Shown: positions 1-64,000 of the stretch, piece after piece
How the letters are laid out: every line of letters begins with the position of its first letter
How positions within the stretch are numbered: the stretch's first letter is position 1
DNA from: Butyrivibrio fibrisolvens
Lineage (GTDB): Bacteria > Bacillota > Clostridia > Lachnospirales > Lachnospiraceae
Direction of reading: 5' to 3'
DNA: 64,000 nt
Assembly: GCF_023206215.1 (NCBI RefSeq)
Contig: NZ_CP065800.1
Span: 2,914,001-2,978,000, forward strand
The notes under the pieces: model-generated
The model's database searches: none
Seen by the model: the letters and a program-made list of their open reading frames with translations, nothing else
Told to the model about the DNA's origin: nothing
Made by a program: the position numbers and the translations under genes

Positions 1-873
1 GTCAGTGATAAGTTCAGGTCTGTTAACTGCTCTGTCTGCAACACGGGCTCCTACCATAAGGACAAGATCAGAATCCTTAAGTGCCTTGTTGGCATAAGCT
101 CTTCCGTTATTGCCAACCATACCAAAATATAAAGGACTGTCATTGGTAATCGTTCCAAGGCCCATCATGGTAGATACAACAGGAATCTGGCACTTGTCTG
201 CAAATTCGCGTATCTGCTTTGCCGCATCAGAAAGATGAACTCCGCCTCCTACGCACATTACAGGCTTTTTGGACTTTTCGACTTCCTTGACTAGCTTCTT
301 GATCTGAGCCATATTGCCATCAACTGTTGGCTTGTAAGTTCTCATATTAACAGTATCAGGATAAGCGAATTTACTGATCTGAGCCTGTTGTATATCAATA
401 GGAATATCAATAAGAACAGGACCCTTTCGTCCGGAATTGGCTATATAAAAAGCTTCTTTGAATATCTTGGGGATGTCATTAACATTCCTTACAAGATAAC
501 TGTATTTGACAAAAGACTCTACAGCGCCTGTTATATCAGCTTCCTGAAATACATCAGAGCCTATCATGGAACTATTGACCTGGCCGGTTATCGCTATAAG
601 CGGTATGCTGTCAGCAAAAGCCGTAGCTATACCTGTTATAAGATTGGTAGCACCTGGGCCTGATGTAACAACACAGACTCCCGGCTTACCGCTGATACGA
701 GCATAGCCACTTGCACAGTGAGCAGCGTTTTGCTCAGTACGTATCAGAACGGATTTTATATCTGAACTTGCCAGACTGTTAAAAAACGGAGCTATAGCAA
801 CTCCCGGATAGCCGAACAAAATCTCAACATTTTCTTTTTTCAAACATTCAACTATTGCATCTGCACCTATCAT
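1..873 (-). CDS. ilvB: Acetolactate synthase large subunit-like ThDP enzyme, partial (C-terminus off the left edge)
   Basis: The first 291 codons of a thiamine-diphosphate enzyme are visible; the gene runs out of the window to the left. The N-terminal PYR domain (about residues 1-165) shows the catalytic-Glu motif RTEQNAAHCASGYARISG and the family motif SGPGATNLITG. The beginning of the central domain follows (PVMCVGGGVHLS, LGTITNDSPLYFGMVG). Acetolactate synthase condenses two pyruvates, or pyruvate and 2-ketobutyrate, in branched-chain amino acid synthesis. The ATG at 871-873 has AAGGAGG about 7 nt upstream. The substrate-specific and C-terminal PYRO domains are not visible, so a related ThDP enzyme (for example glyoxylate carboligase or another decarboxylase) cannot be excluded. 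No regulatory-subunit gene is seen on the upstream side. Confidence 0.82.
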   Translation of the reverse strand, partial: MIGADAIVECLKKENVEILFGYPGVAIAPFFNSLASSDIKSVLIRTEQNAAHCASGYARISGKPGVCVVTSGPGATNLITGIATAFADSIPLIAITGQVNSSMIGSDVFQEADITGAVESFVKYSYLVRNVNDIPKIFKEAFYIANSGRKGPVLIDIPIDIQQAQISKFAYPDTVNMRTYKPTVDGNMAQIKKLVKEVEKSKKPVMCVGGGVHLSDAAKQIREFADKCQIPVVSTMMGLGTITNDSPLYFGMVGNNGRAYANKALKDSDLVLMVGARVADRAVNRPELITD

Positions 874-902
874 GTAGTAGCCTCCTTATTGTTTGATGAG
901 GG

Positions 903-1088
903 GTGTATTTCCATGTACGGATACAAGGATGTATCTAGTACATGTATAGAAATACAGGGATGTATTTCTATGTACGGATACAGGATGTATCTAGTACATT
1001 CTCAGAAATACATGGATGTATTTCTATGTACGGATACAGGATGTATCTAGTACATTCTCAGAAATACATGGATGTATTTCTATGTACC
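903..1088. repeat. 56-bp tandem repeat, about 3.3 copies
   Basis: Two identical 56-bp units (960-1015 and 1016-1071) are flanked by a slightly diverged 57-bp unit (903-959) and a partial unit (1072-1088). Each unit contains the near-palindrome AGAAATACATGGATGTATTTCT, overlapping the unit junction, and ATGTATCTAGTACAT, so the transcript could form serial hairpins. It fills most of the ilvB-metH gap (874-1178), just upstream of the ilvB start. A single related copy sits at about 5235-5290. A 60-codon open frame running through it is an artefact of the repeat. Confidence 0.9.
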
Positions 1089-1178
1089 AATTATATATCA
1101 AAACAATTGATTATATTTATCTAGTTAAAACTATTTATCGTCAAATTTTAGTCTATATTAAACGTCATTCAAAAAAAT

Positions 1179-3686
1179 TCAGGATTGTCCAATAAGTTCA
1201 TTTACAACTCTCACACAGTCTGCAGCATCAGGCGAATATCCGTCAGCCCCAATCTCTTTGGCATAATCTTCTGTAACGCAGGCGCCTCCTATTATGATCT
1301 TGGCTTTACATCCTTTTTCTTTGGCAAGTTCTATGACAGTCTTCATCTCGACCATAGTAGTCGTCATAAGTGCACTAAGAGCTATCACTCCGGCATTTTC
1401 TTTAATGGCAGTATCTATGATGAGCTCTGACTCAACATCTTTGCCCAGGTCTATGACCCTATATCCGCAGTTACCAAGCATAAGAGATACAAGGTTCTTG
1501 CCTATATCATGAACATCGCCATGCACGGTTGCTATTATAATCGTGCCTTTGGGTTCCTGCCCTGCTCCACTTTGTTTAAGAAGAGGTTCCAGTACTGCTA
1601 TAGACATCTTCATAGCTTCAGCACTTGCTATAAGCTGCGGGAGGAAATAAGTACCCTTGTCAAACTTAGCGCCAACATCATTGATAGCCGGCATAAGTAC
1701 ATCATTTAGAATCTTGGACGGATCGCATCCTGCTTCAATCGCTGACTGGGTATTTTTTTCAATCTTCCTTTTATTGCCAGACAAGACATCTTTATAAAGT
1801 ATGTCCATACTACGCTTAACAGGATCATCGCTCTGGGCTTCAGTTGAGCCGAGAGCATCCTGAGATTGCTTACCTGCTCCTGTAGATATGCTTGATGATA
1901 ATTTACCGGCATCGCCGTCATATCGCTGCATTCTATTTATATATCTAAGGTCAGATTCTTCTTTATGCTTAAGAAGGTCTGATGCAAATGCTGCATTGAC
2001 AAGAAGTTCCTGAGACGGATTAGAGATCGCCATTGTAAGGCCTCTGTCAATTGCCATAGTCAGAAATGCTGTATTTATAAAACTCCTCTGAGGAAGTCCA
2101 AATGATATATTGGAAAGTCCGCAAATGGTTGCATAGCCGTTCTCATAGCACCACTGTATAGTTTCAAGCGTCTTAATAGCAGCTTCGGGATCTGCACCAA
2201 CAGTAGCTACAAGACCGTCAACAACTATATCTGATTTGGTAAGCCCGTATGACAATGCCATATCTGTGAGTTCTTTGATGTTAGCTATCTTCTCTTCAAT
2301 AGTTGTAGGAATTCCGTCTCTGCCAACAGGAAGGAGTATGAACATCGCTCCGTATTTCTTGGCAAGAGGAAGACATCTTTCGGCCTTGCCCTCTTCTAGA
2401 GATATAGAATTAATGAGTGCTCTTCCGGGATACCATCTAAGAGCTTCTTCCATAACATCTACATTACTTGAATCGATGCATATAGGAAGAGATGTAAGCT
2501 GAGTTACTTCCGAAAGTACCTTCATCATCATCTCATGCTCATCGATTCCGCTCATACCTACATTAACATCCAGGATAGCAGCGCCGTCCTCTTCCTGCTG
2601 AGCTGTAAAGTCGCAGACCATATCAAGTGAGCCTTCACGAAGCTGGGCCTGAAGCTTCTTCTTACCGGTAGGATTGATTCTCTCACCTACTATCATAAAG
2701 GGATCATTTAAGGAAAAAGAAAGAAGCTCTCTTTCGGAAGTAAGACGCCTTATATTCTTATCGCCTCTCTTTAAAAGATTGCCTTCTAAGTCCCTTGCAC
2801 TACTAAGATCAAAGTCAGCAAACTTATCTTTTAGCGCTTTGATAAAATCAGGACTTGATCCGCAGCATCCGCCTATAATACTGGCTCCGCTATTTAAAAG
2901 AAGTTCCATATCTGTGGCAAATTCAGAAGGCTTCATATCATATATGGTCTGTCCGTCTACAACAGATGGCATGCCGGCATTGGGCTTAGCTATAATAGGT
3001 ATAGTTGTAACTTCTGCCATCTTCTTAATAACAGCAGCCATCTTGTCAGGACCGGTAGAACAGTTAGCACCAACAGCGACTGCTCCAAGGGACTCCAGCA
3101 CCACTGCAGCGCATTCCGGTGTTGTACCATAAAGAGTCTTGCCATCGCCTTCAAATGTAAGAGTGACCATAACAGGAAGATCAGACACTTCCTTGGCAGC
3201 GATCATTGCTGCCCTGCACTCCTGAAGGCTCATCATAGTCTCTACAACCAGAAGATCCACTCCTGCTTCATCTAATACTTTGATCTGTTCTTTATATACA
3301 TCTATCAGTTCCTCAAAAGACAGATCGCCTACAGGCTGAAGCTGGCGGCCTGTCATTGTGATATTGCCTGCTACAAGAGCTTTACCTTCTACTGCTTCTT
3401 TGGACAGCTGTACGAGCGCAGTATTCATCTCTACAAGCTTATCTTCAAGTCCATATTCTTTTAATTTGATCCTTGATGCTGTGAATGTGGGAGCATAGAC
3501 TATATCACTTCCTGAAAGAGCATATCTTCTCTGAAGATCTATCATGACATCGCGGTGCTTAAGAATCCAGTCCTCAGGACATACACCTGCGGGCATGCCG
3601 GCTTTCATGAGATTGGTGCCTGTTGCACCGTCAAGAAAAACAGGATGATTATCTTTAAATAAATCTAAAAACTCTTGCCTAGTCAA
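1179..3686 (-). CDS. metH: Cobalamin-dependent methionine synthase, short form
   Basis: This 835-residue enzyme transfers a methyl group from methyltetrahydrofolate to homocysteine through cobalamin. The domains in order are as follows. A homocysteine methyltransferase barrel (about 1-290) has zinc-ligand motifs GANCSTGP and GGCCGSSPDF. A pterin-binding barrel (about 320-570) begins with GERINPTGKKKL. A B12 cap helix domain covers about 625-710. A Rossmann B12 domain (about 715-835) carries the cobalt-ligand histidine in GDVHDIGKNLV. The AdoMet-binding reactivation domain of the roughly 1200-residue E. coli enzyme is absent, as in many Clostridia, so reactivation must be supplied elsewhere. 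The start is TTG at 3684-3686 with GGAGG about 5 nt upstream. No SAM or cobalamin riboswitch was recognised in the leader. It works in the same pathway as metA at 51.4 kb. Confidence 0.93.
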   Translation of the reverse strand: MTRQEFLDLFKDNHPVFLDGATGTNLMKAGMPAGVCPEDWILKHRDVMIDLQRRYALSGSDIVYAPTFTASRIKLKEYGLEDKLVEMNTALVQLSKEAVEGKALVAGNITMTGRQLQPVGDLSFEELIDVYKEQIKVLDEAGVDLLVVETMMSLQECRAAMIAAKEVSDLPVMVTLTFEGDGKTLYGTTPECAAVVLESLGAVAVGANCSTGPDKMAAVIKKMAEVTTIPIIAKPNAGMPSVVDGQTIYDMKPSEFATDMELLLNSGASIIGGCCGSSPDFIKALKDKFADFDLSSARDLEGNLLKRGDKNIRRLTSERELLSFSLNDPFMIVGERINPTGKKKLQAQLREGSLDMVCDFTAQQEEDGAAILDVNVGMSGIDEHEMMMKVLSEVTQLTSLPICIDSSNVDVMEEALRWYPGRALINSISLEEGKAERCLPLAKKYGAMFILLPVGRDGIPTTIEEKIANIKELTDMALSYGLTKSDIVVDGLVATVGADPEAAIKTLETIQWCYENGYATICGLSNISFGLPQRSFINTAFLTMAIDRGLTMAISNPSQELLVNAAFASDLLKHKEESDLRYINRMQRYDGDAGKLSSSISTGAGKQSQDALGSTEAQSDDPVKRSMDILYKDVLSGNKRKIEKNTQSAIEAGCDPSKILNDVLMPAINDVGAKFDKGTYFLPQLIASAEAMKMSIAVLEPLLKQSGAGQEPKGTIIIATVHGDVHDIGKNLVSLMLGNCGYRVIDLGKDVESELIIDTAIKENAGVIALSALMTTTMVEMKTVIELAKEKGCKAKIIIGGACVTEDYAKEIGADGYSPDAADCVRVVNELIGQS

Positions 3687-3801
3687 AAATGCCTCCTATC
3701 CAAAACGCTTTACTGCGTTAATTTACGATATTGGTATTATCCTATCACAAGCGCTTATAAACTACAACTGCAAAGTTTGTTACGACAGAGGTTCATGCGA
3801 C

Positions 3802-3972
3802 GAATTGCGGATTTTAAAATATAATCATAAGCCTCATGTGAAAAATATCCTGATTATTCTAAGGGACTTATCCGCTTCCGTGGACATGCTATACTGCAGC
3901 TCCTAAGTCCCTAAGAATAATCAGGATATTTTTCAAAATCGGCTTATGATTATATTTTAAAATCCGCAATTC
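3802..3972. repeat. 171-bp near-perfect palindrome
   Basis: The outer arms 3802-3833 and 3941-3972 are perfect 32-bp inverted repeats. The inner arms 3840-3870 and 3904-3934 match at 30 of 31 positions. About 33 bp remain as a loop. The element is noncoding and could be a small foldback (MITE-like) element or a very stable RNA or DNA hairpin. A fragment resembling one end (CGACGAATTGC) occurs again near 35870. Confidence 0.9.
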
Positions 3973-4092
3973 TGAGGAAGACTCATGTACTATGTACAAT
4001 TAAAAACTGTTCTGAATAAAGCTTAACGCTATAAAATATATTCTTTTAGTATATATTATATTTATTACCAGAAATCTTATATAGTAAGATAA

Positions 4093-4126
4093 CTTGTATA
4101 TACTCTCCAATGGGAGTATATACAAG
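4093..4126. repeat. Perfect 13-bp hairpin
   Basis: CTTGTATATACTC (4093-4105) is the exact complement of 4114-4126, with an 8-nt loop. On the plus strand a short T-rich stretch follows (gatgttttcgtttta), so it could be a weak terminator. No gene ends just upstream on that strand. Confidence 0.6.
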
Positions 4127-4295
4127 ATGTTTTCGTTTTATATAGGACATATGCATAATAGGGCTTTTTTCATTGCTCTTTCAGAGCTTACGTATTAGAA
4201 TTAGTTCTGTGGTTTATTTACTAATTAACAAACTCAGTTCGTATACTTATTACGTATGTCTAATTATATATGGCGTAAACTTATATAATGAGGTA

Positions 4296-4409
4296 GGTGT
4301 CAAAAGATCCTTTTGACACCTTATGACTAACGGATTGTTCCGTTTCTTCGAAACTCTCACAATCCTAAAACATTCGCAAATCCGCACTACGTGCTACTTT
4401 GCTCATGTT
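4296..4409. repeat. Cluster of three consecutive hairpins upstream of the lipoprotein gene
   Basis: Three inverted repeats lie head to tail. Arms 4296-4306/4310-4320 (GGTGTCAAAAG) are perfect over 11 bp. Arms 4332-4338/4359-4365 (GGATTGT) enclose a second perfect stem GTTTC/GAAAC. The third, 4369-4409, pairs AACAT/ATGTT, GCAAA/TTTGC and GCAC/GTGC with symmetric internal loops. A hairpin similar to the third recurs at 63867-63895. The 3687-4468 gap holds this cluster, the 171-bp palindrome and the 4093 hairpin, and no convincing gene. Confidence 0.75.
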
Positions 4410-4468
4410 TTGCGGGTCATATAATACTATGTCACTAATCTGAGTTTAGAAACCGAGAGGAATTAGAA

Positions 4469-4987
4469 TTGAAGAATATCAGAAATAAAGTTTTAATGTT
4501 TTTAGTATTATCTATTGTTAGTGTTAATATTTGTGCTTGCAGCAAAAATGATGAGCTTGCTGTATATAAGACTAATATGGAGTCTTTTTTTACAGAAGTT
4601 TCAAGTTGCAATGATGCTATGAACAGTATCGATCCTAATGCGGATGATGCACCTTCTCAGCTTCTAACTTATATAGACAAGCTCAATGAAGATTTCAGTC
4701 TTATGGCATCATATGATGTACCAAAAGAATTCAAGGCAGCAGAGGCGCTTGCAGATGAAGCTGCTGACAATATGACCAAGGCAGCACTATCCTATCACGA
4801 AGCCTACGATGGGGAGTTTAATGCCGATGCAGAATCGACTGCAAGTCAGTACTACGAGAGGGCTTTTGTAAGAATCCAGTACATAGTGACCATACTTCAT
4901 GGAGAAATTCCGGAAGGTGACGGCGTTACAGTTACGACTCAGGAAGCCGGTCAGATCGATCCTATCGAGGAAGAAACTGCAGAATAA
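4469..4987 (+). CDS. Small secreted lipoprotein, function unknown
   Basis: This 172-residue protein has a basic N-terminus, a hydrophobic stretch (about residues 8-22) and a lipobox ending ICAC, so it is probably a lipid-anchored surface protein. The mature part is acidic and probably helical, with no catalytic motif I recognise; it ends in a Glu/Thr-rich tail. The start is TTG at 4469-4471 with GAGAGG about 8 nt upstream. It stands alone between palindromic repeats, with the 360-bp foldback element starting about 40 bp after its stop. Confidence 0.75.
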   Translation: MKNIRNKVLMFLVLSIVSVNICACSKNDELAVYKTNMESFFTEVSSCNDAMNSIDPNADDAPSQLLTYIDKLNEDFSLMASYDVPKEFKAAEALADEAADNMTKAALSYHEAYDGEFNADAESTASQYYERAFVRIQYIVTILHGEIPEGDGVTVTTQEAGQIDPIEEETAE

Positions 4988-5029
4988 TTTTATATTTCGA
5001 TTATTGTCTGTGACAATCTCTGAAACTTT

Positions 5030-5391
5030 CCACTTGGTCGGTGCAGTAATCTCAAAGCTTTTGGCAGGGTTATGGGGCTCCGAGCGGGTAGAATATAAAT
5101 CAGTGCCACGTTTTTAATTGTTTTATAAAATTCATGAGCGTGATAGATGGAGTTTTTCATTCTGCAAGGGGGCCACCTGTTTGAGCGAAGCGAGTTTGGC
5201 CCCCAGAATGAAAAGCGACAGCTATCATGCTCTGTTACAGGATGTAACTAGACATGTATAGAAATACATGGATGTATTTCTATGTCCCTGAATTATAAAA
5301 CAATTAACAGCGTGGCACTGATTTATATTCTACCCGCTCGGAGTCACATAGCCCTGCCAAAAGCTTTAAGATTACTGCACCGACCAAGTGG
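5030..5391. repeat. About 360-bp foldback (long inverted repeat) element with an internal repeat copy
   Basis: The outer arms 5030-5110 and 5311-5391 are about 81 bp each and nearly complementary. Pairing continues inward: TTAATTGTTTTATAA near 5114 with its complement near 5291-5306, then gagcgtgatag.../...ctatcatgctc, then GGGGGCCA (5168-5175) with TGGCCCCC. The whole element can fold into one long branched hairpin. Between the inner arms at about 5235-5290 sits a copy of the 56-bp family repeat seen at 903-1088. No coding capacity is evident. It occupies most of the 4988-5474 gap between the lipoprotein gene and the atp operon. Confidence 0.88.
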
Positions 5392-5409
5392 TAGCACAGC
5401 TACTTCACC

Positions 5410-5448
5410 ACAATAAAAAACTGCAAGAACAGAAGACTATTCTTGCAG
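5410..5448 (-). terminator. Rho-independent terminator of the atp operon
   Basis: The 9-bp stem CTGCAAGAA/TTCTTGCAG (5421-5429 with 5440-5448) is followed on the minus strand by a run of T residues (5412-5420). It lies about 27 bp after the atpC stop. Confidence 0.85.
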
Positions 5449-5474
5449 TTTACATTTATGTTATAAGTATCGCT

Positions 5475-5903
5475 TTAGTCAAGGCCACCGATCTTCTTTT
5501 TGGAAGCTTTAAGTCTTGAAAGTGCTCTGGCCATTGCAGCCTGAGACATCTTGTATTCTGCAATGGAATTCCTCTGGCGCATGCGCTCTTTGGCAATCTC
5601 CAGTGCTTCTTTGGCTCTGTTGACGTCGATGTCTTCCGGTCTTTCTATGGTATCTGCAAGTACGAGGCATCTGTTATTAGCAAACTGAACAGAGCCGTTA
5701 CCGCATACACCCACGACCACTTCACCGTTAGGTTTGGTGATCCTGATCTCTCCGGTATATATAGCGATCCACATCTCCTCATGATATGGCTGGATACCCA
5801 TCTCACCATCTACACAAGGAAGCGTGATACTACAAGCTCTTCCGTCAAAGAATATGCCGTTTATTGACATGACCTGCAGGCCAAATGTATGTACATCTGC
5901 CAT
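5475..5903 (-). CDS. atpC: F1 ATP synthase epsilon subunit
   Basis: This 142-residue protein has the usual epsilon layout: an N-terminal beta-sandwich (about 1-90, with ITLPCVDGEMGI and VCGNGSVQFANNRCLVLADT) and a C-terminal helical hairpin rich in Arg, Ala and Lys (about 95-142). Epsilon binds gamma in the central stalk and can inhibit ATP hydrolysis. The ATG at 5903 has AGGAG 6 nt upstream. It is the last gene of the atp operon, followed by a terminator. Confidence 0.93.
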   Translation of the reverse strand: MADVHTFGLQVMSINGIFFDGRACSITLPCVDGEMGIQPYHEEMWIAIYTGEIRITKPNGEVVVGVCGNGSVQFANNRCLVLADTIERPEDIDVNRAKEALEIAKERMRQRNSIAEYKMSQAAMARALSRLKASKKKIGGLD

Positions 5904-5987
5904 ATCTAACTCCTGTTACCACCGGATAATGCATATATACTGTCTCTTATAGTTTATATACTAAAACTATGATAAGAAACAATCACA

Positions 5988-7388
<1,401 letters not shown>

Positions 7389-7397
7389 TTACTACTA

Positions 7398-8357
7398 CTA
7401 TTGTTGTTGTTTCAATGCTTGTAAATTGGCTTCACGCATTTTTGCCTGAAGCTCATGAGCTCTCTTTAAGGCTCTGGCACCGGCTGCGATCTCAGTTATC
7501 TCCTGAGTGATCCTTGCCTGCCTCTGCCTGTTATACTGGATCGATAGTTCATGTATCATCTGCTTAGCATTGTCATTTGCTGTATCCATGGCCATCATAC
7601 GGCTGTTCTGTACTGAACAGAACGCCTCAACCATAGCTCCATATATATAACCTGTTACCAGTGAAGGAACTATGTTATCAAGAACGGCTTCAGGACTTGG
7701 CAGCATCAAAAACTCTTCCAAAGTAGTTGTGATACCGGCCATCTTCAGCATTTCATCGTTGTTCTTGGGTCTTTCAAGGGGAAGAAGCTTTTCAAAGTGA
7801 GTCTCACACACAAGGCTGTTCTTCATAGCAGTATATATGATATTGACTTCATCAAGCTCTCCTGCAAGATAAGGCTCAAGCACCATTGAAGATATCCATC
7901 TTGCACGTGATAATGTAGGATTCTGAGCTGTATAATGAAACTCTTCATCGACAGGAATATTTTTTCTAAGAAAATACTGCCTTCCGATCTCTCCTATCAC
8001 GTACAGTTTCCAGTTATCTCCGTCTTGTCTAATATGCTCTTCAGCAAGTTTTAGGACGTTATGGTTATAAGCACCCGCAAGACCTTTATCGTCAGTGATA
8101 ACGATATAGCCTCTGATCACATCTTTAGGATCCTTATCTTCATGCTGATTGAGGAAAGGATCTTTGGAATCAACCGGAAGATGTCGCATAACTCTGTCCA
8201 GCATTCCTCTTGCAGCATAAAAGTAAGGCTCTGTCTCTTCAAGCATTTTTCTGGCTTTACGGAGCTTATTGGACGCAATCATATACATTGCGTTCGTTAT
8301 TTTCATGGTGTCATTGACACTTTTGATTCTGTCCTGTATTTCTTTTATATCAGCCAA
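7398..8357 (-). CDS. atpG: F1 ATP synthase gamma subunit
   Basis: This 319-residue central-stalk subunit is slightly longer than the usual 285-290. The N-terminal helix MADIKEIQDRIKSVNDTMKI and the C-terminal helix with NRQRQARITQEITEIAAGA are the conserved coiled-coil parts that rotate in the alpha3beta3 ring. The extra length is in the middle, for example the DSKDPFLNQHEDKDPKD insertion near residue 65. The start is TTG at 8355-8357 with GAGG 7 nt upstream. It follows atpA by 27 bp. Confidence 0.94.
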   Translation of the reverse strand: MADIKEIQDRIKSVNDTMKITNAMYMIASNKLRKARKMLEETEPYFYAARGMLDRVMRHLPVDSKDPFLNQHEDKDPKDVIRGYIVITDDKGLAGAYNHNVLKLAEEHIRQDGDNWKLYVIGEIGRQYFLRKNIPVDEEFHYTAQNPTLSRARWISSMVLEPYLAGELDEVNIIYTAMKNSLVCETHFEKLLPLERPKNNDEMLKMAGITTTLEEFLMLPSPEAVLDNIVPSLVTGYIYGAMVEAFCSVQNSRMMAMDTANDNAKQMIHELSIQYNRQRQARITQEITEIAAGARALKRAHELQAKMREANLQALKQQQ

Positions 8358-8384
8358 ATCATTGCCTCTTTAATGTGAAAAAAA

Positions 8385-10178
8385 TTACTGTGCTAAATAC
8401 TTTTTGTTATTTTCAAAGAACTTATCAACAGCTTTTTCTATTTCTTTGCGGAGCTCATCAGGAAGCTCTTTGCCGTTGGAAAGCTCTGAAATAACATCAG
8501 TTTCATTCTGCTCAAACCACTCAAGGAGCTTGCCCTGAACCATCTTGACATCACAAGGCTCAACGCGGTCGAACTTGCCACTGTTAGCTGCAACAAGTGT
8601 GATAACCTGTTCGTACATAGCAAGTGGGTGACCAAGGGGCTGTTTCAAAAGCTCCATAAGCACTTTACCGTGATTAAGCTGTTTCTTGGTAGTCTCATCA
8701 AGATCCGATGAGAACTGTGTGAATACGGCCATCTCTCTGTACTGAGCAAGGTCGATACGGATAGATCCGGCTGCCTTCTTCATAGCTTTGGTCTGGGCTG
8801 CAGAACCTACACGTGATACAGAAAGACCTACGTTAACAGCGGGTCTCTGGCCTTCGAAGAACAGGTCGCTTTCAAGGAATATCTGACCATCAGTGATAGA
8901 GATAACATTGGTCGGGATATAAGCAGAAACGTCACCTGCCTGAGTTTCAATGATAGGAAGCGCTGTCATAGAACCGCCGCCGTTTTCAGGTGAGAGCTTA
9001 CTGGATCTTTCCAGAAGTCTTGAATGAAGATAGAATACATCTCCTGGATAAGCCTCACGTCCGGGGGATCTTTCAAGAAGAAGTGACAGTGCTCTGTAAG
9101 CAACAGCATGCTTGGACAGATCATCATACACAATAAGAACATCTCTTCCGGACTGCATGAAGTATTCACCGATAGCAGTACCTGCATAAGGCGCAATGTA
9201 CTGAAGAGGTGATGTGTCAGCAGCTGTAGATGATACTACTACTGTATACTCCATAGCTCCCGCCTGAGTAAGTGTATTTATTATGTGGGCAACAGTAGAT
9301 GCCTTCTGACCTATAGCTACATAGATACAGATTACATTTTTGCCCTTCTGGTTCATGATAGTATCTGTTGCAATAGAAGTCTTACCGGTCTGTCTGTCAC
9401 CGATGATAAGCTCACGCTGACCTCTACCTATCGGGAACATAGTATCTATAGAAAGGATACCTGTCTCCATAGGCTCATTAACAGACTGTCTGTCTATGAT
9501 TCCGGGAGCCGGACGCTCTACCGGATAATACTCATTAGTAGAGATAGGCGGCTTACCATCAAGCGGTTCGCCAAGAGCATTAACAACTCTTCCTATAAGT
9601 TCATCACCTACAGGAATTCCGGCTTCCTTGTATGTACGAATAACCTGACTTGACTGGGTTATATTTTCGTCAGATCCAAACAGGATACAACCAACGTGAT
9701 CACGTCTTATATCCTGTACCATTCCTTTCGTTCCGTCTTCAAACTGTACAATTTCACCGTAGAAAGCTCTGTCAATGCCAACTACCTGGGCAATACCATC
9801 GCCTACCCATGAAACTTTACCGACTTCTCTGCTCTCAATAGACAGATCAAAGAGATCGATATTGCCTCTAAGCATAGAAACAACACTGCTTGAAGGATTG
9901 GTATCGTTGTGTTTGATCTTCTTAAGCTTATTACGAAGCTGCTCTGCTCTACCCTTATCACTCCAGTCATATTCATAGTTGCCGCAGCGAATGATAAATC
10001 CGCCGCCTATGGAAGGATCGAGCTGAGTAGTAATTGATATATCATCAATACCAATCTTCTTAGAAAGTATTCTTTTAATATTTTCAACTTGTTCTTGTGT
10101 TGGTGGTGTTCCGGCATATCTTACGACTGCAGTTTTGTACTGTGAGCCGGATCCGCCAAATCCACTTAAATTACTCAT
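8385..10178 (-). CDS. atpA: ATP synthase alpha subunit with an N-terminal delta-subunit C-terminal domain (delta-alpha fusion)
   Basis: At 597 residues this is about 95 longer than a normal alpha subunit. From about residue 96 it is an ordinary alpha: N-terminal helix [16 protein letters not shown], Walker [30 protein letters not shown], and the arginine-finger region [13 protein letters not shown]. Residues about 14-90 instead match the C-terminal domain of the delta (OSCP) subunit: [20 protein letters not shown], then [19 protein letters not shown], then a terminal helix. No separate delta gene lies between atpF and atpA, and the delta N-terminal six-helix domain is not seen. The ATG at 10178 has AAGGAG 5 nt upstream. 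No internal start with a ribosome site was seen at the alpha boundary, so each of three alpha chains would carry the domain. Confidence 0.93.
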
Positions 10179-10264
10179 TTAGTCTCCTTAAGGTCCACTT
10201 TACAGGACTAAGAAAATACATCATCTTCCATGATGGTATAATTCTCAAAGCTCTTTGGGTCGTA

Positions 10265-10765
10265 TTACTTGTCATTGCCTTTATCAAATGCATTATCAAT
10301 AAATGCATCGTAAAGACTGCTGTCGCTCTCTGCTGTATGAGAATTAGCAGCAATTTTAGCAGCGGCATCGATTACGACGTCACTAAGCTCAGCCAAATAC
10401 TTAGCACGCTCACGTTCAGCGTCAGCTTTGGCATGTATTCTGGCTTCCTCGACAATTGTATCTGCCTCTTTCTGAGCATTGGTTATGATCTCATTGTACT
10501 GAGCGTAGCCCTTCTCACGAGCTTCACTCATAACCTTGTCTTTCTCTGCTTCCTGCTTAGCAAGCTTATCTTCATATTCTCTCTTAAGATCAGCTGCTTT
10601 GATCCTATCATCGGAAGCATCCTTGATCTGATTGTCTACATCTTTTTTTCTCGCCTCAAAGATCTTATCAACTTTGTTGAAAAGAAGTATACGGAAGGCA
10701 ACAACCAGTATAAGCAGATTAATTATGTTATAGATTACATTCGCGTTAATGTTTAATAGTTCCAT
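10265..10765 (-). CDS. atpF: Fo ATP synthase b subunit
   Basis: This 166-residue peripheral-stalk subunit has one N-terminal membrane helix (about 9-28) followed by a long charged helix (about 35-150), as is usual for b. Its C-terminus has the b-type end AAAKIAANSHTAES...YDAFID and shows no delta domain, so it is not a b-delta fusion like that of mycobacteria. AGGAA precedes the ATG. The 86-bp gap to atpA is too short for a delta gene. After the TAA stop the same frame stays open for 18 codons; this is probably chance. Confidence 0.93.
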   Translation of the reverse strand: MELLNINANVIYNIINLLILVVAFRILLFNKVDKIFEARKKDVDNQIKDASDDRIKAADLKREYEDKLAKQEAEKDKVMSEAREKGYAQYNEIITNAQKEADTIVEEARIHAKADAERERAKYLAELSDVVIDAAAKIAANSHTAESDSSLYDAFIDNAFDKGNDK

Positions 10766-10792
10766 TTTCGCGTTTCCTTTCCCGTCCCCTTA

Positions 10793-11008
10793 TTAAGCAA
10801 AAATGATCAAAAGAGCTACGATCATACCGTAGATAGCTGTTGCCTCAGCAAGAGCGCCACCCAGGATAAGAAGTGTCATGATCTTACTGCTTGCCTCTGG
10901 CTGACGAGCTACTGCATCAACTGCTTTTGCTGTTGCTATACCGATACCAATACCTGCTCCTATTCCTGTGAATGCTGCGATTGCTGCTCCAAGTGCTGTT
11001 AAATCCAT
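10793..11008 (-). CDS. atpE: Fo ATP synthase c subunit
   Basis: This 71-residue proteolipid is two membrane helices joined by the polar loop ARQPEAS; the ion-binding Glu is residue 55 ([10 protein letters not shown]). Residues that make the Na+ site in Ilyobacter c (Gln32, Ser66) are Ile22 and Ala56 here, which favours H+ coupling; this is inference. A longer reading from 11077 is possible, but the ATG at 11008 has GGAG 8 nt upstream and matches the usual start [10 protein letters not shown], so it was chosen. It sits between atpB and atpF in standard order. Confidence 0.94.
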
Positions 11009-11149
11009 ACTAATTTCTCCTTTCGTCATAAGCCGCTTATATGTTACGACTATAGTGAACCCCACTTTTGGGGGCATTGCCCTTTATAATTCGGGCCAGG
11101 CTATAAAGCCTGCCGAGTAGTTTTCTGACTATATCAGATACTGACTCTT

Positions 11150-11878
11150 TTATTCTGTAGCCTCTTTGATATAAAGACTTGTCAGGAAGATAAATACATA
11201 CGCCTGTAGGAGTCCGTCAAAGAAGTCAAAATAAACTGATAAAACTGCAGGTGCGATAACAGGAACGACTTTCTTTAAAAGCTCCATGATGATGGTCGCA
11301 CCAAGTACATTACCAAATAGACGCATGCAAAGTGATAATGGTCTGATTCCGACTTCGAGAATGTTCATCGGGGTAATGATGGCAACCGGCTGAGCAAATG
11401 ATTTGAGCCAGCCTCCAAATTTCCTTTTCTTGATGCCGGCATATTCAACCATAGTTATACTTACAAGCGCCAGTGCAATGGTAACGTTAAGATCCATTGT
11501 AGGAGGCGTTGCCCCAAATACGCCGGACAGGTTACTTGCTCCTATAAGAACAAGTGTCACCACAAGAAAATCAGTATATTCAATTGCTGTATGTCCAAGG
11601 AATCCTCCAACAAGATTTCTAAGTCCTACAACAATACTTTCTGTAATGGCCTGTCTTTTTGAAATGTTATAAACTTTGAGATTGGCACTCAGAATGATGC
11701 ATATAAGTATTAGAACTGCCATTATGATCCACATGGTAACAGTACTGCTACTGATATTAAAGAATCCGTTACCAAAGGGAACCTCTATAACGGTCTTATC
11801 TTCACCAATGAGCTCTTCAATAAGCCCTCTGATGATCGCACCGATTCCGGAGCTTTTTGCTGCTTGTGTTTCTGTCAT
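11150..11878 (-). CDS. atpB: Fo ATP synthase a subunit
   Basis: This 242-residue membrane subunit forms the ion half-channels against the c ring. It has several hydrophobic helices and the essential-Arg motif SLCMRLFGNVLGA in the fourth or fifth helix. The ATG at 11878 (MTETQAAKSSGIG) has GGAGG about 5 nt upstream; the in-frame ATG at 11944 lacks a good site and would add 22 atypical residues. It is the first clear gene of the atp operon; no atpI was found upstream. Confidence 0.93.
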   Translation of the reverse strand: MTETQAAKSSGIGAIIRGLIEELIGEDKTVIEVPFGNGFFNISSSTVTMWIIMAVLILICIILSANLKVYNISKRQAITESIVVGLRNLVGGFLGHTAIEYTDFLVVTLVLIGASNLSGVFGATPPTMDLNVTIALALVSITMVEYAGIKKRKFGGWLKSFAQPVAIITPMNILEVGIRPLSLCMRLFGNVLGATIIMELLKKVVPVIAPAVLSVYFDFFDGLLQAYVFIFLTSLYIKEATE

Positions 11879-11981
11879 ATCTGCCTCCGTGTATTTAACC
11901 AATTTAATGATTTGTATTACAACATATGACCTATCATAATACAATTGGTATATTGGGTAATTTAATTATAAAAACTGATAA

Positions 11982-12194
11982 TTACTTCTGATCTTTACCG
12001 ACTGCATGTACAGCCCAGTATTCATTGTGATAATTGATGATCTTATCCGCATGTACGAATTTATCATCATTGATAAAACAGTGATCACTGACTTCATCAC
12101 ATACATAAGTGATACCGTCAGTATCCTCATTATTGATACGTTCCAGCATGCTGGCAACTGTTTCGTCTCCACGACACAAATAAAAAGATAGCAT
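11982..12194 (-). CDS. Small hypothetical protein upstream of the atp operon
   Basis: This 70-residue open frame starts MLSFYLCRGDETVASMLERI. The ATG at 12192-12194 has GGAG 7 nt upstream; an earlier in-frame ATG at 12230 has no ribosome site. It is acidic, with two Cys and several Tyr/His residues, and has no membrane helix, so it is not AtpI. I do not recognise the family. It is about 100 bp upstream of atpB on the same strand and might be co-transcribed. The gap 12195-12475 is A+T-rich and shows nothing else. Confidence 0.5.
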   Translation of the reverse strand: MLSFYLCRGDETVASMLERINNEDTDGITYVCDEVSDHCFINDDKFVHADKIINYHNEYWAVHAVGKDQK

Positions 12195-12475
12195 CAACAA
12201 ACTCCGTTTATTATAAAACCCTTGATTCATTATTGTAAGAGGGTTTCAGATTTTTTCCTATATTCAGGTTTTACAAAGATTTAAGCTTTTATATTTGGTT
12301 AACTTTTAAAACGAATTTTCTGCCTACCAAATATTGTGTGATAATGTAACCGTCATTTTTCACAAAGGAATAGGCATATTATCAATTATACTGTGCCTTA
12401 TTAAAAGCCATATTTTATTTAACTCTGTTTATTATTTATAAATTAATACTCGTCGTCATCTAAATATATCGGCAA

Positions 12476-13078
12476 TTATCTAATATATCTTATACTTGAT
12501 AAAATTTTATTGAAAACTCTTCTGTAATATGGTCTTGACCGCCTTGCAGTAATGCAGAAGAAAACCATAACTTCTGTTTTGCTCTTATAGAAAAAATATA
12601 TGTCGGTATCGTAAGATTCACCGGGTGAGCTATTATCTTCGCAAACAGCCTTAACTCCTTTTCTTCCGCCAACTGTCACATCTTCTAAATATTTGAAATC
12701 ATATACTCCCGAAGTCTTAGCTGCATAAGTGGCAAGTCTTTCCAGCCTGTCAAGGTTCTCATACCCCCTGTAATCGCCTCTTCTCCTTGTGATCCGTATT
12801 GCAGCCGGCATGAAACTATGCCTTGCGTCACTTCCCTTGGCATAATACATTACACTGTCAGGCTCTTTATCATGGAGTCTGGTCCAGTTAAAAGGGATAT
12901 CATACTCAACTCCAAAATCTGTATGTGTTCTGGATCTTAATGACCTTGCCTGTGCTAATTGCCCATAAAGATCGATATGGTCAAGAGCATCGAGTACTTT
13001 CTTATTTTCTTCCTGTTCTTTGTCAAGGAGTGCCTGACTCATCATCCCAAACAAAGCATCCATGCTATTTCTGCTCAA
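12476..13078 (-). CDS. Hypothetical protein coupled to the O-acetylation genes
   Basis: This 200-residue protein has no signal peptide or membrane helix that I can see. A mostly charged N-terminal helix (about 15-45) precedes an alpha/beta region with FGVEYDIPFNWTRL and a basic C-terminus (ARRSRPYYRRVFNKILSSIRYIR, split by a hydrophobic strand). Its ATG overlaps the stop of the upstream AlgX-like gene by 4 bp, so the two are translationally coupled. I do not recognise the family; a role with the O-acetylation pair is inferred only from position. Confidence 0.7.
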   Translation of the reverse strand: MSRNSMDALFGMMSQALLDKEQEENKKVLDALDHIDLYGQLAQARSLRSRTHTDFGVEYDIPFNWTRLHDKEPDSVMYYAKGSDARHSFMPAAIRITRRRGDYRGYENLDRLERLATYAAKTSGVYDFKYLEDVTVGGRKGVKAVCEDNSSPGESYDTDIYFFYKSKTEVMVFFCITARRSRPYYRRVFNKILSSIRYIR

Positions 13079-14205
13079 TATACAACTCCATTCTCTATGG
13101 AAAAATGCAGCATGTTGTTAAGATATCTCTCAACACATTCAAATACAACTACATCAGGGTCATAGCTTTCTAATGAAGAATAATTGTAGTTATAATACAT
13201 ATCGGATTTAGAACTGTTAAAATGACATGCAAGATAAGGGAAAAGAAGTGCTGAGAAAGAATCTCCTATAATGTAGAGTTTTCTGGCATCTGCAGTTCCC
13301 TGATCAACAGTTCCTGTAAAGCTCATACCATCAGACTGAATCTCAACTCTGGCCATATGTCCGCTGTAAGCTGTTGCTATAGGAGCATCTTCCTTGAGAT
13401 AGTCTCCAAGGTTGATCATTCTTGCAAGATCATAAGTATCCGAATCAACATAGACCTGCTCTACAGTATCAAGATCCGGCATTTCAAAGCCCCATACTCT
13501 TGATATGGACTGAGCCGCAACATAAGCTCCAAAGTTATTCCAGTGGGTATCATATTTAAAATATAACTGGGTTTCAGGATGCGCCTCTTTGTAAGAAACT
13601 ATATCATTATAAGGTGATACGATCGTAAGATCTGTGTTCTCTGAAAGATACTGATATACCTGATTGAGCCTGCATTCCTGACTTACATCGCCGCACATAT
13701 CAGGCATATACTCACTGTATACTCTGGACTTATTAGGGATAATTGTAACAACAAACTCTTTGCCCTGAGAAGCAAGGAAATCTCTTGCATTTGTCATATT
13801 CTCAGCAATGATCTCAAGTTCATCTATGCTGTAAAGATTGGTTCCTTCATAGTCTGCAAGTGGATCTTCATCATTGTTCTCATGTCCTACATAGAAAAGC
13901 CAGCCCTTGTCTCCAACTATTACATCATCGGATGAAGATGTATTGAATAGATAATAATCGGCCATACTATTAATAGTTACAAGATAATTCTTGTAAGGCA
14001 GATTATCATTCATATAAGCATCAAAAAGTGTTGGAAACTCTGAAATCTGTGTGTTTGCAAGAGTCGGCATCTCTGTCATGACACGATTTTCCTTATCTGC
14101 AGTACTGCTATCGAGATATTTACCGATCACAGCATATAATACGACAGGAATCAGTATAAGGATGGTCAATATGACCATATATATTCTCTGAGTTATAGTT
14201 TTCAT
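13075..14205 (-). CDS. AlgX/AlgJ-like SGNH O-acetylation protein (DHHW type)
   Basis: This 376-residue protein has an N-terminal membrane anchor (about 7-29) and an extracellular SGNH-type domain. The motifs are DKGWLFYVG, YFKYDTHWNNFGAYVA (Asp-x-His-Trp) and IGDSFSALL with the nucleophile-position Ser. Such proteins work with an MBOAT transferase to O-acetylate exported polysaccharides, and the MBOAT gene lies 25 bp upstream. The acceptor polymer is unknown, because no glycosyltransferase genes are next to it. The ATG at 14205 has AGAGGT upstream at a rather long spacing. Confidence 0.82.
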   Translation of the reverse strand: MKTITQRIYMVILTILILIPVVLYAVIGKYLDSSTADKENRVMTEMPTLANTQISEFPTLFDAYMNDNLPYKNYLVTINSMADYYLFNTSSSDDVIVGDKGWLFYVGHENNDEDPLADYEGTNLYSIDELEIIAENMTNARDFLASQGKEFVVTIIPNKSRVYSEYMPDMCGDVSQECRLNQVYQYLSENTDLTIVSPYNDIVSYKEAHPETQLYFKYDTHWNNFGAYVAAQSISRVWGFEMPDLDTVEQVYVDSDTYDLARMINLGDYLKEDAPIATAYSGHMARVEIQSDGMSFTGTVDQGTADARKLYIIGDSFSALLFPYLACHFNSSKSDMYYNYNYSSLESYDPDVVVFECVERYLNNMLHFSIENGVVY

Positions 14206-14230
14206 ATATCAAGTGACCTCTGTATATTTA

Positions 14231-15637
14231 TTAGAATCTAAAATAAATAAATGGATTGTAGGTATCGTTAGCAAGAAGCAGTATACAATACAGAAGTATT
14301 ATAAATAAATATATGGCTTCTATACTGCTATTCTTCCACTTGGCAGAAATAGTCTTAAGGCCCTTGATCTCAAATAGCTTCTGAAATGGTCCTGCAGCTA
14401 TGATGCCTATTACCAGAATAATCACAGTTTTAGCAGAAAGGATCGTACCAAGGATAGCTCCTGATGCTCCGTAGTTAAAGAAAAGGACCATCCTTTTTAT
14501 AAAGGCAAGTGCAAAGTGAATAGAATCTGCTCTAAAGAACACCCAGCCTATAACTACTACAATAAGGCTATAGATGGTTCCAATTATCCTGGACCTTGAC
14601 AATATCTTACCAAATCCCATCCTTTCGATAATCAAAAAGAACCCATGATAAAGTCCCCATATAACAAAGGTCCAACTTGCGCCGTGCCATAATCCTGTGA
14701 CAGCAAACACGATGATCAGATTAAGATAGGTTCTGTGTATACCTTTCCTGTTACCTCCAAGAGGAATATACAGATAATCTCTGAACCATGATGAAAGTGA
14801 TATATGCCACCTGCGCCAGAATTCCTTGATTGATGCAGATATATATGGATAATTGAAGTTCTCAAGAAATTCAAAGCCAAACATCCTGCCAAGTCCTATA
14901 GCCATGTCAGAATATCCTGAGAAATCATAATAGATCTCAAGCATATAACATATTGCAGCAAGCCATGCCATTGCGCCGCTTATCTGCGCAAGATCCATAG
15001 CGTAGATTGTATCAACAACCTGAGCCAGTACATTAGAGATTATGACTTTCTTGCCAAGACCATAGATAAAGCGTCTAAAGCCTGTAGCTCTTTTTTCAAG
15101 GCATACATTCCTGTCAAGGATCTGCTCTTCTATATCCTTGTACTTAACAATAGGTCCTGCAATAAGCTGAGGGAAAAAAGATATATACAGAGCTAGGTTT
15201 ATAAGGCTCTTCTGCGCCTTGTACTCTCCCCTGTAAAGATCGATTATGTAGCTCATAGCCTGAAACGTAAAAAAAGATATTCCGATCGGTAGCGAAATAT
15301 CATATCTAGGAAGTGTTATAGGAAGAATACTGTCGATGGTTCCAAGAAGGAAATTACAGTATTTAAAGTATCCTATGATCCCAATGTTTCCAATAAGTGA
15401 TAATACAAGGACTTCTTTCTTGTGCTCTTCATAACGCTCCATCATAAGTCCCAGTCCCCAGTTCATGAAAACTGAAGCAAGTAATATAAGTAAATATGCG
15501 GGTTCGCCCCAAGCATAGAACAAAAGACTAAATACCAGCAATATTATATTAATAGCTTTAATATTGCGAACGATCAGACTTAGCACAAATACTATGGGCA
15601 AAAAAATCCATAAAAATGTCATGGATGAAAAAACCAT
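14231..15637 (-). CDS. MBOAT family O-acyltransferase (AlgI/DltB/PatA-like)
   Basis: This 468-residue polytopic membrane protein has the MBOAT hallmarks: FNYPYISASIKEFWRRWHIS, SSWFRDYLYIPLGGNRKG and the conserved-His region VTGLWHGASWTFVIWGLYHG. It would pass an acyl group, usually acetyl, across the membrane to the AlgX-like partner just downstream. The ATG at 15637 (MVFSSMTFLWIFLP) has AGGAGGA at good spacing; an in-frame ATG at 15670 is less likely. It heads the three-gene cluster down to 12476. Confidence 0.9.
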   Translation of the reverse strand: MVFSSMTFLWIFLPIVFVLSLIVRNIKAINIILLVFSLLFYAWGEPAYLLILLASVFMNWGLGLMMERYEEHKKEVLVLSLIGNIGIIGYFKYCNFLLGTIDSILPITLPRYDISLPIGISFFTFQAMSYIIDLYRGEYKAQKSLINLALYISFFPQLIAGPIVKYKDIEEQILDRNVCLEKRATGFRRFIYGLGKKVIISNVLAQVVDTIYAMDLAQISGAMAWLAAICYMLEIYYDFSGYSDMAIGLGRMFGFEFLENFNYPYISASIKEFWRRWHISLSSWFRDYLYIPLGGNRKGIHRTYLNLIIVFAVTGLWHGASWTFVIWGLYHGFFLIIERMGFGKILSRSRIIGTIYSLIVVVIGWVFFRADSIHFALAFIKRMVLFFNYGASGAILGTILSAKTVIILVIGIIAAGPFQKLFEIKGLKTISAKWKNSSIEAIYLFIILLYCILLLANDTYNPFIYFRF

Positions 15638-15946
15638 AAATGTCTCCTCCTGTCGGTTTGATAAACCCAATAAATTTTAGCATATATAATCCGAAAATGA
15701 AACATCAGCGGGATGCTCATATGGTGAAATACCACTAAAGTTCTATGATGCATATAATATGATATTTCTATGATCGTTTTTTGGTACAAAAGTGAATTGT
15801 CAGACAATTACAACTACAATATATTGTGTTTTGAATATTTGATCAACACAATGTGTTAGAATTTTTTATTAAATTCTTTTAATTTGCAGTATATTGTATT
15901 ATTAAAACTGTTTTTACAGACAATTTATCTTTTTTGCGAAAGTTGA
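15638..15946. other. Noncoding A+T-rich gap
   Basis: This divergent gap lies between the MBOAT gene (minus) and the ncRNA promoter (plus). It is A+T-rich and has no convincing open frame or repeat. It should contain the promoter of the O-acetylation cluster, but no single box pair stood out. Confidence 0.5.
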
Positions 15947-15975
15947 TTGACAATAATACGTGTATCTGTTATATT
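15947..15975 (+). promoter_or_regulatory. Strong sigma-A-type promoter for the ncRNA
   Basis: TTGACA (15947-15952) and TATATT (15970-15975) are separated by exactly 17 bp. The predicted start is near 15982, where the base-paired 5' end of the ncRNA begins. Confidence 0.8.
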
Positions 15976-15981
15976 AAAGTT

Positions 15982-16241
15982 ACTTAATACAAACGGGTAC
16001 GACATAAGCGAAGAAAGAGTGGCTTACGCTTCACTTGGACGAGCAATAAAAGTGTCAGATCGTATTTTTGATTCATGAAAGAGTGGCTTATGCTTCACTT
16101 GGACAGGGAATCGGTTCGGACGTAAAGAGGAAGCAGTGTGACTGTTCGATCGAATGCTGAAGACCAAGAAAATATGATCCCCGTTTCAGAGAATTAAGTA
16201 TTATAACAAAAGCGACGATTCTAGATCGTCGCTTTTGTTAT
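15982..16241 (+). ncRNA. Candidate structured noncoding RNA, about 260 nt, unassigned
   Basis: A perfect promoter precedes it and a 17-bp terminator ends it, with no open frame between. The ends pair: ACTTAAT (15982-15988) with ATTAAGT (16193-16199), and AAACGGG (15991-15997) with CCCGTTT (16180-16186). Inside, a 28-nt module is duplicated with one mismatch (16013-16040 and 16077-16104; core AGTGGCTTACGCTTCACTTG, internally self-complementary AGTG/CACT). The 3' half has further pairable segments (GTTCGGACG, GTTCGATCGAAT). The terminal closing stem would suit a 6S-like or raiA-like RNA, but I cannot match either consensus by eye. It stands alone, convergent to prfH. Confidence 0.72.
16203..16241. 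terminator. Bidirectional terminator (ncRNA and rtcB-prfH)
   Basis: The perfect 17-bp stem ATAACAAAAGCGACGAT (16203-16219) pairs with 16225-16241 around a 5-nt loop. T-rich tails are part of both arms, so it can end the plus-strand ncRNA and the minus-strand prfH transcript. Confidence 0.9.
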
Positions 16242-16304
16242 TAATTTAGGCTTCGCGCTTACGGGGATGGCAGTATATAAACCATTGCCATCTGTTGTCT
16301 GATT

Positions 16305-16901
16305 TCACCTGCGCACAAACCTCTCTCCTTCATAAATCCTCACCGGATTCCCTCTCTGTATCTGTGCGTGCTTGGCCCAAGCCACAGCCTTCTGACTATC
16401 TCTACTTGCAATATTTGCATTCTTAAGGATTGCAGAGAGCTTTCTAAGTGCATCCTGCTTGTTCATGTACTGGCTTCGTTCTTTAGTGGATGTTACGGTT
16501 ATGCCGGTTGGCAGGTGTGTTATTCTGACTCCGGATTCAGTCTTGTTTACATGCTGACCGCCGGGGCCGCCGCTTCTATAGCTTTCGATAGTGACATCAT
16601 CAGGGCTAATCTTCTCACAGACTTCGTCTGTTTCGGGGATGATGCTTACATCTACGAACCAATTTTTCCTTTTATGACCAGGTCTGTATTTACTCTTACA
16701 GATCCACTCCATTGTTCCCTCCAAATGAGATAGGTCCTGATCTGAAGAAAAAATAATTGAAGAGTAAATTCCTTCAGCTTCGCCTTTATTACATGTGATC
16801 TGCTGGATATCAGGATATTCTTTTTGAAGGGCTCTGAATATGCCACCTACGGCGGCTCTGCATTCAATAGGTCCCATACCTGAGCTTATCTGCATTATCA
16901 T
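16305..16901 (-). CDS. prfH: Peptide chain release factor H-like protein
   Basis: This 198-residue factor has the peptidyl-hydrolysis loop in YRSGGPGGQHVNKTESGVR and the following class-I release-factor domain, but no codon-recognition domain of RF1/RF2. Family knowledge: PrfH is paired with RtcB2 and acts on ribosomes whose decoding centre was cut by a nuclease toxin, with RtcB resealing the rRNA. The start ATG overlaps the rtcB stop (ATGA, 16898-16901), so it is translationally coupled, and GGGAGG lies upstream. The operon pairing supports the assignment. Confidence 0.9.
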   Translation of the reverse strand: MIMQISSGMGPIECRAAVGGIFRALQKEYPDIQQITCNKGEAEGIYSSIIFSSDQDLSHLEGTMEWICKSKYRPGHKRKNWFVDVSIIPETDEVCEKISPDDVTIESYRSGGPGGQHVNKTESGVRITHLPTGITVTSTKERSQYMNKQDALRKLSAILKNANIASRDSQKAVAWAKHAQIQRGNPVRIYEGERFVRR

Positions 16902-18034
16902 CGCTCTTCACCTCCCTTGTAGTTATAGACAGGAGTCAGGATATTCGTGATATCCACAGAGTCTTTCACTGCTTCTTTGATATAGTCAATATTTCTGTAG
17001 GCAAAAGGGGCTTCGTCAAGAGTTTCTTTACTGATGCAGGTTGAGTATATGCCTTTCATAGTAGCTTTAAACTCTGAAACTGTGTGAGAATCAAGAACTT
17101 CTTTCCTTGATGAAATTCTTCCCGCTCCGTGAGGGGCTGAGTAGTTCCATTCTTTATTGCCTTTGCCCTTGCCAAGGATTACGCCATCTTTCATGTTGAT
17201 GGGGATGATGACGTCTTCGTTTTCTTTGGCTGAGATAGCGCCTTTTCGAAGGATCGCTGTGCCAGTCCTCAGATCAATATAGTTATGGATGCAGCTCTTT
17301 TCCTCAATCGGCTTCCATTTCATGGCTTTGCATATCTCTTTTATCATGATCCGGCGATTTAAATCTGCGTATTCCTGGGCGATCTGCACGTCGTGAAGGT
17401 ATGCTTTAAGGCTATCGCCTGTAAGGTAGGCAAGTTCTATGGGTACTTCTTTGCCGATATCTTTTAGATGCTGATGGGCGATCTTTGAATAGTGTTCGGC
17501 TACTTCTTTGCCCAGGTGTCTGCTACCGGAGTGGACTATGAGGTAGCTGTCGCCGTTTTCATCTTCGTCAATTTCGATGAAGTGATTGCCTCCGCCAAGC
17601 GTTCCAAGGCTAAGGAGCGTTTTTTCTTTTCTCACATGCTTATAGCAGATGAGGCTTTCAAAATCAAACTGGGTGGCCATATTATGGGCGGCGACCCTTA
17701 TCTTGAAGCCTGCGGGGATTTTGCCTTTGATGACGGTGTCGAGTTTCTGGTACTCTTTCTTGATCCTGCCGAGCCTTATCATGGTCATTCCGCAGCCGAT
17801 ATCTATACCGACGAGGGATGGGTTCACGGCATCTGTTATTGTCATTGTAAGTCCTATGGGGCCTACTTTGCCGGGGTGTACGTCGGGCATAACGCAGATG
17901 GTGCTGCCTTTTGCGACTTCATTATCGATGATCTTCTGGATCTGCGCGAGGGCGTACTGTTCAATATTTTCGCCAGGTGTGGCTCCTATGCACATGATCC
18001 TGGCGTTTGCGTATTTTCCGTTTATTTGTATCAA
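16898..18034 (-). CDS. rtcB: RtcB-type RNA ligase, PrfH-associated
   Basis: This 378-residue GTP/Mn-dependent ligase joins 2',3'-cyclic-phosphate or 3'-phosphate ends to 5'-OH ends. Visible motifs include the metal-binding GIDIGCGM, GTLGGGNHFIEI, HSGSRHLGKEV and the guanylylated-His region APHGAGRISSRKE. Linked to prfH, it probably repairs cleaved ribosomal RNA rather than tRNA; this is inferred from the pairing. The start was set at TTG 18032-18034, which has GGAGG 7 nt upstream; the open frame extends to an ATG at 18097 with a poor site. No RtcR or sigma-54 elements were seen. Confidence 0.93.
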   Translation of the reverse strand: MIQINGKYANARIMCIGATPGENIEQYALAQIQKIIDNEVAKGSTICVMPDVHPGKVGPIGLTMTITDAVNPSLVGIDIGCGMTMIRLGRIKKEYQKLDTVIKGKIPAGFKIRVAAHNMATQFDFESLICYKHVRKEKTLLSLGTLGGGNHFIEIDEDENGDSYLIVHSGSRHLGKEVAEHYSKIAHQHLKDIGKEVPIELAYLTGDSLKAYLHDVQIAQEYADLNRRIMIKEICKAMKWKPIEEKSCIHNYIDLRTGTAILRKGAISAKENEDVIIPINMKDGVILGKGKGNKEWNYSAPHGAGRISSRKEVLDSHTVSEFKATMKGIYSTCISKETLDEAPFAYRNIDYIKEAVKDSVDITNILTPVYNYKGGEER

Positions 18035-18145
18035 AATAAAACCTCCGTGGGCGTTTTGGGCATTCCAAAAACACCTCTGATTAGCGTTAGAGGTCATATA
18101 TTCGTCCTGTCTTGTCTATACGTGGGAAAAAAGCTGGTAGAAATA

Positions 18146-18220
18146 TCAGCCTATGAGACTAAGGACAACCATGCCTCTTGTATATATAGTTGCGTAATTA
18201 GTATTCATGTTTGATGTCAT
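18146..18220 (-). CDS. Possible 24-codon leader peptide upstream of rtcB
   Basis: A short frame MTSNMNTNYATIYTRG..., 24 codons plus TGA, has a very strong AGGAGG site 7 nt before its ATG at 18218-18220. It ends 112 nt before the rtcB start. The ATG at 18097 further down opens with a similar string (MTSNANQ). A small hairpin ACCTCT/AGAGGT (18073-18094) lies between this frame and rtcB. Translation of this peptide could regulate rtcB-prfH, but it may also be a chance frame. The rest of 18035-18372 has only the palindrome TGCTCATACGTGAGCA (18236-18251) and the higA terminator. Confidence 0.35.
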   Translation of the reverse strand: MTSNMNTNYATIYTRGMVVLSLIG

Positions 18221-18307
18221 AATTGTCCTCCTTTCTGCTCATACGTGAGCAAATCAATGTTTTCGTTTCCTGAATGATTGTAGCACTGGGATTGGCGAGC
18301 GGTCAAT

Positions 18308-18354
18308 AAAAAATAGCGCCAGCCATCTTACAATGTTGTAATAATGACTGGCGC
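18308..18354 (-). terminator. Terminator of higBA
   Basis: The stem GCGCCAGCCAT (18316-18326) pairs with ATGACTGGCGC (18344-18354) with one G-T pair, and a second inner stem TTACAA/TTGTAA sits in the loop. On the minus strand it is followed by TATTTTTTATT. It lies just after the higA stop. Confidence 0.85.
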
Positions 18355-18372
18355 GCAAATTCAAATAAAATC

Positions 18373-18669
18373 TCATTCCTCCATAACATCAGGTAATGGG
18401 AATGGAATAACATTTGTTGGTTCATGTTGGCTTGCCTTCCATAATGTCAATTTAAGTTGCATGTTAAGCCAACTCTCTGCAGAAGTATTTGTAGCTTTAC
18501 TAATACGCAGTGCCATCTCCGGACTTAGCGAAGTCTTTTCATTTATAAATTCAGAAAGTGCTTTTCTGCTAACACCTAACATTTTGGCCGCGTCTGTTAC
18601 TGATAAATTCAAGGGTTTCATTACATCTTCTAAAAACACCGATCCTGGGTGTGTTGGTTTACGTGTCAT
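18373..18669 (-). CDS. higA: HigA-type antitoxin
   Basis: This 98-residue protein has the HigA opening THPGSVFLEDVMKPLNLSVTDAAKMLGVSR..., a helix-turn-helix (about 24-60, with LGVSRKALSEFINEKTSLSP) and the family's ISKATNTSAESWLNMQ. It would neutralise HigB and repress the operon. The toxin gene is 15 bp upstream, the inverted order (toxin first) typical of higBA. A terminator follows. Confidence 0.92.
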   Translation of the reverse strand: MTRKPTHPGSVFLEDVMKPLNLSVTDAAKMLGVSRKALSEFINEKTSLSPEMALRISKATNTSAESWLNMQLKLTLWKASQHEPTNVIPFPLPDVMEE

Positions 18670-18684
18670 CTTGATGCTCCTTTC

Positions 18685-18963
18685 TTAATGATAATCCATA
18701 TAATCTACAAGATAGGCATCCTGCCCTTCAAAGTAAAATGTCATTCGCCAGTTTCCATTTACTGTAACTGACCACATTTCTTTCATATCACCTTTTAGAG
18801 GATGTAGCCGATATCCAGGCAAATTCATATCTTGTGGACTAGTACTAGCATCCAATCTATCAAGCATTCTGGCTAATTTAGGTGCATGATCAGGCTGTAT
18901 TCCTTTTTTTGATCCAGTTTCAAAGAACTCTTTTAGTCCTTTATGTGTAAATGATTTTATCAT
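18685..18963 (-). CDS. higB: HigB/RelE-type mRNA interferase toxin
   Basis: This 92-residue toxin is of the RelE/ParE fold: KGLKEFFETGSKKGIQPDHA, PGYRLHPLKGDMKEMWSVTV, NGNWRMTFYFEGQDAYLVDY. The C-terminal strand ends DYMDYH, with Arg and His residues suited to ribosome-dependent mRNA cleavage. It is the first gene of the higBA pair; the promoter should lie at about 18965-19030. Confidence 0.92.
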   Translation of the reverse strand: MIKSFTHKGLKEFFETGSKKGIQPDHAPKLARMLDRLDASTSPQDMNLPGYRLHPLKGDMKEMWSVTVNGNWRMTFYFEGQDAYLVDYMDYH

Positions 18964-19032
18964 AATATAATTGTACCTTGTAACGTGTCAGGTGTCAATT
19001 CCAATCCTAACCTTAATAAATATTCACATGAA

Positions 19033-20112
19033 TCATGCCACAAAATAATTATCAATATCAGTAGTAATTATTCCTTTATCCCCATACTCCTCTATTGCTG
19101 ATACCGGAGACAAAACAACAGTATTATCCTCTGTTGTATCAGTGGATTCACTGCTGTTAATGCAACGCATAAAGTGAACAAGGTTCTTGCTGTAATATGA
19201 CAGGATTTCAACATTTGATTGTTTTTTCTTATCATTGCAGCGCTCAACTACAACATCATTTGCTCTGCCATTTATGATTGCGTCTTTCAATTCAACTGAG
19301 TTCAGATACTTGCCATCAAGCTTATATACAGAGCACAAAGACGCATCAAACAAGATATATTTTCCAAATTCTTCCACATAGACCTCATTAACTATATGGC
19401 ATTCTCTATCATCTGAATCCGCGCTAAATAAGCCCTCATAAAATGCCTTGATTCCATTAGCTCTAAGTACCCCTGCAAAAATTATCGACATGCCGCGACA
19501 GTTGGTGCATGAGCCAAACTCGTCTGCTTCTAACATTTTGGCAATTGTTCCTCTTTTCTTTGGGTTCAATACGCTCATTCCATTCTGTGTAAATAGTTCG
19601 CACATCTTAGTAAACAGCTTCCAAATAGACGAAAAAGATGAATCCTTAACTCTCTCAAAACCTCTTTTATCAAGTTCAGCAAGTACTTCAGGATTATTGA
19701 ACTCATATTTATAATCTATAAGCTTCTCATCACTTGAATATTCATTGTTTGCCTTAAGAAAATCAACATTTTCTTCGGGAATTATGCTATATGATTCGCA
19801 AAAATCCGCTTCATCAGAAATTTTATCAAGTTCAAAATCAAATTTTAGTTCTTCGCTAAGCTCCATATGAATATTAAGCTTATCACCATTAAGCACCATT
19901 GCCACGTCATATGGAGTGCCACTATTGATCAGGACTACATTAGCTTCTTGATCAGTGATGTTCTTGATCTCATCAAAGTCGCCATGTATCTGTCCAATAT
20001 CCAGAAGTGAAAACTGAACAAACTCTTCGCCATTTTCCTTTTCGCCAATATAGATTTCAGCCTTCGAAACCAGGAACGATCCTTTGTAAACTCCGTAAAT
20101 ACTTTTCTTCAT
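19033..20112 (-). CDS. Transglutaminase-like domain protein
   Basis: This 359-residue protein has no signal peptide. The central part (about 185-275) has the transglutaminase-like triad: Cys in GSCTNCRGMSIIFAGVLRA, His in RECHIVNEVYVEEFG and Asp in KYILFDASLCSVY. Such domains act as cysteine peptidases or cross-linkers, but the substrate is unknown. The N-terminal 140 residues look like a beta-rich domain that I cannot assign. The ATG at 20112 has AAGGAG upstream. It follows the phosphatase gene by about 50 bp on the same strand. Confidence 0.72.
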   Translation of the reverse strand: MKKSIYGVYKGSFLVSKAEIYIGEKENGEEFVQFSLLDIGQIHGDFDEIKNITDQEANVVLINSGTPYDVAMVLNGDKLNIHMELSEELKFDFELDKISDEADFCESYSIIPEENVDFLKANNEYSSDEKLIDYKYEFNNPEVLAELDKRGFERVKDSSFSSIWKLFTKMCELFTQNGMSVLNPKKRGTIAKMLEADEFGSCTNCRGMSIIFAGVLRANGIKAFYEGLFSADSDDRECHIVNEVYVEEFGKYILFDASLCSVYKLDGKYLNSVELKDAIINGRANDVVVERCNDKKKQSNVEILSYYSKNLVHFMRCINSSESTDTTEDNTVVLSPVSAIEEYGDKGIITTDIDNYFVA

Positions 20113-20160
20113 GTTTTGTCTTCTCCTTGGTAGTCTAATTATTGATTTTTTCTTCGCATA

Positions 20161-20754
20161 TCAATGTAATGCATCATCTCTAAGCTGAACGCTAATAGGC
20201 TCGCAGTTATTGACCTTAAAACTTAATGTTTCTTCTTCCGAAAGATTATTGAGAATTTTCACAATACATCTAATCACACAATGATGAGTAACAATAGCAA
20301 CTTTCTTATAGTCCTTACTCGCTAATTCCTGTAAAAAGTCTCTAACTCTTTCGCAAACATCTCCATAGTTTTCGCCGCCAGGAGCCTTAACTGTAAAGCT
20401 ATTTCTAAACTGCATAAACTCCGGATCTGTAAAATACTTTATATAACGAGGATCTTTTTTCACACTCTCTATGGTCAAACCTTCAAATTCGCCTAAAGAT
20501 CTTTCCTGCAGCCGCTGATCTACAATTATATCTCTGTCAGTTATAGTCTTCGCGGTTTCGATTGTTCGTATCAAATTCGAAGAATACCAGGCATCTATGT
20601 TTTCAAGAATCGGGTTCCCAATGAGAGATTTCGCTTGCTGATACCCCCGCTCAGTCAAATTGCAGTCCCATCTTCCCGTATAAACAGCAGACTCACCTTT
20701 CAAAGCATTGCCCAAGCTTTCACCATGCCTGATTAATACTAATTCCATCATCAT
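20161..20754 (-). CDS. Histidine phosphatase family protein
   Basis: This 197-residue protein has the phosphohistidine motif LVLIRHGESLGN, the second active-site Arg region YSSNLIRTIETAKTI, the acid QERSLGEFEGLT, and the second His in VAIVTHHCVIRCIV. It resembles phosphoglycerate-mutase-type small-molecule phosphatases; the substrate cannot be told. Its start overlaps the stop of the upstream acetyltransferase gene by 4 bp (ATGA), so it is coupled to it. Confidence 0.88.
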   Translation of the reverse strand: MMMELVLIRHGESLGNALKGESAVYTGRWDCNLTERGYQQAKSLIGNPILENIDAWYSSNLIRTIETAKTITDRDIIVDQRLQERSLGEFEGLTIESVKKDPRYIKYFTDPEFMQFRNSFTVKAPGGENYGDVCERVRDFLQELASKDYKKVAIVTHHCVIRCIVKILNNLSEEETLSFKVNNCEPISVQLRDDALH

Positions 20755-21767
20755 ATCTCCAAAGAATATACAAGTAGCTCAATTCCTTTATAAGTGCAGC
20801 TTTCGACAAGCTTGCCACCACAATTAAGAATTACATGCTCACTGGCAGTGTTAGAAGGTTCACAAGCTATAGTAACTTCTGACATCCCTTGCTGTTTAAG
20901 CCATGCCAAAAGGTGCCTGAGCATCCACTTGGCATAGCCGTGCCCTCTATCGCAAGGCCTAACCGAATAACCTATCCGGAACTTCGGATCAGCTTCGTAT
21001 CTGTACTGTATCATTCCGATAAGGTGATCATCAGACTTCCTTACGCACAAAAACTGCACGGCTTGCCCTCCAATCTTGGATGAAGCATCAGCTGCTGACC
21101 TCTGTCTGCAATTCTCAATGTACTCAAGCGGATTCTCATATTTTCTAAGAGACCCGCAACCATCCATGTGGTCTTCGCAGTCCAGAAATTCCTGTCTGTA
21201 TGCGCTAATCTCATCGGCATATTTGTCCTCAGCTTCTACTAATTTAAGGTCTGCCTCAGGTCTTTTTACTCTGGTAAAAAAATCCTCGTCATCTTCATGA
21301 TGGATATATGCGCCGTTCTTAAGCTGCGTTTTCAAAGAGGCAGGATTATCCTTATGAACCGACATATAGATCTCGTCTTCCGGAATGATCTCCCATGCCT
21401 TTTCTATAGTCAGGCGCAGGCCTTCGTTAGCATAGCCTCTGCCGCGGTATTCTTTTCTGATTCCATATCCTATGTGGCCGGCGCCATTGGCAAGCGCTTC
21501 GCACAGGTGATGCCTGATCCTGAAAAGTCCTACGATCGTATCGCCATCCCACAGGAAGTATTCTGTTCCGGGAACATGTCCGGGAGAAAGGTTTATTCCA
21601 TTGGATTTATCTATATATCCCGGGAGGATCTTCTTTTCAAACTCTTCGTATGAGCAACCATAATCCTTATTGGTGAAGCCATTTTCGTCCTCTGGAAGCT
21701 GAGTAATAAACTCGTACTCCTTTTGCACATCTTCCATGTTTGCTTCTTTTAGATATACTTTTTTCAT
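20751..21767 (-). CDS. Tandem GNAT N-acetyltransferase (two domains)
   Basis: This 338-residue protein is made of two GNAT-type domains. The first (about 5-165) has the acetyl-CoA loop YGIRKEYRGRGYANEGLRL. The second (about 175-338) has YSVRPCDRGHGYAKWMLRHL and a final NTASEHVILNCGGKLVE. Acceptors are unknown. It is part of a GNAT-rich block at 20.7-27.5 kb and is translationally coupled to the downstream phosphatase. The next GNAT gene upstream ends 5 bp before its start. Confidence 0.88.
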   Translation of the reverse strand: MKKVYLKEANMEDVQKEYEFITQLPEDENGFTNKDYGCSYEEFEKKILPGYIDKSNGINLSPGHVPGTEYFLWDGDTIVGLFRIRHHLCEALANGAGHIGYGIRKEYRGRGYANEGLRLTIEKAWEIIPEDEIYMSVHKDNPASLKTQLKNGAYIHHEDDEDFFTRVKRPEADLKLVEAEDKYADEISAYRQEFLDCEDHMDGCGSLRKYENPLEYIENCRQRSAADASSKIGGQAVQFLCVRKSDDHLIGMIQYRYEADPKFRIGYSVRPCDRGHGYAKWMLRHLLAWLKQQGMSEVTIACEPSNTASEHVILNCGGKLVESCTYKGIELLVYSLEI

Positions 21768-21772
21768 AGTTT

Positions 21773-22273
21773 TTATCCTTCTTTACTAGGGGCGTTTCTT
21801 TCAAGCCTGTATGTTATCAGTGTCATTTTATCATTCACAACCTCTTCGCGGCCGAATCTTACGAATCCGCATTTTTCGTATAAGTGGCAGTTTCTCGGCT
21901 CCTGAAGTATTGTTTCAAGTATCCATTCCTTAACTTCCGGGTACAGCTTAAATGCAGCCTGAATGGCTTTGTAACCAATCCCCTGGTCCTGGTACTGCGG
22001 CAATATGAATATGGGGCTGATAAAAGAAATATGTTTTTCTTCAGGATCATTGTGACCAAGGTTGATTGCTCCGACTTTATTGCCGTCCTTCATTATGAAA
22101 TAATACTGCCTGTTAGGTATGGCTGCTCTTTTCTTAATTCTTTCAAGAGTTTCTATTGCAGGACTACACTCATCATGGTACTTCTCATATAGTGGCATGA
22201 AGCTTTCTACCTGCATTTTGTGTAGTAGTTCTAGTTCATTCTCTTTTACCGGAATAAGGTCTATTTTTCCCAT
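21773..22273 (-). CDS. GNAT family N-acetyltransferase
   Basis: This 166-residue single GNAT domain has the acetyl-CoA pocket FILPQYQDQGIGYKAIQAAF and the C-terminal CHLYEKCGFVRFGREEV. The substrate is unknown. It directly precedes the two-domain GNAT gene (5-bp gap), so they are probably in one transcript. Confidence 0.9.
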   Translation of the reverse strand: MGKIDLIPVKENELELLHKMQVESFMPLYEKYHDECSPAIETLERIKKRAAIPNRQYYFIMKDGNKVGAINLGHNDPEEKHISFISPIFILPQYQDQGIGYKAIQAAFKLYPEVKEWILETILQEPRNCHLYEKCGFVRFGREEVVNDKMTLITYRLERNAPSKEG

Positions 22274-22343
22274 TATTTTTTTCTCCCGATTACTCTGTAC
22301 CAGTTATACTTGAATTATTTTTTCTTTTCCAAAACTGTCTATA

Positions 22344-22542
22344 TTAGAGACACTTTTGAAAATATTTGGATTCTCTGCCATCTTCCTCAAAAGACTCTAC
22401 CAAATCAAATCCAGATTTTTCCAACACTTTAATAGATGCCAGGTTATCAGAATAAGTAAATGCACCGATAGATTCCAAATTAAACTTATTCTTTATTTCT
22501 TCTAAAAATAGTAATGTTGTTCCTGTAATCTTTTCACCTATT
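22344..22542 (-). pseudogene. C-terminal fragment of a GNAT acetyltransferase
   Basis: About 65 codons (IGEKITGTTLLFLEEI ... SDNLASIKVLEKSGFDLVES ... YFQKCL, stop at 22344-22346) match the last third of a GNAT domain. It lacks the N-terminal strands and the acetyl-CoA loop, and has no start codon with a ribosome site. Its 5' edge overlaps the end of the intact GNAT gene at 22534. It is best read as the remnant of a deleted paralogue. Confidence 0.75.
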
Positions 22543-23016
22543 AAATGCTTTCAACTTATATACCATAGGAATATACTTAATCCCATGCTTTTCTTGTTCC
22601 TCAGATATTCTTATGAATCTGAGGCTTGTATAAAATTTTTCACCATAAGGAGACGAGTTAACGGTGATTTCATAAATATCGTCATTGTTTGACCTTATAT
22701 CATTGCATATATACTCAAACAGCCTCTTTCCAATACCTTGCCTTTGGTAATCCCTATCGACAAAAGCAAGCATAATATGTGAAGTCTTTCGCATGGTCAT
22801 TACTGCAACAATTTTCTTACCATCAAAAGCTCCATACATTTTGAACCGCCCAGTTAGACAGCCTCTTCTAAAATCATCATTTTTAATTATGTCATTTACA
22901 AAAGAGTCAACGCCTTCTCCAGAGTAATCAGGAGCTTCAAACTCCATAAAGACACGTAGGATAAGGTCCAATGCATTGTCAATTTCATTTTCAGAAACAA
23001 GTTTAATATCCATCAC
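22534..23016 (-). CDS. GNAT family N-acetyltransferase
   Basis: This 160-residue GNAT domain has the CoA-binding loop FVDRDYQRQGIGKRLFEYI and the end NSSPYGEKFYTSLRFIRISE. The pattern resembles bacterial small GNATs of unknown substrate. It is in a run of same-strand GNAT genes, with 9 bp between its start and the stop of the next gene upstream (23026). Confidence 0.88.
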   Translation of the reverse strand: MMDIKLVSENEIDNALDLILRVFMEFEAPDYSGEGVDSFVNDIIKNDDFRRGCLTGRFKMYGAFDGKKIVAVMTMRKTSHIMLAFVDRDYQRQGIGKRLFEYICNDIRSNNDDIYEITVNSSPYGEKFYTSLRFIRISEEQEKHGIKYIPMVYKLKAFNR

Positions 23017-23025
23017 ACAGTTCCT

Positions 23026-23478
23026 CTAAATCTGCATCCTATAGAACAAACCTTCCCCTATAGGCGTTGTCTTTTTATGTGGTTCACCTATTATATGAAA
23101 CCCCGCTTTTTCATAGCATTTCACTGCTCGAGTATTCCATGATCTAACTTCCATATAAATCGGTTTTTCTCCAAAAACAACTTTTGATAATTCAATGGCC
23201 AATTTTACTATAGTCTGCCCATATCCTTTACCACACATATCCGGATGAACACCAACTCCAAGTACTACATCAGATTCTTTCTCTTTCAGATTTATGTATC
23301 CTACCAAAGATGTTCCATCATAAAACGAGTAGTAGTTATTACATGGATTTCCAAATCCAGAATGGTTCGATAGTTGCTCTTCATAGGGAATACTATTATA
23401 GATTGAATAATCTCCAGCATATTTCCAGTCAGATATTATGCTCTTTTCTACGTCAGTAGTCACATGATATTCCAACAT
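23026..23478 (-). CDS. GNAT family N-acetyltransferase
   Basis: This 150-residue GNAT has the acetyl-CoA loop GVHPDMCGKGYGQTIVKLAI and the terminal NTRAVKCYEKAGFHIIG, close to the RimI/YjaB style of small GNATs. The acceptor is unknown. Its start lies inside the last codons of the upstream GNAT gene (19-bp overlap), pointing to translational coupling. Confidence 0.9.
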   Translation of the reverse strand: MLEYHVTTDVEKSIISDWKYAGDYSIYNSIPYEEQLSNHSGFGNPCNNYYSFYDGTSLVGYINLKEKESDVVLGVGVHPDMCGKGYGQTIVKLAIELSKVVFGEKPIYMEVRSWNTRAVKCYEKAGFHIIGEPHKKTTPIGEGLFYRMQI

Positions 23479-24020
23479 AACATTTCCTCATCAAAAGCAA
23501 TCTCATTAAACTCAAGTACATACGGACTACCATCCCTCGGATCTGTTCTATCCTCATCATGAGAAAAAGAAAGGCCGCATTTCATCATAAGTTTATGAGA
23601 TGCAACATTTTTCTTCCTGCATGATGCGACAAACTTATGTGCACCGCATTTTCTAGCCTCATCCATGAAAGCCGTCAGTATTTCCGTACCATATCCCTTC
23701 CCTACAAATTCAGGGCCTACAGCAATTCCGGTATCCTCATATACTCCCGGCTTAATCTCTTCCATACCTGCAAAACCAATAGCTTTACCGGATCTCTTTT
23801 CATATACGAAAAAAGCATACTTTTCGACCTGTTGGAACTTCACAGACTTTCTGAGTCTTTCTTTTGCTTTTTCTATACTATCAGTAACAGTCCAGAGCAT
23901 ATATCTTGTACTTTCCTCATGTCGCCATAAGTTGTTATATATGTCATCTAAATCTGACTCCGTAGCCTTTTTTAACATCAAATTCTTAGTTTCTATGGTA
24001 AAAGAGCTATAATCCGTCAT
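23460..24020 (-). CDS. GNAT family N-acetyltransferase (RimJ/RimL-like)
   Basis: This 186-residue protein begins FTIETKNLMLKKATESDLDD, typical of RimJ/RimL-type acetyltransferases, with the CoA loop GPEFVGKGYGTEILTAFMDE and KKNVASHKLMMKCGLSF. The substrate is unknown. It overlaps the next GNAT gene by 19 bp. Confidence 0.9.
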   Translation of the reverse strand: MTDYSSFTIETKNLMLKKATESDLDDIYNNLWRHEESTRYMLWTVTDSIEKAKERLRKSVKFQQVEKYAFFVYEKRSGKAIGFAGMEEIKPGVYEDTGIAVGPEFVGKGYGTEILTAFMDEARKCGAHKFVASCRKKNVASHKLMMKCGLSFSHDEDRTDPRDGSPYVLEFNEIAFDEEMLCWNIM

Positions 24021-24054
24021 TACCCTTCAGGCCTCCAATATAAATAACCTATTA

Positions 24055-25131
24055 TTACATTTCCACCTTCACTAATTTCAGAGTCTCTCCATCAGTATCA
24101 ACATTCTTACCTTTTGACTTCTCTACTTTTAAGGTTAAACCAGGAGCAAGTCCTACTGTCTCGCCGTCATGGAATGTTATATCATTATTAATGCAGTAAT
24201 CAATGAGAAGAATCAGGTATGACTGTATCTCTTGAAAATCATATGGTTGATCAAACAGTTCCATTTCACTAAGGCCGAATTGCTTCATTCCGTTTGTCCA
24301 TCCGTCAAATCCGTTCGGTGCCTTTCCAATTCCAGACCAAACCAAAAGAGGAAGTGGAAGATCATCTTTGTTTACTGCATTTTTCATTCCCAGTACCATT
24401 TTAGGTTCATAAACGACACCATTGGTATATACACCTATATTGCCATCTATCTGACATAGCGCCAATAAAACTTTAGAATAAAGCATTGCCCTTCTCTTTA
24501 CAGTTGTATTACCCATTACTGTCACAATAAGATGTGCCTTGTGAGATGAAGTAACTGCTACAGCTTCTTTCCAATAGTAATTATATGTAGCATTGGTCTC
24601 TGCCTCGTTATTTGGGACTTTAGAGGGCATATATGCAAGTATTATACTATTGCCTTGTCCATCTGAATAAAATGCTTTATCTTCATTCAGTTCTTCATCT
24701 GATGTATCTCTATTAAGATTTTCGCCCCACAAATTCTGATAATTCTTTTCGAAAAGATCAGGTTCAAAGCGCAACTCAGACTTTAATACAAAAGCACAAA
24801 ATGGTTTTGCTTCTGTCTGACGCTCTTTGCGCTCTTCGATATTCTGTGCTGTATTCTTCCAGTACTGTTTTAAATAATCAATGAGTTTTTGTGCCTGTTC
24901 AATATCGTGATCAGGATCATATTTTTCCTGTTCACTAAATATGCCTGAATCACTATAGATGATCAGACGCCACGGTGATAATAAACCGGCCTTGAATCTG
25001 AATATACCGCAATGTATACCTTCAGGATCATCAAATTCTTTTACAAATTCTATCTTTTTCGGCGCTTTTCCAAGTTCTGCCGGGTGCGCCAGCCATTTTG
25101 CTATTTCAAGTCTTGCTGTTAATGTATCCAT
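24055..25131 (-). CDS. DUF4261-type protein
   Basis: This 358-residue cytoplasmic protein is without membrane segments. The middle carries an uncharacterised-domain pattern (SSHKAHLIVTVMGNTTVKRR, SKVLLALCQIDGNIGVY) and the C-terminal part has LPLLVWSGIGKAP and HDGETVGLAPGLTLKV. I recognise this as the DUF4261 kind with moderate confidence; no activity is known. It sits between the GNAT run and an XRE regulator on the same strand. Confidence 0.65.
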   Translation of the reverse strand: MDTLTARLEIAKWLAHPAELGKAPKKIEFVKEFDDPEGIHCGIFRFKAGLLSPWRLIIYSDSGIFSEQEKYDPDHDIEQAQKLIDYLKQYWKNTAQNIEERKERQTEAKPFCAFVLKSELRFEPDLFEKNYQNLWGENLNRDTSDEELNEDKAFYSDGQGNSIILAYMPSKVPNNEAETNATYNYYWKEAVAVTSSHKAHLIVTVMGNTTVKRRAMLYSKVLLALCQIDGNIGVYTNGVVYEPKMVLGMKNAVNKDDLPLPLLVWSGIGKAPNGFDGWTNGMKQFGLSEMELFDQPYDFQEIQSYLILLIDYCINNDITFHDGETVGLAPGLTLKVEKSKGKNVDTDGETLKLVKVEM

Positions 25132-25257
25132 ATTAAAATCTCCCGTTTAGGCTACAATTCGTTCAGTATCCGCAAGTCGCAAACATAATCAACCTTTTAT
25201 CTTGTTATCTATCTACGGATTAATTAACGAACAATTATAATCTATACTAATAATATA

Positions 25258-25293
25258 AAGGCATATACTCACGATTTTGCAAGCATATGCCTT
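25258..25293 (-). terminator. Hairpin after the XRE regulator, probable weak terminator
   Basis: The 9-bp stem AAGGCATAT/ATATGCCTT (25258-25266 with 25285-25293) is followed on the minus strand by a T-rich but interrupted tail. It lies 60 bp after the regulator stop and 127 bp before the DUF4261 gene. Confidence 0.55.
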
Positions 25294-25352
25294 ATAATAA
25301 CACAGTAAAAATGGCTATTCTACTGTCTTTCTAATATAATTAAAACTTTCGT

Positions 25353-26027
25353 TTATCTACGCATCCCTTCAATCTCATCTTGCAATTCTTTCAGAAACTG
25401 CAAAGCATTTTGGATATTATCACTTCTTTCAGTGCCCTCAGCAACCTTCGCAAGTACTCTTTCCCTTGATGAATACATAGATGGCAATGTGTTTGCGATC
25501 TTTATAGCTTCATTCTTTCTTCCCAGGTCATATAGACAGTAACATTTAGTCATTTTAGCCTGAGCTGTGCGGGATGTCTCGCCGCTATCAAGTCTGATCG
25601 TGCGGTCAGCATACATGATCGCTTCTTCCAACAGTTCCTGCTGTCTATTTGATTCTTTTTCCTGAGAAAGCTGATAAGAAGTAAAGCTCATCAGATGGTT
25701 CATTGATGCAGACAATGCCCATTTTCCCTTTGAATCTAATAATGTTTTGTAGGCATCTTCCAGCTGTCCTTGATCTGCCAGGGCATGGACTGATCCTGCA
25801 AGTTCCTTAATTTCTAACTTCTCCTGATTAGTATCATGGCGAAGGAGTGCGTCTACGGTGATTCCGAAGTAGTCTGCAAGAACGGGTAGCATTGAGATAT
25901 CCGGCATGGAAATATTGTTTTCCCACTTACTTACTGTTTGAGGTGATACTGTCAGGCACTCTGCAAGTTCTTCCTGTGTTAGGTTTTTCTCTTTTCGAAG
26001 CTGCTTTAAATTGGTCCCAAAGTCCAT
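25353..26027 (-). CDS. XRE-family helix-turn-helix regulator
   Basis: This 224-residue protein has an N-terminal HTH (about 5-58: FGTNLKQLRKEKNLTQEELA, LTVSPQTVSKWENNISMPDI) and a C-terminal helical, TPR-like part of about 150 residues that may sense a signal or peptide. An AAAGGA-type site precedes the ATG. Target genes are unknown; the neighbouring DUF4261 and GNAT genes are candidates by position only. Confidence 0.88.
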   Translation of the reverse strand: MDFGTNLKQLRKEKNLTQEELAECLTVSPQTVSKWENNISMPDISMLPVLADYFGITVDALLRHDTNQEKLEIKELAGSVHALADQGQLEDAYKTLLDSKGKWALSASMNHLMSFTSYQLSQEKESNRQQELLEEAIMYADRTIRLDSGETSRTAQAKMTKCYCLYDLGRKNEAIKIANTLPSMYSSRERVLAKVAEGTERSDNIQNALQFLKELQDEIEGMRR

Positions 26028-26186
26028 CTTTACGTCCTTTCCAGCTATACTTATGCTGATTTATTTGTTTCTATCAGTATAAGTCTCTTGGCAGTTTCAA
26101 ATGAATCAACTGCATAGCAACTTCATCCAACAGATAGTAGATTTTTTGTCTGTTATAAATACTTAAGACCCTTTTAATATGCAGCT

Positions 26187-27023
26187 TTACACATTCCAAG
26201 TCGCATATACACAGTTCTGTCCTTCAACTTTATCAAACCCCATTGATGTATACAAACGAATTGCCTGAACATTATCAACATCTACCATCAAAGACATGCC
26301 CTTAGGATTGTTCAGTTCTATGGCTTTTGCCAGAAGTTTTTTGCCATATCCTTTTCTGCGGTATTCATCTTTTACAAACACATCATAGGGCTCATTTTCT
26401 TCATAATTCTTTGTGAGATCCAAATAGCCAACGACGTTATTTTCTTCAGTAGCTACCAAAACATAGAATCTGTCCGGTTCTTCCAGTACTCTTTCCCCGG
26501 TCCAGTAATTCGATGTATCATGGATTGCAAGATAACCTCTGATATATTTATCATCTATCAATTCGATTCCAGATATATCATCAATTTCTGAAATTTGCTT
26601 CAAAACCATTTTTTGCTGTTCTTCGCGGAAAAGCGCCTTCTTTGTATTTAAAATATTCCTGAGAATTTCATTACATGGATTAAAGGAAAAATCAATCTGG
26701 TAACCGTTAAAGTACTGTGACAAATAGGCAAACAGCTCAATATAGGCACCTTGTGCCCCGGAGAGTCCCATAGTTACTTCTACATACTTTTCATCATCTA
26801 TAACAAGAAGAACGAATAATCCGATTATTTTCTCTTTATCAAAAACTGCAAGTACACGATCATCCGTATTATGAACAGCCCTTTCAAGCTTCTCCTCTAT
26901 CAAATCAGAATCCAAGAGAGGCTGTGAATAATCTTTGTCAGCGTTTATTTGACGTGCAAATGCTACATATTTTTCAATTTCCGATGTTACTGTTACTAAA
27001 TGCTCCACTTCTCTTACCTTCAT
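26187..27023 (-). CDS. GNAT family N-acetyltransferase, two-domain
   Basis: This 278-residue protein has a diverged N-terminal GNAT-like half (about 1-140, without a clear CoA loop) and a complete C-terminal GNAT half: VFVKDEYRRKGYGKKLLAKA and VDNVQAIRLYTSMGFDKVEG. The substrate is unknown. Its start overlaps the stop of the upstream GNAT gene by 4 bp, so the two are coupled. Confidence 0.87.
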   Translation of the reverse strand: MKVREVEHLVTVTSEIEKYVAFARQINADKDYSQPLLDSDLIEEKLERAVHNTDDRVLAVFDKEKIIGLFVLLVIDDEKYVEVTMGLSGAQGAYIELFAYLSQYFNGYQIDFSFNPCNEILRNILNTKKALFREEQQKMVLKQISEIDDISGIELIDDKYIRGYLAIHDTSNYWTGERVLEEPDRFYVLVATEENNVVGYLDLTKNYEENEPYDVFVKDEYRRKGYGKKLLAKAIELNNPKGMSLMVDVDNVQAIRLYTSMGFDKVEGQNCVYATWNV

Positions 27024-27469
27024 CTCTCTATCTTCTTAAAAAGCCTTGCGCTCCAGAAATTCATATTGAGTTCATCAATATAAAAATGAAATATAGCCTT
27101 CCAGTTTTTCGTAGCAGTGCTCAGAACCATATATTCTGCCTCTGTTTTGACAGCGTTCTCAGCAAATCTAAAAAGCTTCTCTCCAACTCCTTGGGAACGC
27201 TTCTCGGGAATTACATACAGTTCTTCTACTTCGAAGAATGGTGTACCCTCCGGCATAATGGATTTCATCTGCTTAGATCCACAAACTTTACCAAAAAGAT
27301 ACCCAACTATATCGCCATTGTCCTCTGCAAAAAATATTCTATTGCCTTCAATATCTGATCTGTCATTTTGGAGATATCCGTAGCAACTGTTCTCTGCTGC
27401 CCAGTCCTCTGAGAAACGGATCAGCTTAGCCAGAACTTCCTCGTTTAAATCTACTTCATGAATAAGCAT
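27020..27469 (-). CDS. GNAT family N-acetyltransferase
   Basis: This 149-residue GNAT has the CoA loop YVIPEKRSQGVGEKLFRFAE and the C-terminal NWKAIFHFYIDELNMNFWSA. The latter resembles GNATs found beside regulators and resistance genes; the substrate is unknown. It precedes and overlaps the two-domain GNAT and follows the TOPRIM-like gene by 11 bp. Confidence 0.87.
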   Translation of the reverse strand: MLIHEVDLNEEVLAKLIRFSEDWAAENSCYGYLQNDRSDIEGNRIFFAEDNGDIVGYLFGKVCGSKQMKSIMPEGTPFFEVEELYVIPEKRSQGVGEKLFRFAENAVKTEAEYMVLSTATKNWKAIFHFYIDELNMNFWSARLFKKIER

Positions 27470-27480
27470 AATATTATCCT

Positions 27481-28119
27481 TTACGCTTCTATAGAATCAT
27501 TAATTCTATCTATCCACTTAACATCATCTGATTCCAAGCACTGTACAAGTTTGCTGAAATTGCTTGAGCCGTCAACATGATCGTCTGTAGGCAACTTGCC
27601 GATTCTTTCTTTCATATAAGTATAATTATCACTATCAATGCTCTTCATTACCTGATCAATCTGATCAGCCCTACCTTTGTAACCTTTAACACCTGTATAT
27701 TTCTCTATAAGCGGTGCATTGACAGCCTTCGCAGGTCTTTTGATAAACTCATCAGTCCAGTGTTTAGATATAATCTGCATAGTGCATGGATTACCAAATA
27801 TGATCACTTCTTCAGCAGCGTTATCGACACCATGGAAATCATTTATCTTTCGCTTAATATCTTCATATTGTTCATATGGTTTCTTTTCTGTATCACAGAA
27901 TATAAGAACAATTTCATAAGCTCCATTTTGGTACCTATCCTGATACCGAGCAGGAATATTACCATTTCCCGCCGCATTAACAAGGGCTATTTCATAAACA
28001 TCATTCCATACCTGTAAATTGTTCAAATGTTCCAGATACTTATATTCCTCATTACCTTCACAGATAATGCAGATTTTATGCTTGTCCGATATATCAGGAA
28101 GTCTATTCGCCATCTGCAA
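27481..28119 (-). CDS. RloB-like / TOPRIM-like protein, partner of the ATPase
   Basis: In this 212-residue protein, the first strand-loop HKICIICEGNEEYKYLEHL (a conserved acid after a hydrophobic strand) and the later IVLIFCDTEKKPYEQY (Asp on a strand end) fit a TOPRIM-type or RloB-type nuclease domain; the rest is a charged helical tail. It overlaps the 3' end of the AAA-ATPase gene by 17 bp, so the two are produced together. RloA/RloB and AbiL pairs have this order and are found near restriction or defence loci. Function in defence is inferred. Confidence 0.6.
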   Translation of the reverse strand: MQMANRLPDISDKHKICIICEGNEEYKYLEHLNNLQVWNDVYEIALVNAAGNGNIPARYQDRYQNGAYEIVLIFCDTEKKPYEQYEDIKRKINDFHGVDNAAEEVIIFGNPCTMQIISKHWTDEFIKRPAKAVNAPLIEKYTGVKGYKGRADQIDQVMKSIDSDNYTYMKERIGKLPTDDHVDGSSNFSKLVQCLESDDVKWIDRINDSIEA

Positions 28120-29380
28120 CTGCTCCCTTCACAATTCCCTTTATACTTAACAGGGAATTTATCAGCTCAGGATCAGGCAGCGCCGCAAAAGCTCCTTTTC
28201 GATACTTTTCTATTATGTCAGATGTATCTCTCACACCATTTTCTGCGGTAAAGTCAGACAGTGAATAAACGTAAACGCCCTTTTCATCCTTATCTACAAA
28301 CCAGATCTGTTCCTTTCTGAAAAGGCGTTTGCAATCCATAAGGTTAATATCGTGTACTGTGAAGATCATCTGTGCATCAGTATTGAGCTCATTATTGAAC
28401 ATAGCAACTGTGGCTCTGGTAAGTTTAAAATGAATACTGCTATCAAGCTCATCTACTACCAAGATTCGACCCTGTTCAAGCGCTTCAATAACATAACTTG
28501 CCATAGCCGCTATCTTTTTAGTTCCTGTAGAATCAAATAGCATACTTGGAACCTGAACGCCCTTATATGTAGAAACCAGCCTGATCTGATCCATTACACT
28601 ATCAGGAACATCAAGTACTTTTTCTTCAGGCTTTTCATCAGCGCCACCAGACGAAAGCTTTACATTTCCCATTTCCACATATTCAAAATTGTCCATGTAA
28701 AGATCTGCATTTTTAATAAAATCAACAACTTTCTGCTGTAGCTGATTCTTGTTTTTCATAAGGTCAATGGTATGCTCCATAGGGATGTTATTCATATTGA
28801 TAACATCTATCTTTTCAGCAAAACCAACCAGAACTTCCTTCATCTCATTGAGTGCCTTAAATTTAGTAGAATCAATAAGGTGAAAAATAACATTATTCTT
28901 TGCAACAACAGGCATCATTGTCAAAAGCTCTGTATCTATGCACTCATATTCTTCATTGAGAGTATCGCGTTTTAGCCAGCACACTTCTTTTTCGTTATTA
29001 TACTGATCTTTCAACACCTCTATAAATGATTCAAAGACGTAAGCCTCTTTCTTGACATCGTACTTGAAATCATACGAGAACTTTCTTCCACCTGATAAAA
29101 AAGTGACCCCAAGCTCACAGATATCGTTGTCTGTAAAAATATTTGACATCAGGCCATTTTTCTTATTCAGTAAAACGCTTTTTATAGCTTTAATACACCT
29201 TATAAGGCAGGTTTTTCCTGCATTATTAGGGCCATAGATTCCAGCTGTCTTAAGGACATTAAAGTTATTTTCTTTATGTACATTTGAGGCAAATTTTTTA
29301 TTACGCATATCAGCTTTCATTGAGAAAGCAATCTGTTCATCAAATGCGAAGCAGTTTTTTGCCCTAATCTCTATAATCAT
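28103..29380 (-). CDS. AAA ATPase (RloA/AbiLi-like, SMC/OLD-type)
   Basis: This 425-residue ATPase has Walker A in GIYGPNNAGKTCLIRCI near residue 50, a Walker B/signature region RILVVDELDSSIHFKL and the switch-like MIFTVHDINLMDC near residue 345. It opens with MIIEIRAKNCFAFDEQIAFS, the usual start of AAA_15-type proteins. The gene overlaps the RloB-like partner. Such ATPase-nuclease pairs (RloAB, AbiL, PARIS) cut nucleic acid or trigger dormancy after phage infection, but this pair is not matched to one named system. Confidence 0.8.
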   Translation of the reverse strand: MIIEIRAKNCFAFDEQIAFSMKADMRNKKFASNVHKENNFNVLKTAGIYGPNNAGKTCLIRCIKAIKSVLLNKKNGLMSNIFTDNDICELGVTFLSGGRKFSYDFKYDVKKEAYVFESFIEVLKDQYNNEKEVCWLKRDTLNEEYECIDTELLTMMPVVAKNNVIFHLIDSTKFKALNEMKEVLVGFAEKIDVINMNNIPMEHTIDLMKNKNQLQQKVVDFIKNADLYMDNFEYVEMGNVKLSSGGADEKPEEKVLDVPDSVMDQIRLVSTYKGVQVPSMLFDSTGTKKIAAMASYVIEALEQGRILVVDELDSSIHFKLTRATVAMFNNELNTDAQMIFTVHDINLMDCKRLFRKEQIWFVDKDEKGVYVYSLSDFTAENGVRDTSDIIEKYRKGAFAALPDPELINSLLSIKGIVKGAVADGE

Positions 29381-29500
29381 AGCCGTTCCTCCGTTAAGGA
29401 TTTTTACTATTGTTCACTATGATTATAACATTATCATATTTTTCATGCAATTATTTTACATAAATAATATATAGACATTTCATAAATCAGTTTTACTGCG

Positions 29501-31090
29501 TTATAATTCTATAATCTGATCAAATCCTGTATCATCACTATCAATATGTGATATCTTAATGACTATTTTATCAGGATCACTCAACAGCTCTTTTTCCAAA
29601 TCCTTAAGCAGTACCTTGGTTTCAACGTCCAGCCCGGCATCGATCTCATCCAGAATAACCAGCGATACATCGGATTCCATCATGCACTTCATCATAAAGA
29701 GTTTCTTCTTTTCACCTCCGGAAAGGGTTGCTCCGTTTTCTTCTATAACATCAATCTCAGGATTCAGATTCAGCTTCTTACGCATTGCCTCTATTTCATC
29801 TTCACTGCAATCTGAATGAGTTACATATCTAAGATAATCTTCGACGCATTCATTAAGTATAAGTTCATCCTGCGAAACGTAGCATATTTCTTTATAAAAA
29901 GAGCATGAATCATACTCAGAAACTGGTGTATCATTGATGGATACCTGCCCGTTTGACGGCTTATATAAGCCTAGGATCATCTTAAGTATTGAACTTTTGC
30001 CGCTTCCATTTTCACCACGGATCAGGACATTATCGCCCTTATTTATATCAAAAGAAATATTGTTCATGATCTTCCTGTCATCGATTTCGAGCGTTACGTT
30101 TTCAAATCTGATATTCTCGATATCACTTATCTCTTTTCCGGAAATAATGGGAATATCCATAAGCTTTACAACATTGTCAAAGGCAGGAATATTCTTGATG
30201 ATCACCTGGATCTGGCGCTGAACTCGCCCGCTGACAGCAAGAATAGTATTTGTTATAAAAAGGACTGTTACAAGCTTTCCTCCGCTTACATTCGATGTCA
30301 AAAGCAGCATACCGGCAACTATAATGTATATAAGGTCAGTAAAGCTTTTTTCTATTGTCTCAAAGAACGCAGATTTTCCTTCGGCTTTCTCAGAGAGTTT
30401 CATAAAACTATCATGTATTTTTTTATTCTTAGTCAGATAATAATCTTCTAAACCGTTTGTACGAGTAGCTTCAACCATATCCACCGTCTCGTATACCTGC
30501 GCAGTATCTTGTTCATGCGCTTTGTCACAAAGCTCATAATTACCTAATATGCCACGGCCTGTTATAAATGATGTTCCGAGTGTAAATGCAATCCCTAAGA
30601 CTAACGTTATGCCTGCAGGAATGCTATACCAAAAGGCAATTATCAAAAAAGCTATAACCGTAAGCGTATTAACAAAGCCCCCGACAGAATATATCACTGC
30701 AATCGCAAACGCAGTATATGTCTGTCCTGACAGGACATATTTAAATTTGTCCTTGGACTTCTGGACATGCTCCATGTACTCGCTTCCCCAAAGTACTTTG
30801 TATATCTTACGTCTCATGTTCCATAAAAGATCATTGCCTATACGGATATACAGCCTGGTATTTAACCCTGATAAAAGAGATAAAAGAAAATAGCCGATAA
30901 TGAACAGCAGCACAGCTATCACAAAGGTATACACCGCTTTATCCGTTTCCAGCATATCGATCATGGCATTTATACCAAGCGGTATTGCCATCTCAACTGC
31001 GATCAATGCCATCATTACTACAAAGGCACCAAATAGTAATCGCTTATTTGATGCAAACATCATTTTTACAATTTTAAAATAGCTTTTCAT
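29501..31090 (-). CDS. ABC transporter, fused permease and ATP-binding domains
   Basis: This 529-residue half-transporter has six predicted membrane helices in the first about 290 residues, then a nucleotide-binding domain with Walker A IRGENGSGKSSILKMIL, Q-loop YVSQDELILN, signature LSGGEKKKLF and Walker B SLVILDEIDAGL. It is probably a homodimeric exporter of the MsbA/LmrA style; the substrate is unknown, and no peptide or precursor gene is next to it. An ABC-F gene follows upstream on the same strand, so drug or peptide defence is possible. Confidence 0.9.
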   Translation of the reverse strand: MKSYFKIVKMMFASNKRLLFGAFVVMMALIAVEMAIPLGINAMIDMLETDKAVYTFVIAVLLFIIGYFLLSLLSGLNTRLYIRIGNDLLWNMRRKIYKVLWGSEYMEHVQKSKDKFKYVLSGQTYTAFAIAVIYSVGGFVNTLTVIAFLIIAFWYSIPAGITLVLGIAFTLGTSFITGRGILGNYELCDKAHEQDTAQVYETVDMVEATRTNGLEDYYLTKNKKIHDSFMKLSEKAEGKSAFFETIEKSFTDLIYIIVAGMLLLTSNVSGGKLVTVLFITNTILAVSGRVQRQIQVIIKNIPAFDNVVKLMDIPIISGKEISDIENIRFENVTLEIDDRKIMNNISFDINKGDNVLIRGENGSGKSSILKMILGLYKPSNGQVSINDTPVSEYDSCSFYKEICYVSQDELILNECVEDYLRYVTHSDCSEDEIEAMRKKLNLNPEIDVIEENGATLSGGEKKKLFMMKCMMESDVSLVILDEIDAGLDVETKVLLKDLEKELLSDPDKIVIKISHIDSDDTGFDQIIEL

Positions 31091-31149
31091 AAGTCCCGAA
31101 TCCCCCTTTACTACTGCGGTCAGACTCTAAATCTACCATTCAAAATTGT

Positions 31150-31240
31150 AAAAAACAAGGCTTTAAATGCTGTATTTATCTATGGTATAATATATATAGA
31201 AAGAGTAATGGCGCCACGTTAAGTGACGCCACTTTTTATT
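31150..31240 (+). promoter_or_regulatory. Promoter-like boxes followed by a hairpin with T-run
   Basis: On the plus strand TATAAT near 31186-31191 is followed about 20 bp later by the stem GGCGCCAC/GTGACGCC (about 31211-31231) and TTTTT. This could be a very short plus-strand transcript or simply the ABC-F terminator read in the other direction; the -35 box is poor. Confidence 0.35.
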
Positions 31241-32693
31241 CCTGTCTAATCTTCCCGTCCCCAATATACATCCGCTCTGTAGCAATCCTGTCCACAAACA
31301 CCTTATCATGCGAAGTAAATACAAGTGTCCCCTCATATTCGATCAGCATTTTCTCCAAAGCCTCTACAGATGGTATATCCAGATAATTCGTCGGCTCATC
31401 CAGTATCAGCAAATTCACATTCGATACAAAGAGCATGGCAAAAGACAGCTTCATCCGCTCACCACCCGAAAGCTCTGATGCCTTTTTGTTCATATCTCTT
31501 TCTGATAGCAAAAGACGTGCCAGTACAATCCTTGAAAGACTCTCGCTCTGGATACTGACTCTGCGCACATTTTCAAGAACGGTTCGATCAAGGTCGATCT
31601 GGGACATGTTCTGCTTGGCATATCCTATTTTGGCTCCTGGGACTACGTATACTTTTTCTCTATTATTTATTAGTTCCAGTAAAGTAGTCTTGCCGGCTCC
31701 GTTACCGCCCAGTAGCGCAACCTTACTTCCATTCTTGATCATAAAATCTGCATCGTCGAATATAACGTGGTCATCATAGGCAAAAGAAATATGTTCTCCA
31801 CGGATCACTATGGGATTTCTTGGCGGATTGGTCAGTCTGAAATCAGGTCTTACTGTAAGTTCTTCTTTGGGCTTTTCTTTAATCTCCATATGTTCAAGGC
31901 GTTTTAGGACATTTGTGGCACTTCTTTCTATTCCACGGGCTTTGTCCTCAGGTTTTCTATTTCCAATGAACGCTCTAACCTTTGCTTCACTTGCTGACAT
32001 GTTCTTTGGCTTTTTATCTACAGTTTTGGCCTTAGCTTTTTTCTCAACGTAAACGCTTTGAAGCCTCTTTTTTTCAGCCTGATAGTTCTCATATTCGGCC
32101 TGCTGAGTCTTTCGCTGTTCTTCTTTTTGAACAACATATTCATCATAATTTCCGCTATAGTTCTGAAGTTTGCCAAAAGAAATCTCTACAATCCTGTCAC
32201 ATATTTCATTAAGAACGGACCTGTCATGGCTGATCACGACCAGTGTTTCTATTTCATTCAGTCTTTTTTTGAGCATTTCCACACCGTTATAATCCAGATT
32301 TGATGTGGGTTCGTCGAGAAATGCCACTGCATGTGGACTTGAAAAGAGCTGTGCAAGTCTTATCCTGGTATCTTCTCCGCCGCTAACATTTTCCTGCCAG
32401 ATGTGGTCTGCAACTCCCATCTTGCCGGCTTCTGCATAGTCAGTTTCAAAGTATTCACTGTTTGAGCCAAACTGTTCGAAAAAAAACGGAATACAATTGC
32501 TCGAAACTGTTCCTTTGGTTGGTTCCAGCTCCCCTGCCAAAATTTTGAGAAGCGTGCTCTTGCCTGCGCCATTCATCCCAACAAGTCCAACTTTCTCGCC
32601 CTCATACAGATAGAACCTGTCGAAATCCAGTACGGTCTGTTCTCCATAGGAATGGACTATATTCTCTGCTTTTATCAATAAATGTCTCGCCAT
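31236..32693 (-). CDS. ABC-F family ribosome-protection-like ATPase
   Basis: This 485-residue soluble protein has two ABC domains and no membrane segment. Walker A motifs are VGMNGAGKSTLLKILAG and LGGNGAGKTTLLELI; signatures are VSGGEDTRIRL and LSGGERMKLSF. The charged helical linker (about 190-285) is the ribosome-contacting arm of ABC-F proteins. It resembles antibiotic-resistance (Lsa/Vml/Msr-type) members more than the EttA/Uup housekeeping kinds, but the drug class cannot be told. GGGAG precedes the ATG. The leader has a short frame and an intrinsic terminator, as in regulated members. Confidence 0.85.
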   Translation of the reverse strand: MARHLLIKAENIVHSYGEQTVLDFDRFYLYEGEKVGLVGMNGAGKSTLLKILAGELEPTKGTVSSNCIPFFFEQFGSNSEYFETDYAEAGKMGVADHIWQENVSGGEDTRIRLAQLFSSPHAVAFLDEPTSNLDYNGVEMLKKRLNEIETLVVISHDRSVLNEICDRIVEISFGKLQNYSGNYDEYVVQKEEQRKTQQAEYENYQAEKKRLQSVYVEKKAKAKTVDKKPKNMSASEAKVRAFIGNRKPEDKARGIERSATNVLKRLEHMEIKEKPKEELTVRPDFRLTNPPRNPIVIRGEHISFAYDDHVIFDDADFMIKNGSKVALLGGNGAGKTTLLELINNREKVYVVPGAKIGYAKQNMSQIDLDRTVLENVRRVSIQSESLSRIVLARLLLSERDMNKKASELSGGERMKLSFAMLFVSNVNLLILDEPTNYLDIPSVEALEKMLIEYEGTLVFTSHDKVFVDRIATERMYIGDGKIRQE

Positions 32694-32712
32694 ATAAGTC
32701 TCCCTTTTCAGC

Positions 32713-32748
32713 TAAAAAATAAGCCTATCCTGCGTACGCAAAATAGAC
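32713..32748 (-). terminator. Attenuator-type terminator in the ABC-F leader
   Basis: On the minus strand the stem GTCTATTTTGCG/CGCAGGATAGGC (32737-32748 with 32723-32734; one wobble pair, TT/GG internal loop) is followed by TTATTTTTTA, about 20 nt before the ABC-F start. The 3' arm (AGGCTT) can alternatively pair with AAGCCT near 32781 inside the leader frame, allowing an antiterminator. Confidence 0.65.
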
Positions 32749-32762
32749 TCACACAAAAAGAC

Positions 32763-32816
32763 CTATATATAAATAAAGGCTTCGAATGCATGATAATCCA
32801 ATTTAAGCGTACACAT
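32763..32816 (-). CDS. Possible 17-codon leader peptide of the ABC-F gene
   Basis: The frame MCTLKLDYHAFEAFIYI starts at ATG 32814-32816 with GGCGG 4 nt upstream and ends just before the terminator. Drug-stalled ribosomes on such leaders prevent termination in known ABC-F resistance genes. A second overlapping frame (TTG start, about 45 codons) is also open, so the exact peptide is unsure. The rest of the 32694-33075 gap, upstream of about 32860, shows no feature except the divergent promoter region. Confidence 0.35.
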   Translation of the reverse strand: MCTLKLDYHAFEAFIYI

Positions 32817-33075
32817 AATACCGCCGCCATAAGCAGCAGTCCTATCAATATGTTCACCTAAATCAAATTATCTAATAATCATTCGTTCACCCTTGCGACA
32901 AAATCGCCCTTTCTTTTATTCAACTGCATGATATCACATATATAGATCAAATACAATCATATATCCTATAACGATAAGGCAGGATAAGTCAGGAGTCTAA
33001 AACATGCATGCAACAATCCGGCAATTATAATACAATTATTATTATAAAAGTATTTCATATAACCACAGGAGGTAA

Positions 33076-33783
33076 ATGTTGAAAACAATCATAAAAAACG
33101 AAATGAAAGTTGCATTCTTGCGTAAATTCTTCGCCCTTCTCGGATCACTTCTTTGGGTGGGATTTAGTGTATTTATGATCGTCTTAGACGTCAGGGATGG
33201 AGATATATCCGGCACAATAATAGAGGCCATTATACTTTTATTACTCGGCCTTTTATTTGTAAAACTGAGTAGTGAGTATATTTTATTCAATTTGATATGT
33301 GTTCCCATGCTGAGTCCTGAATATAGGAGCAAAGATCTTGGCAGGATGCTTAAAAATGAGACTTTTGCCCCCGTGTCATCCGGCTATTCCTTAGACAGCT
33401 CCGATAATAAGGTGGTAAAAGAGAGCCAGAACTGGATTGACATAGAAGGCTATCTTTATAATAAGGCTCTTATAGCCGCTGTAGCCAAAGATACGAAAGA
33501 GCCTAGAACCTTACTTATATCCTATATTGACGGCTGTACCGATATGCACACCTCAAAGAATCCTGAAAAAAGAGATCTCGCCTATGATTCACTCAGAAAG
33601 CTTGGTTTCAAGGATATTAGCGAATATCAGCTTGATCCCAAATTTGAAGACCTTGATGAGATGTTCTTTGATATCTTTGACCGCGCTGCTAATGAAAAAA
33701 TGTTCTATGAGCTTACTGCAGACGGTTTGAGCTTTTGGGATATGAGAAAGTTATGGGATGATGAAATTGGCAGAAATAAATAA
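33076..33783 (+). CDS. Membrane-anchored hypothetical protein
   Basis: This 235-residue protein has two membrane helices near the N-terminus (about 18-39 and 48-75) and a charged cytoplasmic C-terminal part of about 160 residues with SGYSLDSSDNKVVKESQNW and EPRTLLISYIDGCTDMHTS. I do not recognise the family. AGGAGG ends only 3 nt before ATG 33076 and 6 nt before TTG 33079, so the TTG may be the real start. It is divergent from the ABC-F gene and followed by a terminator. Confidence 0.7.
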   Translation: MLKTIIKNEMKVAFLRKFFALLGSLLWVGFSVFMIVLDVRDGDISGTIIEAIILLLLGLLFVKLSSEYILFNLICVPMLSPEYRSKDLGRMLKNETFAPVSSGYSLDSSDNKVVKESQNWIDIEGYLYNKALIAAVAKDTKEPRTLLISYIDGCTDMHTSKNPEKRDLAYDSLRKLGFKDISEYQLDPKFEDLDEMFFDIFDRAANEKMFYELTADGLSFWDMRKLWDDEIGRNK

Positions 33784-33835
33784 CATTAAAATTCTTTAAA
33801 AACACTGACATCTGCATATATATTTATTTATAGCA

Positions 33836-33869
33836 AAAACCGTTTACCATTTTATAGTAAACGGGTTTT
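33836..33869. terminator. Bidirectional terminator
   Basis: The stem AAAACCGTTTAC (33836-33847) pairs with GTAAACGG and GTTTT (33857-33869). It lies between convergent genes and has A-run and T-run on either side. Confidence 0.8.
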
Positions 33870-33897
33870 ATGCATTTATAAATACCAATTTTTCAAT

Positions 33898-34980
33898 TTA
33901 TTTTCCAGTATATCCGATCTCTTCTGCCCTTTCAGCAAGCATTTCGTCTATCTCATCCTGTGTATAAGTTAAGACGCCTGCATCGCTGAATGCCTGTTTG
34001 ATCTCACTGGAGTCTTCATAGTCGGCATCTGTTGAAATATCTTCAAAGTTGTCATCGAATATGTAGTAATGATAATATTTATCGCATGTCTTATAATCTG
34101 CATCAAAATAGTATTGTTCTACGCCGATGTGATCGACATCAAGTCCGTCAGTACAAACGTCTGCTTCATTAATTCCTGATGTATACAAATTGAAGTTATC
34201 CGCTAAACCAAGTGATACTCTACATCCATAATAAAAAACATATTCGCCGTCTCCATTTATGAAAGCATTCTCTGTATAATGAATATTTGCTGCACTGCTT
34301 CCTGATCCTTCAATAGTTCCATCAAAGCCAATTTCAAGTATATATCTATAGCCATATCCTTCATCATAGCAAAGAACAAGTTCTCCATCTATTTCTTTTA
34401 TTATCATGGCAAGTGAATCCATAGCACTAAATTGAACATCAACAAGTAATTCCGGAATACAATCATCTCCGCAGTCTATTTCCGTATAAGTAATCGTAGG
34501 ATTTCCATCTGCATTGTACCAACCAAGTTCCTTACAAGCTTCAATGATTTCATCCATAGAATAGAACTCGTCTTCTTCAAAAACCGGATCATTATACTCA
34601 GCATTGAAGAATAAGTCGCCATCTGATATCACATACTTAACTTTCGCTGTGCCATCTTCGAATTCTTTATATGCGGTTCTGCTATTAGCACCAATATCTG
34701 TATCATCCTCGCTAACATCAGCATCTTCGGTACTTTCAGTATTAGCATCTGACTCATCCTTGCCATCTTCACTATCTGAAGAATTGTCTGTAGAACCTGT
34801 GTTATTATCTTCTACCTTTTCATTTTCTTCATCATGTGATGATTCTTCCGAAGATACATCTTCTGCAACTTCATCTTTATCAAGATTGATATCTTCGCTA
34901 GTGCATCCTATAGCCGATGCAGCAATAATACCTGCCAGTCCTACTAGGCAGTATTTTTTAAGTAATGTAACTTTTTTCAT
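33898..34980 (-). CDS. Lipoprotein with acidic Ser/Asp/Glu spacer
   Basis: This 360-residue protein has a signal peptide ending in the lipobox ASAIGC, then a low-complexity acidic spacer rich in Ser, Asp, Glu and Asn (about residues 27-100), as in wall-spanning linkers. The C-terminal folded part (about 105-360) has many Tyr/Asp/Cys residues (TEIDCGDDCIPELLVDVQF). That part resembles uncharacterised surface lipoproteins of Clostridia; no enzymatic motif was recognised. It is probably anchored outside the membrane. Confidence 0.75.
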   Translation of the reverse strand: MKKVTLLKKYCLVGLAGIIAASAIGCTSEDINLDKDEVAEDVSSEESSHDEENEKVEDNNTGSTDNSSDSEDGKDESDANTESTEDADVSEDDTDIGANSRTAYKEFEDGTAKVKYVISDGDLFFNAEYNDPVFEEDEFYSMDEIIEACKELGWYNADGNPTITYTEIDCGDDCIPELLVDVQFSAMDSLAMIIKEIDGELVLCYDEGYGYRYILEIGFDGTIEGSGSSAANIHYTENAFINGDGEYVFYYGCRVSLGLADNFNLYTSGINEADVCTDGLDVDHIGVEQYYFDADYKTCDKYYHYYIFDDNFEDISTDADYEDSSEIKQAFSDAGVLTYTQDEIDEMLAERAEEIGYTGK

Positions 34981-35057
34981 AAATAGCTCCTTCTTTCCAT
35001 TTCCTGCTTATATTTATTATTTGGTCAGGTCTTTTTTATAGATATAACTGTTTATTA

Positions 35058-35249
35058 TCAGTTTTCATCATCACTATATATCTCATTTTCATCATCGTAA
35101 GGCCGTATTTTAAGTCCGGCTACAGATAACATTCCTTTATTGTAAAAATATTTTTTTAACTCTTCATAACCCGGACAGTCCTTATAAACTTTTAACCACC
35201 AAGAATAATTATCTATTATAATCTCAACCTTATATTCTGAAGTCCAATC
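35058..35249 (-). pseudogene. Broken tandem copy of the C-terminus of the 35252 gene
   Basis: About 63 codons (VYKDCPGYEELKKYFYNKGM, then GLKIRPYDDENEIYSDDEN, stop TGA at 35058-35060) are clearly homologous to the end of the intact gene at 35252 (VYKDCPGYDEVKRYFCNKGM). There is no start codon or ribosome site, and an in-frame TGA lies just upstream. It is a diverged remnant of a tandem duplication. Confidence 0.78.
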
Positions 35250-35251
35250 TC

Positions 35252-35785
35252 TTATTCATCATAAGGGCTAATTTTCATGCCATCTATAGTTAGCATTCCT
35301 TTATTGCAAAAATACCTTTTTACCTCATCGTATCCCGGACAGTCTTTATAAACATTTATCCAAAAAACATGATCATATAGTGTGATAACAATCTTACGAT
35401 TCTGTATATCCCTGGTTCTCTTTATCTTTACTTCCTTGATATCATTAAGGCTAAGAGAATGGTGATACTTAAACATTGATGTATATATTAGCCTGTCTTC
35501 AACTATTATTAGTTTTCTGTTTACCATGATCAAAAAGTCCCCAATTATCATACATATCCCCATGGTAATAAATGCTATAAGCATTACTACATCATCCATG
35601 TTAAATAGATCATTAGTTATCATGTAAATTCCAATAAATATTAAGAATCCCCCAAGAACCATCCCTATCATGCATGTCAAACAACAATAAGATACATTTA
35701 TAGGATTCTCCTTAGTCTTATTATTTCTGGTATTTTGGTTCATTACTATATTATTCTCATACATCTGATTATTATCCTTCTTCAT
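35252..35785 (-). CDS. Membrane protein with PH-like C-terminal region, hypothetical
   Basis: This 177-residue protein has two membrane helices (about 32-56 and 63-86), then a beta-rich C-terminal part (about 90-177) starting NRKLIIVEDRLIYTSMFKYH, in the style of bacterial PH-domain-like membrane proteins. The N-terminus is Asn/Gln-rich. No enzymatic motif was found. A truncated relative follows immediately downstream (35058-35249). Confidence 0.65.
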   Translation of the reverse strand: MKKDNNQMYENNIVMNQNTRNNKTKENPINVSYCCLTCMIGMVLGGFLIFIGIYMITNDLFNMDDVVMLIAFITMGICMIIGDFLIMVNRKLIIVEDRLIYTSMFKYHHSLSLNDIKEVKIKRTRDIQNRKIVITLYDHVFWINVYKDCPGYDEVKRYFCNKGMLTIDGMKISPYDE

Positions 35786-36015
35786 TTCACCTAAATTTAA
35801 AAACTTCTGCGATATACCGCTTAAACAGCATTGTACTACCTTGCACCTTATTTCTCTTCAAAATCCGACGAATTGCACAATTTTCAGGATGAGCGGCTTA
35901 AAATGCGTAAAAGCGAAGTCAGATGTGGATTAAATAGTCTATTTATAGTAAAATAAATAATATAGTTCTAATATCTTTTCAGTTCAAAAGTCATAAACAA
36001 AGGTGGAAAGTGCCG

Positions 36016-36405
36016 ATGGATAACAATCAGAAAAGAAGTCCACTTTACAAGAGCTTTGGATATGCATTTGAAGGAATCTTTAATACTATCAAAGATGAGC
36101 GTAACATCAAGATCCATCTGGTAGTTACTACTCTGGTCATTATATTCGGCTTTATTCTTAAGATAAGTCTTAGCGAATGGTTTGTATGCATCTTGCTTTT
36201 TGCAATAATCATTCCTCTTGAGCTTGTAAATACGGCGATTGAAGCTGTTGTCGATCTTGCAAGCAAGGATTATAACCCTCTTGCCAAGAAAGCAAAAGAT
36301 GCTGCAGCAGGTGCCGTTTTAGTAGCTGCTATACTGGCAGCTGTTATTGGCGGCATTATATTTTTTCCAAAACTATACCATTTTATATTTGATATATTCA
36401 TTTGA
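36016..36405 (+). CDS. dgkA: Diacylglycerol / undecaprenol kinase
   Basis: This 129-residue membrane protein has three helices and the DgkA signature IPLELVNTAIEAVVDLAS with the catalytic Glu, plus KDERNIKIHLV and NPLAKKAKDAAAGAVL. In Gram-positives the enzyme usually phosphorylates undecaprenol for cell-wall synthesis. An earlier GTG at 36010 is in frame, but the ATG at 36016 has AGGTGG at better spacing (9 nt). It is a single gene with a short A+T-rich gap after it. Confidence 0.9.
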   Translation: MDNNQKRSPLYKSFGYAFEGIFNTIKDERNIKIHLVVTTLVIIFGFILKISLSEWFVCILLFAIIIPLELVNTAIEAVVDLASKDYNPLAKKAKDAAAGAVLVAAILAAVIGGIIFFPKLYHFIFDIFI

Positions 36406-36537
36406 TATGTTTTTAGCACACTAATCAGATCATCTTAAAAAGATGTTTTGATAAATAAACTGAATTCGAAATACACTTATGATCCGTATTTCTGATTCCA
36501 AGTTACAAAAACACATGTATATAAGGAGGATTTCATC

Positions 36538-36822
36538 ATGGCAGACAACAAAAACCCTATTACTGACGGTCTTAAGAAGCTTCTTCTGGCAAGTGTCGGC
36601 GCTGTTGCTCTTACAGCAGAGAAGGCTGACGAGCTGGTAGGAACCCTTGTTGAAAAGGGCGAACTTACTGTAGAACAGGGCAAAGAGCTCAACAAAGAGT
36701 TAAAGCGCACTTATAAAGAACATAAAGAAGGCTCTTCCGCTCCCAAAAACATGGAGGATTTTGTAGGATCTCTTTCTGAAGAAGAGCTCAAGAATTTAAA
36801 GGAAGCTTTAAAAGACAAATAA
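36538..36822 (+). CDS. Phasin-like small helical protein
   Basis: This 94-residue, highly charged helical protein (LKKLLLASVGAVALTAEKAD, then LVEKGELTVEQGKELNKELK) is of the phasin/PhaF-like kind that often precedes UbiB-type kinases in Clostridia, as here. No polyhydroxyalkanoate synthase is in the window, so a role on granules is not implied. AAGGAGG lies 8-9 nt before the ATG. Confidence 0.78.
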   Translation: MADNKNPITDGLKKLLLASVGAVALTAEKADELVGTLVEKGELTVEQGKELNKELKRTYKEHKEGSSAPKNMEDFVGSLSEEELKNLKEALKDK

Positions 36823-36921
36823 AGTCCATGTTTTTTCATCATGTATTATCACCGTGTATATTCATGGATCAGTATCTAACTGAATGTACATGGACAATAC
36901 AAAAAGATAACCAAAAAAGTT

Positions 36922-38565
36922 ATGCCCGAGGCTATGAGGAATATGACAGAAACCACTACCAAAAACACCAAAGACAACAGCTCCAGATTTAAAGAAATCC
37001 GCGAGGTCCTTATGCGCAATCACATAACCCGCGGCATATCTCCCGAAAAGCTTCGGACGATTCTCGAAGAATTAGGGCCCACTTATGTTAAGCTTGGGCA
37101 GATAATGTCCCTTCATTCGGACATCCTGCCCAAGCGTTATTGTGATGCTCTTATGGAGCTTACAACAGATGTAACTCCCATGCCTTTTGAAGAGGTCAAA
37201 GAGGTCCTTGAAAAGTCATGGATGTGCGATATAAAAGATATCCTATCTTCTATCGAAGAAAAGCCCCTTGGCTCAGCTTCTATAGCACAGGTTCATAAAG
37301 CTGTCTTATTAAACGGCGAAGAAGTTGTGATCAAAGTTCAAAGAAAAGGCATCTACGATATCATGGCCCGCGATATAGGTCTTCTACACCGCCTGGTATC
37401 GCTTATGCCCAAGATTGGCGATCTTAGGAACATGGTGGATCTTGACATGGTCCTTGATGAGATGTGGACTGTCGCCCAGCAGGAGATGGACTTTTTAAAG
37501 GAAGCTGCCAATATAACCGAATTTGCACATAATAACAAAGACGTGGCCTATATAGGTGTTCCGCAGCTATACAAAGAATATACTACAGACCGCGTTCTTG
37601 TTATGGAATATATAGATGGTATATCTATAACAGATATAAATAAGCTTGAAGAAATGGGCTATGACTGCCATGAGATCGGTCAGAAGCTTGTCAATAACTT
37701 CATCAAGCAGGTAATGGATGATGGCTTCTTCCATGCAGATCCTCATCCCGGCAATCTGTGTGTACGGGATGGCAAGATCATATGGCTTGATATGGGGATG
37801 ATGGGAAGACTTACCGAGCAGCAGCGCCGCATCATGATGAGAGGCGTTGAAAGTATCGCTCTTAGAGATGTATCTATGCTGGAAAGCGCTGTCATGGACC
37901 TGTGCGATGAGTTCGGGCCTGTAGACAGAGCTTTACTGTATGAGAATCTTAGGGACTTTCTAAATAAATACGGGTCTCTTTCCATGGGTTCTATCAATAT
38001 CCCGGAATCCATGCAGGATCTTATGGATATCATGAAGAGTAACTCTCTGGCACTGCCACACGGCGTTACTATGTTGGCAAGAGGCCTTGCACATATAGAG
38101 GGTGATCTTGTAGTTATCGCACCTGATATCAATATGTTCGACATAGCTGCATCAAGAGTTGGTGAGACATATCTTGAAGACGTGGATATAAAAACTGAGC
38201 TTAAGTCCAATCTTAAAAGACTCTACAGATCTGCAAGTAAGGGAATAGAACTTCCGGGTCTTGCAACAGATGCGTTAAAAGAATACCTAAAGGGAGAATC
38301 CAGAACCAATCTAAGGCTTCAGATTTCAGGTCCCTTTGCAGAGCTTGTCTATACGTCTGTACGAAATCTTGTTATTGGAATGTGTCTGACAGGTCTTCTT
38401 ATCGGCTCTGCCATAATCTGCACTACCGACATGAAGCCACAGGTATTTGGAATTCCATTTCTTGGATTCATAGGATTTGCCATAGCTTCAACTTCTGCAG
38501 GTTTCCTGATCCTTAGGTTCATGATCATAAGATGGCTCAAAAAGCGCAGAATACGCAAGAAATAG
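36922..38565 (+). CDS. UbiB/ABC1/AarF family atypical kinase
   Basis: This 547-residue protein has the ABC1 KxGQ motif (GPTYVKLGQIMSLHSDILP), the Ala-rich loop PLGSASIAQVHKAVL, the catalytic-loop DDGFFHADPHPGNLCV and the metal-binding IIWLDMGMMGRL. Two C-terminal membrane helices (about 470-540) anchor it. In other bacteria UbiB supports ubiquinone synthesis; Clostridia lack ubiquinone, so the substrate here is unknown. The start is uncertain: ATGs at 36922 and 36934 and another at 36943 have only weak sites. It follows the phasin-like gene by 100 bp. Confidence 0.88.
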   Translation: MPEAMRNMTETTTKNTKDNSSRFKEIREVLMRNHITRGISPEKLRTILEELGPTYVKLGQIMSLHSDILPKRYCDALMELTTDVTPMPFEEVKEVLEKSWMCDIKDILSSIEEKPLGSASIAQVHKAVLLNGEEVVIKVQRKGIYDIMARDIGLLHRLVSLMPKIGDLRNMVDLDMVLDEMWTVAQQEMDFLKEAANITEFAHNNKDVAYIGVPQLYKEYTTDRVLVMEYIDGISITDINKLEEMGYDCHEIGQKLVNNFIKQVMDDGFFHADPHPGNLCVRDGKIIWLDMGMMGRLTEQQRRIMMRGVESIALRDVSMLESAVMDLCDEFGPVDRALLYENLRDFLNKYGSLSMGSINIPESMQDLMDIMKSNSLALPHGVTMLARGLAHIEGDLVVIAPDINMFDIAASRVGETYLEDVDIKTELKSNLKRLYRSASKGIELPGLATDALKEYLKGESRTNLRLQISGPFAELVYTSVRNLVIGMCLTGLLIGSAIICTTDMKPQVFGIPFLGFIGFAIASTSAGFLILRFMIIRWLKKRRIRKK

Positions 38566-38585
38566 ATTATTCTATAGATAAATAT

Positions 38586-38621
38586 ACTCCGCCTTGTAGC
38601 ATAGTTACCACAAGGCGGAGT
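38586..38621. terminator. Bidirectional terminator
   Basis: The perfect 12-bp stem ACTCCGCCTTGT (38586-38597) pairs with ACAAGGCGGAGT (38610-38621) between the convergent UbiB-like and hybrid-kinase genes; TAATTTTATT follows on the plus strand. Confidence 0.85.
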
Positions 38622-38654
38622 AATTTTATTAGCAGATAGGTTCGATCATACAAA

Positions 38655-41600
38655 CTATATGCATACATATTTCTTAATCTCACTTATCAGAAGCTTTGGA
38701 TCAACAGGCTTCGACAGATGCGAATTCATCCCTGCATCTTTCGAAGCTTTTTTGTCATCCTCAAAGGCATTGGCAGATACAGCTATAATAGGTATGGTCT
38801 TTGAATCCTCTCTGCCTGAATTTCTTATGGCTCTGGCAGCAGTAAGGCCATCCATTACAGGCATTCTGATATCCATAAGTATTGCTGCAAGTGTTCCCTC
38901 CGGAAGGTTTGTATATGTATCAAGACCTTCTTTGCCGTTCCAGGCTTTTTCCACTTTGACATTCTCGCTTTCAAGGATAGCACATACTATATCCATATTA
39001 AGCTCATTGTCTTCGCAGTACAGAACAGTCTTACCTTCAAGGCTTTTTTGCTCATAATCTTCTTGCAGATCATCGAGCATGGCTCCTGCGCAGACATCAA
39101 ATACAAAGACAAGAGTCACTATCGTTCCTATATTTTCTTTACTCTTAATATCAATTCTGCCATTCATCTTCTCGACGATAGATTTGACAACAGAAAGCCC
39201 TATTCCTGTCCCTGCATGATCTGTCATCTCACCTCTGTCTTCCTGCGTGTAAGCATCAAACATCGTCTTTTGAAAATCGCTGCTCATTCCGATTCCGTGA
39301 TCCTGAACGCTTAAGGTATATTCGACCTTGCCATCGTCTATCATGCTGCTGGTCAGATCGATCTCGATAGTACCGCTTTTACGTGAGAACTTAACAGCAT
39401 TGGAGATAACATTTAGTATCGCCTGTTCAAGTCTGCTATAATCGATCATTGTCGGAAGGTTTACTATTTCTTTTCTTCTTAATATAATTCGTATATCTCT
39501 TTCTTTTGCAAAGGTAAGTGCAACATTTTTAAGGCTGTCAAAGACCTGTCCGGGATCACACATCTGAGGATTTAGTTCTATCTCGACTCTTCCCAGATTA
39601 CTCATTGCAAGTGAATCGTTGATAAGCAGCTCCAAATAATTGGCACTGTCTTCTATCTTGTACAGATAATCCAGATTGTTTACCGAATTTATACCATTTC
39701 GAATAACGCTTCTGGTAAGCCCCAGTATCCCGTTAAGAGGCGTCCTCATATCATGGCTCATATTACTGAAAAATCTCTTCTTGGCTTCAGACGCTTTCTT
39801 TTCTCCATCAAGCGCTGTAGACAGCTTCTGGTTAAGATCTTCAACCTTACGTCTGTTTCTTTTGCCAATATGATTTATGATCACCAAAAAGAAGATGACA
39901 AGACCTGAAACAATAACTACAAAGCCGTACATAGGGTTATCATATATGAAGGCTCTAAAGGTCTTCGGTGTGTAATTGTCAATATCATATCTGCTGATGA
40001 TCTCAGCTCTTTTTTGCTGAGGAAAAGAGTTACATGCTTTATTAAAGATTCCTATAAGGAAATTGCCACAGCTACTGTTAACAGCCATGCAAAAGCGCAG
40101 ATTTCTATAAGATATATCTTCAGCAACAAGTGCATTGGTCTCTTCTTGTCCGACAAGCACTACTGCGCTTTCCAAGGGCAGCATTGTACAGGCTTTGGGA
40201 TGAGCTACAAGATAACGCCTTGTAGCTTCTAAAGAATCAAGGAATACAACATTATCAGTATCGCTTAGGCTTTGAAGTATACTATCATTAAAGATTCCGT
40301 CTCCATGTCTTTTTACGATCGTATCATAAGAATATTCTTTATCATTATGGACACTGGCAAGAGAGGTATCAAAATAGGAATCACACTCGTAATATCCTCC
40401 CATTTCGGACCGGCCAAAATCCGATATAAAGTCGATCACTATATCTGCTCTTTGCTCATTATAAGCATTTATATATTCAAATCTGTCAGATACTTCATAA
40501 AATTCATATGAAAGGCCTATACTGTCAAGTATAGAAGTTGTCATATCTACAAGGATACCTGATGGTTTACCGTTTTCATCGAGATAAGATAATGGACAGT
40601 TATCGGGATTGACCAAAAGAGTAAAGGTTCTGTTATTAGTTATAAGAGAATCAAGATAGAGTTTCTCTGTGGATGTGAATGTAATATTACTAGTGCCGTT
40701 GCCCTGATAATACTTGGACATAAGTGACTCTTTAAAGCCTGCATCAACAGTCTCTATCTGAGAAAGAGCATGATTAAGACTGTCCATGAGGTCACTATTA
40801 TCAAGTCCTGTGGCAAAAAACAAATAGCTTGGATCAAACTGTGCCAAAATTGAAACTCCGGGAAAGTTATGGGAACTTCCGGAAACAAAGGCATCAATAT
40901 CGCCGTTTTCAAGAGCAGCAATTAGATCTGCATCACTGTCATAATAATATCCCTTGTAGGTAAAATAATTCGATTCTGCAAAATCCCTGACTTTGTCAAC
41001 ATATGTAGTCCCTCTGACAATTCCAAGCCTTATGCCTCTCCATTTGGAATAATCGCCGGCAAGAAAAGTTGTATCGCCATTTTTTACAAATATGGTCGTA
41101 TACTCCATAGCAATTGGCACATTGCAAAAGATGAGCTTATCAGCCCTTTCCTGTGTCCAGGTTATACCGCCTATAAGGTCGATCTCGCCCTCAACAGTCA
41201 TCCTGTACAGATCAGAGAATGCTATATCTTCATCATCTCCTATATATTCATAATCCCACCCGGTATAGGTTCGGATCTTTTGAAGATAATCATAGCAATA
41301 ACCGGAATATCCATAATTCTCATCATACATCTGAAAGCCGTCTATCATAAAATATCCAACTTTAACTGTCCTTGTCCCTATTTTTCCGTTTTTGTAATTA
41401 GCTATATCAGAAGATGGCGCTATATCTCCATAGAAATTCGCCTCTACCGGTTCATCATCAAGCTTTTCAGCTTCCGGAGGCGCAGCTTTGGAATATCTTA
41501 TAGTTTGCGGCAATGCAAAAGAAACAGTCATGATAATAACTGTTATAAGACAAAGCATAGACTTTAAGATCTTAGACCTAAGACTATTATTTACTCTCAT
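38655..41600 (-). CDS. Hybrid sensor histidine kinase with two periplasmic-binding domains
   Basis: This 981-residue protein resembles BvgS/EvgS. It has a signal/anchor helix (about 13-33), two extracellular SBP_bac_3-type solute-binding domains (about 70-310 and 320-545) and a membrane helix (about 563-583). A HisKA box FFSNMSHDMRTPLNGILGL follows, then a HATPase with NVISNAVKFSRK, DHGIGMS and GTGIGLSVVKSIV. The C-terminal receiver domain has LYCEDNE and the phospho-acceptor Asp in LMDIRMPVMDGL. It would sense a small ligand, probably an amino acid-like solute. No response regulator with output domain is adjacent. Its leader carries a c-di-GMP riboswitch and terminator. Confidence 0.93.
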   Translation of the reverse strand: MRVNNSLRSKILKSMLCLITVIIMTVSFALPQTIRYSKAAPPEAEKLDDEPVEANFYGDIAPSSDIANYKNGKIGTRTVKVGYFMIDGFQMYDENYGYSGYCYDYLQKIRTYTGWDYEYIGDDEDIAFSDLYRMTVEGEIDLIGGITWTQERADKLIFCNVPIAMEYTTIFVKNGDTTFLAGDYSKWRGIRLGIVRGTTYVDKVRDFAESNYFTYKGYYYDSDADLIAALENGDIDAFVSGSSHNFPGVSILAQFDPSYLFFATGLDNSDLMDSLNHALSQIETVDAGFKESLMSKYYQGNGTSNITFTSTEKLYLDSLITNNRTFTLLVNPDNCPLSYLDENGKPSGILVDMTTSILDSIGLSYEFYEVSDRFEYINAYNEQRADIVIDFISDFGRSEMGGYYECDSYFDTSLASVHNDKEYSYDTIVKRHGDGIFNDSILQSLSDTDNVVFLDSLEATRRYLVAHPKACTMLPLESAVVLVGQEETNALVAEDISYRNLRFCMAVNSSCGNFLIGIFNKACNSFPQQKRAEIISRYDIDNYTPKTFRAFIYDNPMYGFVVIVSGLVIFFLVIINHIGKRNRRKVEDLNQKLSTALDGEKKASEAKKRFFSNMSHDMRTPLNGILGLTRSVIRNGINSVNNLDYLYKIEDSANYLELLINDSLAMSNLGRVEIELNPQMCDPGQVFDSLKNVALTFAKERDIRIILRRKEIVNLPTMIDYSRLEQAILNVISNAVKFSRKSGTIEIDLTSSMIDDGKVEYTLSVQDHGIGMSSDFQKTMFDAYTQEDRGEMTDHAGTGIGLSVVKSIVEKMNGRIDIKSKENIGTIVTLVFVFDVCAGAMLDDLQEDYEQKSLEGKTVLYCEDNELNMDIVCAILESENVKVEKAWNGKEGLDTYTNLPEGTLAAILMDIRMPVMDGLTAARAIRNSGREDSKTIPIIAVSANAFEDDKKASKDAGMNSHLSKPVDPKLLISEIKKYVCI

Positions 41601-41748
41601 ACTGTGCTAACTAAGCCAATCCTTAGTTCTGGGAGTTTCATAAAAATATTATGATCATATTAAGAACGATAAAAATCCTTTTACCGCCTACGTCATATAA
41701 ATATATCGGAGAAAGAGTGAAAAAAGATTATTTTTTAACAATAACAAG

Positions 41749-41776
41749 TAAAAAACCGTCTGCATAAAGCAGACGG
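41749..41776 (-). terminator. Expression-platform terminator of the c-di-GMP riboswitch
   Basis: The 8-bp stem CCGTCTGC/GCAGACGG (41756-41763 with 41769-41776) is followed on the minus strand by TTTTTT. It lies about 10 nt after the aptamer and 150 nt before the hybrid-kinase start. Confidence 0.88.
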
Positions 41777-41784
41777 CAAGAATT

Positions 41785-41870
41785 TAAAGTACAGTGCAAC
41801 TGGCTGCCATTTTACAGGCCCTATAGCTTTGCGTCATAAGCTTTCGCTTATTTTGCTAAAGATTATCTCG
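41785..41870 (-). ncRNA. c-di-GMP-I (GEMM) riboswitch
   Basis: On the minus strand the segment reads AGCAAAATAAGCGAAAGCTT, then ATGACGCAAAGCTATAGGGC, then CTGTAAAATGGCAGCCAGTT, then GCACTG. It has the class-I hallmarks: a GCAAA junction segment, a stem capped by a GAAA tetraloop, the conserved GACGCAAAGC, and the GGCAGCCAGUUGC second stem holding the tetraloop receptor. An intrinsic terminator follows, so c-di-GMP would control read-through into the hybrid sensor kinase gene. The sign of control was not worked out. The neighbouring upstream gene encodes a diguanylate cyclase. Confidence 0.9.
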
Positions 41871-41887
41871 TGGATTCAACGTAGTAA

Positions 41888-41916
41888 AATATAACAGATT
41901 TTTTTAAATAAATCAA
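41888..41916 (-). promoter_or_regulatory. Promoter of the riboswitch / hybrid kinase transcript
   Basis: Minus-strand TTGATT (41911-41916) and TATATT (41888-41893) are separated by 17 bp, about 20 bp before the aptamer. The remainder of the gap up to 42135 is A+T-rich and holds no gene. Confidence 0.75.
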
Positions 41917-42135
41917 CACCTTTTTTCAAAAAACGCGAAAATCCCGCATTTTTTTATTGTGTAATATTTACAAAAAATGACCACCGGTTTTCTTTAGTTT
42001 CCCAGGTCAGAATGTACAAAGCCTTATATTGTAGCACTAACAAAGGGTTAATTCGTCTTAACTATTGAATAAGTTTAGCAGCAAATAACAAGATAGATGT
42101 CAAAAACTATTAATCCTTCCATCTGTCCAAAGATA

Positions 42136-43887
42136 TCAGTCAGTGCTGAAAAACACACAATTTCTTCCGGTTTTTTTGGCATGGTACAAAGCCTTATCCA
42201 CCCTTTTATATAATTCCAGAATATTATCGTTTGGAGACATACCGGCTATACCTATAGATACAGTTAGTTCCGGAACCGGATCATAATCTTCATCACAGAT
42301 ATCTCTTCTGATACTCTCAGCAAGGTCAAGAGCCATGGTCTTGGTGATATTACGAGCTACGATCATGAACTCTTCACCGCCCCATCTTCCGGGAACACAA
42401 TCATCATTCATGTAATTCTTAAGAATGCCTGCAACCTTTCTAAGAACAATATCTCCGGTGTCATGTCCATAAGTATCATTGACTTGCTTAAAATAATCTA
42501 TATCCATAAGCAGGAAGAAAATCTGATCGCGGCTTTGACGACCTTCTTCAATAAAGCTCTCCATTATTTCTTCTATCCTGCGCCTGTTATATATTCGGGT
42601 CAGATCGTCAGTTAGTGCCTTTTGAGCAAGATTTTTGTTAAGTCTTTCGAGTTCTCCTGTTGTCGCCTGAATAAAGCTTACAAGGCGCTCAACCATGGAT
42701 ATTTCACCACTCATTTTCTTCTGGGTGAGCCTTGGAAGAGCCATTACAGGGATTCCTGCAGGAGCGTTCTCTCTCATACCAATTGAAATAAGAGTTGCAT
42801 TATGGATATAGATTTTTTTGCCAATCCTTATGTATTCACCAAATGTATAGAATCCGGACGTGCGAGCGATCTTATCAAAGGGTGATATTTCGCAGTCAAT
42901 ATCATCTCCCCAGAAACTCATCCTCGTCATGCAGGAATAGATCCATATCGCCTGAGGCTGGAATAATCTGATCTTGTCCTGAGCTTCGTATACACTGTCC
43001 AGGATGGCTACAGGATCACCATAGCCAAGTCTTACTATATCACCGTTTCTTAGTTCTCCGCCAAGGTAGAGAGTTCCGTCACTGGCACATTTTAAAGAGA
43101 TCCTGGCAACGTCAACACCATATTCACTATACATAAGCGGGAATTCCAGTGCATTTCTGGAAAAAGAACTGTCATTTTGAATTTTCAAATACTTTTTGTA
43201 TACATTAAAAGCAGGCTCGCCGTCTAGTTCATATAGCTTCTCAGACTCGGCCTTAGTGACTGTCATCGAATGACCCAGTTCCTTCCAGCCAAGTGCATAA
43301 GCTGTACTGATATGAAAGTCCTCACCTGAATACAATACGCATACTATACCAAATAGGGATATTCCATCTTCATTAAATACAAAGGTATCACTTGTATCAT
43401 CATACTTGGCAGCAGCTGCGCCGAATACAGCCACAGATTCATTACACTTTTCGAGAGCATCAAAAAATTTCTGAGCATGGAGTCCTGAATGAGTTGCAAC
43501 AATTACTTCTACAGCTTTTGCATAAGGATCGCTGTCAACCATTTCTTGCATGAGAATGCCGTTATCAAACTCGCTCCTATCCCTGCAATCATATATAATT
43601 GTTTTAATCTTAGTCTTTTCAAAAAAAGATATGGATATCTGAATAGAACGATCTGTAAGATGCCCATCCTTGATCTCTCCACAAGAACTGGAACCGGCAA
43701 TTTTGATTCCCGGGAAAAGAGATTTCAAATATGATACCATCTCCATTGTCTTATCAAGCTGAGCATATCCAAAATAAATATGAGCAAGAACCTGAAAATC
43801 CTCATGTTCCTTTGCATATCTTCTTGCTTCGTCAAAAGAGTTGTCCTTTTTGCTATTACTCACGATTTCATACAAAAACTGTTTCAT
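42136..43887 (-). CDS. FIST-domain diguanylate cyclase
   Basis: This 583-residue protein has an N-terminal FIST sensory module (about 30-380: GIKIAGSSSCGEI, FGAAAAKYDDTSD, HISTAYALGWKELG), which is thought to bind small ligands such as amino acids. A C-terminal GGDEF domain (about 415-583) has the active site GRWGGEEFMIVA and the metal-site region LLMDIDYFKQVNDTYGHDTG. It should make c-di-GMP. The allosteric inhibitory RxxD site is absent (Asn at the Arg position). No membrane segment was found. It lies upstream of, and on the same strand as, a gene under a c-di-GMP riboswitch. Confidence 0.92.
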   Translation of the reverse strand: MKQFLYEIVSNSKKDNSFDEARRYAKEHEDFQVLAHIYFGYAQLDKTMEMVSYLKSLFPGIKIAGSSSCGEIKDGHLTDRSIQISISFFEKTKIKTIIYDCRDRSEFDNGILMQEMVDSDPYAKAVEVIVATHSGLHAQKFFDALEKCNESVAVFGAAAAKYDDTSDTFVFNEDGISLFGIVCVLYSGEDFHISTAYALGWKELGHSMTVTKAESEKLYELDGEPAFNVYKKYLKIQNDSSFSRNALEFPLMYSEYGVDVARISLKCASDGTLYLGGELRNGDIVRLGYGDPVAILDSVYEAQDKIRLFQPQAIWIYSCMTRMSFWGDDIDCEISPFDKIARTSGFYTFGEYIRIGKKIYIHNATLISIGMRENAPAGIPVMALPRLTQKKMSGEISMVERLVSFIQATTGELERLNKNLAQKALTDDLTRIYNRRRIEEIMESFIEEGRQSRDQIFFLLMDIDYFKQVNDTYGHDTGDIVLRKVAGILKNYMNDDCVPGRWGGEEFMIVARNITKTMALDLAESIRRDICDEDYDPVPELTVSIGIAGMSPNDNILELYKRVDKALYHAKKTGRNCVFFSTD

Positions 43888-43959
43888 AATGCCCCCGAAG
43901 CTTAATTGTGAATTTTTTCAATGGCCCTATTTGACTACTGAATCATTATCAGATCAGAT

Positions 43960-44703
43960 TCATTCTTCGTTAAAATCTATATCTTCTATGTTATTGCCTG
44001 TCATGCGGATAGCTTCGATGATATCATCTTCTGTAAGGTCAGTTTCTGCAGCAAGTTCTTCTACTGTTACGCTTCTTCTAAGCTCTTTGGCAAGTTCTGC
44101 TGCTTTGTCAGCAACCTTCTGAACGTGTTTGACAGCCTTTTGGCCTCTGGCATCTTCATCAAGATTATCAGATATAAGCTCTTCCATCGCATCCATCATC
44201 ATCTTGGTAAGGAAGCTTTCAGCTTCTTCAGGTTTCTCTATGGCATCAAGCATTGTGACACCGGATGTAAGTACCAGATTGCCCTCACCTATAAGATCTT
44301 CGATATATACGCCCTGTTCGGCATACATCTTGGCAACATCGGGAACTGTAGGAAGATAGATCTCTATAAGCCTGTTTTGTGCTGATTTATCTCCTGACAT
44401 TGCAGATATTGTAATACCAATCTTCTCACTATCCGTTACTTCCGGAAGTTCTGATAAGGATTCGATATAATCTTTAAGATAGTTGTGTTCTTCTTCTGTA
44501 AGGAATTCTTCAGGGTCAGCCGGTGTTCCTATACCAATTCCATGTTTCTTAAGATAATCATATACAAGCGCAAGCTGATCATCAGATAGTGAAAGCTTAT
44601 CAAAAGCTTCTTTTACCTGCTCCTTAGAAACAATACCTTTCTGCTGTCTTCCAAGATTAGTAACATCAGCAAGTAATGCGGCAAATTCTTTTTCTTTATC
44701 CAT
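43960..44703 (-). CDS. Divergent sigma-70-like protein lacking regions 2.3-2.4 and 4
   Basis: In this 247-residue protein, the first about 55 residues match sigma region 1.1 (GIVSKEQVKEAFDKLSLSDD, then YDYLKKHGIGIG). Residues about 110-155 resemble regions 2.1-2.2 (AQNRLIEIYLPTVPDVAKMY, then EDLIGEGNLVL), and residues about 205-245 resemble region 3 (RRSVTVEELAAETDLTEDDI). The aromatic -10 recognition segment (2.3-2.4) and the -35-binding region 4 are not seen. It may bind RNA polymerase core as an inhibitor or modulator. It is not a normal housekeeping sigma. It lies 72 bp from the FIST-GGDEF gene on the same strand. Confidence 0.6.
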   Translation of the reverse strand: MDKEKEFAALLADVTNLGRQQKGIVSKEQVKEAFDKLSLSDDQLALVYDYLKKHGIGIGTPADPEEFLTEEEHNYLKDYIESLSELPEVTDSEKIGITISAMSGDKSAQNRLIEIYLPTVPDVAKMYAEQGVYIEDLIGEGNLVLTSGVTMLDAIEKPEEAESFLTKMMMDAMEELISDNLDEDARGQKAVKHVQKVADKAAELAKELRRSVTVEELAAETDLTEDDIIEAIRMTGNNIEDIDFNEE

Positions 44704-44836
44704 ATATCAATATTTCCTATTCTGTGTATAATTAATTTTCTAACTCAAACTTTATATTTGAGCATGCAATATATTTGGTAAAAAGTCTTCGTTATCAGCT
44801 CAAAACGAAATATATCAGTAAATCGTGCAAATGTGA

Positions 44837-45835
44837 TCATTTCTCAACATGAACATGAGTAAAGAGGTGATCCTGACAATACTCATAGGCTCCTTTACAC
44901 TTGGAGCAGTATCTGAACTCAAGGTTTGGATCATCAATCTCTGTACGTCCGCATACGGCGCACTTATGATGTGCAGATCCTGGAGCTGTCATGCGCTGAG
45001 CCTTTTTAGCATTTTCAACATTATGTCTGAATTCTGTTCTTCTTCTTACTTCTGAAGGTCTGTATCTTCCGGCCTTTCTCCTAAGTCTGCTGGAACGGTC
45101 TCCAAAAAAGAAAATAACAAACGGAATGAGTGAAGCTATAAGCACTATGATACCTGCTATGATACCGCATCCGCCTATCCATCCTGTCATAAATCCATAC
45201 TGCGCAAAAGCTCTTATCAAAGTTACAATAGACATTACAAATTTATATCCATAAAGAGCTGCATATGCAATTCCAAGCCACTTCATCTGGATTGGGATGA
45301 TGAACATAAGAAGTACAGTCGCATCCGGGAATGTTGCAGCATATGCAAAAAAGATAGACATCGTAATATAATAAGGAATTGTGCAGCTTCCGACAGCTGT
45401 GCCTATAAGCTGCAGAATCTGAGAAAATGTCTCACTTTCTGCACCTAATGAAAGTCCATATAAAGCATATGCTCCATAGAGGACAAAACCTGCAATGATA
45501 GTGATAATAAATCCAAGGAACAGGTACAGATTGTATTTAAAATCTCCCCAGGCGCTTTCCATGGTTCTGCCGATTGGCATATAGAAAAGCAAGATAGAGA
45601 TCGCATACAAAAGAAAATTATCCTGAAGTGGTATAAGGATCCATGTTACAAGTCTCCAGATCTGTCCATGAAGGATCATGTATGGATTGAAGCTGATATA
45701 ATTATCAACAAATAACGGATCTGCCTGGCTTCCCATAAGACATACCATATATCCTATGGCATAAACGATCATAAGTTTGATCGTAAGATCTCTGATGGCA
45801 TATCTGCCAAATTTTCTTTCAAGTTTATTGAACAT
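44837..45835 (-). CDS. Rhomboid-like membrane protein with C-terminal zinc-ribbon
   Basis: This 332-residue protein has about six membrane helices with rhomboid-family features (GQIWRLVTWILIP, IGRTMESAWGDFKYNLYLFL, FPDATVLLMFIIPIQMKWLG). The protease GxSG serine motif and catalytic His are not visible, so it is probably a non-proteolytic (pseudo-) rhomboid. The soluble C-terminus (about 250-332) is basic and ends in a Cys/His cluster CAVCGR..CSKC.. suggesting a zinc ribbon. Function is unknown. Confidence 0.72.
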   Translation of the reverse strand: MFNKLERKFGRYAIRDLTIKLMIVYAIGYMVCLMGSQADPLFVDNYISFNPYMILHGQIWRLVTWILIPLQDNFLLYAISILLFYMPIGRTMESAWGDFKYNLYLFLGFIITIIAGFVLYGAYALYGLSLGAESETFSQILQLIGTAVGSCTIPYYITMSIFFAYAATFPDATVLLMFIIPIQMKWLGIAYAALYGYKFVMSIVTLIRAFAQYGFMTGWIGGCGIIAGIIVLIASLIPFVIFFFGDRSSRLRRKAGRYRPSEVRRRTEFRHNVENAKKAQRMTAPGSAHHKCAVCGRTEIDDPNLEFRYCSKCKGAYEYCQDHLFTHVHVEK

Positions 45836-45949
45836 AATGACCTCTTAAATATTCATGTATTTATCGCCAAAAATCCATAGAAAATACAAACTAAAAACAA
45901 GTGCTCATATTTACATATGCGCGATAATAAAACTTAATGTGGCAATATT

Positions 45950-45986
45950 AAGCGCAGTCGGTAAGTACTTACATCCCACTGCGCTT
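45950..45986. repeat. Inverted repeat in the divergent gap
   Basis: AAGCGCAGT (45950-45958) pairs with ACTGCGCTT (45978-45986), and GTAAGTACTTAC (45961-45972) is a perfect palindrome inside. It could be an operator or terminator; no neighbouring gene end makes the choice clear. The 45836-46319 gap also holds the promoter and attenuator listed separately. Confidence 0.5.
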
Positions 45987-46100
45987 CTTCATCCTTGATT
46001 TTAGCATTTATTGTATTTTCTGTAAATGAATAGCGCAAATATTTCTCAAACACTTTATAGTTTTTTAACTTGGATTTTTTAACTATAGTAAAGTAGCACA

Positions 46101-46129
46101 TTGAAAAAATACCGGTCATGTTTTATAAT
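46101..46129 (+). promoter_or_regulatory. Sigma-A-type promoter upstream of the dehydratase-activase gene
   Basis: TTGAAA (46101-46106) and TATAAT (46124-46129) have a 17-bp spacer. The transcript would start near 46136. Confidence 0.75.
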
Positions 46130-46198
46130 CACTAAGAATGTTTTTAGGGATTTCCTTTTAATAAGAAATTATAGTTGAATATGAAATTACAATTATGT

Positions 46199-46253
46199 GG
46201 CAGCATCAAGATTAACGCTAGTGTACTGACTAGGGACGCTGCCGCCGTTTTTT
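46199..46253 (+). terminator. Structured leader hairpin with T-run (possible attenuator or sRNA terminator)
   Basis: The outer stem GGCAGCATC (46199-46207) pairs with GACGCTGCC (46235-46243) with one mismatch and encloses a perfect inner stem CTAGT/ACTAG (46218-46222, 46229-46233). TTTTTT follows at 46248-46253. It lies between the promoter and the start at 46320, so either a roughly 115-nt RNA ends here or read-through is regulated. Confidence 0.65.
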
Positions 46254-46319
46254 GTTAAGAGACGATGTGTAATATTACAGTTATCTTCGGCTTTTTGGTA
46301 ATTTCATTCGGAGGTTTAG

Positions 46320-49300
46320 ATGATTTCAAAAGACTACACACTTGGCATTGACGTTGGATCTACAACTGTAAAGGTTGCACTTCTTGATCCGGAACATGAA
46401 CTGATTTTTGCTGATTATAAGAGACATTACGCCAATATACGTGAGACTCTTGCCGAGCTCGTCAAAGAGGCTCAGGCCAAAGTTGGCAACGTTACGATCC
46501 ATCCTGTGATAACAGGTTCAGGCGGTCTTAATCTGGCCAAGCATCTTGAAGTTCCATTTGTCCAGGAAGTTGTTGCTGTATCTACAGCACTTAAAGAAAT
46601 TGCTCCTAAAACTGATGTTGCTATAGAACTTGGCGGTGAAGATGCCAAGATCATATATTTTGAAGACGGCAATGTTGAACAGCGTATGAACGGTATCTGC
46701 GCAGGCGGTACAGGTTCATTTATAGACCAGATGGCATCTCTTCTTCAGACTGATGCGGCCGGTCTTAATGAGTATGCCAAAAATTACAATTCTCTGTATA
46801 CCATCGCTGCAAGATGTGGTGTATTTGCAAAAACTGATATCCAGCCTCTTATCAATGACGGTGCTACCAAGGAAGACCTTGCTGCATCCATATACCAGGC
46901 AGTTGTCAATCAGACTATCTCAGGTCTTGCCTGCGGTAAGCCTATAAGAGGTCATGTTGCATTCCTTGGTGGTCCTCTTCACTTCCAGTCAGAACTAAAA
47001 AATGCTTTTATCAGGACTTTAAAGCTTGATGATGAGCATACTATAGATGTAGACAATTCTCACCTTTTTGCTGCTATGGGTAGTGCTATGAATGCCGAGG
47101 AAGCTATTTCTTATGATATGAATGAGATGGTTTCCAGACTTTCCAAAAAGATCCATATGGAGTTTGAAGTTGCCAGAATGGAGCCTCTTTTCCCTACTCA
47201 GGAAGATTATGATGCATTCAAGAAGCGTCAGGATCAGTACAAGGTCAAGACTTCACTTCTTGACAATTATAGGGGCAATGCATTCCTTGGAATAGATGCA
47301 GGATCTACAACTACCAAGTGTGCTCTTGTATCAGAAAACGGTGATCTTCTGTATTCATTCTATTCAAGCAATAACGGTTCTCCTTTGCAGACTGCCATTA
47401 ACTCTTTGCAGGAGATATATAAGCTGATGCCGGAAGGCGTACGTATAGCCCGCTCCTGTTCTACAGGTTACGGCGAGTCTCTCATGAAGTCAGCATTCCA
47501 GCTTGATGATGGTGAAGTTGAGACTATCGCTCATTATAATGCAGCTGCATTCTTCGATCCCAAAGTCGATTGTATCCTTGATATCGGCGGTCAGGATATG
47601 AAATGCATCCGTATCAAGAACAAGGCTGTTGATTCAGTTCAGCTCAACGAAGCTTGTTCTTCAGGCTGCGGTTCATTTATCGAGACTTTTGCCAAGTCTC
47701 TTAATTACAGTGTTCAGGATTTTGCCAAGGAAGCTCTTTTTGCTAAGCATCCTATCGATCTTGGTACCCGCTGTACTGTATTTATGAACTCTAAAGTTAA
47801 GCAAGCCCAGAAGGAGGGTGCCGGTGTAGATGACATCTCTGCAGGTCTTGCATATTCTGTAATCAAGAATGCTCTTTTCAAGGTTATCAAGGTGTCTGAT
47901 GCCAAGGAACTTGGAAGTAACATCGTAGTTCAGGGTGGAACCTTCTACAACGATGCGGTTCTTCGTGCATTCGAAAAGATAGCCGGAGCAGAGGTTATCC
48001 GTCCTGATATCGCAGGTATCATGGGCGCTTTTGGTGCTGCTCTTATCGCAAGAAACAGATTCATGCAGAATCCTTCTTACGAGACATCAATGCTCACAAT
48101 AGATCAGATTAACAGCCTTGAGTACTCTACATCTATGGCTACCTGCCAGGGATGTACCAATCACTGCCGCCTTACAGTCAACAAGTTCACAGGAGGAAGG
48201 CAGCACATCTCAGGCAACCGCTGTGAGAGAGGTCTTGGCAAGGTCAAGAACGCTGATGGAGTTCCTAACCTTTTTGATTGGAAATATAAGAGAGTATTCG
48301 GCTACAAGCCACTTCCTGATAGCGAAGTAACAAGAGGTACTGTAGGAATCCCGAGAGTTCTTAACATGTATGAGAACTATCCTTTCTGGCATACCTTCTT
48401 TACTAAACTTGGCTACAAGGTAGTATTGTCTCCAAGATCATCACATCAGATCTATGAGATGGGTATAGAATCTATACCTTCAGAATCCGAGTGTTATCCT
48501 GCCAAGATCAGCCATGGTCATGTAGAATGGCTGATACACAAGGGAGTTGACTTCATCTTCTATCCGGGAATTTTCTATGAGCGAGAAGAAGTTAAGGGGG
48601 CTACCAACCACTACAACTGCCCTATTGTTACATCATATTCTGAGAATATTAAAAATAACGTTGAAGCTATCACATCAGGTAAAGCGCGCCTTCGCAATCC
48701 TTTCATGGCCTTTACCTCTCTTGATACTATACTTCATTCTCTTTATAAGGAATTCACAGAGATTCCTAAAAAAGAGCTTGCTGAAGCAGCAAAGCTTGCA
48801 TGGGATGAGCTTTCAAAGTGCCGTGAAGATGTTAAGAAAAAAGGTGAAGAAACCCTTAAATGGATGGAAGAAAATCATCGCCATGGTATAGTCCTTGCCG
48901 GTCGTCCATATCATATAGATCCTGAGATCAACCATGGTATACCTGATATGATCTGTTCTTACGGAGTAGCCGTACTTACAGAAGATTCTATCTCACATCT
49001 TGGAGCTCCTGAAAGGCCTCTTATCGTATCAGACCAGTGGATGTATCACTCAAGACTTTATGCAGCAGCAGCTTACGTACGTACACGTGATGATCTCGAC
49101 CTTATCCAGCTCAACTCATTTGGATGCGGTCTTGATGCTGTTACCACAGATCAGGTTGCAGATATCCTGAACGGATCTGACAAGATCTATACATGTCTTA
49201 AGATTGATGAAGTTAACAACCTCGGTGCTGCAAGGATCCGTGTAAGATCACTTCTTGCTGCTATCCGTGTACGTGAAGAAGAAGGCAAGCATGCTACAGT

Positions 49301-50618
49301 TCGTGACTGTGCTAACCACAGAGTTCTCTTCACCAAAGAGATGAAGGATGAAGGATATACTCTCCTGTGTCCTCAGATGTCACCTATACACTTCGATATA
49401 TTAGAGAGCGCTCTTCGTGCCTGTGGTTATAACCTTATTGTCATGCAAAATGACAATATGCATGCCATAGATATGGGTCTTAAGTATGTTAATAATGATG
49501 CATGCTACCCTTCTCTTTGGGTTGTAGGTCAGATCATGGATGAACTTCATTCCGGCAAATATGATCTTAACAAGACAGCAGTTGTAATGTCTCAGACAGG
49601 CGGCGGATGCCGTGCAACCAACTATGTGGGATTCATCAGAAGAGCTCTGAAAAAAGCCGGAATGGAACAGATTCCTGTTATATCCTTCAACCTATCCAAG
49701 CTCGAATCCAATCCGGGATTCAAGATAGACTTTGAGATGCTCAAGCGTGCTGCATACGGTGCTGTATTCGGAGATATCATGATGAGATGTATCTACAGAA
49801 TGCGTCCTTATGAGAAGGTCAAGGGTTCTGTTGAAAAAGTTCATCAAAAGTGGCTTACAAGATGCAGAGAATTTGTATCTAAAAAGAATATAAATGTTAC
49901 AACTGATATGGTTAAATTCCAGAAGATGTGTCGTCTGATGGTTGAAGATTTTGATAACATCGAGATCACAGATGAAGTTAAGCCAAGGGTTGGTATCGTA
50001 GGTGAGATCCTTGTCAAGTTCGCTCCTGCTGCTAACAATCATCTTGTAGATCTTCTCGAAGCAGAAGGCGCAGAAGCTGTAGTTCCGGATCTTCTGGACT
50101 TCATGCTCTACTGTTTCTACAACCAGATATACAAGGCTGAATATCTTGGAACCAGTAAAAAGACTGCTAAGGCAATGAAAGTAGCCATCTGGGCTCTTGA
50201 AAAGCTTCGAGGCGGAGCAACAAAAGCACTTAAAGCTTCCAAACATTTTGAGGCTCCAACAAGTATCTACAAGCTTGTAGAATATGCTAAGCCTATCGTA
50301 GATATCGGTAATCAGACAGGTGAGGGATGGTTCCTTACAGGTGAGATGATCGAGCTTATCACAGAAGGCGTTGGCAATATCGTCTGCACACAGCCATTTG
50401 GATGTCTACCAAACCACGTTGTAGGTAAGGGCGTTATTAAAGAGCTTAGAAGACATTATCCGGGATCTAATATAGTTGCAATCGATTATGATCCGGGTGC
50501 TTCTGAAGTCAATCAGCTCAACAGGATCAAGCTCATGCTCTCTACTGCTAACAGGAAGCTTGCTGACAAGAAGACTAAGGAAAACAATACTGAACATGAT
50601 GAGAAAGTCGCGATCTGA
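46320..50618 (+). CDS. 2-hydroxyacyl-CoA dehydratase activase-type protein, multidomain
   Basis: This 1432-residue protein has two BadF/HgdC-type ATPase domains: GIDVGSTTVKVAL with GICAGGTGSFIDQMA (about 5-290), and GIDAGSTTTKCALV with EACSSGCGSFIETFA (about 318-590). A DUF2229-type region follows (about 610-870: TCQGCTNHCRLTVNKF, SESECYPAKISHGHVEWL), then a long C-terminal region (about 870-1400) with NNDACYPSLWVVGQIM and SQTGGGCRATNYVGF, related to dehydratase subunits. The Cys motifs suggest bound 4Fe-4S clusters and ATP-driven electron transfer to an acyl-CoA dehydratase. The partner dehydratase is not in the window, and the substrate is unknown. The ATG follows GGAGG by about 6 nt. Confidence 0.88.
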   Translation: MISKDYTLGIDVGSTTVKVALLDPEHELIFADYKRHYANIRETLAELVKEAQAKVGNVTIHPVITGSGGLNLAKHLEVPFVQEVVAVSTALKEIAPKTDVAIELGGEDAKIIYFEDGNVEQRMNGICAGGTGSFIDQMASLLQTDAAGLNEYAKNYNSLYTIAARCGVFAKTDIQPLINDGATKEDLAASIYQAVVNQTISGLACGKPIRGHVAFLGGPLHFQSELKNAFIRTLKLDDEHTIDVDNSHLFAAMGSAMNAEEAISYDMNEMVSRLSKKIHMEFEVARMEPLFPTQEDYDAFKKRQDQYKVKTSLLDNYRGNAFLGIDAGSTTTKCALVSENGDLLYSFYSSNNGSPLQTAINSLQEIYKLMPEGVRIARSCSTGYGESLMKSAFQLDDGEVETIAHYNAAAFFDPKVDCILDIGGQDMKCIRIKNKAVDSVQLNEACSSGCGSFIETFAKSLNYSVQDFAKEALFAKHPIDLGTRCTVFMNSKVKQAQKEGAGVDDISAGLAYSVIKNALFKVIKVSDAKELGSNIVVQGGTFYNDAVLRAFEKIAGAEVIRPDIAGIMGAFGAALIARNRFMQNPSYETSMLTIDQINSLEYSTSMATCQGCTNHCRLTVNKFTGGRQHISGNRCERGLGKVKNADGVPNLFDWKYKRVFGYKPLPDSEVTRGTVGIPRVLNMYENYPFWHTFFTKLGYKVVLSPRSSHQIYEMGIESIPSESECYPAKISHGHVEWLIHKGVDFIFYPGIFYEREEVKGATNHYNCPIVTSYSENIKNNVEAITSGKARLRNPFMAFTSLDTILHSLYKEFTEIPKKELAEAAKLAWDELSKCREDVKKKGEETLKWMEENHRHGIVLAGRPYHIDPEINHGIPDMICSYGVAVLTEDSISHLGAPERPLIVSDQWMYHSRLYAAAAYVRTRDDLDLIQLNSFGCGLDAVTTDQVADILNGSDKIYTCLKIDEVNNLGAARIRVRSLLAAIRVREEEGKHATVRDCANHRVLFTKEMKDEGYTLLCPQMSPIHFDILESALRACGYNLIVMQNDNMHAIDMGLKYVNNDACYPSLWVVGQIMDELHSGKYDLNKTAVVMSQTGGGCRATNYVGFIRRALKKAGMEQIPVISFNLSKLESNPGFKIDFEMLKRAAYGAVFGDIMMRCIYRMRPYEKVKGSVEKVHQKWLTRCREFVSKKNINVTTDMVKFQKMCRLMVEDFDNIEITDEVKPRVGIVGEILVKFAPAANNHLVDLLEAEGAEAVVPDLLDFMLYCFYNQIYKAEYLGTSKKTAKAMKVAIWALEKLRGGATKALKASKHFEAPTSIYKLVEYAKPIVDIGNQTGEGWFLTGEMIELITEGVGNIVCTQPFGCLPNHVVGKGVIKELRRHYPGSNIVAIDYDPGASEVNQLNRIKLMLSTANRKLADKKTKENNTEHDEKVAI

Positions 50619-50656
50619 TCATTAAACTGATCCGGTCACACATAACATCAATATAA

Positions 50657-50697
50657 AAAGGTTCTGCCGCATATAATAAGTAAGCGGTAGAACCTTT
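50657..50697 (+). terminator. Terminator of the dehydratase-activase gene
   Basis: The stem AAAGGTTCTGCCGC (50657-50670) pairs with GCGGTAGAACCTTT (50684-50697) with one mismatch, about 40 bp after the stop; the T-rich tail is partly in the stem. Confidence 0.75.
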
Positions 50698-50775
50698 GTT
50701 ATTGTAACCATATGTCAGCTAATTAAAATCCGCTATATTAGCTGCTCAGCCATTAGCACTATCTGACCTTTTTGA

Positions 50776-51252
50776 TCAAGCTTTCTGGTTAAGTTTTTCA
50801 ATATTATCAGCCTGACGCTCAATTGCAAAATCTGTAGAACGAAGCTGCATCTGAACCTTCAGTATCTGTTTATGTATATCATCACACTTATTGTAGAATT
50901 CCAAGATCTTTTCATCACTGACTTTAAGGTGTTTTTCTGCAATTGCACCAGGAAGTACAAACTTCTTGACCACTTTACCGAATTTGACTTCGATATATTT
51001 TCCGTCCTGAGAAGAAATTTTTCCTTCTCCAAACTTTTCATGCTCGACTTTTAAGCCCTTGGCGCTCATCTCACCAAGTTCTTCTGACTGTTTGTTAAGA
51101 GAATCAAGAACTTCTACATATTCATCGCGCCGTCTGTGAAGCTCTTTCATCTGGCGATCAGCCTCTTCTAAGAGCTCCCTTGTCTTTTTGGTTTTCTTTC
51201 TTGCTTTAACTTCCTTCTTTTCTACCTGTTCCTCCTCAAGATTGAGAGCCAT
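50776..51252 (-). CDS. Coiled-coil protein with a small beta domain, hypothetical
   Basis: This 158-residue, Lys/Glu-rich protein has helices at both ends (about 5-70 and 115-155) flanking a short KOW/SH3-like beta segment (HEKFGEGKISSQDGKYIEVK). It has no signal or membrane segment. A similar small beta motif occurs at the end of UvrD-type helicases, but the rest does not match. Function is not recognised. GGAG precedes the ATG. It is convergent with the dehydratase-activase gene. Confidence 0.7.
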   Translation of the reverse strand: MALNLEEEQVEKKEVKARKKTKKTRELLEEADRQMKELHRRRDEYVEVLDSLNKQSEELGEMSAKGLKVEHEKFGEGKISSQDGKYIEVKFGKVVKKFVLPGAIAEKHLKVSDEKILEFYNKCDDIHKQILKVQMQLRSTDFAIERQADNIEKLNQKA

Positions 51253-51448
51253 AATATAATCTCCTTTCAGGGCCAGTTTGCGGGCTATGAAATATTATTT
51301 ACTGAGTATCAAAAAGTACAAACACCATATATATATTTTAAAACTTTCATAGGCGTTTTTCAAATATATTTTTACGGTATTTCGATAACCCATTTAAAAA
51401 AGACTGCCTGCAAAGACAGTCTTTCTCATAACAACTATATATCTATTC

Positions 51449-52426
51449 TTATTTACCATTATCAGTTTTTTCTGTCAGTGCCTTTGATGCCTTGACAATG
51501 TTATCAGCATCGAGTATCTGTCCCCACTTATATGGAGTTGCCTGATATACGTAATAGTTAAGCCAGTTAGAATACAAGAGGTTGCAATGCGCTCTCCAAG
51601 TAAGCCTTGGTTTATTATTCGGATTATCATCCGGATAATAGTTTCTTGGAAGCGGAGTTCCAAGCCCCTTCTTGGCATCACGCTTATACTCACTATCAAG
51701 TGTGAAGCGGTCGTATTCTGCATGTCCGAAGCTGAAGATCTGTCTTCCATCCTTGGTCATGCAGAGCATTGCTCCTGCTTCATAAGACTCTGCCAGTACT
51801 ACAAGCTTATTGCACTTGTGAATATCATCGATCGGTACTGAGGTATATCTGCTATGAGGAATGTAGAATACGTCATCAAATCCTCTAATAAGCGGAACCT
51901 TCCTGTTGAGCACTTTGTGAGCATAGATTCCAAATAGCTTTTGAGGAAGTTGTATCTTCTTAAGACCAAAGTGATAATAGCAGGCAGCCTGCGCACCCCA
52001 GCAGATATGAAAAGTTGATGTCACATGTTTCTTGGTCCATTCAAAAATCTGACACAGCTCATCCCAGTAATCAACCTCTTCAAACTCCATCTTCTCAACA
52101 GGTGCACCTGTTATGATCATTCCGTCATAATGGTTGTCCTTTAATTCATCAAAGGTATTATAAAAGCTGTTTAGATGTGTTGTAGAGGTGTGTCCGGCTT
52201 CGTGTGTACTTACTCTCATAAATGTAACATCTATCTGAAGAGGAGTATTAGAAAGAGCCCTAAGAAGCTGAAGCTCAGTATCTTCCTTAAGCGGCATAAG
52301 ATTAAGAATACATATGGACAGGGGTCTGATATCCTGATGCATGGCCCTGTTCTCATCTACTACGAATATATTCTCTTTCTCAAGCTGCTCTCTGGCAGGA
52401 AGATCGTTCTGAATCTTAATAGGCAT
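51449..52426 (-). CDS. metA: Homoserine O-acyltransferase, predicted acetyl-CoA specific
   Basis: This 325-residue enzyme of the MetA family activates homoserine for methionine synthesis. The catalytic Cys142 lies in HICWGAQAA, and His235 and Glu237 in FSFGHAEYD. Residue 111, which decides the acyl donor in this family, is Glu (GAPVEKMEF); Glu is known to favour acetyl-CoA and Gly succinyl-CoA. The gene is therefore predicted to be a homoserine O-acetyltransferase despite its MetA name. GGAG precedes the ATG at about 10 nt. A 15-bp repeat array lies about 75 bp upstream of the start. No SAM riboswitch was seen. Confidence 0.95.
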   Translation of the reverse strand: MPIKIQNDLPAREQLEKENIFVVDENRAMHQDIRPLSICILNLMPLKEDTELQLLRALSNTPLQIDVTFMRVSTHEAGHTSTTHLNSFYNTFDELKDNHYDGMIITGAPVEKMEFEEVDYWDELCQIFEWTKKHVTSTFHICWGAQAACYYHFGLKKIQLPQKLFGIYAHKVLNRKVPLIRGFDDVFYIPHSRYTSVPIDDIHKCNKLVVLAESYEAGAMLCMTKDGRQIFSFGHAEYDRFTLDSEYKRDAKKGLGTPLPRNYYPDDNPNNKPRLTWRAHCNLLYSNWLNYYVYQATPYKWGQILDADNIVKASKALTEKTDNGK

Positions 52427-52501
52427 AACCTTATATCTCCATTCTGATATTACTTTTTATTTTAAAATGCTTATGACAGATCCTGTACCTTTTAAATTAC
52501 T

Positions 52502-52596
52502 CCTTTAAAAAAGTGCTGCTTTAAAAAGTACTGTTTTAAAAAGTACTTCTTTAAAAAGCGCTATCTTCCTAAAGTACTGCTGTCTTAAGGCACTTT
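52502..52596. repeat. Degenerate 15-bp tandem repeat array
   Basis: About six units of the form CTTTAAAAAGTACTG run in tandem; the first four are close, the last two degraded. Each unit has the palindromic cores TTTAAA and AGTACT, which would suit serial protein binding upstream of metA. The 52427-52665 gap between metA and ligA has no other feature. Confidence 0.8.
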
Positions 52597-52665
52597 AGTA
52601 ATAGTATTACAGCAATTATATATTAAAGTATTTAATACTGCATATATTTTTTTGCTATACCTTCA

Positions 52666-54669
52666 TTAACTCTGAACTTTTGATAAAAACTCTTCTTCAG
52701 TTATGATCGGAATTCCAAGCTCTTTGGCCTTCTTGTTCTTGCCTGAATTAGAAGCAATATCATTATTGATAAGTGCGAAAGTTTTCTTGGATACGCTTCC
52801 AGATACGCTTCCACCATGGCTTTCGATAAATGCTACCATAGCATCTCTGTTGGCAAACTTTTCAAGACTTCCGGTTATAACATATGTCTGACCTGCAAGT
52901 TCACTTGAGGATTCTACAACTTCCATATCAAAAGTAAGACCATAATCTTTAAGTCTTTCAAGAAGTCTTATATTAGAATCTTTATGGAAAAAGTCATGGA
53001 TGCAAAGTGCTGTAGTCTCTCCCACATCCTGAACTTCAACAAGCTGATCAACTCTTGCATGCATAAGGTCGTCTATACTGTTAAAAGCTTTCATTATTGT
53101 CTTAGACGATGTTTTTCCTACATTTGGTATAGAAAGTCCTGTAAGCAGTCTGAAAGGTTCATTGGACTTAGAAGCTTCTATCGCATTAAGAACGTTATCA
53201 GTGCCCTTTTCTTTGCCTATAAGACCTTTTTCAATAAGTTCCTGCCTATAGTCCTTGAGTAGATATATATCAGCTATATCATGAAGGTAGCCGTTCTCTA
53301 TAAGGGTTCTGATATACTCTTCACCAAAACCTTTTATATCCATGGCGTCACGACCTACAAAGTTGATGATACGTCTTTCAAGCTTGGCAGGACAGTCATC
53401 ATTAGTGCAGATCATATCCGCTGTATCAGGCTCTCTTACAACCTTGCCGCCGCATACAGGGCAGACATCAGGAATCTTGAATGTCACAGAATCAGCAGGA
53501 TTTTTGGAAGCTACCACGCTTCTTATCTTAGGAATGATCTCGCCTGACTTATATACAAGAACTGTTCTTCCGATACCAATACCTAGATTGTCGATAAAGT
53601 CCTGGTTGTGAAGAGTAGCTCTTGAAACTGTAGTACCACAAAGTCTGACTTCAGAAAATACCGCTGTAGGATTAACTCTTCCTGTCATACCAACTGACAG
53701 CTCTATATCTTTGATAACAGCTTCCTTCTCTTCCGGAGGATACTTATATGCAATATGACCACTTGAATACTTGGAGCCTGCCGGAAAATCGTCTCTATAG
53801 GCTATCTGATCGATTTTAATTACAGCGCCGTCTATATCATACGGGAGAGATCCTCTTGACTCTCCTATAGCATCAATCTGTGCAAGGATCTCATCATCTG
53901 TTACGCAGACTGCAGATGGGACAACCGCCATCTTAAGAGCCTTCATCTTCTCAAGGCCTTCAGAATGAGAAGCTATCTGCGGATCAGATCTTTGTATATT
54001 AAAAATAAACATAGAAAGGCCACGTTCTCTTACCATTCCGCTATCAAGCTGTCTCAGAGTACCCGCAGCACAGTTTCTGGGATTAGCAAAAGTCTTCTTG
54101 CCATGAGCTTCCTGAATTCTGTTGGTCTTGTCGAAATCCTCATGACTCATATATACTTCGCCGCGCACTTCAAGCGAATTAAACTCAGAGGATATACTTC
54201 TTACAACATCCGGTATAACAAGTGCATTGGAAGTAACATCTTCACCAATAAGGCCATCTCCTCTGGTTTCTGCAAGTGTAAGCTTACCATTTTCATAACG
54301 GATACTCATAGAAAGTCCGTCTATCTTGTGCTCTACGCAAAAACGCACATCAGGGTGCATAGCTCTTACGTCGTGAACCCATTCAAGTACTTCTTCTTTG
54401 GAGAAGACATCCTGAATAGAGAGCATAGGAACATCATGCTCAACTGTAACACCTGCAGTTCTCTTGACAGAACCGCCTATGATCCTTGTAGGTGAATCCT
54501 TAGATATAAGCTCAGGATGCTCTTTTTCAACAGCTTTAAGCTGAAGCATAAGCTGATCATATTCATAATCGCTTATTTCCGGAGCATCCTGATTATAGTA
54601 ACGATCCATGTGATACTTAATAGTCTCACACAGTTTATTGTATTCTTGTATTAAATTAGTCTCTCCCAA
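52666..54669 (-). CDS. ligA: NAD-dependent DNA ligase
   Basis: This 667-residue enzyme seals nicks in replication and repair. The adenylation domain (about 1-315) has the nucleotidyl Lys in VEHKIDGLSMSI and TRGDGLIGEDVT. An OB domain follows (about 320-400), then a four-Cys zinc finger (CPVCGGKVV ... CTNDDCPAKLE), helix-hairpin-helix repeats (about 440-580, with LTGLSIPNVGKTSSKTIM) and a C-terminal BRCT (about 590-667, GQTYVITGSLEKFANRD). The length is normal for LigA. Confidence 0.97.
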   Translation of the reverse strand: MGETNLIQEYNKLCETIKYHMDRYYNQDAPEISDYEYDQLMLQLKAVEKEHPELISKDSPTRIIGGSVKRTAGVTVEHDVPMLSIQDVFSKEEVLEWVHDVRAMHPDVRFCVEHKIDGLSMSIRYENGKLTLAETRGDGLIGEDVTSNALVIPDVVRSISSEFNSLEVRGEVYMSHEDFDKTNRIQEAHGKKTFANPRNCAAGTLRQLDSGMVRERGLSMFIFNIQRSDPQIASHSEGLEKMKALKMAVVPSAVCVTDDEILAQIDAIGESRGSLPYDIDGAVIKIDQIAYRDDFPAGSKYSSGHIAYKYPPEEKEAVIKDIELSVGMTGRVNPTAVFSEVRLCGTTVSRATLHNQDFIDNLGIGIGRTVLVYKSGEIIPKIRSVVASKNPADSVTFKIPDVCPVCGGKVVREPDTADMICTNDDCPAKLERRIINFVGRDAMDIKGFGEEYIRTLIENGYLHDIADIYLLKDYRQELIEKGLIGKEKGTDNVLNAIEASKSNEPFRLLTGLSIPNVGKTSSKTIMKAFNSIDDLMHARVDQLVEVQDVGETTALCIHDFFHKDSNIRLLERLKDYGLTFDMEVVESSSELAGQTYVITGSLEKFANRDAMVAFIESHGGSVSGSVSKKTFALINNDIASNSGKNKKAKELGIPIITEEEFLSKVQS

Positions 54670-54777
54670 CGGTTAGTCCTCTCTTATCTATATCCAATGA
54701 AATAAAGGCCCATATCCCTGACCAACATTCAATAAATATATCTTTTATCTATAATTTTGTACTGCATCTAACACAGG

Positions 54778-55527
54778 TTAATTAGATGCAGTATCTTTCC
54801 TAAGTCCGCACTTTGAATAAAGCGTTGTAAGCTCTCTTCCTGTAACTTCCCTAAGTTCTCCAGGCTTCATGCTGCCAAGCTCAATATTTAATACTCTGAT
54901 ACGCATAAGTTCTCTTACATTATAGCCAAGAGCCTTACACATACGTCTGATCTGTCTGTTAAGACCCTGAGTAAGGATGATCCTGAATGAATTTCTTCCG
55001 GTCTTAACGACCTTGCATCTTTTTGTAGTAACATCAAGATCTTCAATGTATACTCCACCGGCCATCTGACGCAGAAAAGCGCCATTAACTTCCTTATCAA
55101 CCCTTACAACATATTCTTTCTCATGATTGTTGGATGACTTCATCATTCTATTGATGAGTTCTCCATCATTGGATAAAATAAGCAGTCCGCTTGAATTAGC
55201 ATCCAATCGTCCTGCGTAGTTGACCTTAACAGGAGTTTTGATCTCTGTAGCAACTGTACGCTGCGCATGAGCATCACGCTGAGTACATACAACTCCTTCA
55301 GGCTTATAATATGCATATACCTTGGTATCTGTAACTAGCTTTATTCTCTTGCCATCAATTTTTACTACATCTCCGGGATTAACCTTGGTACCTGCCAGAG
55401 CAGGCTGACCATTAACAGATACTCGTCCCTCTTCAATGATCTTATCTGCATCTCTGCGAGAGCAAATTCCGCACTGTGCAATATATTTGTTAAGCCTTAC
55501 CTGTTCGCTCTCGTCCTTGTGACTCAT
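54778..55527 (-). CDS. rRNA pseudouridine synthase (RluB/RsuA family)
   Basis: This 249-residue enzyme has an N-terminal S4 RNA-binding domain (VRLNKYIAQCGICSRRDADK) and a catalytic domain with the conserved Asp in NYAGRLDANSSGLLILSNDG; LNRQIRRMCKALGY is the family's C-terminal motif. It makes pseudouridine in 23S or 16S rRNA; the exact site (RluB, RluE, RluF or RsuA type) cannot be told. The ATG at 55527 has GGAG 6 nt upstream and begins at the S4 domain; an in-frame ATG at 55539 is weaker. Confidence 0.92.
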   Translation of the reverse strand: MSHKDESEQVRLNKYIAQCGICSRRDADKIIEEGRVSVNGQPALAGTKVNPGDVVKIDGKRIKLVTDTKVYAYYKPEGVVCTQRDAHAQRTVATEIKTPVKVNYAGRLDANSSGLLILSNDGELINRMMKSSNNHEKEYVVRVDKEVNGAFLRQMAGGVYIEDLDVTTKRCKVVKTGRNSFRIILTQGLNRQIRRMCKALGYNVRELMRIRVLNIELGSMKPGELREVTGRELTTLYSKCGLRKDTASN

Positions 55528-55603
55528 ATAAATCTCCATTCAAAACTATTTTCAGTTTGAATCTAACAGATTCAAAAAATATACATGAGATTCAAACTGA
55601 ATA

Positions 55604-56431
55604 TTAAACTGTAAAGTTTCTGAGTGTATCAACCGCCTTGGTCTTAATGATAACCTCATAACTCTCTTCAACATTAGCAATATAGATCGGACTGCTTGTA
55701 ATATATGTTCCGAACTCATAAGCCATAGTAAATACAGAAGCAAAGTGAACAACACTATCTGTACCCTTTTCAAAATGCATATAATACAGATCGTCCTTAA
55801 GATTCTTGTAAAGACTGGTCTGCATTCTGATCCTGCCTTTAATAAGGTGTGAAAACCTTATTACATCTGCCATATTCTTAAAAGAAAAGACAAAACCGGT
55901 TGATTCAAGCCTTCCAAGAGCAAAAGAATTACGTTTTCTTTTGCCTTCACGAATCTGTGATAATCTTCCACCGGCATTCTTGATATCAGATCCTTTTTTA
56001 GAATATGTATTATTTATAATATCATTCTTCTCATCATTTACTTCGTGAAGGTGCTGAAGATATTCATTGATACGCTCGATTCTCTCAGGCTCAGGAGCAT
56101 CTCCCAGCTCTTCAAGGAAGTTCTTAGGGAATCTGATTCCTGCATCTTTAGTAAGCTTTTCAAGAAGATCCTGAATCGTACCATCCGGATCCTCGCTAAG
56201 AGTGATGGATATACGCTTATCAGGAGTTACTGTCACCTGCATAGGCATCATTGCACCATCAATAGGTTTAAAGTCAACCTCTTCTTCAGCTTTCTCTATA
56301 ATCTCACGAAGAAAGTCCATAGCCTCTTTTTTCTTAGTAAGAAGATCTTGCAGGCCAATACCATATTCTTCAAGATCCTCCTCGGATATTATGCACTCAA
56401 CACGTGTATCATCAACGCGATTAAACTTCAT
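55604..56431 (-). CDS. mecA: MecA-type ClpC adaptor
   Basis: This 275-residue protein has the MecA N-terminal substrate-binding opening KFNRVDDTRVECIISEEDLE followed by a long acidic linker region and a C-terminal ClpC-binding domain with LGRLESTGFVFSFKNMADVI and LYYMHFEKGTDSVVHFASVF. MecA targets proteins to ClpCP in Firmicutes. It is a single gene on the minus strand, 76 bp from the pseudouridine synthase gene. Confidence 0.9.
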   Translation of the reverse strand: MKFNRVDDTRVECIISEEDLEEYGIGLQDLLTKKKEAMDFLREIIEKAEEEVDFKPIDGAMMPMQVTVTPDKRISITLSEDPDGTIQDLLEKLTKDAGIRFPKNFLEELGDAPEPERIERINEYLQHLHEVNDEKNDIINNTYSKKGSDIKNAGGRLSQIREGKRKRNSFALGRLESTGFVFSFKNMADVIRFSHLIKGRIRMQTSLYKNLKDDLYYMHFEKGTDSVVHFASVFTMAYEFGTYITSSPIYIANVEESYEVIIKTKAVDTLRNFTV

Positions 56432-56649
56432 AAAATACCTGCCGTCCCCTGCGGCCTATAACCTTTCAATAATCTAACTTATAATGCTAATATAAATCAA
56501 AAACTTTTAAACAGTATATCATAACACACATCTTATTTGAACAAAGAAGTATTAATCTTCTATAAAGTTACTTGAAAGTATTACTTTATAAGCTAAATAC
56601 ATATCCTATCAAACCACATATTATAGCTGTATATATTATCAAAAAAGTT

Positions 56650-57096
56650 TCAATCTTCTCGAATATTACCAATAACCTTATATAAAAGTCTGTAAAGCTC
56701 CTTAGCTTCATCGGATGTAAGTCTAACACATGAGCCTATATTCTCAGGAATAAAAAGAGCCTCATCTCTAAGTTTCTCACCTGCAGGTGTTATAGTCACT
56801 TCAAGATTTCTCTCATCAGCAGCATTTCGCTCCCTGTTAATAAAACCTTTTGATTCAAGTTTTTTCAGTACAGGAGTAAGTGTACCGGAATCCAGGAAAA
56901 GACATTTTCCGAGAGTTTTAACATTAACTTTCTTCTTTTCCCACAGAACCATCATTGTAATGTATTGAGTATAAGTCAGATCAATCTTGTCCAAGAAAGG
57001 TTTATAAGACCTTACTATTTCCTTTGAGCAAGCATAAAGTGGAAAACATAACTGGTTTTCAAGTTTTAATGCTTCATATTTTTTTTCTTCAGACAT
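56650..57096 (-). CDS. MarR-family regulator of the OhrR type
   Basis: This 148-residue protein has the OhrR N-terminus with reactive Cys17 (LENQLCFPLYACSKEIV), then DLTYTQYITMMVLWEKKKVN and a winged helix with FLDSGTLTPVLKKLESKGFI. OhrR senses organic peroxide through that Cys; a second Cys is at 23. No ohr gene is next to it. It shares one base with the stop of the upstream P-type ATPase gene (TAATG), so its likely target is that operon. Confidence 0.88.
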   Translation of the reverse strand: MSEEKKYEALKLENQLCFPLYACSKEIVRSYKPFLDKIDLTYTQYITMMVLWEKKKVNVKTLGKCLFLDSGTLTPVLKKLESKGFINRERNAADERNLEVTITPAGEKLRDEALFIPENIGSCVRLTSDEAKELYRLLYKVIGNIRED

Positions 57097-59468
57097 TATT
57101 TTGACTTCCTTTTTCTATTTTTGAGTTTGTTTTCTATCCATTCACACAGCATTGTAAGGTAACGCATACACGGCTCTGTAGCAATTACAAAGAGTACAAA
57201 GAGCATTATGCACTCTTTAGAAACATACGTAATTGCGAACAGGTCACTAAATACAACCGCTGCAAATATCATACCTATAATACACCCTAATATGACTCTT
57301 GTGCGGAATTTATTCATAGGTGAACTGATATTAATAAGTATCATAAAACCGACAATCGTCATAACGAATGTAGCAGCTACCGAAATATCCTCTGTTGATA
57401 CACCAAAAGTCTCACCGAATAAGACTAGAGCTGCTATTGCCAGAAAATCTGTAATCGCAGCAGGAAGTGCCTTCATAAGGACATGTACCATAAAAGATCC
57501 GGAGCTTTTCTTTGTATTATCTTCCAACGCAAAGAAGAAGGCAGGTATTCCTATGTTAAACATGCTAATAAATGTAACCTGAGATGCCTGAAGCGGATAA
57601 GTCATCAGGCTCACAATAGCAAATATCGATAATAATAACGAAAAGATATTCTTAACAAGGAACAATGTAGCGGATCTTGTAATATTATTGATATCTCTTC
57701 TGCCTTCAGATACAATCTGCTTCATATGAGAGAAGTCAGAGTCCAGAAGGACTACCTGAGCTGCCTGCATAGCTGCTTCGGAACCTGCCGCCATAGCTAT
57801 AGAGCAGTCTGCATCTTTCATGGCTAGAATATCATTAACACCGTCACCTGTCATTGCCACCTTGTGTCCGGCCTTTTGAAGTGCCTTTACAAGTTTCTGC
57901 TTCTGTTCTGGCTGTACACGACCAAATACAGTGTACTTTACAGCCGCTTCACTAAGCTTCTCATCGTCAAGAGGTCGAACATCTACATATTTCTCGGCGC
58001 CCTGTATCCCGGCCTGTCTTGCAACTTCCGAGACTGTCACAGGATTATCACCAGATATAACTTTTACTTCTACGCTTTGCTTCTTAAAATAAGCAAAAGT
58101 TTCTGCAGCATTCTCACGAAGGGGATTCTGCAGTAGGACAAACATCACAGGAGTTACCTTGCCGCCGGCTGTACCATTTTCAGGAACAGGGACACTGCTT
58201 TCATTTTCACAATACTCAGCAAAAACAATTACGCGAAGTCCCTTGCAGGCATATTCATTTACAAGACCTTTGTATTTGTCATAATCTTTTTGAAGGATAA
58301 TGTCAGGAGCACCAAGAACATATGTCTTATCATTGAACTGTACACCTGAATACTTCCTTACAGATGAAAAAGGCAGATTAGATACACAATCTCCTGAGCC
58401 CATAGACGGAAAATAGTCTGCCAGCGCCTTCATGGTCATATTATCATCAGGAAGCGCCTCTATGTACTCAGACATACGAATACGATCACCGGTCTGTTCC
58501 TGTTCACTTCTGCCCTCTGCAGGTATAATGTCACAGACAAGCATCGAGTTATCTGTAATAGTACCGGTTTTATCAACACAGAGAATATCTACTCTGGCAA
58601 GTGTCTCTGTACTCTTCATATCATGAAGCATAACCTGATTCATACCAAGTCTTACTGCACTCATGGCAAGAGCCAGACTCACAAGAAGGTACATACCCTC
58701 AGGGATCATTCCAATAACAGCAGCCACCATGGAAACTATACTTTCGCTAAAATCATTGCCTAGCGAAAGGCTCTGCCACACAAGTGTGATACCAACAGGA
58801 ATAATGGCAATACCAGAAAAGATGACTATCCTGTTAATGGATTTGATCATCTCAGACTGCTCGCCGCCTTCCATCTTCTTGGCTTTCAAGGTCAGCTGTG
58901 AGATATAGGACTTCTCACCCACTCTGATAAGGCGGGCATAGCAAAGTCCGTTCACAACAAAGCTACCACTCATCAGCTCACTGTCAACTTTTTTGTTGAT
59001 CTCATCAGCTTCACCGGTAAGCAGCGCCTCATTAACATTGACTTCTCCGGATATAACAACCGCATCAGCAGGAATCTGATTCCCACTTCTTAGTACGATA
59101 ACATCATCTATTACAAGATTCTGTATCGGAACTGTGATCTCTTCACCATCTCTTATAACCTGGCATGTGGGAGCATTCAAGACAGAAAGGTTATCGAGAA
59201 CCTTTTTAGCTTTAAGCTCCTGAAAAATACCGATCAGAGTATTGGCAATAACAACCGGCAAAAAAGTCAAAGACCTATACGAGCCGGCGATTATAAGTAA
59301 AACCGCCAGCACCGTAAAGATCAAGTTAAAGTATGTAAATATATTTTCTCTTAAGATATCCTTCGTAGACTTCTGAGCATTATCTATCTGTGTATTGCCA
59401 TAGCCTCGAATATATCTGTCCTGCGCCTGTTGCGCAGTAAGTCCTGTCATAAATAGCCTTTCAGGCAA
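57096..59468 (-). CDS. Cation-transporting P-type ATPase (CtpE-like)
   Basis: This 790-residue pump has the phosphorylation motif CVDKTGTITDNSM, the actuator motif LLTGEADEINK, the ATP-binding KYSGVQFNDKTYVLGAPDI region, and the hinge MTGDGVNDILAMKDADCSIAM. The membrane motif is GMIPEGMYLLVSLALAMSA, close to CtpE-type proposed Ca2+ transporters. There is no N-terminal heavy-metal domain and no CPC. The ion is not certain. It is co-transcribed with an OhrR-type regulator and lies upstream of it. Confidence 0.88.
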   Translation of the reverse strand: MPERLFMTGLTAQQAQDRYIRGYGNTQIDNAQKSTKDILRENIFTYFNLIFTVLAVLLIIAGSYRSLTFLPVVIANTLIGIFQELKAKKVLDNLSVLNAPTCQVIRDGEEITVPIQNLVIDDVIVLRSGNQIPADAVVISGEVNVNEALLTGEADEINKKVDSELMSGSFVVNGLCYARLIRVGEKSYISQLTLKAKKMEGGEQSEMIKSINRIVIFSGIAIIPVGITLVWQSLSLGNDFSESIVSMVAAVIGMIPEGMYLLVSLALAMSAVRLGMNQVMLHDMKSTETLARVDILCVDKTGTITDNSMLVCDIIPAEGRSEQEQTGDRIRMSEYIEALPDDNMTMKALADYFPSMGSGDCVSNLPFSSVRKYSGVQFNDKTYVLGAPDIILQKDYDKYKGLVNEYACKGLRVIVFAEYCENESSVPVPENGTAGGKVTPVMFVLLQNPLRENAAETFAYFKKQSVEVKVISGDNPVTVSEVARQAGIQGAEKYVDVRPLDDEKLSEAAVKYTVFGRVQPEQKQKLVKALQKAGHKVAMTGDGVNDILAMKDADCSIAMAAGSEAAMQAAQVVLLDSDFSHMKQIVSEGRRDINNITRSATLFLVKNIFSLLLSIFAIVSLMTYPLQASQVTFISMFNIGIPAFFFALEDNTKKSSGSFMVHVLMKALPAAITDFLAIAALVLFGETFGVSTEDISVAATFVMTIVGFMILINISSPMNKFRTRVILGCIIGMIFAAVVFSDLFAITYVSKECIMLFVLFVIATEPCMRYLTMLCEWIENKLKNRKRKSK

Positions 59469-59477
59469 GTAAACTCC

Positions 59478-59756
59478 TTACTTTGCCGTATGATGAATAT
59501 TTCGGATCGGAATATTAGCATATAATGCCGGTACACTGTTAGCTCCGGTTTCATCCGTCTCCATCTGAGTAATATGAATATCCAGCTGATCTTTATCTAC
59601 CTCAGCATATTTGGAAAGTACTTCAAGGATATCGCTTTTAATACGCTCCATTATTTCAGGTGAGCAATTAGCACGATCAGAGACAAGAACCATTTTAAGC
59701 CTGTCTTTTGCTACGTCACCTGAACTTTTTCTTTTGAACAAATCTGACAGTTTCAT
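59478..59756 (-). CDS. minE: Cell division topological specificity factor MinE
   Basis: This 92-residue protein has the MinE pattern KDRLKMVLVSDRANCSPEI near the N-terminus (MinD-contact helix) and a beta-rich C-terminal domain (QLDIHITQMETDE, ALYANIPI). MinE drives pole-to-pole MinCD oscillation. It follows minD by 30 bp and precedes the P-type ATPase by 9 bp, so the ATPase may be in the min transcript. Confidence 0.93.
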   Translation of the reverse strand: MKLSDLFKRKSSGDVAKDRLKMVLVSDRANCSPEIMERIKSDILEVLSKYAEVDKDQLDIHITQMETDETGANSVPALYANIPIRNIHHTAK

Positions 59757-59786
59757 TGTACGTCTCCCCTTCCACCTGGTAGTTTA

Positions 59787-60569
59787 TTATTTGCTGAATA
59801 ATCTGCTGAAAAATCCTTTTTTAGACTCAAGATCCAGGAAAGGAACCTGCTCTCCATTAAGGCGTCTGCAGATATTCATATATGCCTGACCTGCAAGTGA
59901 TTTACCATTACCTGCAAGAGGAATACCTCTGTTAGTAGCAACTACTACGTCTTCGTCATCAGGAACGATTCCGAGAAGATTAACTGCAAGAACTTCTACG
60001 ACGTCGTCAGCACTCATCATATCGCCACGCTTTACCATATCAGGTCTGAGTCTGTTAACGATAAGCTGAGAATCTTTCATCTCATTGGCCTCTAAAAGAC
60101 CTATGATTCTGTCTGCATCACGTACAGCTGATACCTCAGGAGTTGTAACAACAACTGCCTTGTCAGCACCTGCAATGGCATTCTTGAATCCCTGTTCTAT
60201 ACCTGCAGGACAGTCAATGATAACATAATCAAACTGCTCTTTAAGCTCTGCTGTAAGCTTTTTCATCTGTTCTTCATTAACTGCATTTTTATCTCTCTGC
60301 TGTGCAGCTGCAATAAGATACAGATTTGAATTATCCTTATTTTTAATAAGAGCCTGTGCAAGTTTGCAATTGCCTTCAACAACATCAACAAGATTGTAAA
60401 CAATACGGTTCTCAAGTCCAAGTACAACATCAAGGTTACGAAGACCTATATCTGTATCTACCAGAACTACCTTCTTGTTAAGTAGTGAAAGACCGGTTCC
60501 AAGATTGGCAGTAGTTGTGGTCTTACCTACGCCTCCCTTACCAGATGTAACAACTATAACTTCTCCCAT
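59787..60569 (-). CDS. minD: Septum-site determining ATPase MinD
   Basis: This 260-residue deviant-Walker ATPase has VTSGKGGVGKTTTTANLG, LVDTDIGLRNLDVVLGL, YVIIDCPAGIEQGF and a C-terminal amphipathic end (GFFSRLFSK) for membrane binding. With MinC and MinE it places the division septum. It lies between minC and minE on the same strand. Confidence 0.97.
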   Translation of the reverse strand: MGEVIVVTSGKGGVGKTTTTANLGTGLSLLNKKVVLVDTDIGLRNLDVVLGLENRIVYNLVDVVEGNCKLAQALIKNKDNSNLYLIAAAQQRDKNAVNEEQMKKLTAELKEQFDYVIIDCPAGIEQGFKNAIAGADKAVVVTTPEVSAVRDADRIIGLLEANEMKDSQLIVNRLRPDMVKRGDMMSADDVVEVLAVNLLGIVPDDEDVVVATNRGIPLAGNGKSLAGQAYMNICRRLNGEQVPFLDLESKKGFFSRLFSK

Positions 60570-60727
60570 TGTAGCCTTCCTCCAAAGAATAAATTTTATT
60601 AAAATCTATTGATCTGATCCATAAAGGACCAAATCAAGTAAAACAACCTAAAACATGTTATAGATCAGCAAATGTATCCTTGATACTTGCAAAATCCATA
60701 ATTCTAAAACATCGATTGCATAAAATA

Positions 60728-61555
60728 TCACTTAAAGAACTGATTGCTTCTAAGATATTTGCTATTAAATTCTGATCTTGCAATAGCTCCCTGATAAGTG
60801 TATGCAACCTCAGGACCTGATACTGTATTCTTGCCGGTTTTCCTTCTAAGAAGCCTTTTGGATTTAGAAACCGTCTCATCTTCAGATACAGCTATAGCAT
60901 CAGCAATCCTAACCTGAAGAGGCTTAAAATCAGTAGCAACTACAAATGCGTTCTGATCGCCTGTTGCTCCGGCAAATGCATTGCCTTTTAAAGCCCCGAA
61001 TACAAATATGCATCCTGCAGATACAATGCTTCCACCAGGATTAACATCGCCAAAGACGATTATAGAATGCTGAGATATGATCTCCTGTCCTGAACGAATA
61101 TTACCAACATGAATTCTGGCATTAGCATCACCGATCTGCTCAAATGCTGCCTGATAAGCTTCATTATAAGCCTGGTCCATCAGCTGCTGTCTTTCTTCTC
61201 CTGACAGCTCAGGTCTTATAGCCTGTGGTTGAACCTGCTCTTTATAAGAATTCTCCGAAGATACAGCGCCCGATATCATCTTAGTAAAAGCTGCATCAAG
61301 CGGATGATCCTCATCAAGTATGCAGACAATGTTAAGCTGAGTAGTTCTTGAAATTATATCAAGGACCTCAGCCTCTTCTGCATCTGATAGTCTTCTCCCT
61401 CGTACTATAAGTCCCATACTGGAATGACCCAAGAAGGACGAAGCCTCTATAAACTTTTGTTCAATTAATTCTTTAAGCTGAATAAAAGGAATTGTTTCAT
61501 CAAGTACCAGAATGATACCTGATTTTGTCCCCTTAATAGAAACTGGCTGTGCCAT
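60728..61555 (-). CDS. minC: Septum-site determining protein MinC
   Basis: This 275-residue protein has an N-terminal FtsZ-inhibiting domain (about 1-100) and a C-terminal beta-helix domain (about 155-235: VGNIRSGQEIISQHSIIVFG, DVNPGGSIVSAGCIFVFGAL, KGNAFAG). MinC blocks FtsZ rings away from midcell. It is the first gene of minCDE; a 158-bp gap follows to minD. The region 61556-61785 upstream is noncoding and presumably holds the promoter. Confidence 0.94.
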   Translation of the reverse strand: MAQPVSIKGTKSGIILVLDETIPFIQLKELIEQKFIEASSFLGHSSMGLIVRGRRLSDAEEAEVLDIISRTTQLNIVCILDEDHPLDAAFTKMISGAVSSENSYKEQVQPQAIRPELSGEERQQLMDQAYNEAYQAAFEQIGDANARIHVGNIRSGQEIISQHSIIVFGDVNPGGSIVSAGCIFVFGALKGNAFAGATGDQNAFVVATDFKPLQVRIADAIAVSEDETVSKSKRLLRRKTGKNTVSGPEVAYTYQGAIARSEFNSKYLRSNQFFK

Positions 61556-61785
61556 TTCTAAAACCTCATTTCAATACCATGCTGTCAGTATATAAAAACC
61601 ACTGATGCACTTAATATTTTAACTCATTAATCAAATTCAGGCAATCGAGAATCCGATATATATTGACTTTATAATAATAATTATAGCTAAAGTTCAGTAA
61701 ATTCGAGATACATTAATACCCAATAAGTCCCAAAACCGTCACAATACTATAAATACAGGCCTATGAGCCATCAAATATCTCTTGA

Positions 61786-61815
61786 AATAAAAAGGCTCCG
61801 GTTGTAACCGGAGCC
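61786..61815 (-). terminator. Terminator after tsf
   Basis: The perfect 10-bp stem GGCTCCGGTT/AACCGGAGCC (61794-61803 with 61806-61815) is followed on the minus strand by TTTTTATTT. It closes the rpsB-tsf operon. Confidence 0.92.
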
Positions 61816-61834
61816 CTGATAAACAAAGTTTTGA

Positions 61835-62788
61835 TTATTTAAGTCCAGCCTGAGCCATAACTTCTTCTGCAAAGTTATCCTGCTTCTTCTCAATGCCTTC
61901 GCCTGTCTCAAAACGAACGAAGCTCTTGATAGTAAGATCAGCGCTGTTTGCCTTAGCAACCTGTGCGATATACTGAGCTACTGTCTGCTTGCCATCTTCA
62001 GCCTTTACATAAACCTGCTCGTTAAGGCAGATTTCTTTAAGCTCTTTGTTAAGACGACCAATAAGCATCTTCTCAAGGATCTGCTGAGGCTTTCTCTTCT
62101 CTTCAGGAAGTTCCTCATTTTCCTTTGTAGCCTGAGCAAGAAGGATCTCCTTCTCGTGCTCTTTGTATTCTTCAGGAACATCGTTCATATCTACATACTT
62201 AGGAGCAAGAGCTGCAACCTGCATAGCAACGTTGTGAAGAGCTTCCTTGATAGCATCGTTAACAACGTCTGTCTTAGCTTCTACAAGAACAGAGATACGT
62301 CCGCCACCGTGTACATAAGGTACAACGATACCTTCAGAAGCTGTGAGCTTCTGGAAACGACGGATATCAATCTTCTCAGAGATAACTGCTGTGATCTCTA
62401 CGAGAGCTTCCTTAACAGTCTTGCTGGAATCCTCATTCCATGCCTCGTTCATGAAAGAATCAAGGTCTGCAGAATCAGAATTAACTGCCTGTGTAGCTAC
62501 TGCATTAACGAATGCCTGGAACTTCTCATTCTTAGCAACGAAGTCTGTCTCAGAGTTAACTTCAACAACTGCTGCAGTCTTCTCATCCTTAACAGCTACT
62601 GCTGTAAGACCCTCAGCAGCGATACGGCTAGCCTTCTTCTCAGCCTTAGCCTGACCGTTCTTTCTGAGGAACTCAACTGCTGCATCCATATCTCCATCAG
62701 AAGCAGAAAGAGCCTTTTTGCACTCCATCATTCCTGCGCCTGTTGATTCACGTAATTCTTTTACCATTGCTGCTGTAATAGCTGCCAT
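61835..62788 (-). CDS. tsf: Elongation factor Ts
   Basis: This 317-residue factor recycles EF-Tu by exchanging GDP for GTP. The UBA-like N-terminus has VKELRESTGAGMMECKKALS, then the core with EVNSETDFVAKNEKF and two subdomains. Its length and order are typical. It is directly downstream of rpsB (33-bp gap), the conserved rpsB-tsf operon, with a terminator after it. Confidence 0.98.
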   Translation of the reverse strand: MAAITAAMVKELRESTGAGMMECKKALSASDGDMDAAVEFLRKNGQAKAEKKASRIAAEGLTAVAVKDEKTAAVVEVNSETDFVAKNEKFQAFVNAVATQAVNSDSADLDSFMNEAWNEDSSKTVKEALVEITAVISEKIDIRRFQKLTASEGIVVPYVHGGGRISVLVEAKTDVVNDAIKEALHNVAMQVAALAPKYVDMNDVPEEYKEHEKEILLAQATKENEELPEEKRKPQQILEKMLIGRLNKELKEICLNEQVYVKAEDGKQTVAQYIAQVAKANSADLTIKSFVRFETGEGIEKKQDNFAEEVMAQAGLK

Positions 62789-62821
62789 TGTTTTATTCTC
62801 CTTCTCTTCGATAATGAAATA

Positions 62822-63556
62822 TTATTCAGCGTCCTGAGCTTCAACTTCCTCAGTTGCAGGTACTTCATTCTCAGCACCCTGCTTAGCTTCGATAACAGCA
62901 TCAGCCATCTTACCAACAAGAAGCTTAACTGCACGGATAGCATCATCGTTACCAGGGATGATGTAATCAAGCTCTTCAGGATCGCAGTTTGTATCACAGA
63001 TACCAACAAGTGTGATTCCAAGTGCGTGAGCTTCCTGGATGCAGATGTGTTCCTTCTTAGGGTCTACTACGAAGATTGCATCAGGGATTCTCTTCATATC
63101 ACGGATACCGCCGATGTTTCTCTGAAGCTTATCAAGCTCCTTCTTAAGACCAGCAACTTCCTTCTTAGGAAGAACTTCGAATGTTCCATCAGCCTGCATT
63201 CTCTCGATGTCTTTCATGCGCTGAATTCTTGACTGTATTGTAGAGAAGTTTGTAAGCATACCGCCGAGCCATCTCTCGTTAACATAGTACATACCGCAAC
63301 GAAGAGCTTCTTCCTTAACAGCATCCTGAGCCTGCTTCTTAGTACCTACGAAAAGAACTGTACCGCCCTGCTCAGCGATCTCGAAGATTGCCTTGTAAGC
63401 TTCGTCAACCTTGCCTACTGACTTCTGAAGATCGATAATGTGAATATTGTTTCTCTCTGTGAAGATGTAAGGAGCCATCTTAGGGTTCCATCTTCTTGTC
63501 TGGTGTCCGAAGTGTACACCTGCTTCAAGTAACTGTTTCATTGTAACAACGCTCAT
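62822..63556 (-). CDS. rpsB: 30S ribosomal protein S2
   Basis: This 244-residue protein has the S2 signatures [51 protein letters not shown] and [14 protein letters not shown]. The C-terminal tail is acidic ([15 protein letters not shown]). The ATG at 63556 has GGAGG at good spacing. It heads the rpsB-tsf operon. Confidence 0.98.
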
Positions 63557-64000
63557 GATATTACCTCCATTTGGTTATTCTTCCGTACATCTTTACTCTA
63601 AGTTCCGTGGCGGCGTCGTGCCCCGGAGAGATCAGCTTCCAACTGCAATGCAGCACCCGAAAGCATAACAGACATACGTGATTGATTTGTTATAGTAGAA
63701 ATCCATGAGGACATAAATATCCCATGAAATCTCCACAGCTCTATTACATTAACACAACCAAAGAGCTTATGCAAGGCTTTTTTGCATATTTAGGAGTAAA
63801 ATAAGCAAAAAACATATGTTAAAACAAGATCATCGAGTAGGCTGACTCCTACTCGATTTCGCACACGAACATTCCGCACTTAGTGCTCCATGTTCTTACG
63901 ACCGGCAAATGAATTTGTATGCAAGCATCCATTCGCTTGCCGGTCTTGTGCAACAAAAAAGCCCATCACCTCCCGGTGATGAGCTTTGCTATCTCTTCAT
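63557..64000. other. rpsB leader region with several hairpins
   Basis: No gene lies here. It holds, from left to right, a G+C-rich segment near 63605-63650 that could fold in the rpsB leader (no known S2 leader consensus recognised), and a perfect 10-bp hairpin ATCGAGTAGG/CCTACTCGAT (63832-63857). A palindrome GAACAT/ATGTTC with GCACT/AGTGC inside (63867-63895) follows, resembling 4369-4409. Last are a long stem GACCGGCAA/TTGCCGGTC (63900-63945) and the terminator at the right edge. Confidence 0.6.
63953..63984 (-). terminator. Terminator of the gene beyond the right edge
   Basis: The 10-bp stem GCCCATCACC/GGTGATGAGC (one mismatch; 63961-63970 with 63975-63984) is followed on the minus strand by TTTTTT. 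It closes a minus-strand transcript coming from outside the window. Confidence 0.85.

Follow-up and report, generated by a model that had tools for sequence, protein, structure and literature searches.

A Butyrivibrio ATP synthase whose alpha subunit carries the delta C-terminal domain, and the possibility of several stators per F-type enzyme

The window analysed here, a 64,000-nucleotide stretch of a Butyrivibrio fibrisolvens genome, encodes an F-type ATP synthase in which alpha is a fusion protein that begins with the C-terminal domain (CTD) of delta. The fusion is real, and we propose, with a probability of roughly 0.6, that the enzyme is an H+-type synthase that binds more than one stator, and up to three. 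Because the CTD, the part of delta that binds b, is fused to its N-terminus, each alpha made from this gene carries its own docking site for b. This gives an inferred three sites per F1, and the hollow at the centre of the alpha3beta3 crown, ordinarily occupied by the delta N-terminal domain (NTD), would stand empty. Since three docking sites would surround an empty crown centre, the complex could take up more than one b2-a stator, possibly as many as three. Each a would then pass protons past the same c-ring, so that H+/ATP would come to roughly Nc x Na / 3 and the enzyme could make ATP, or pump protons, when the proton-motive force is lower. This proposal draws on the likeness to an engineered enzyme (9jc1), on genomes in which no alternative delta or alpha was found, and on an NTD that is lacking time and again, and only in a fused background. 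Fusion by itself need not mean a multi-stalk enzyme, because full delta-alpha fusions keep their NTD under selection.

The fused gene and its operon

The operon runs in the order a-c-b-alpha-gamma-beta-epsilon and holds the F-type set alpha, beta, gamma, epsilon, a, b and c (Table 1); the first-pass annotation, made from the letters alone, was right that all subunits other than delta are present. It was also right that AtpF ends normally and that the 86 bp between the end of AtpF (10265) and the ATG of atpA (10178) contain no delta gene; the gap offers no space for an NTD either. A separate full-length delta is absent from the window operon, whose sole delta part is the CTD on alpha. The annotation had further held that the NTD is missing and that attachment of the peripheral stalk would be built differently, and both points stand for this operon, the second because the CTD sits on alpha and no NTD is encoded. 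It stopped short of the likely consequence, an enzyme with more than one stator.

Table 1. Features of the fused ATP synthase operon, in positions of the window
Feature	Position	Strand	Description
atpB, subunit a	11150..11944	minus	ORF and profile match
atpE, subunit c	10793..11077	minus	site LAEATAIY
atpF, subunit b	10265..10765	minus	166 aa, normal length; PF00430, E 2e-14
Shine-Dalgarno-like AAGGAG	10189-10184	minus	5 bases ahead of the atpA start at 10178
atpA with N-terminal delta CTD	8385-10178	minus	597 aa from ATG; NCBIfam TIGR00962
delta/OSCP CTD	9909..10139	minus	AtpA residues 14-90
linker and alpha N-terminal helix	9819..9908	minus	AtpA residues 91-120; pLDDT <50 in model
atpG, gamma	7398..8357	minus	C-terminal tail longer than in canonical operon
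atpD, beta	5988..7376	minus	ORF and profile match
atpC, epsilon	5475..5903	minus	has C-terminal helical domain

AtpA residues 97-590 match the NCBIfam atpA model TIGR00962 at 737 bits (cut-off 484). The extension in front of them had been read as the delta/OSCP CTD, with profile similarity expected over residues 14-90, and profile, alignment and fold agree: residues 24-85 match positions 111-172 of the Pfam OSCP profile (E 7.8e-9, 36.3 bits; cut-off 22.3), hhalign gives 98.2%, and delta chains rank first when the structure model of the domain is compared with the PDB. The model has the element order E-H-E-E-E-H, with block pLDDT of 71-90 across the first 70 residues.

Among 20 close Butyrivibrio pairs (5 repeating a strain that is represented twice, and some with dS >1, near saturation), dN/dS of the domain was 0-0.36 in the 14 computable of the 15 distinct pairs; the CTD is under purifying selection and evolves faster than the catalytic core. 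A translation start near residue 95, which would leave the domain unmade, is unsupported, given this selection and the ribosome site ahead of the upstream ATG; judged from the sequence, this part of atpA is translated from the upstream ATG. The same two observations count against variable occupancy, in which some alphas would shed the CTD by proteolysis or an internal start and leave one to three sites per F1, and we give that reading only a slight chance.

Na+ ligands of a c-ring are Q or E at position 32 and S or T after the essential Glu. The window's c has Ile and Ala at these places (EAT), neither of them a Na+ ligand by motif, and by these rules the fused enzyme is probably of the H+ type. 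The C-terminal tail of gamma is lysine-rich in the window, and tails of at least 20 residues occur in 35/40 fused operons vs 6/56 with a separate delta; the association was not significant on independent contrasts (four only, p 0.25), and co-adaptation of the tail to a vacated crown was dropped as an explanation on that ground. Separately, a CTD-only subgroup (L076-L078, L082, L085-L087, L106, L108, L220) has a divergent Fo, with a signal-peptide-like N-terminal stretch on c, the site F(I/V)ETxxIY, and a subunit a that was matched weakly or went undetected.

Distribution and history of the fusions

The comparison with related operons, to which the first-pass annotation had pointed, found an extended alpha in all 17 genomes sampled from the window's genus and an uninterrupted frame from delta CTD to alpha in at least 63 of 392 genomes of the order, the 63 being those read from the listed rows of the frame survey. 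By an OSCP search at E 0.001, which took in these and four stop-separated genomes, 19 of the 63 are full delta-alpha fusions and 44 are CTD-only; one (G351) has no OSCP match and is counted on its frame alone, and the family was also matched in 9/14 control genomes. At the same threshold no other OSCP match was found in 20 of the 63 listed fused genomes (18 CTD-only, 2 full), mostly fragmented drafts, of which 16 are at least 90% complete; each has one alpha match above 600 bits and all its others at or below 141 bits. Two of the window's genus are among the CTD-only genomes without another OSCP match at E 0.001 (G166 and G327, both 99% complete drafts). Provided that the assemblies of the 20 genomes without another OSCP match are correct, each F1 in their cells carries three CTDs, barring post-translational removal.

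In a scan of named sequences, the best 80 of 112 loci came from Butyrivibrio, Pseudobutyrivibrio, Eubacterium uniforme, Lachnospiraceae GAM79 and many metagenome bins; by ORF length 47 were full, 32 CTD-only and 1 at a contig edge, with four first classed as separate moved to CTD-only by length (ORFs of 608-619 aa with the YDWS motif). Cultured carriers include Butyrivibrio proteoclasticus P6B7 (CTD-only) and Pseudobutyrivibrio ruminis DSM 9787 and Lachnospiraceae GAM79 (full fusion). Further fusions are among the matches listed in a phylum survey of 398 genomes; DGS, DAS or DGT replaces DWS in seven loci read (L221-L228 minus the near-copy L225), and L220, from the same survey, has DWS. Some loci have layouts of their own. 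An ORF of 785 aa in an uncultured Clostridia bin (L152, from 5382 on the plus strand), a single frame read by eye, appears to join two tandem delta NTDs, one CTD and alpha, and in Eubacterium uniforme ATCC 35992 (L161, L098) a full fusion has an E/K-rich C-terminal extension of about 85 residues on alpha.

The window's own genome (G000; 4.45 Mb, completeness 99.94%) also has a second, canonical ATP synthase operon at about 931-937 kb of contig C1. Only two OSCP matches in it reach E 10 or better, the fused AtpA domain and a complete delta of 180 aa in that operon (E 6.5e-43). The claim that there is no delta gene holds for the window operon and fails for the genome. A complete atpH elsewhere had been named as grounds for giving up the fusion; one was found, and the fusion reading stands because this delta lies in a separate operon and because 20 of the listed fused genomes have no other. 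The canonical alpha is 58% identical to the core of the window's alpha, and its companion c shows E in the Na+-ligand place, with ETT at the site, so that by the same motif rules this second enzyme is probably of the Na+ type.

The canonical delta could interfere with the fused enzyme. A mixed enzyme that borrows the NTD, or a whole delta, from the canonical operon and caps its crown as usual would be open to the window's genome and to 14 of the 16 other sampled genus members, which likewise have a separate full delta. It would not be open to the 18 CTD-only genomes noted above, G166 and G327 included; moreover, the canonical delta brings its own CTD, and the canonical F1 of G000 lies on a far branch from the fused F1 (quick tree of 97 rows). 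We consider such borrowing improbable.

The lengths of the alpha frame, stop to stop in 101 operons, are 501-536 aa with a separate delta (56), 580-659 aa in CTD-only operons (34) and 673-758 aa in full fusions (11). In a careful alpha-beta tree of 51 rows (two of them, L243 and L076, long), full forms are mixed in among the CTD-only ones, a strongly supported pattern seen in the sister pairs L079/L090, L105/L097, L075/L096 and L073/L099. A single clade of all CTD-only rows is rejected (p-AU 1.9e-59), whereas all fused rows of the main clade constrained together are not (p-AU 0.089). The CTD-only state needs at least 8 changes, the figure in the best tree and over the 5-95% bootstrap range, a count that is blind to gain versus loss, "repeated loss" assuming that a lost NTD is never regained. 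The simplest history is best read as one or a few whole delta-alpha fusions from which the NTD was then lost repeatedly. Because a second CTD-only group (L221-L224, L227, L228), along with L226, sits among canonical enzymes in the quick 97-row tree, the CTD-alpha design probably arose more than once.

Where delta is separate it is full-length by size in 56/56 operons (54 at 167-240 aa, plus L239 and L235), operons that came from searches needing a recognisable delta or a close alpha. Selection maintains the NTD of full fusions, among them those of Pseudobutyrivibrio: over 33 pairs the medians are 0.038 for dN and 0.515 for dS, giving dN/dS of about 0.07. In L105 (G319, a bin 68% complete) about 30 in-frame residues before the CTD-alpha resemble a remnant of the NTD, and in L101 (G370) and L102 (G176) delta and alpha share a frame with a single stop codon between them, possibly a fission or a pre-fusion state.

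One stator or several

The delta NTD, which lies on the pseudo-threefold axis, has been argued to limit F-type enzymes to one stalk (PMC12229609). Ueno et al. (2025) deleted the NTD of the Bacillus PS3 delta and fused the CTD to alpha, obtaining an enzyme that carried three stalks and three a subunits at most and had an H+/ATP of 5.8 vs 3.0 (PMC12229609). On cryo-EM grids 15, 51, 26 and 8% of its particles carried 0, 1, 2 and 3 stalks, an average of 1.26, and its subunit stoichiometry and H+/ATP indicate about two stators (PMC12229609).

The natural enzyme might instead have one stalk and built-in docking, the fusion serving tighter stator attachment with no separate subunit; a single b2-a would be recruited, with space or the available a and b setting the limit, and the other two CTDs would go unused. 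Several observations lend this weight: the single stalk on 51% of the engineered particles (PMC12229609), the selected NTD of the full fusions, and the start sites of a and b. In a crude anti-Shine-Dalgarno test, with starts chosen automatically and rows with an unplaceable start dropped, stronger a and b sites were not seen in fused operons; mean energies were weaker in CTD-only than in canonical operons for a (-10.4 vs -13.6 kcal/mol), b (-10.0 vs -12.7 kcal/mol) and gamma (-7.8 vs -11.4 kcal/mol). However, the engineered enzyme points the other way in its stoichiometry and H+/ATP, and one stalk gives no reason for the many separate fused lineages that lack the NTD. We hold the one-stalk enzyme to be unlikely, with perhaps one chance in a few, and prefer an enzyme with more than one stator.

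Such an enzyme might also serve mainly as an ATP-driven proton pump rather than as a synthase. The relatives are fermenters, and a source of H+ is not always evident, because Complex1_49kDa (Pfam PF00346), a family that would include Ech, went unmatched in 28 of the 53 fused genomes tested. G000 itself, however, has matches to RnfC (C1:3457642-3458916, with one TAG inside) and to Complex1_49kDa (C2:103422-104141), and a review passage describes two ATPases of Pseudobutyrivibrio ruminis as forming ATP from Na+ and H+ (PMC11187502); predominant pumping seems to us highly improbable. We read the Complex1_49kDa match as an Ech-like hydrogenase subunit; it lies on the smaller second contig, and both ATP synthase operons are on the other. 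The family was matched in only 25 of the 53 fused genomes, and with PF00346 alone as the marker a general coupling to an Ech-type hydrogenase was set aside. For the group at large, 62 butyrivibrio genomes are said to have all F0F1 subunits (Hackmann and Firkins 2015).

More broadly, and at slightly less than even odds in our judgement, there may be natural F-type synthases with two or three complete stators, arising in a Lachnospirales lineage that fused delta to alpha and then repeatedly shed the NTD. If so, stator number, and hence H+/ATP, would be evolvable in F-type enzymes, the ratio reaching as much as about Nc, threefold the usual Nc/3, and "one stalk = F-type" would be no rule. Rotary ATPases are classed by stalk number, F with one, A with two and V with three (PMC6131620), and the half-channel model has H+ per turn fixed by how many c subunits there are (PMC12229609, Introduction); a natural multi-stator enzyme would break both the classing and the c-number rule, and might account for how fermenters make ATP when the proton-motive force is low. 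The number of stators is directly testable, because cultured strains carry CTD-only or full fusions.

Comparison with known systems

N-ATPases have the gene order atpDCQRBEFAG. The window operon, with a-c-b-alpha-gamma-beta-epsilon and a b of 166 aa rather than a longer one, is not an N-ATPase by layout, and its alpha falls short of the alternate family TIGR03324 (602.7 bits, cut-off 750.5), belonging instead to the ordinary TIGR00962. It shares with the N-ATPase, or alternate F1F0, the lack of a delta gene (PMC5706428), but there the delta-like part is on the longer b and alpha is of another family; the N-ATPase b model TIGR03321 finds a weak match in the CTD of a canonical delta (E 1.3e-5). 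The mycobacterial b-delta fusion (7jg5_d), matched in both the PDB sequence search and the fold comparison, also has the delta CTD carried by another subunit, but that subunit is b, the NTD is kept and there is one per complex. The full fusions of Pseudobutyrivibrio, Eubacterium uniforme and others share the operon lineage, the CTD and the YDWS motif, and differ in keeping the NTD and in their length of about 673 aa.

The top PDB sequence match of the natural domain-junction profile is the engineered fusion chain of 9jc1 itself (E 2.8e-13). Both this deltaDN-alpha FoF1 and the window's AtpA have the delta CTD at the N-terminus of alpha, in the same order and with the NTD gone. From the D of YD(W/G)S to the G of the alpha VG, the junction has 48 residues in 9jc1; in the window, where the two motifs read YDWS and EVGKV, it has 49. 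It measures 45-51 (median 46.5) in the 18 usable CTD-only rows of the clade, four of 22 values (72 residues in L083, L084, L088 and L089) being false motif matches, three rows giving no value and L080 lacking the motif, and has a median of 49 in 11 full fusions. The engineered enzyme differs in being man-made, with a Gly-Ser linker and the epsilon C-terminal domain removed, and its stalk number has been measured, whereas the window's enzyme is known here from its genes.

In the open-licence PMC literature, as far as its available text goes, no report of the Butyrivibrio fusion was found, PMC12229609 giving a general remark; full-fusion intermediates, repeated NTD loss, the coexistence with a canonical Na+-like enzyme, and genomes that seem to depend on the fused F1 alone, were likewise not met there. 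The kind of fusion has been known since 2025: the Discussion of PMC12229609 names natural delta-alpha fusions in Acidaminococcus fermentans and in the UniProt entries G4Q3K6 and A0A1I2C5T3, which we liken to the window's AtpA by description. As described, these fusions are, like the window's, natural and without the delta NTD, and the authors predicted multi-stalk enzymes (PMC12229609). What is new here is the series among relatives, from a separate delta through full delta-alpha fusion to the CTD-only form.
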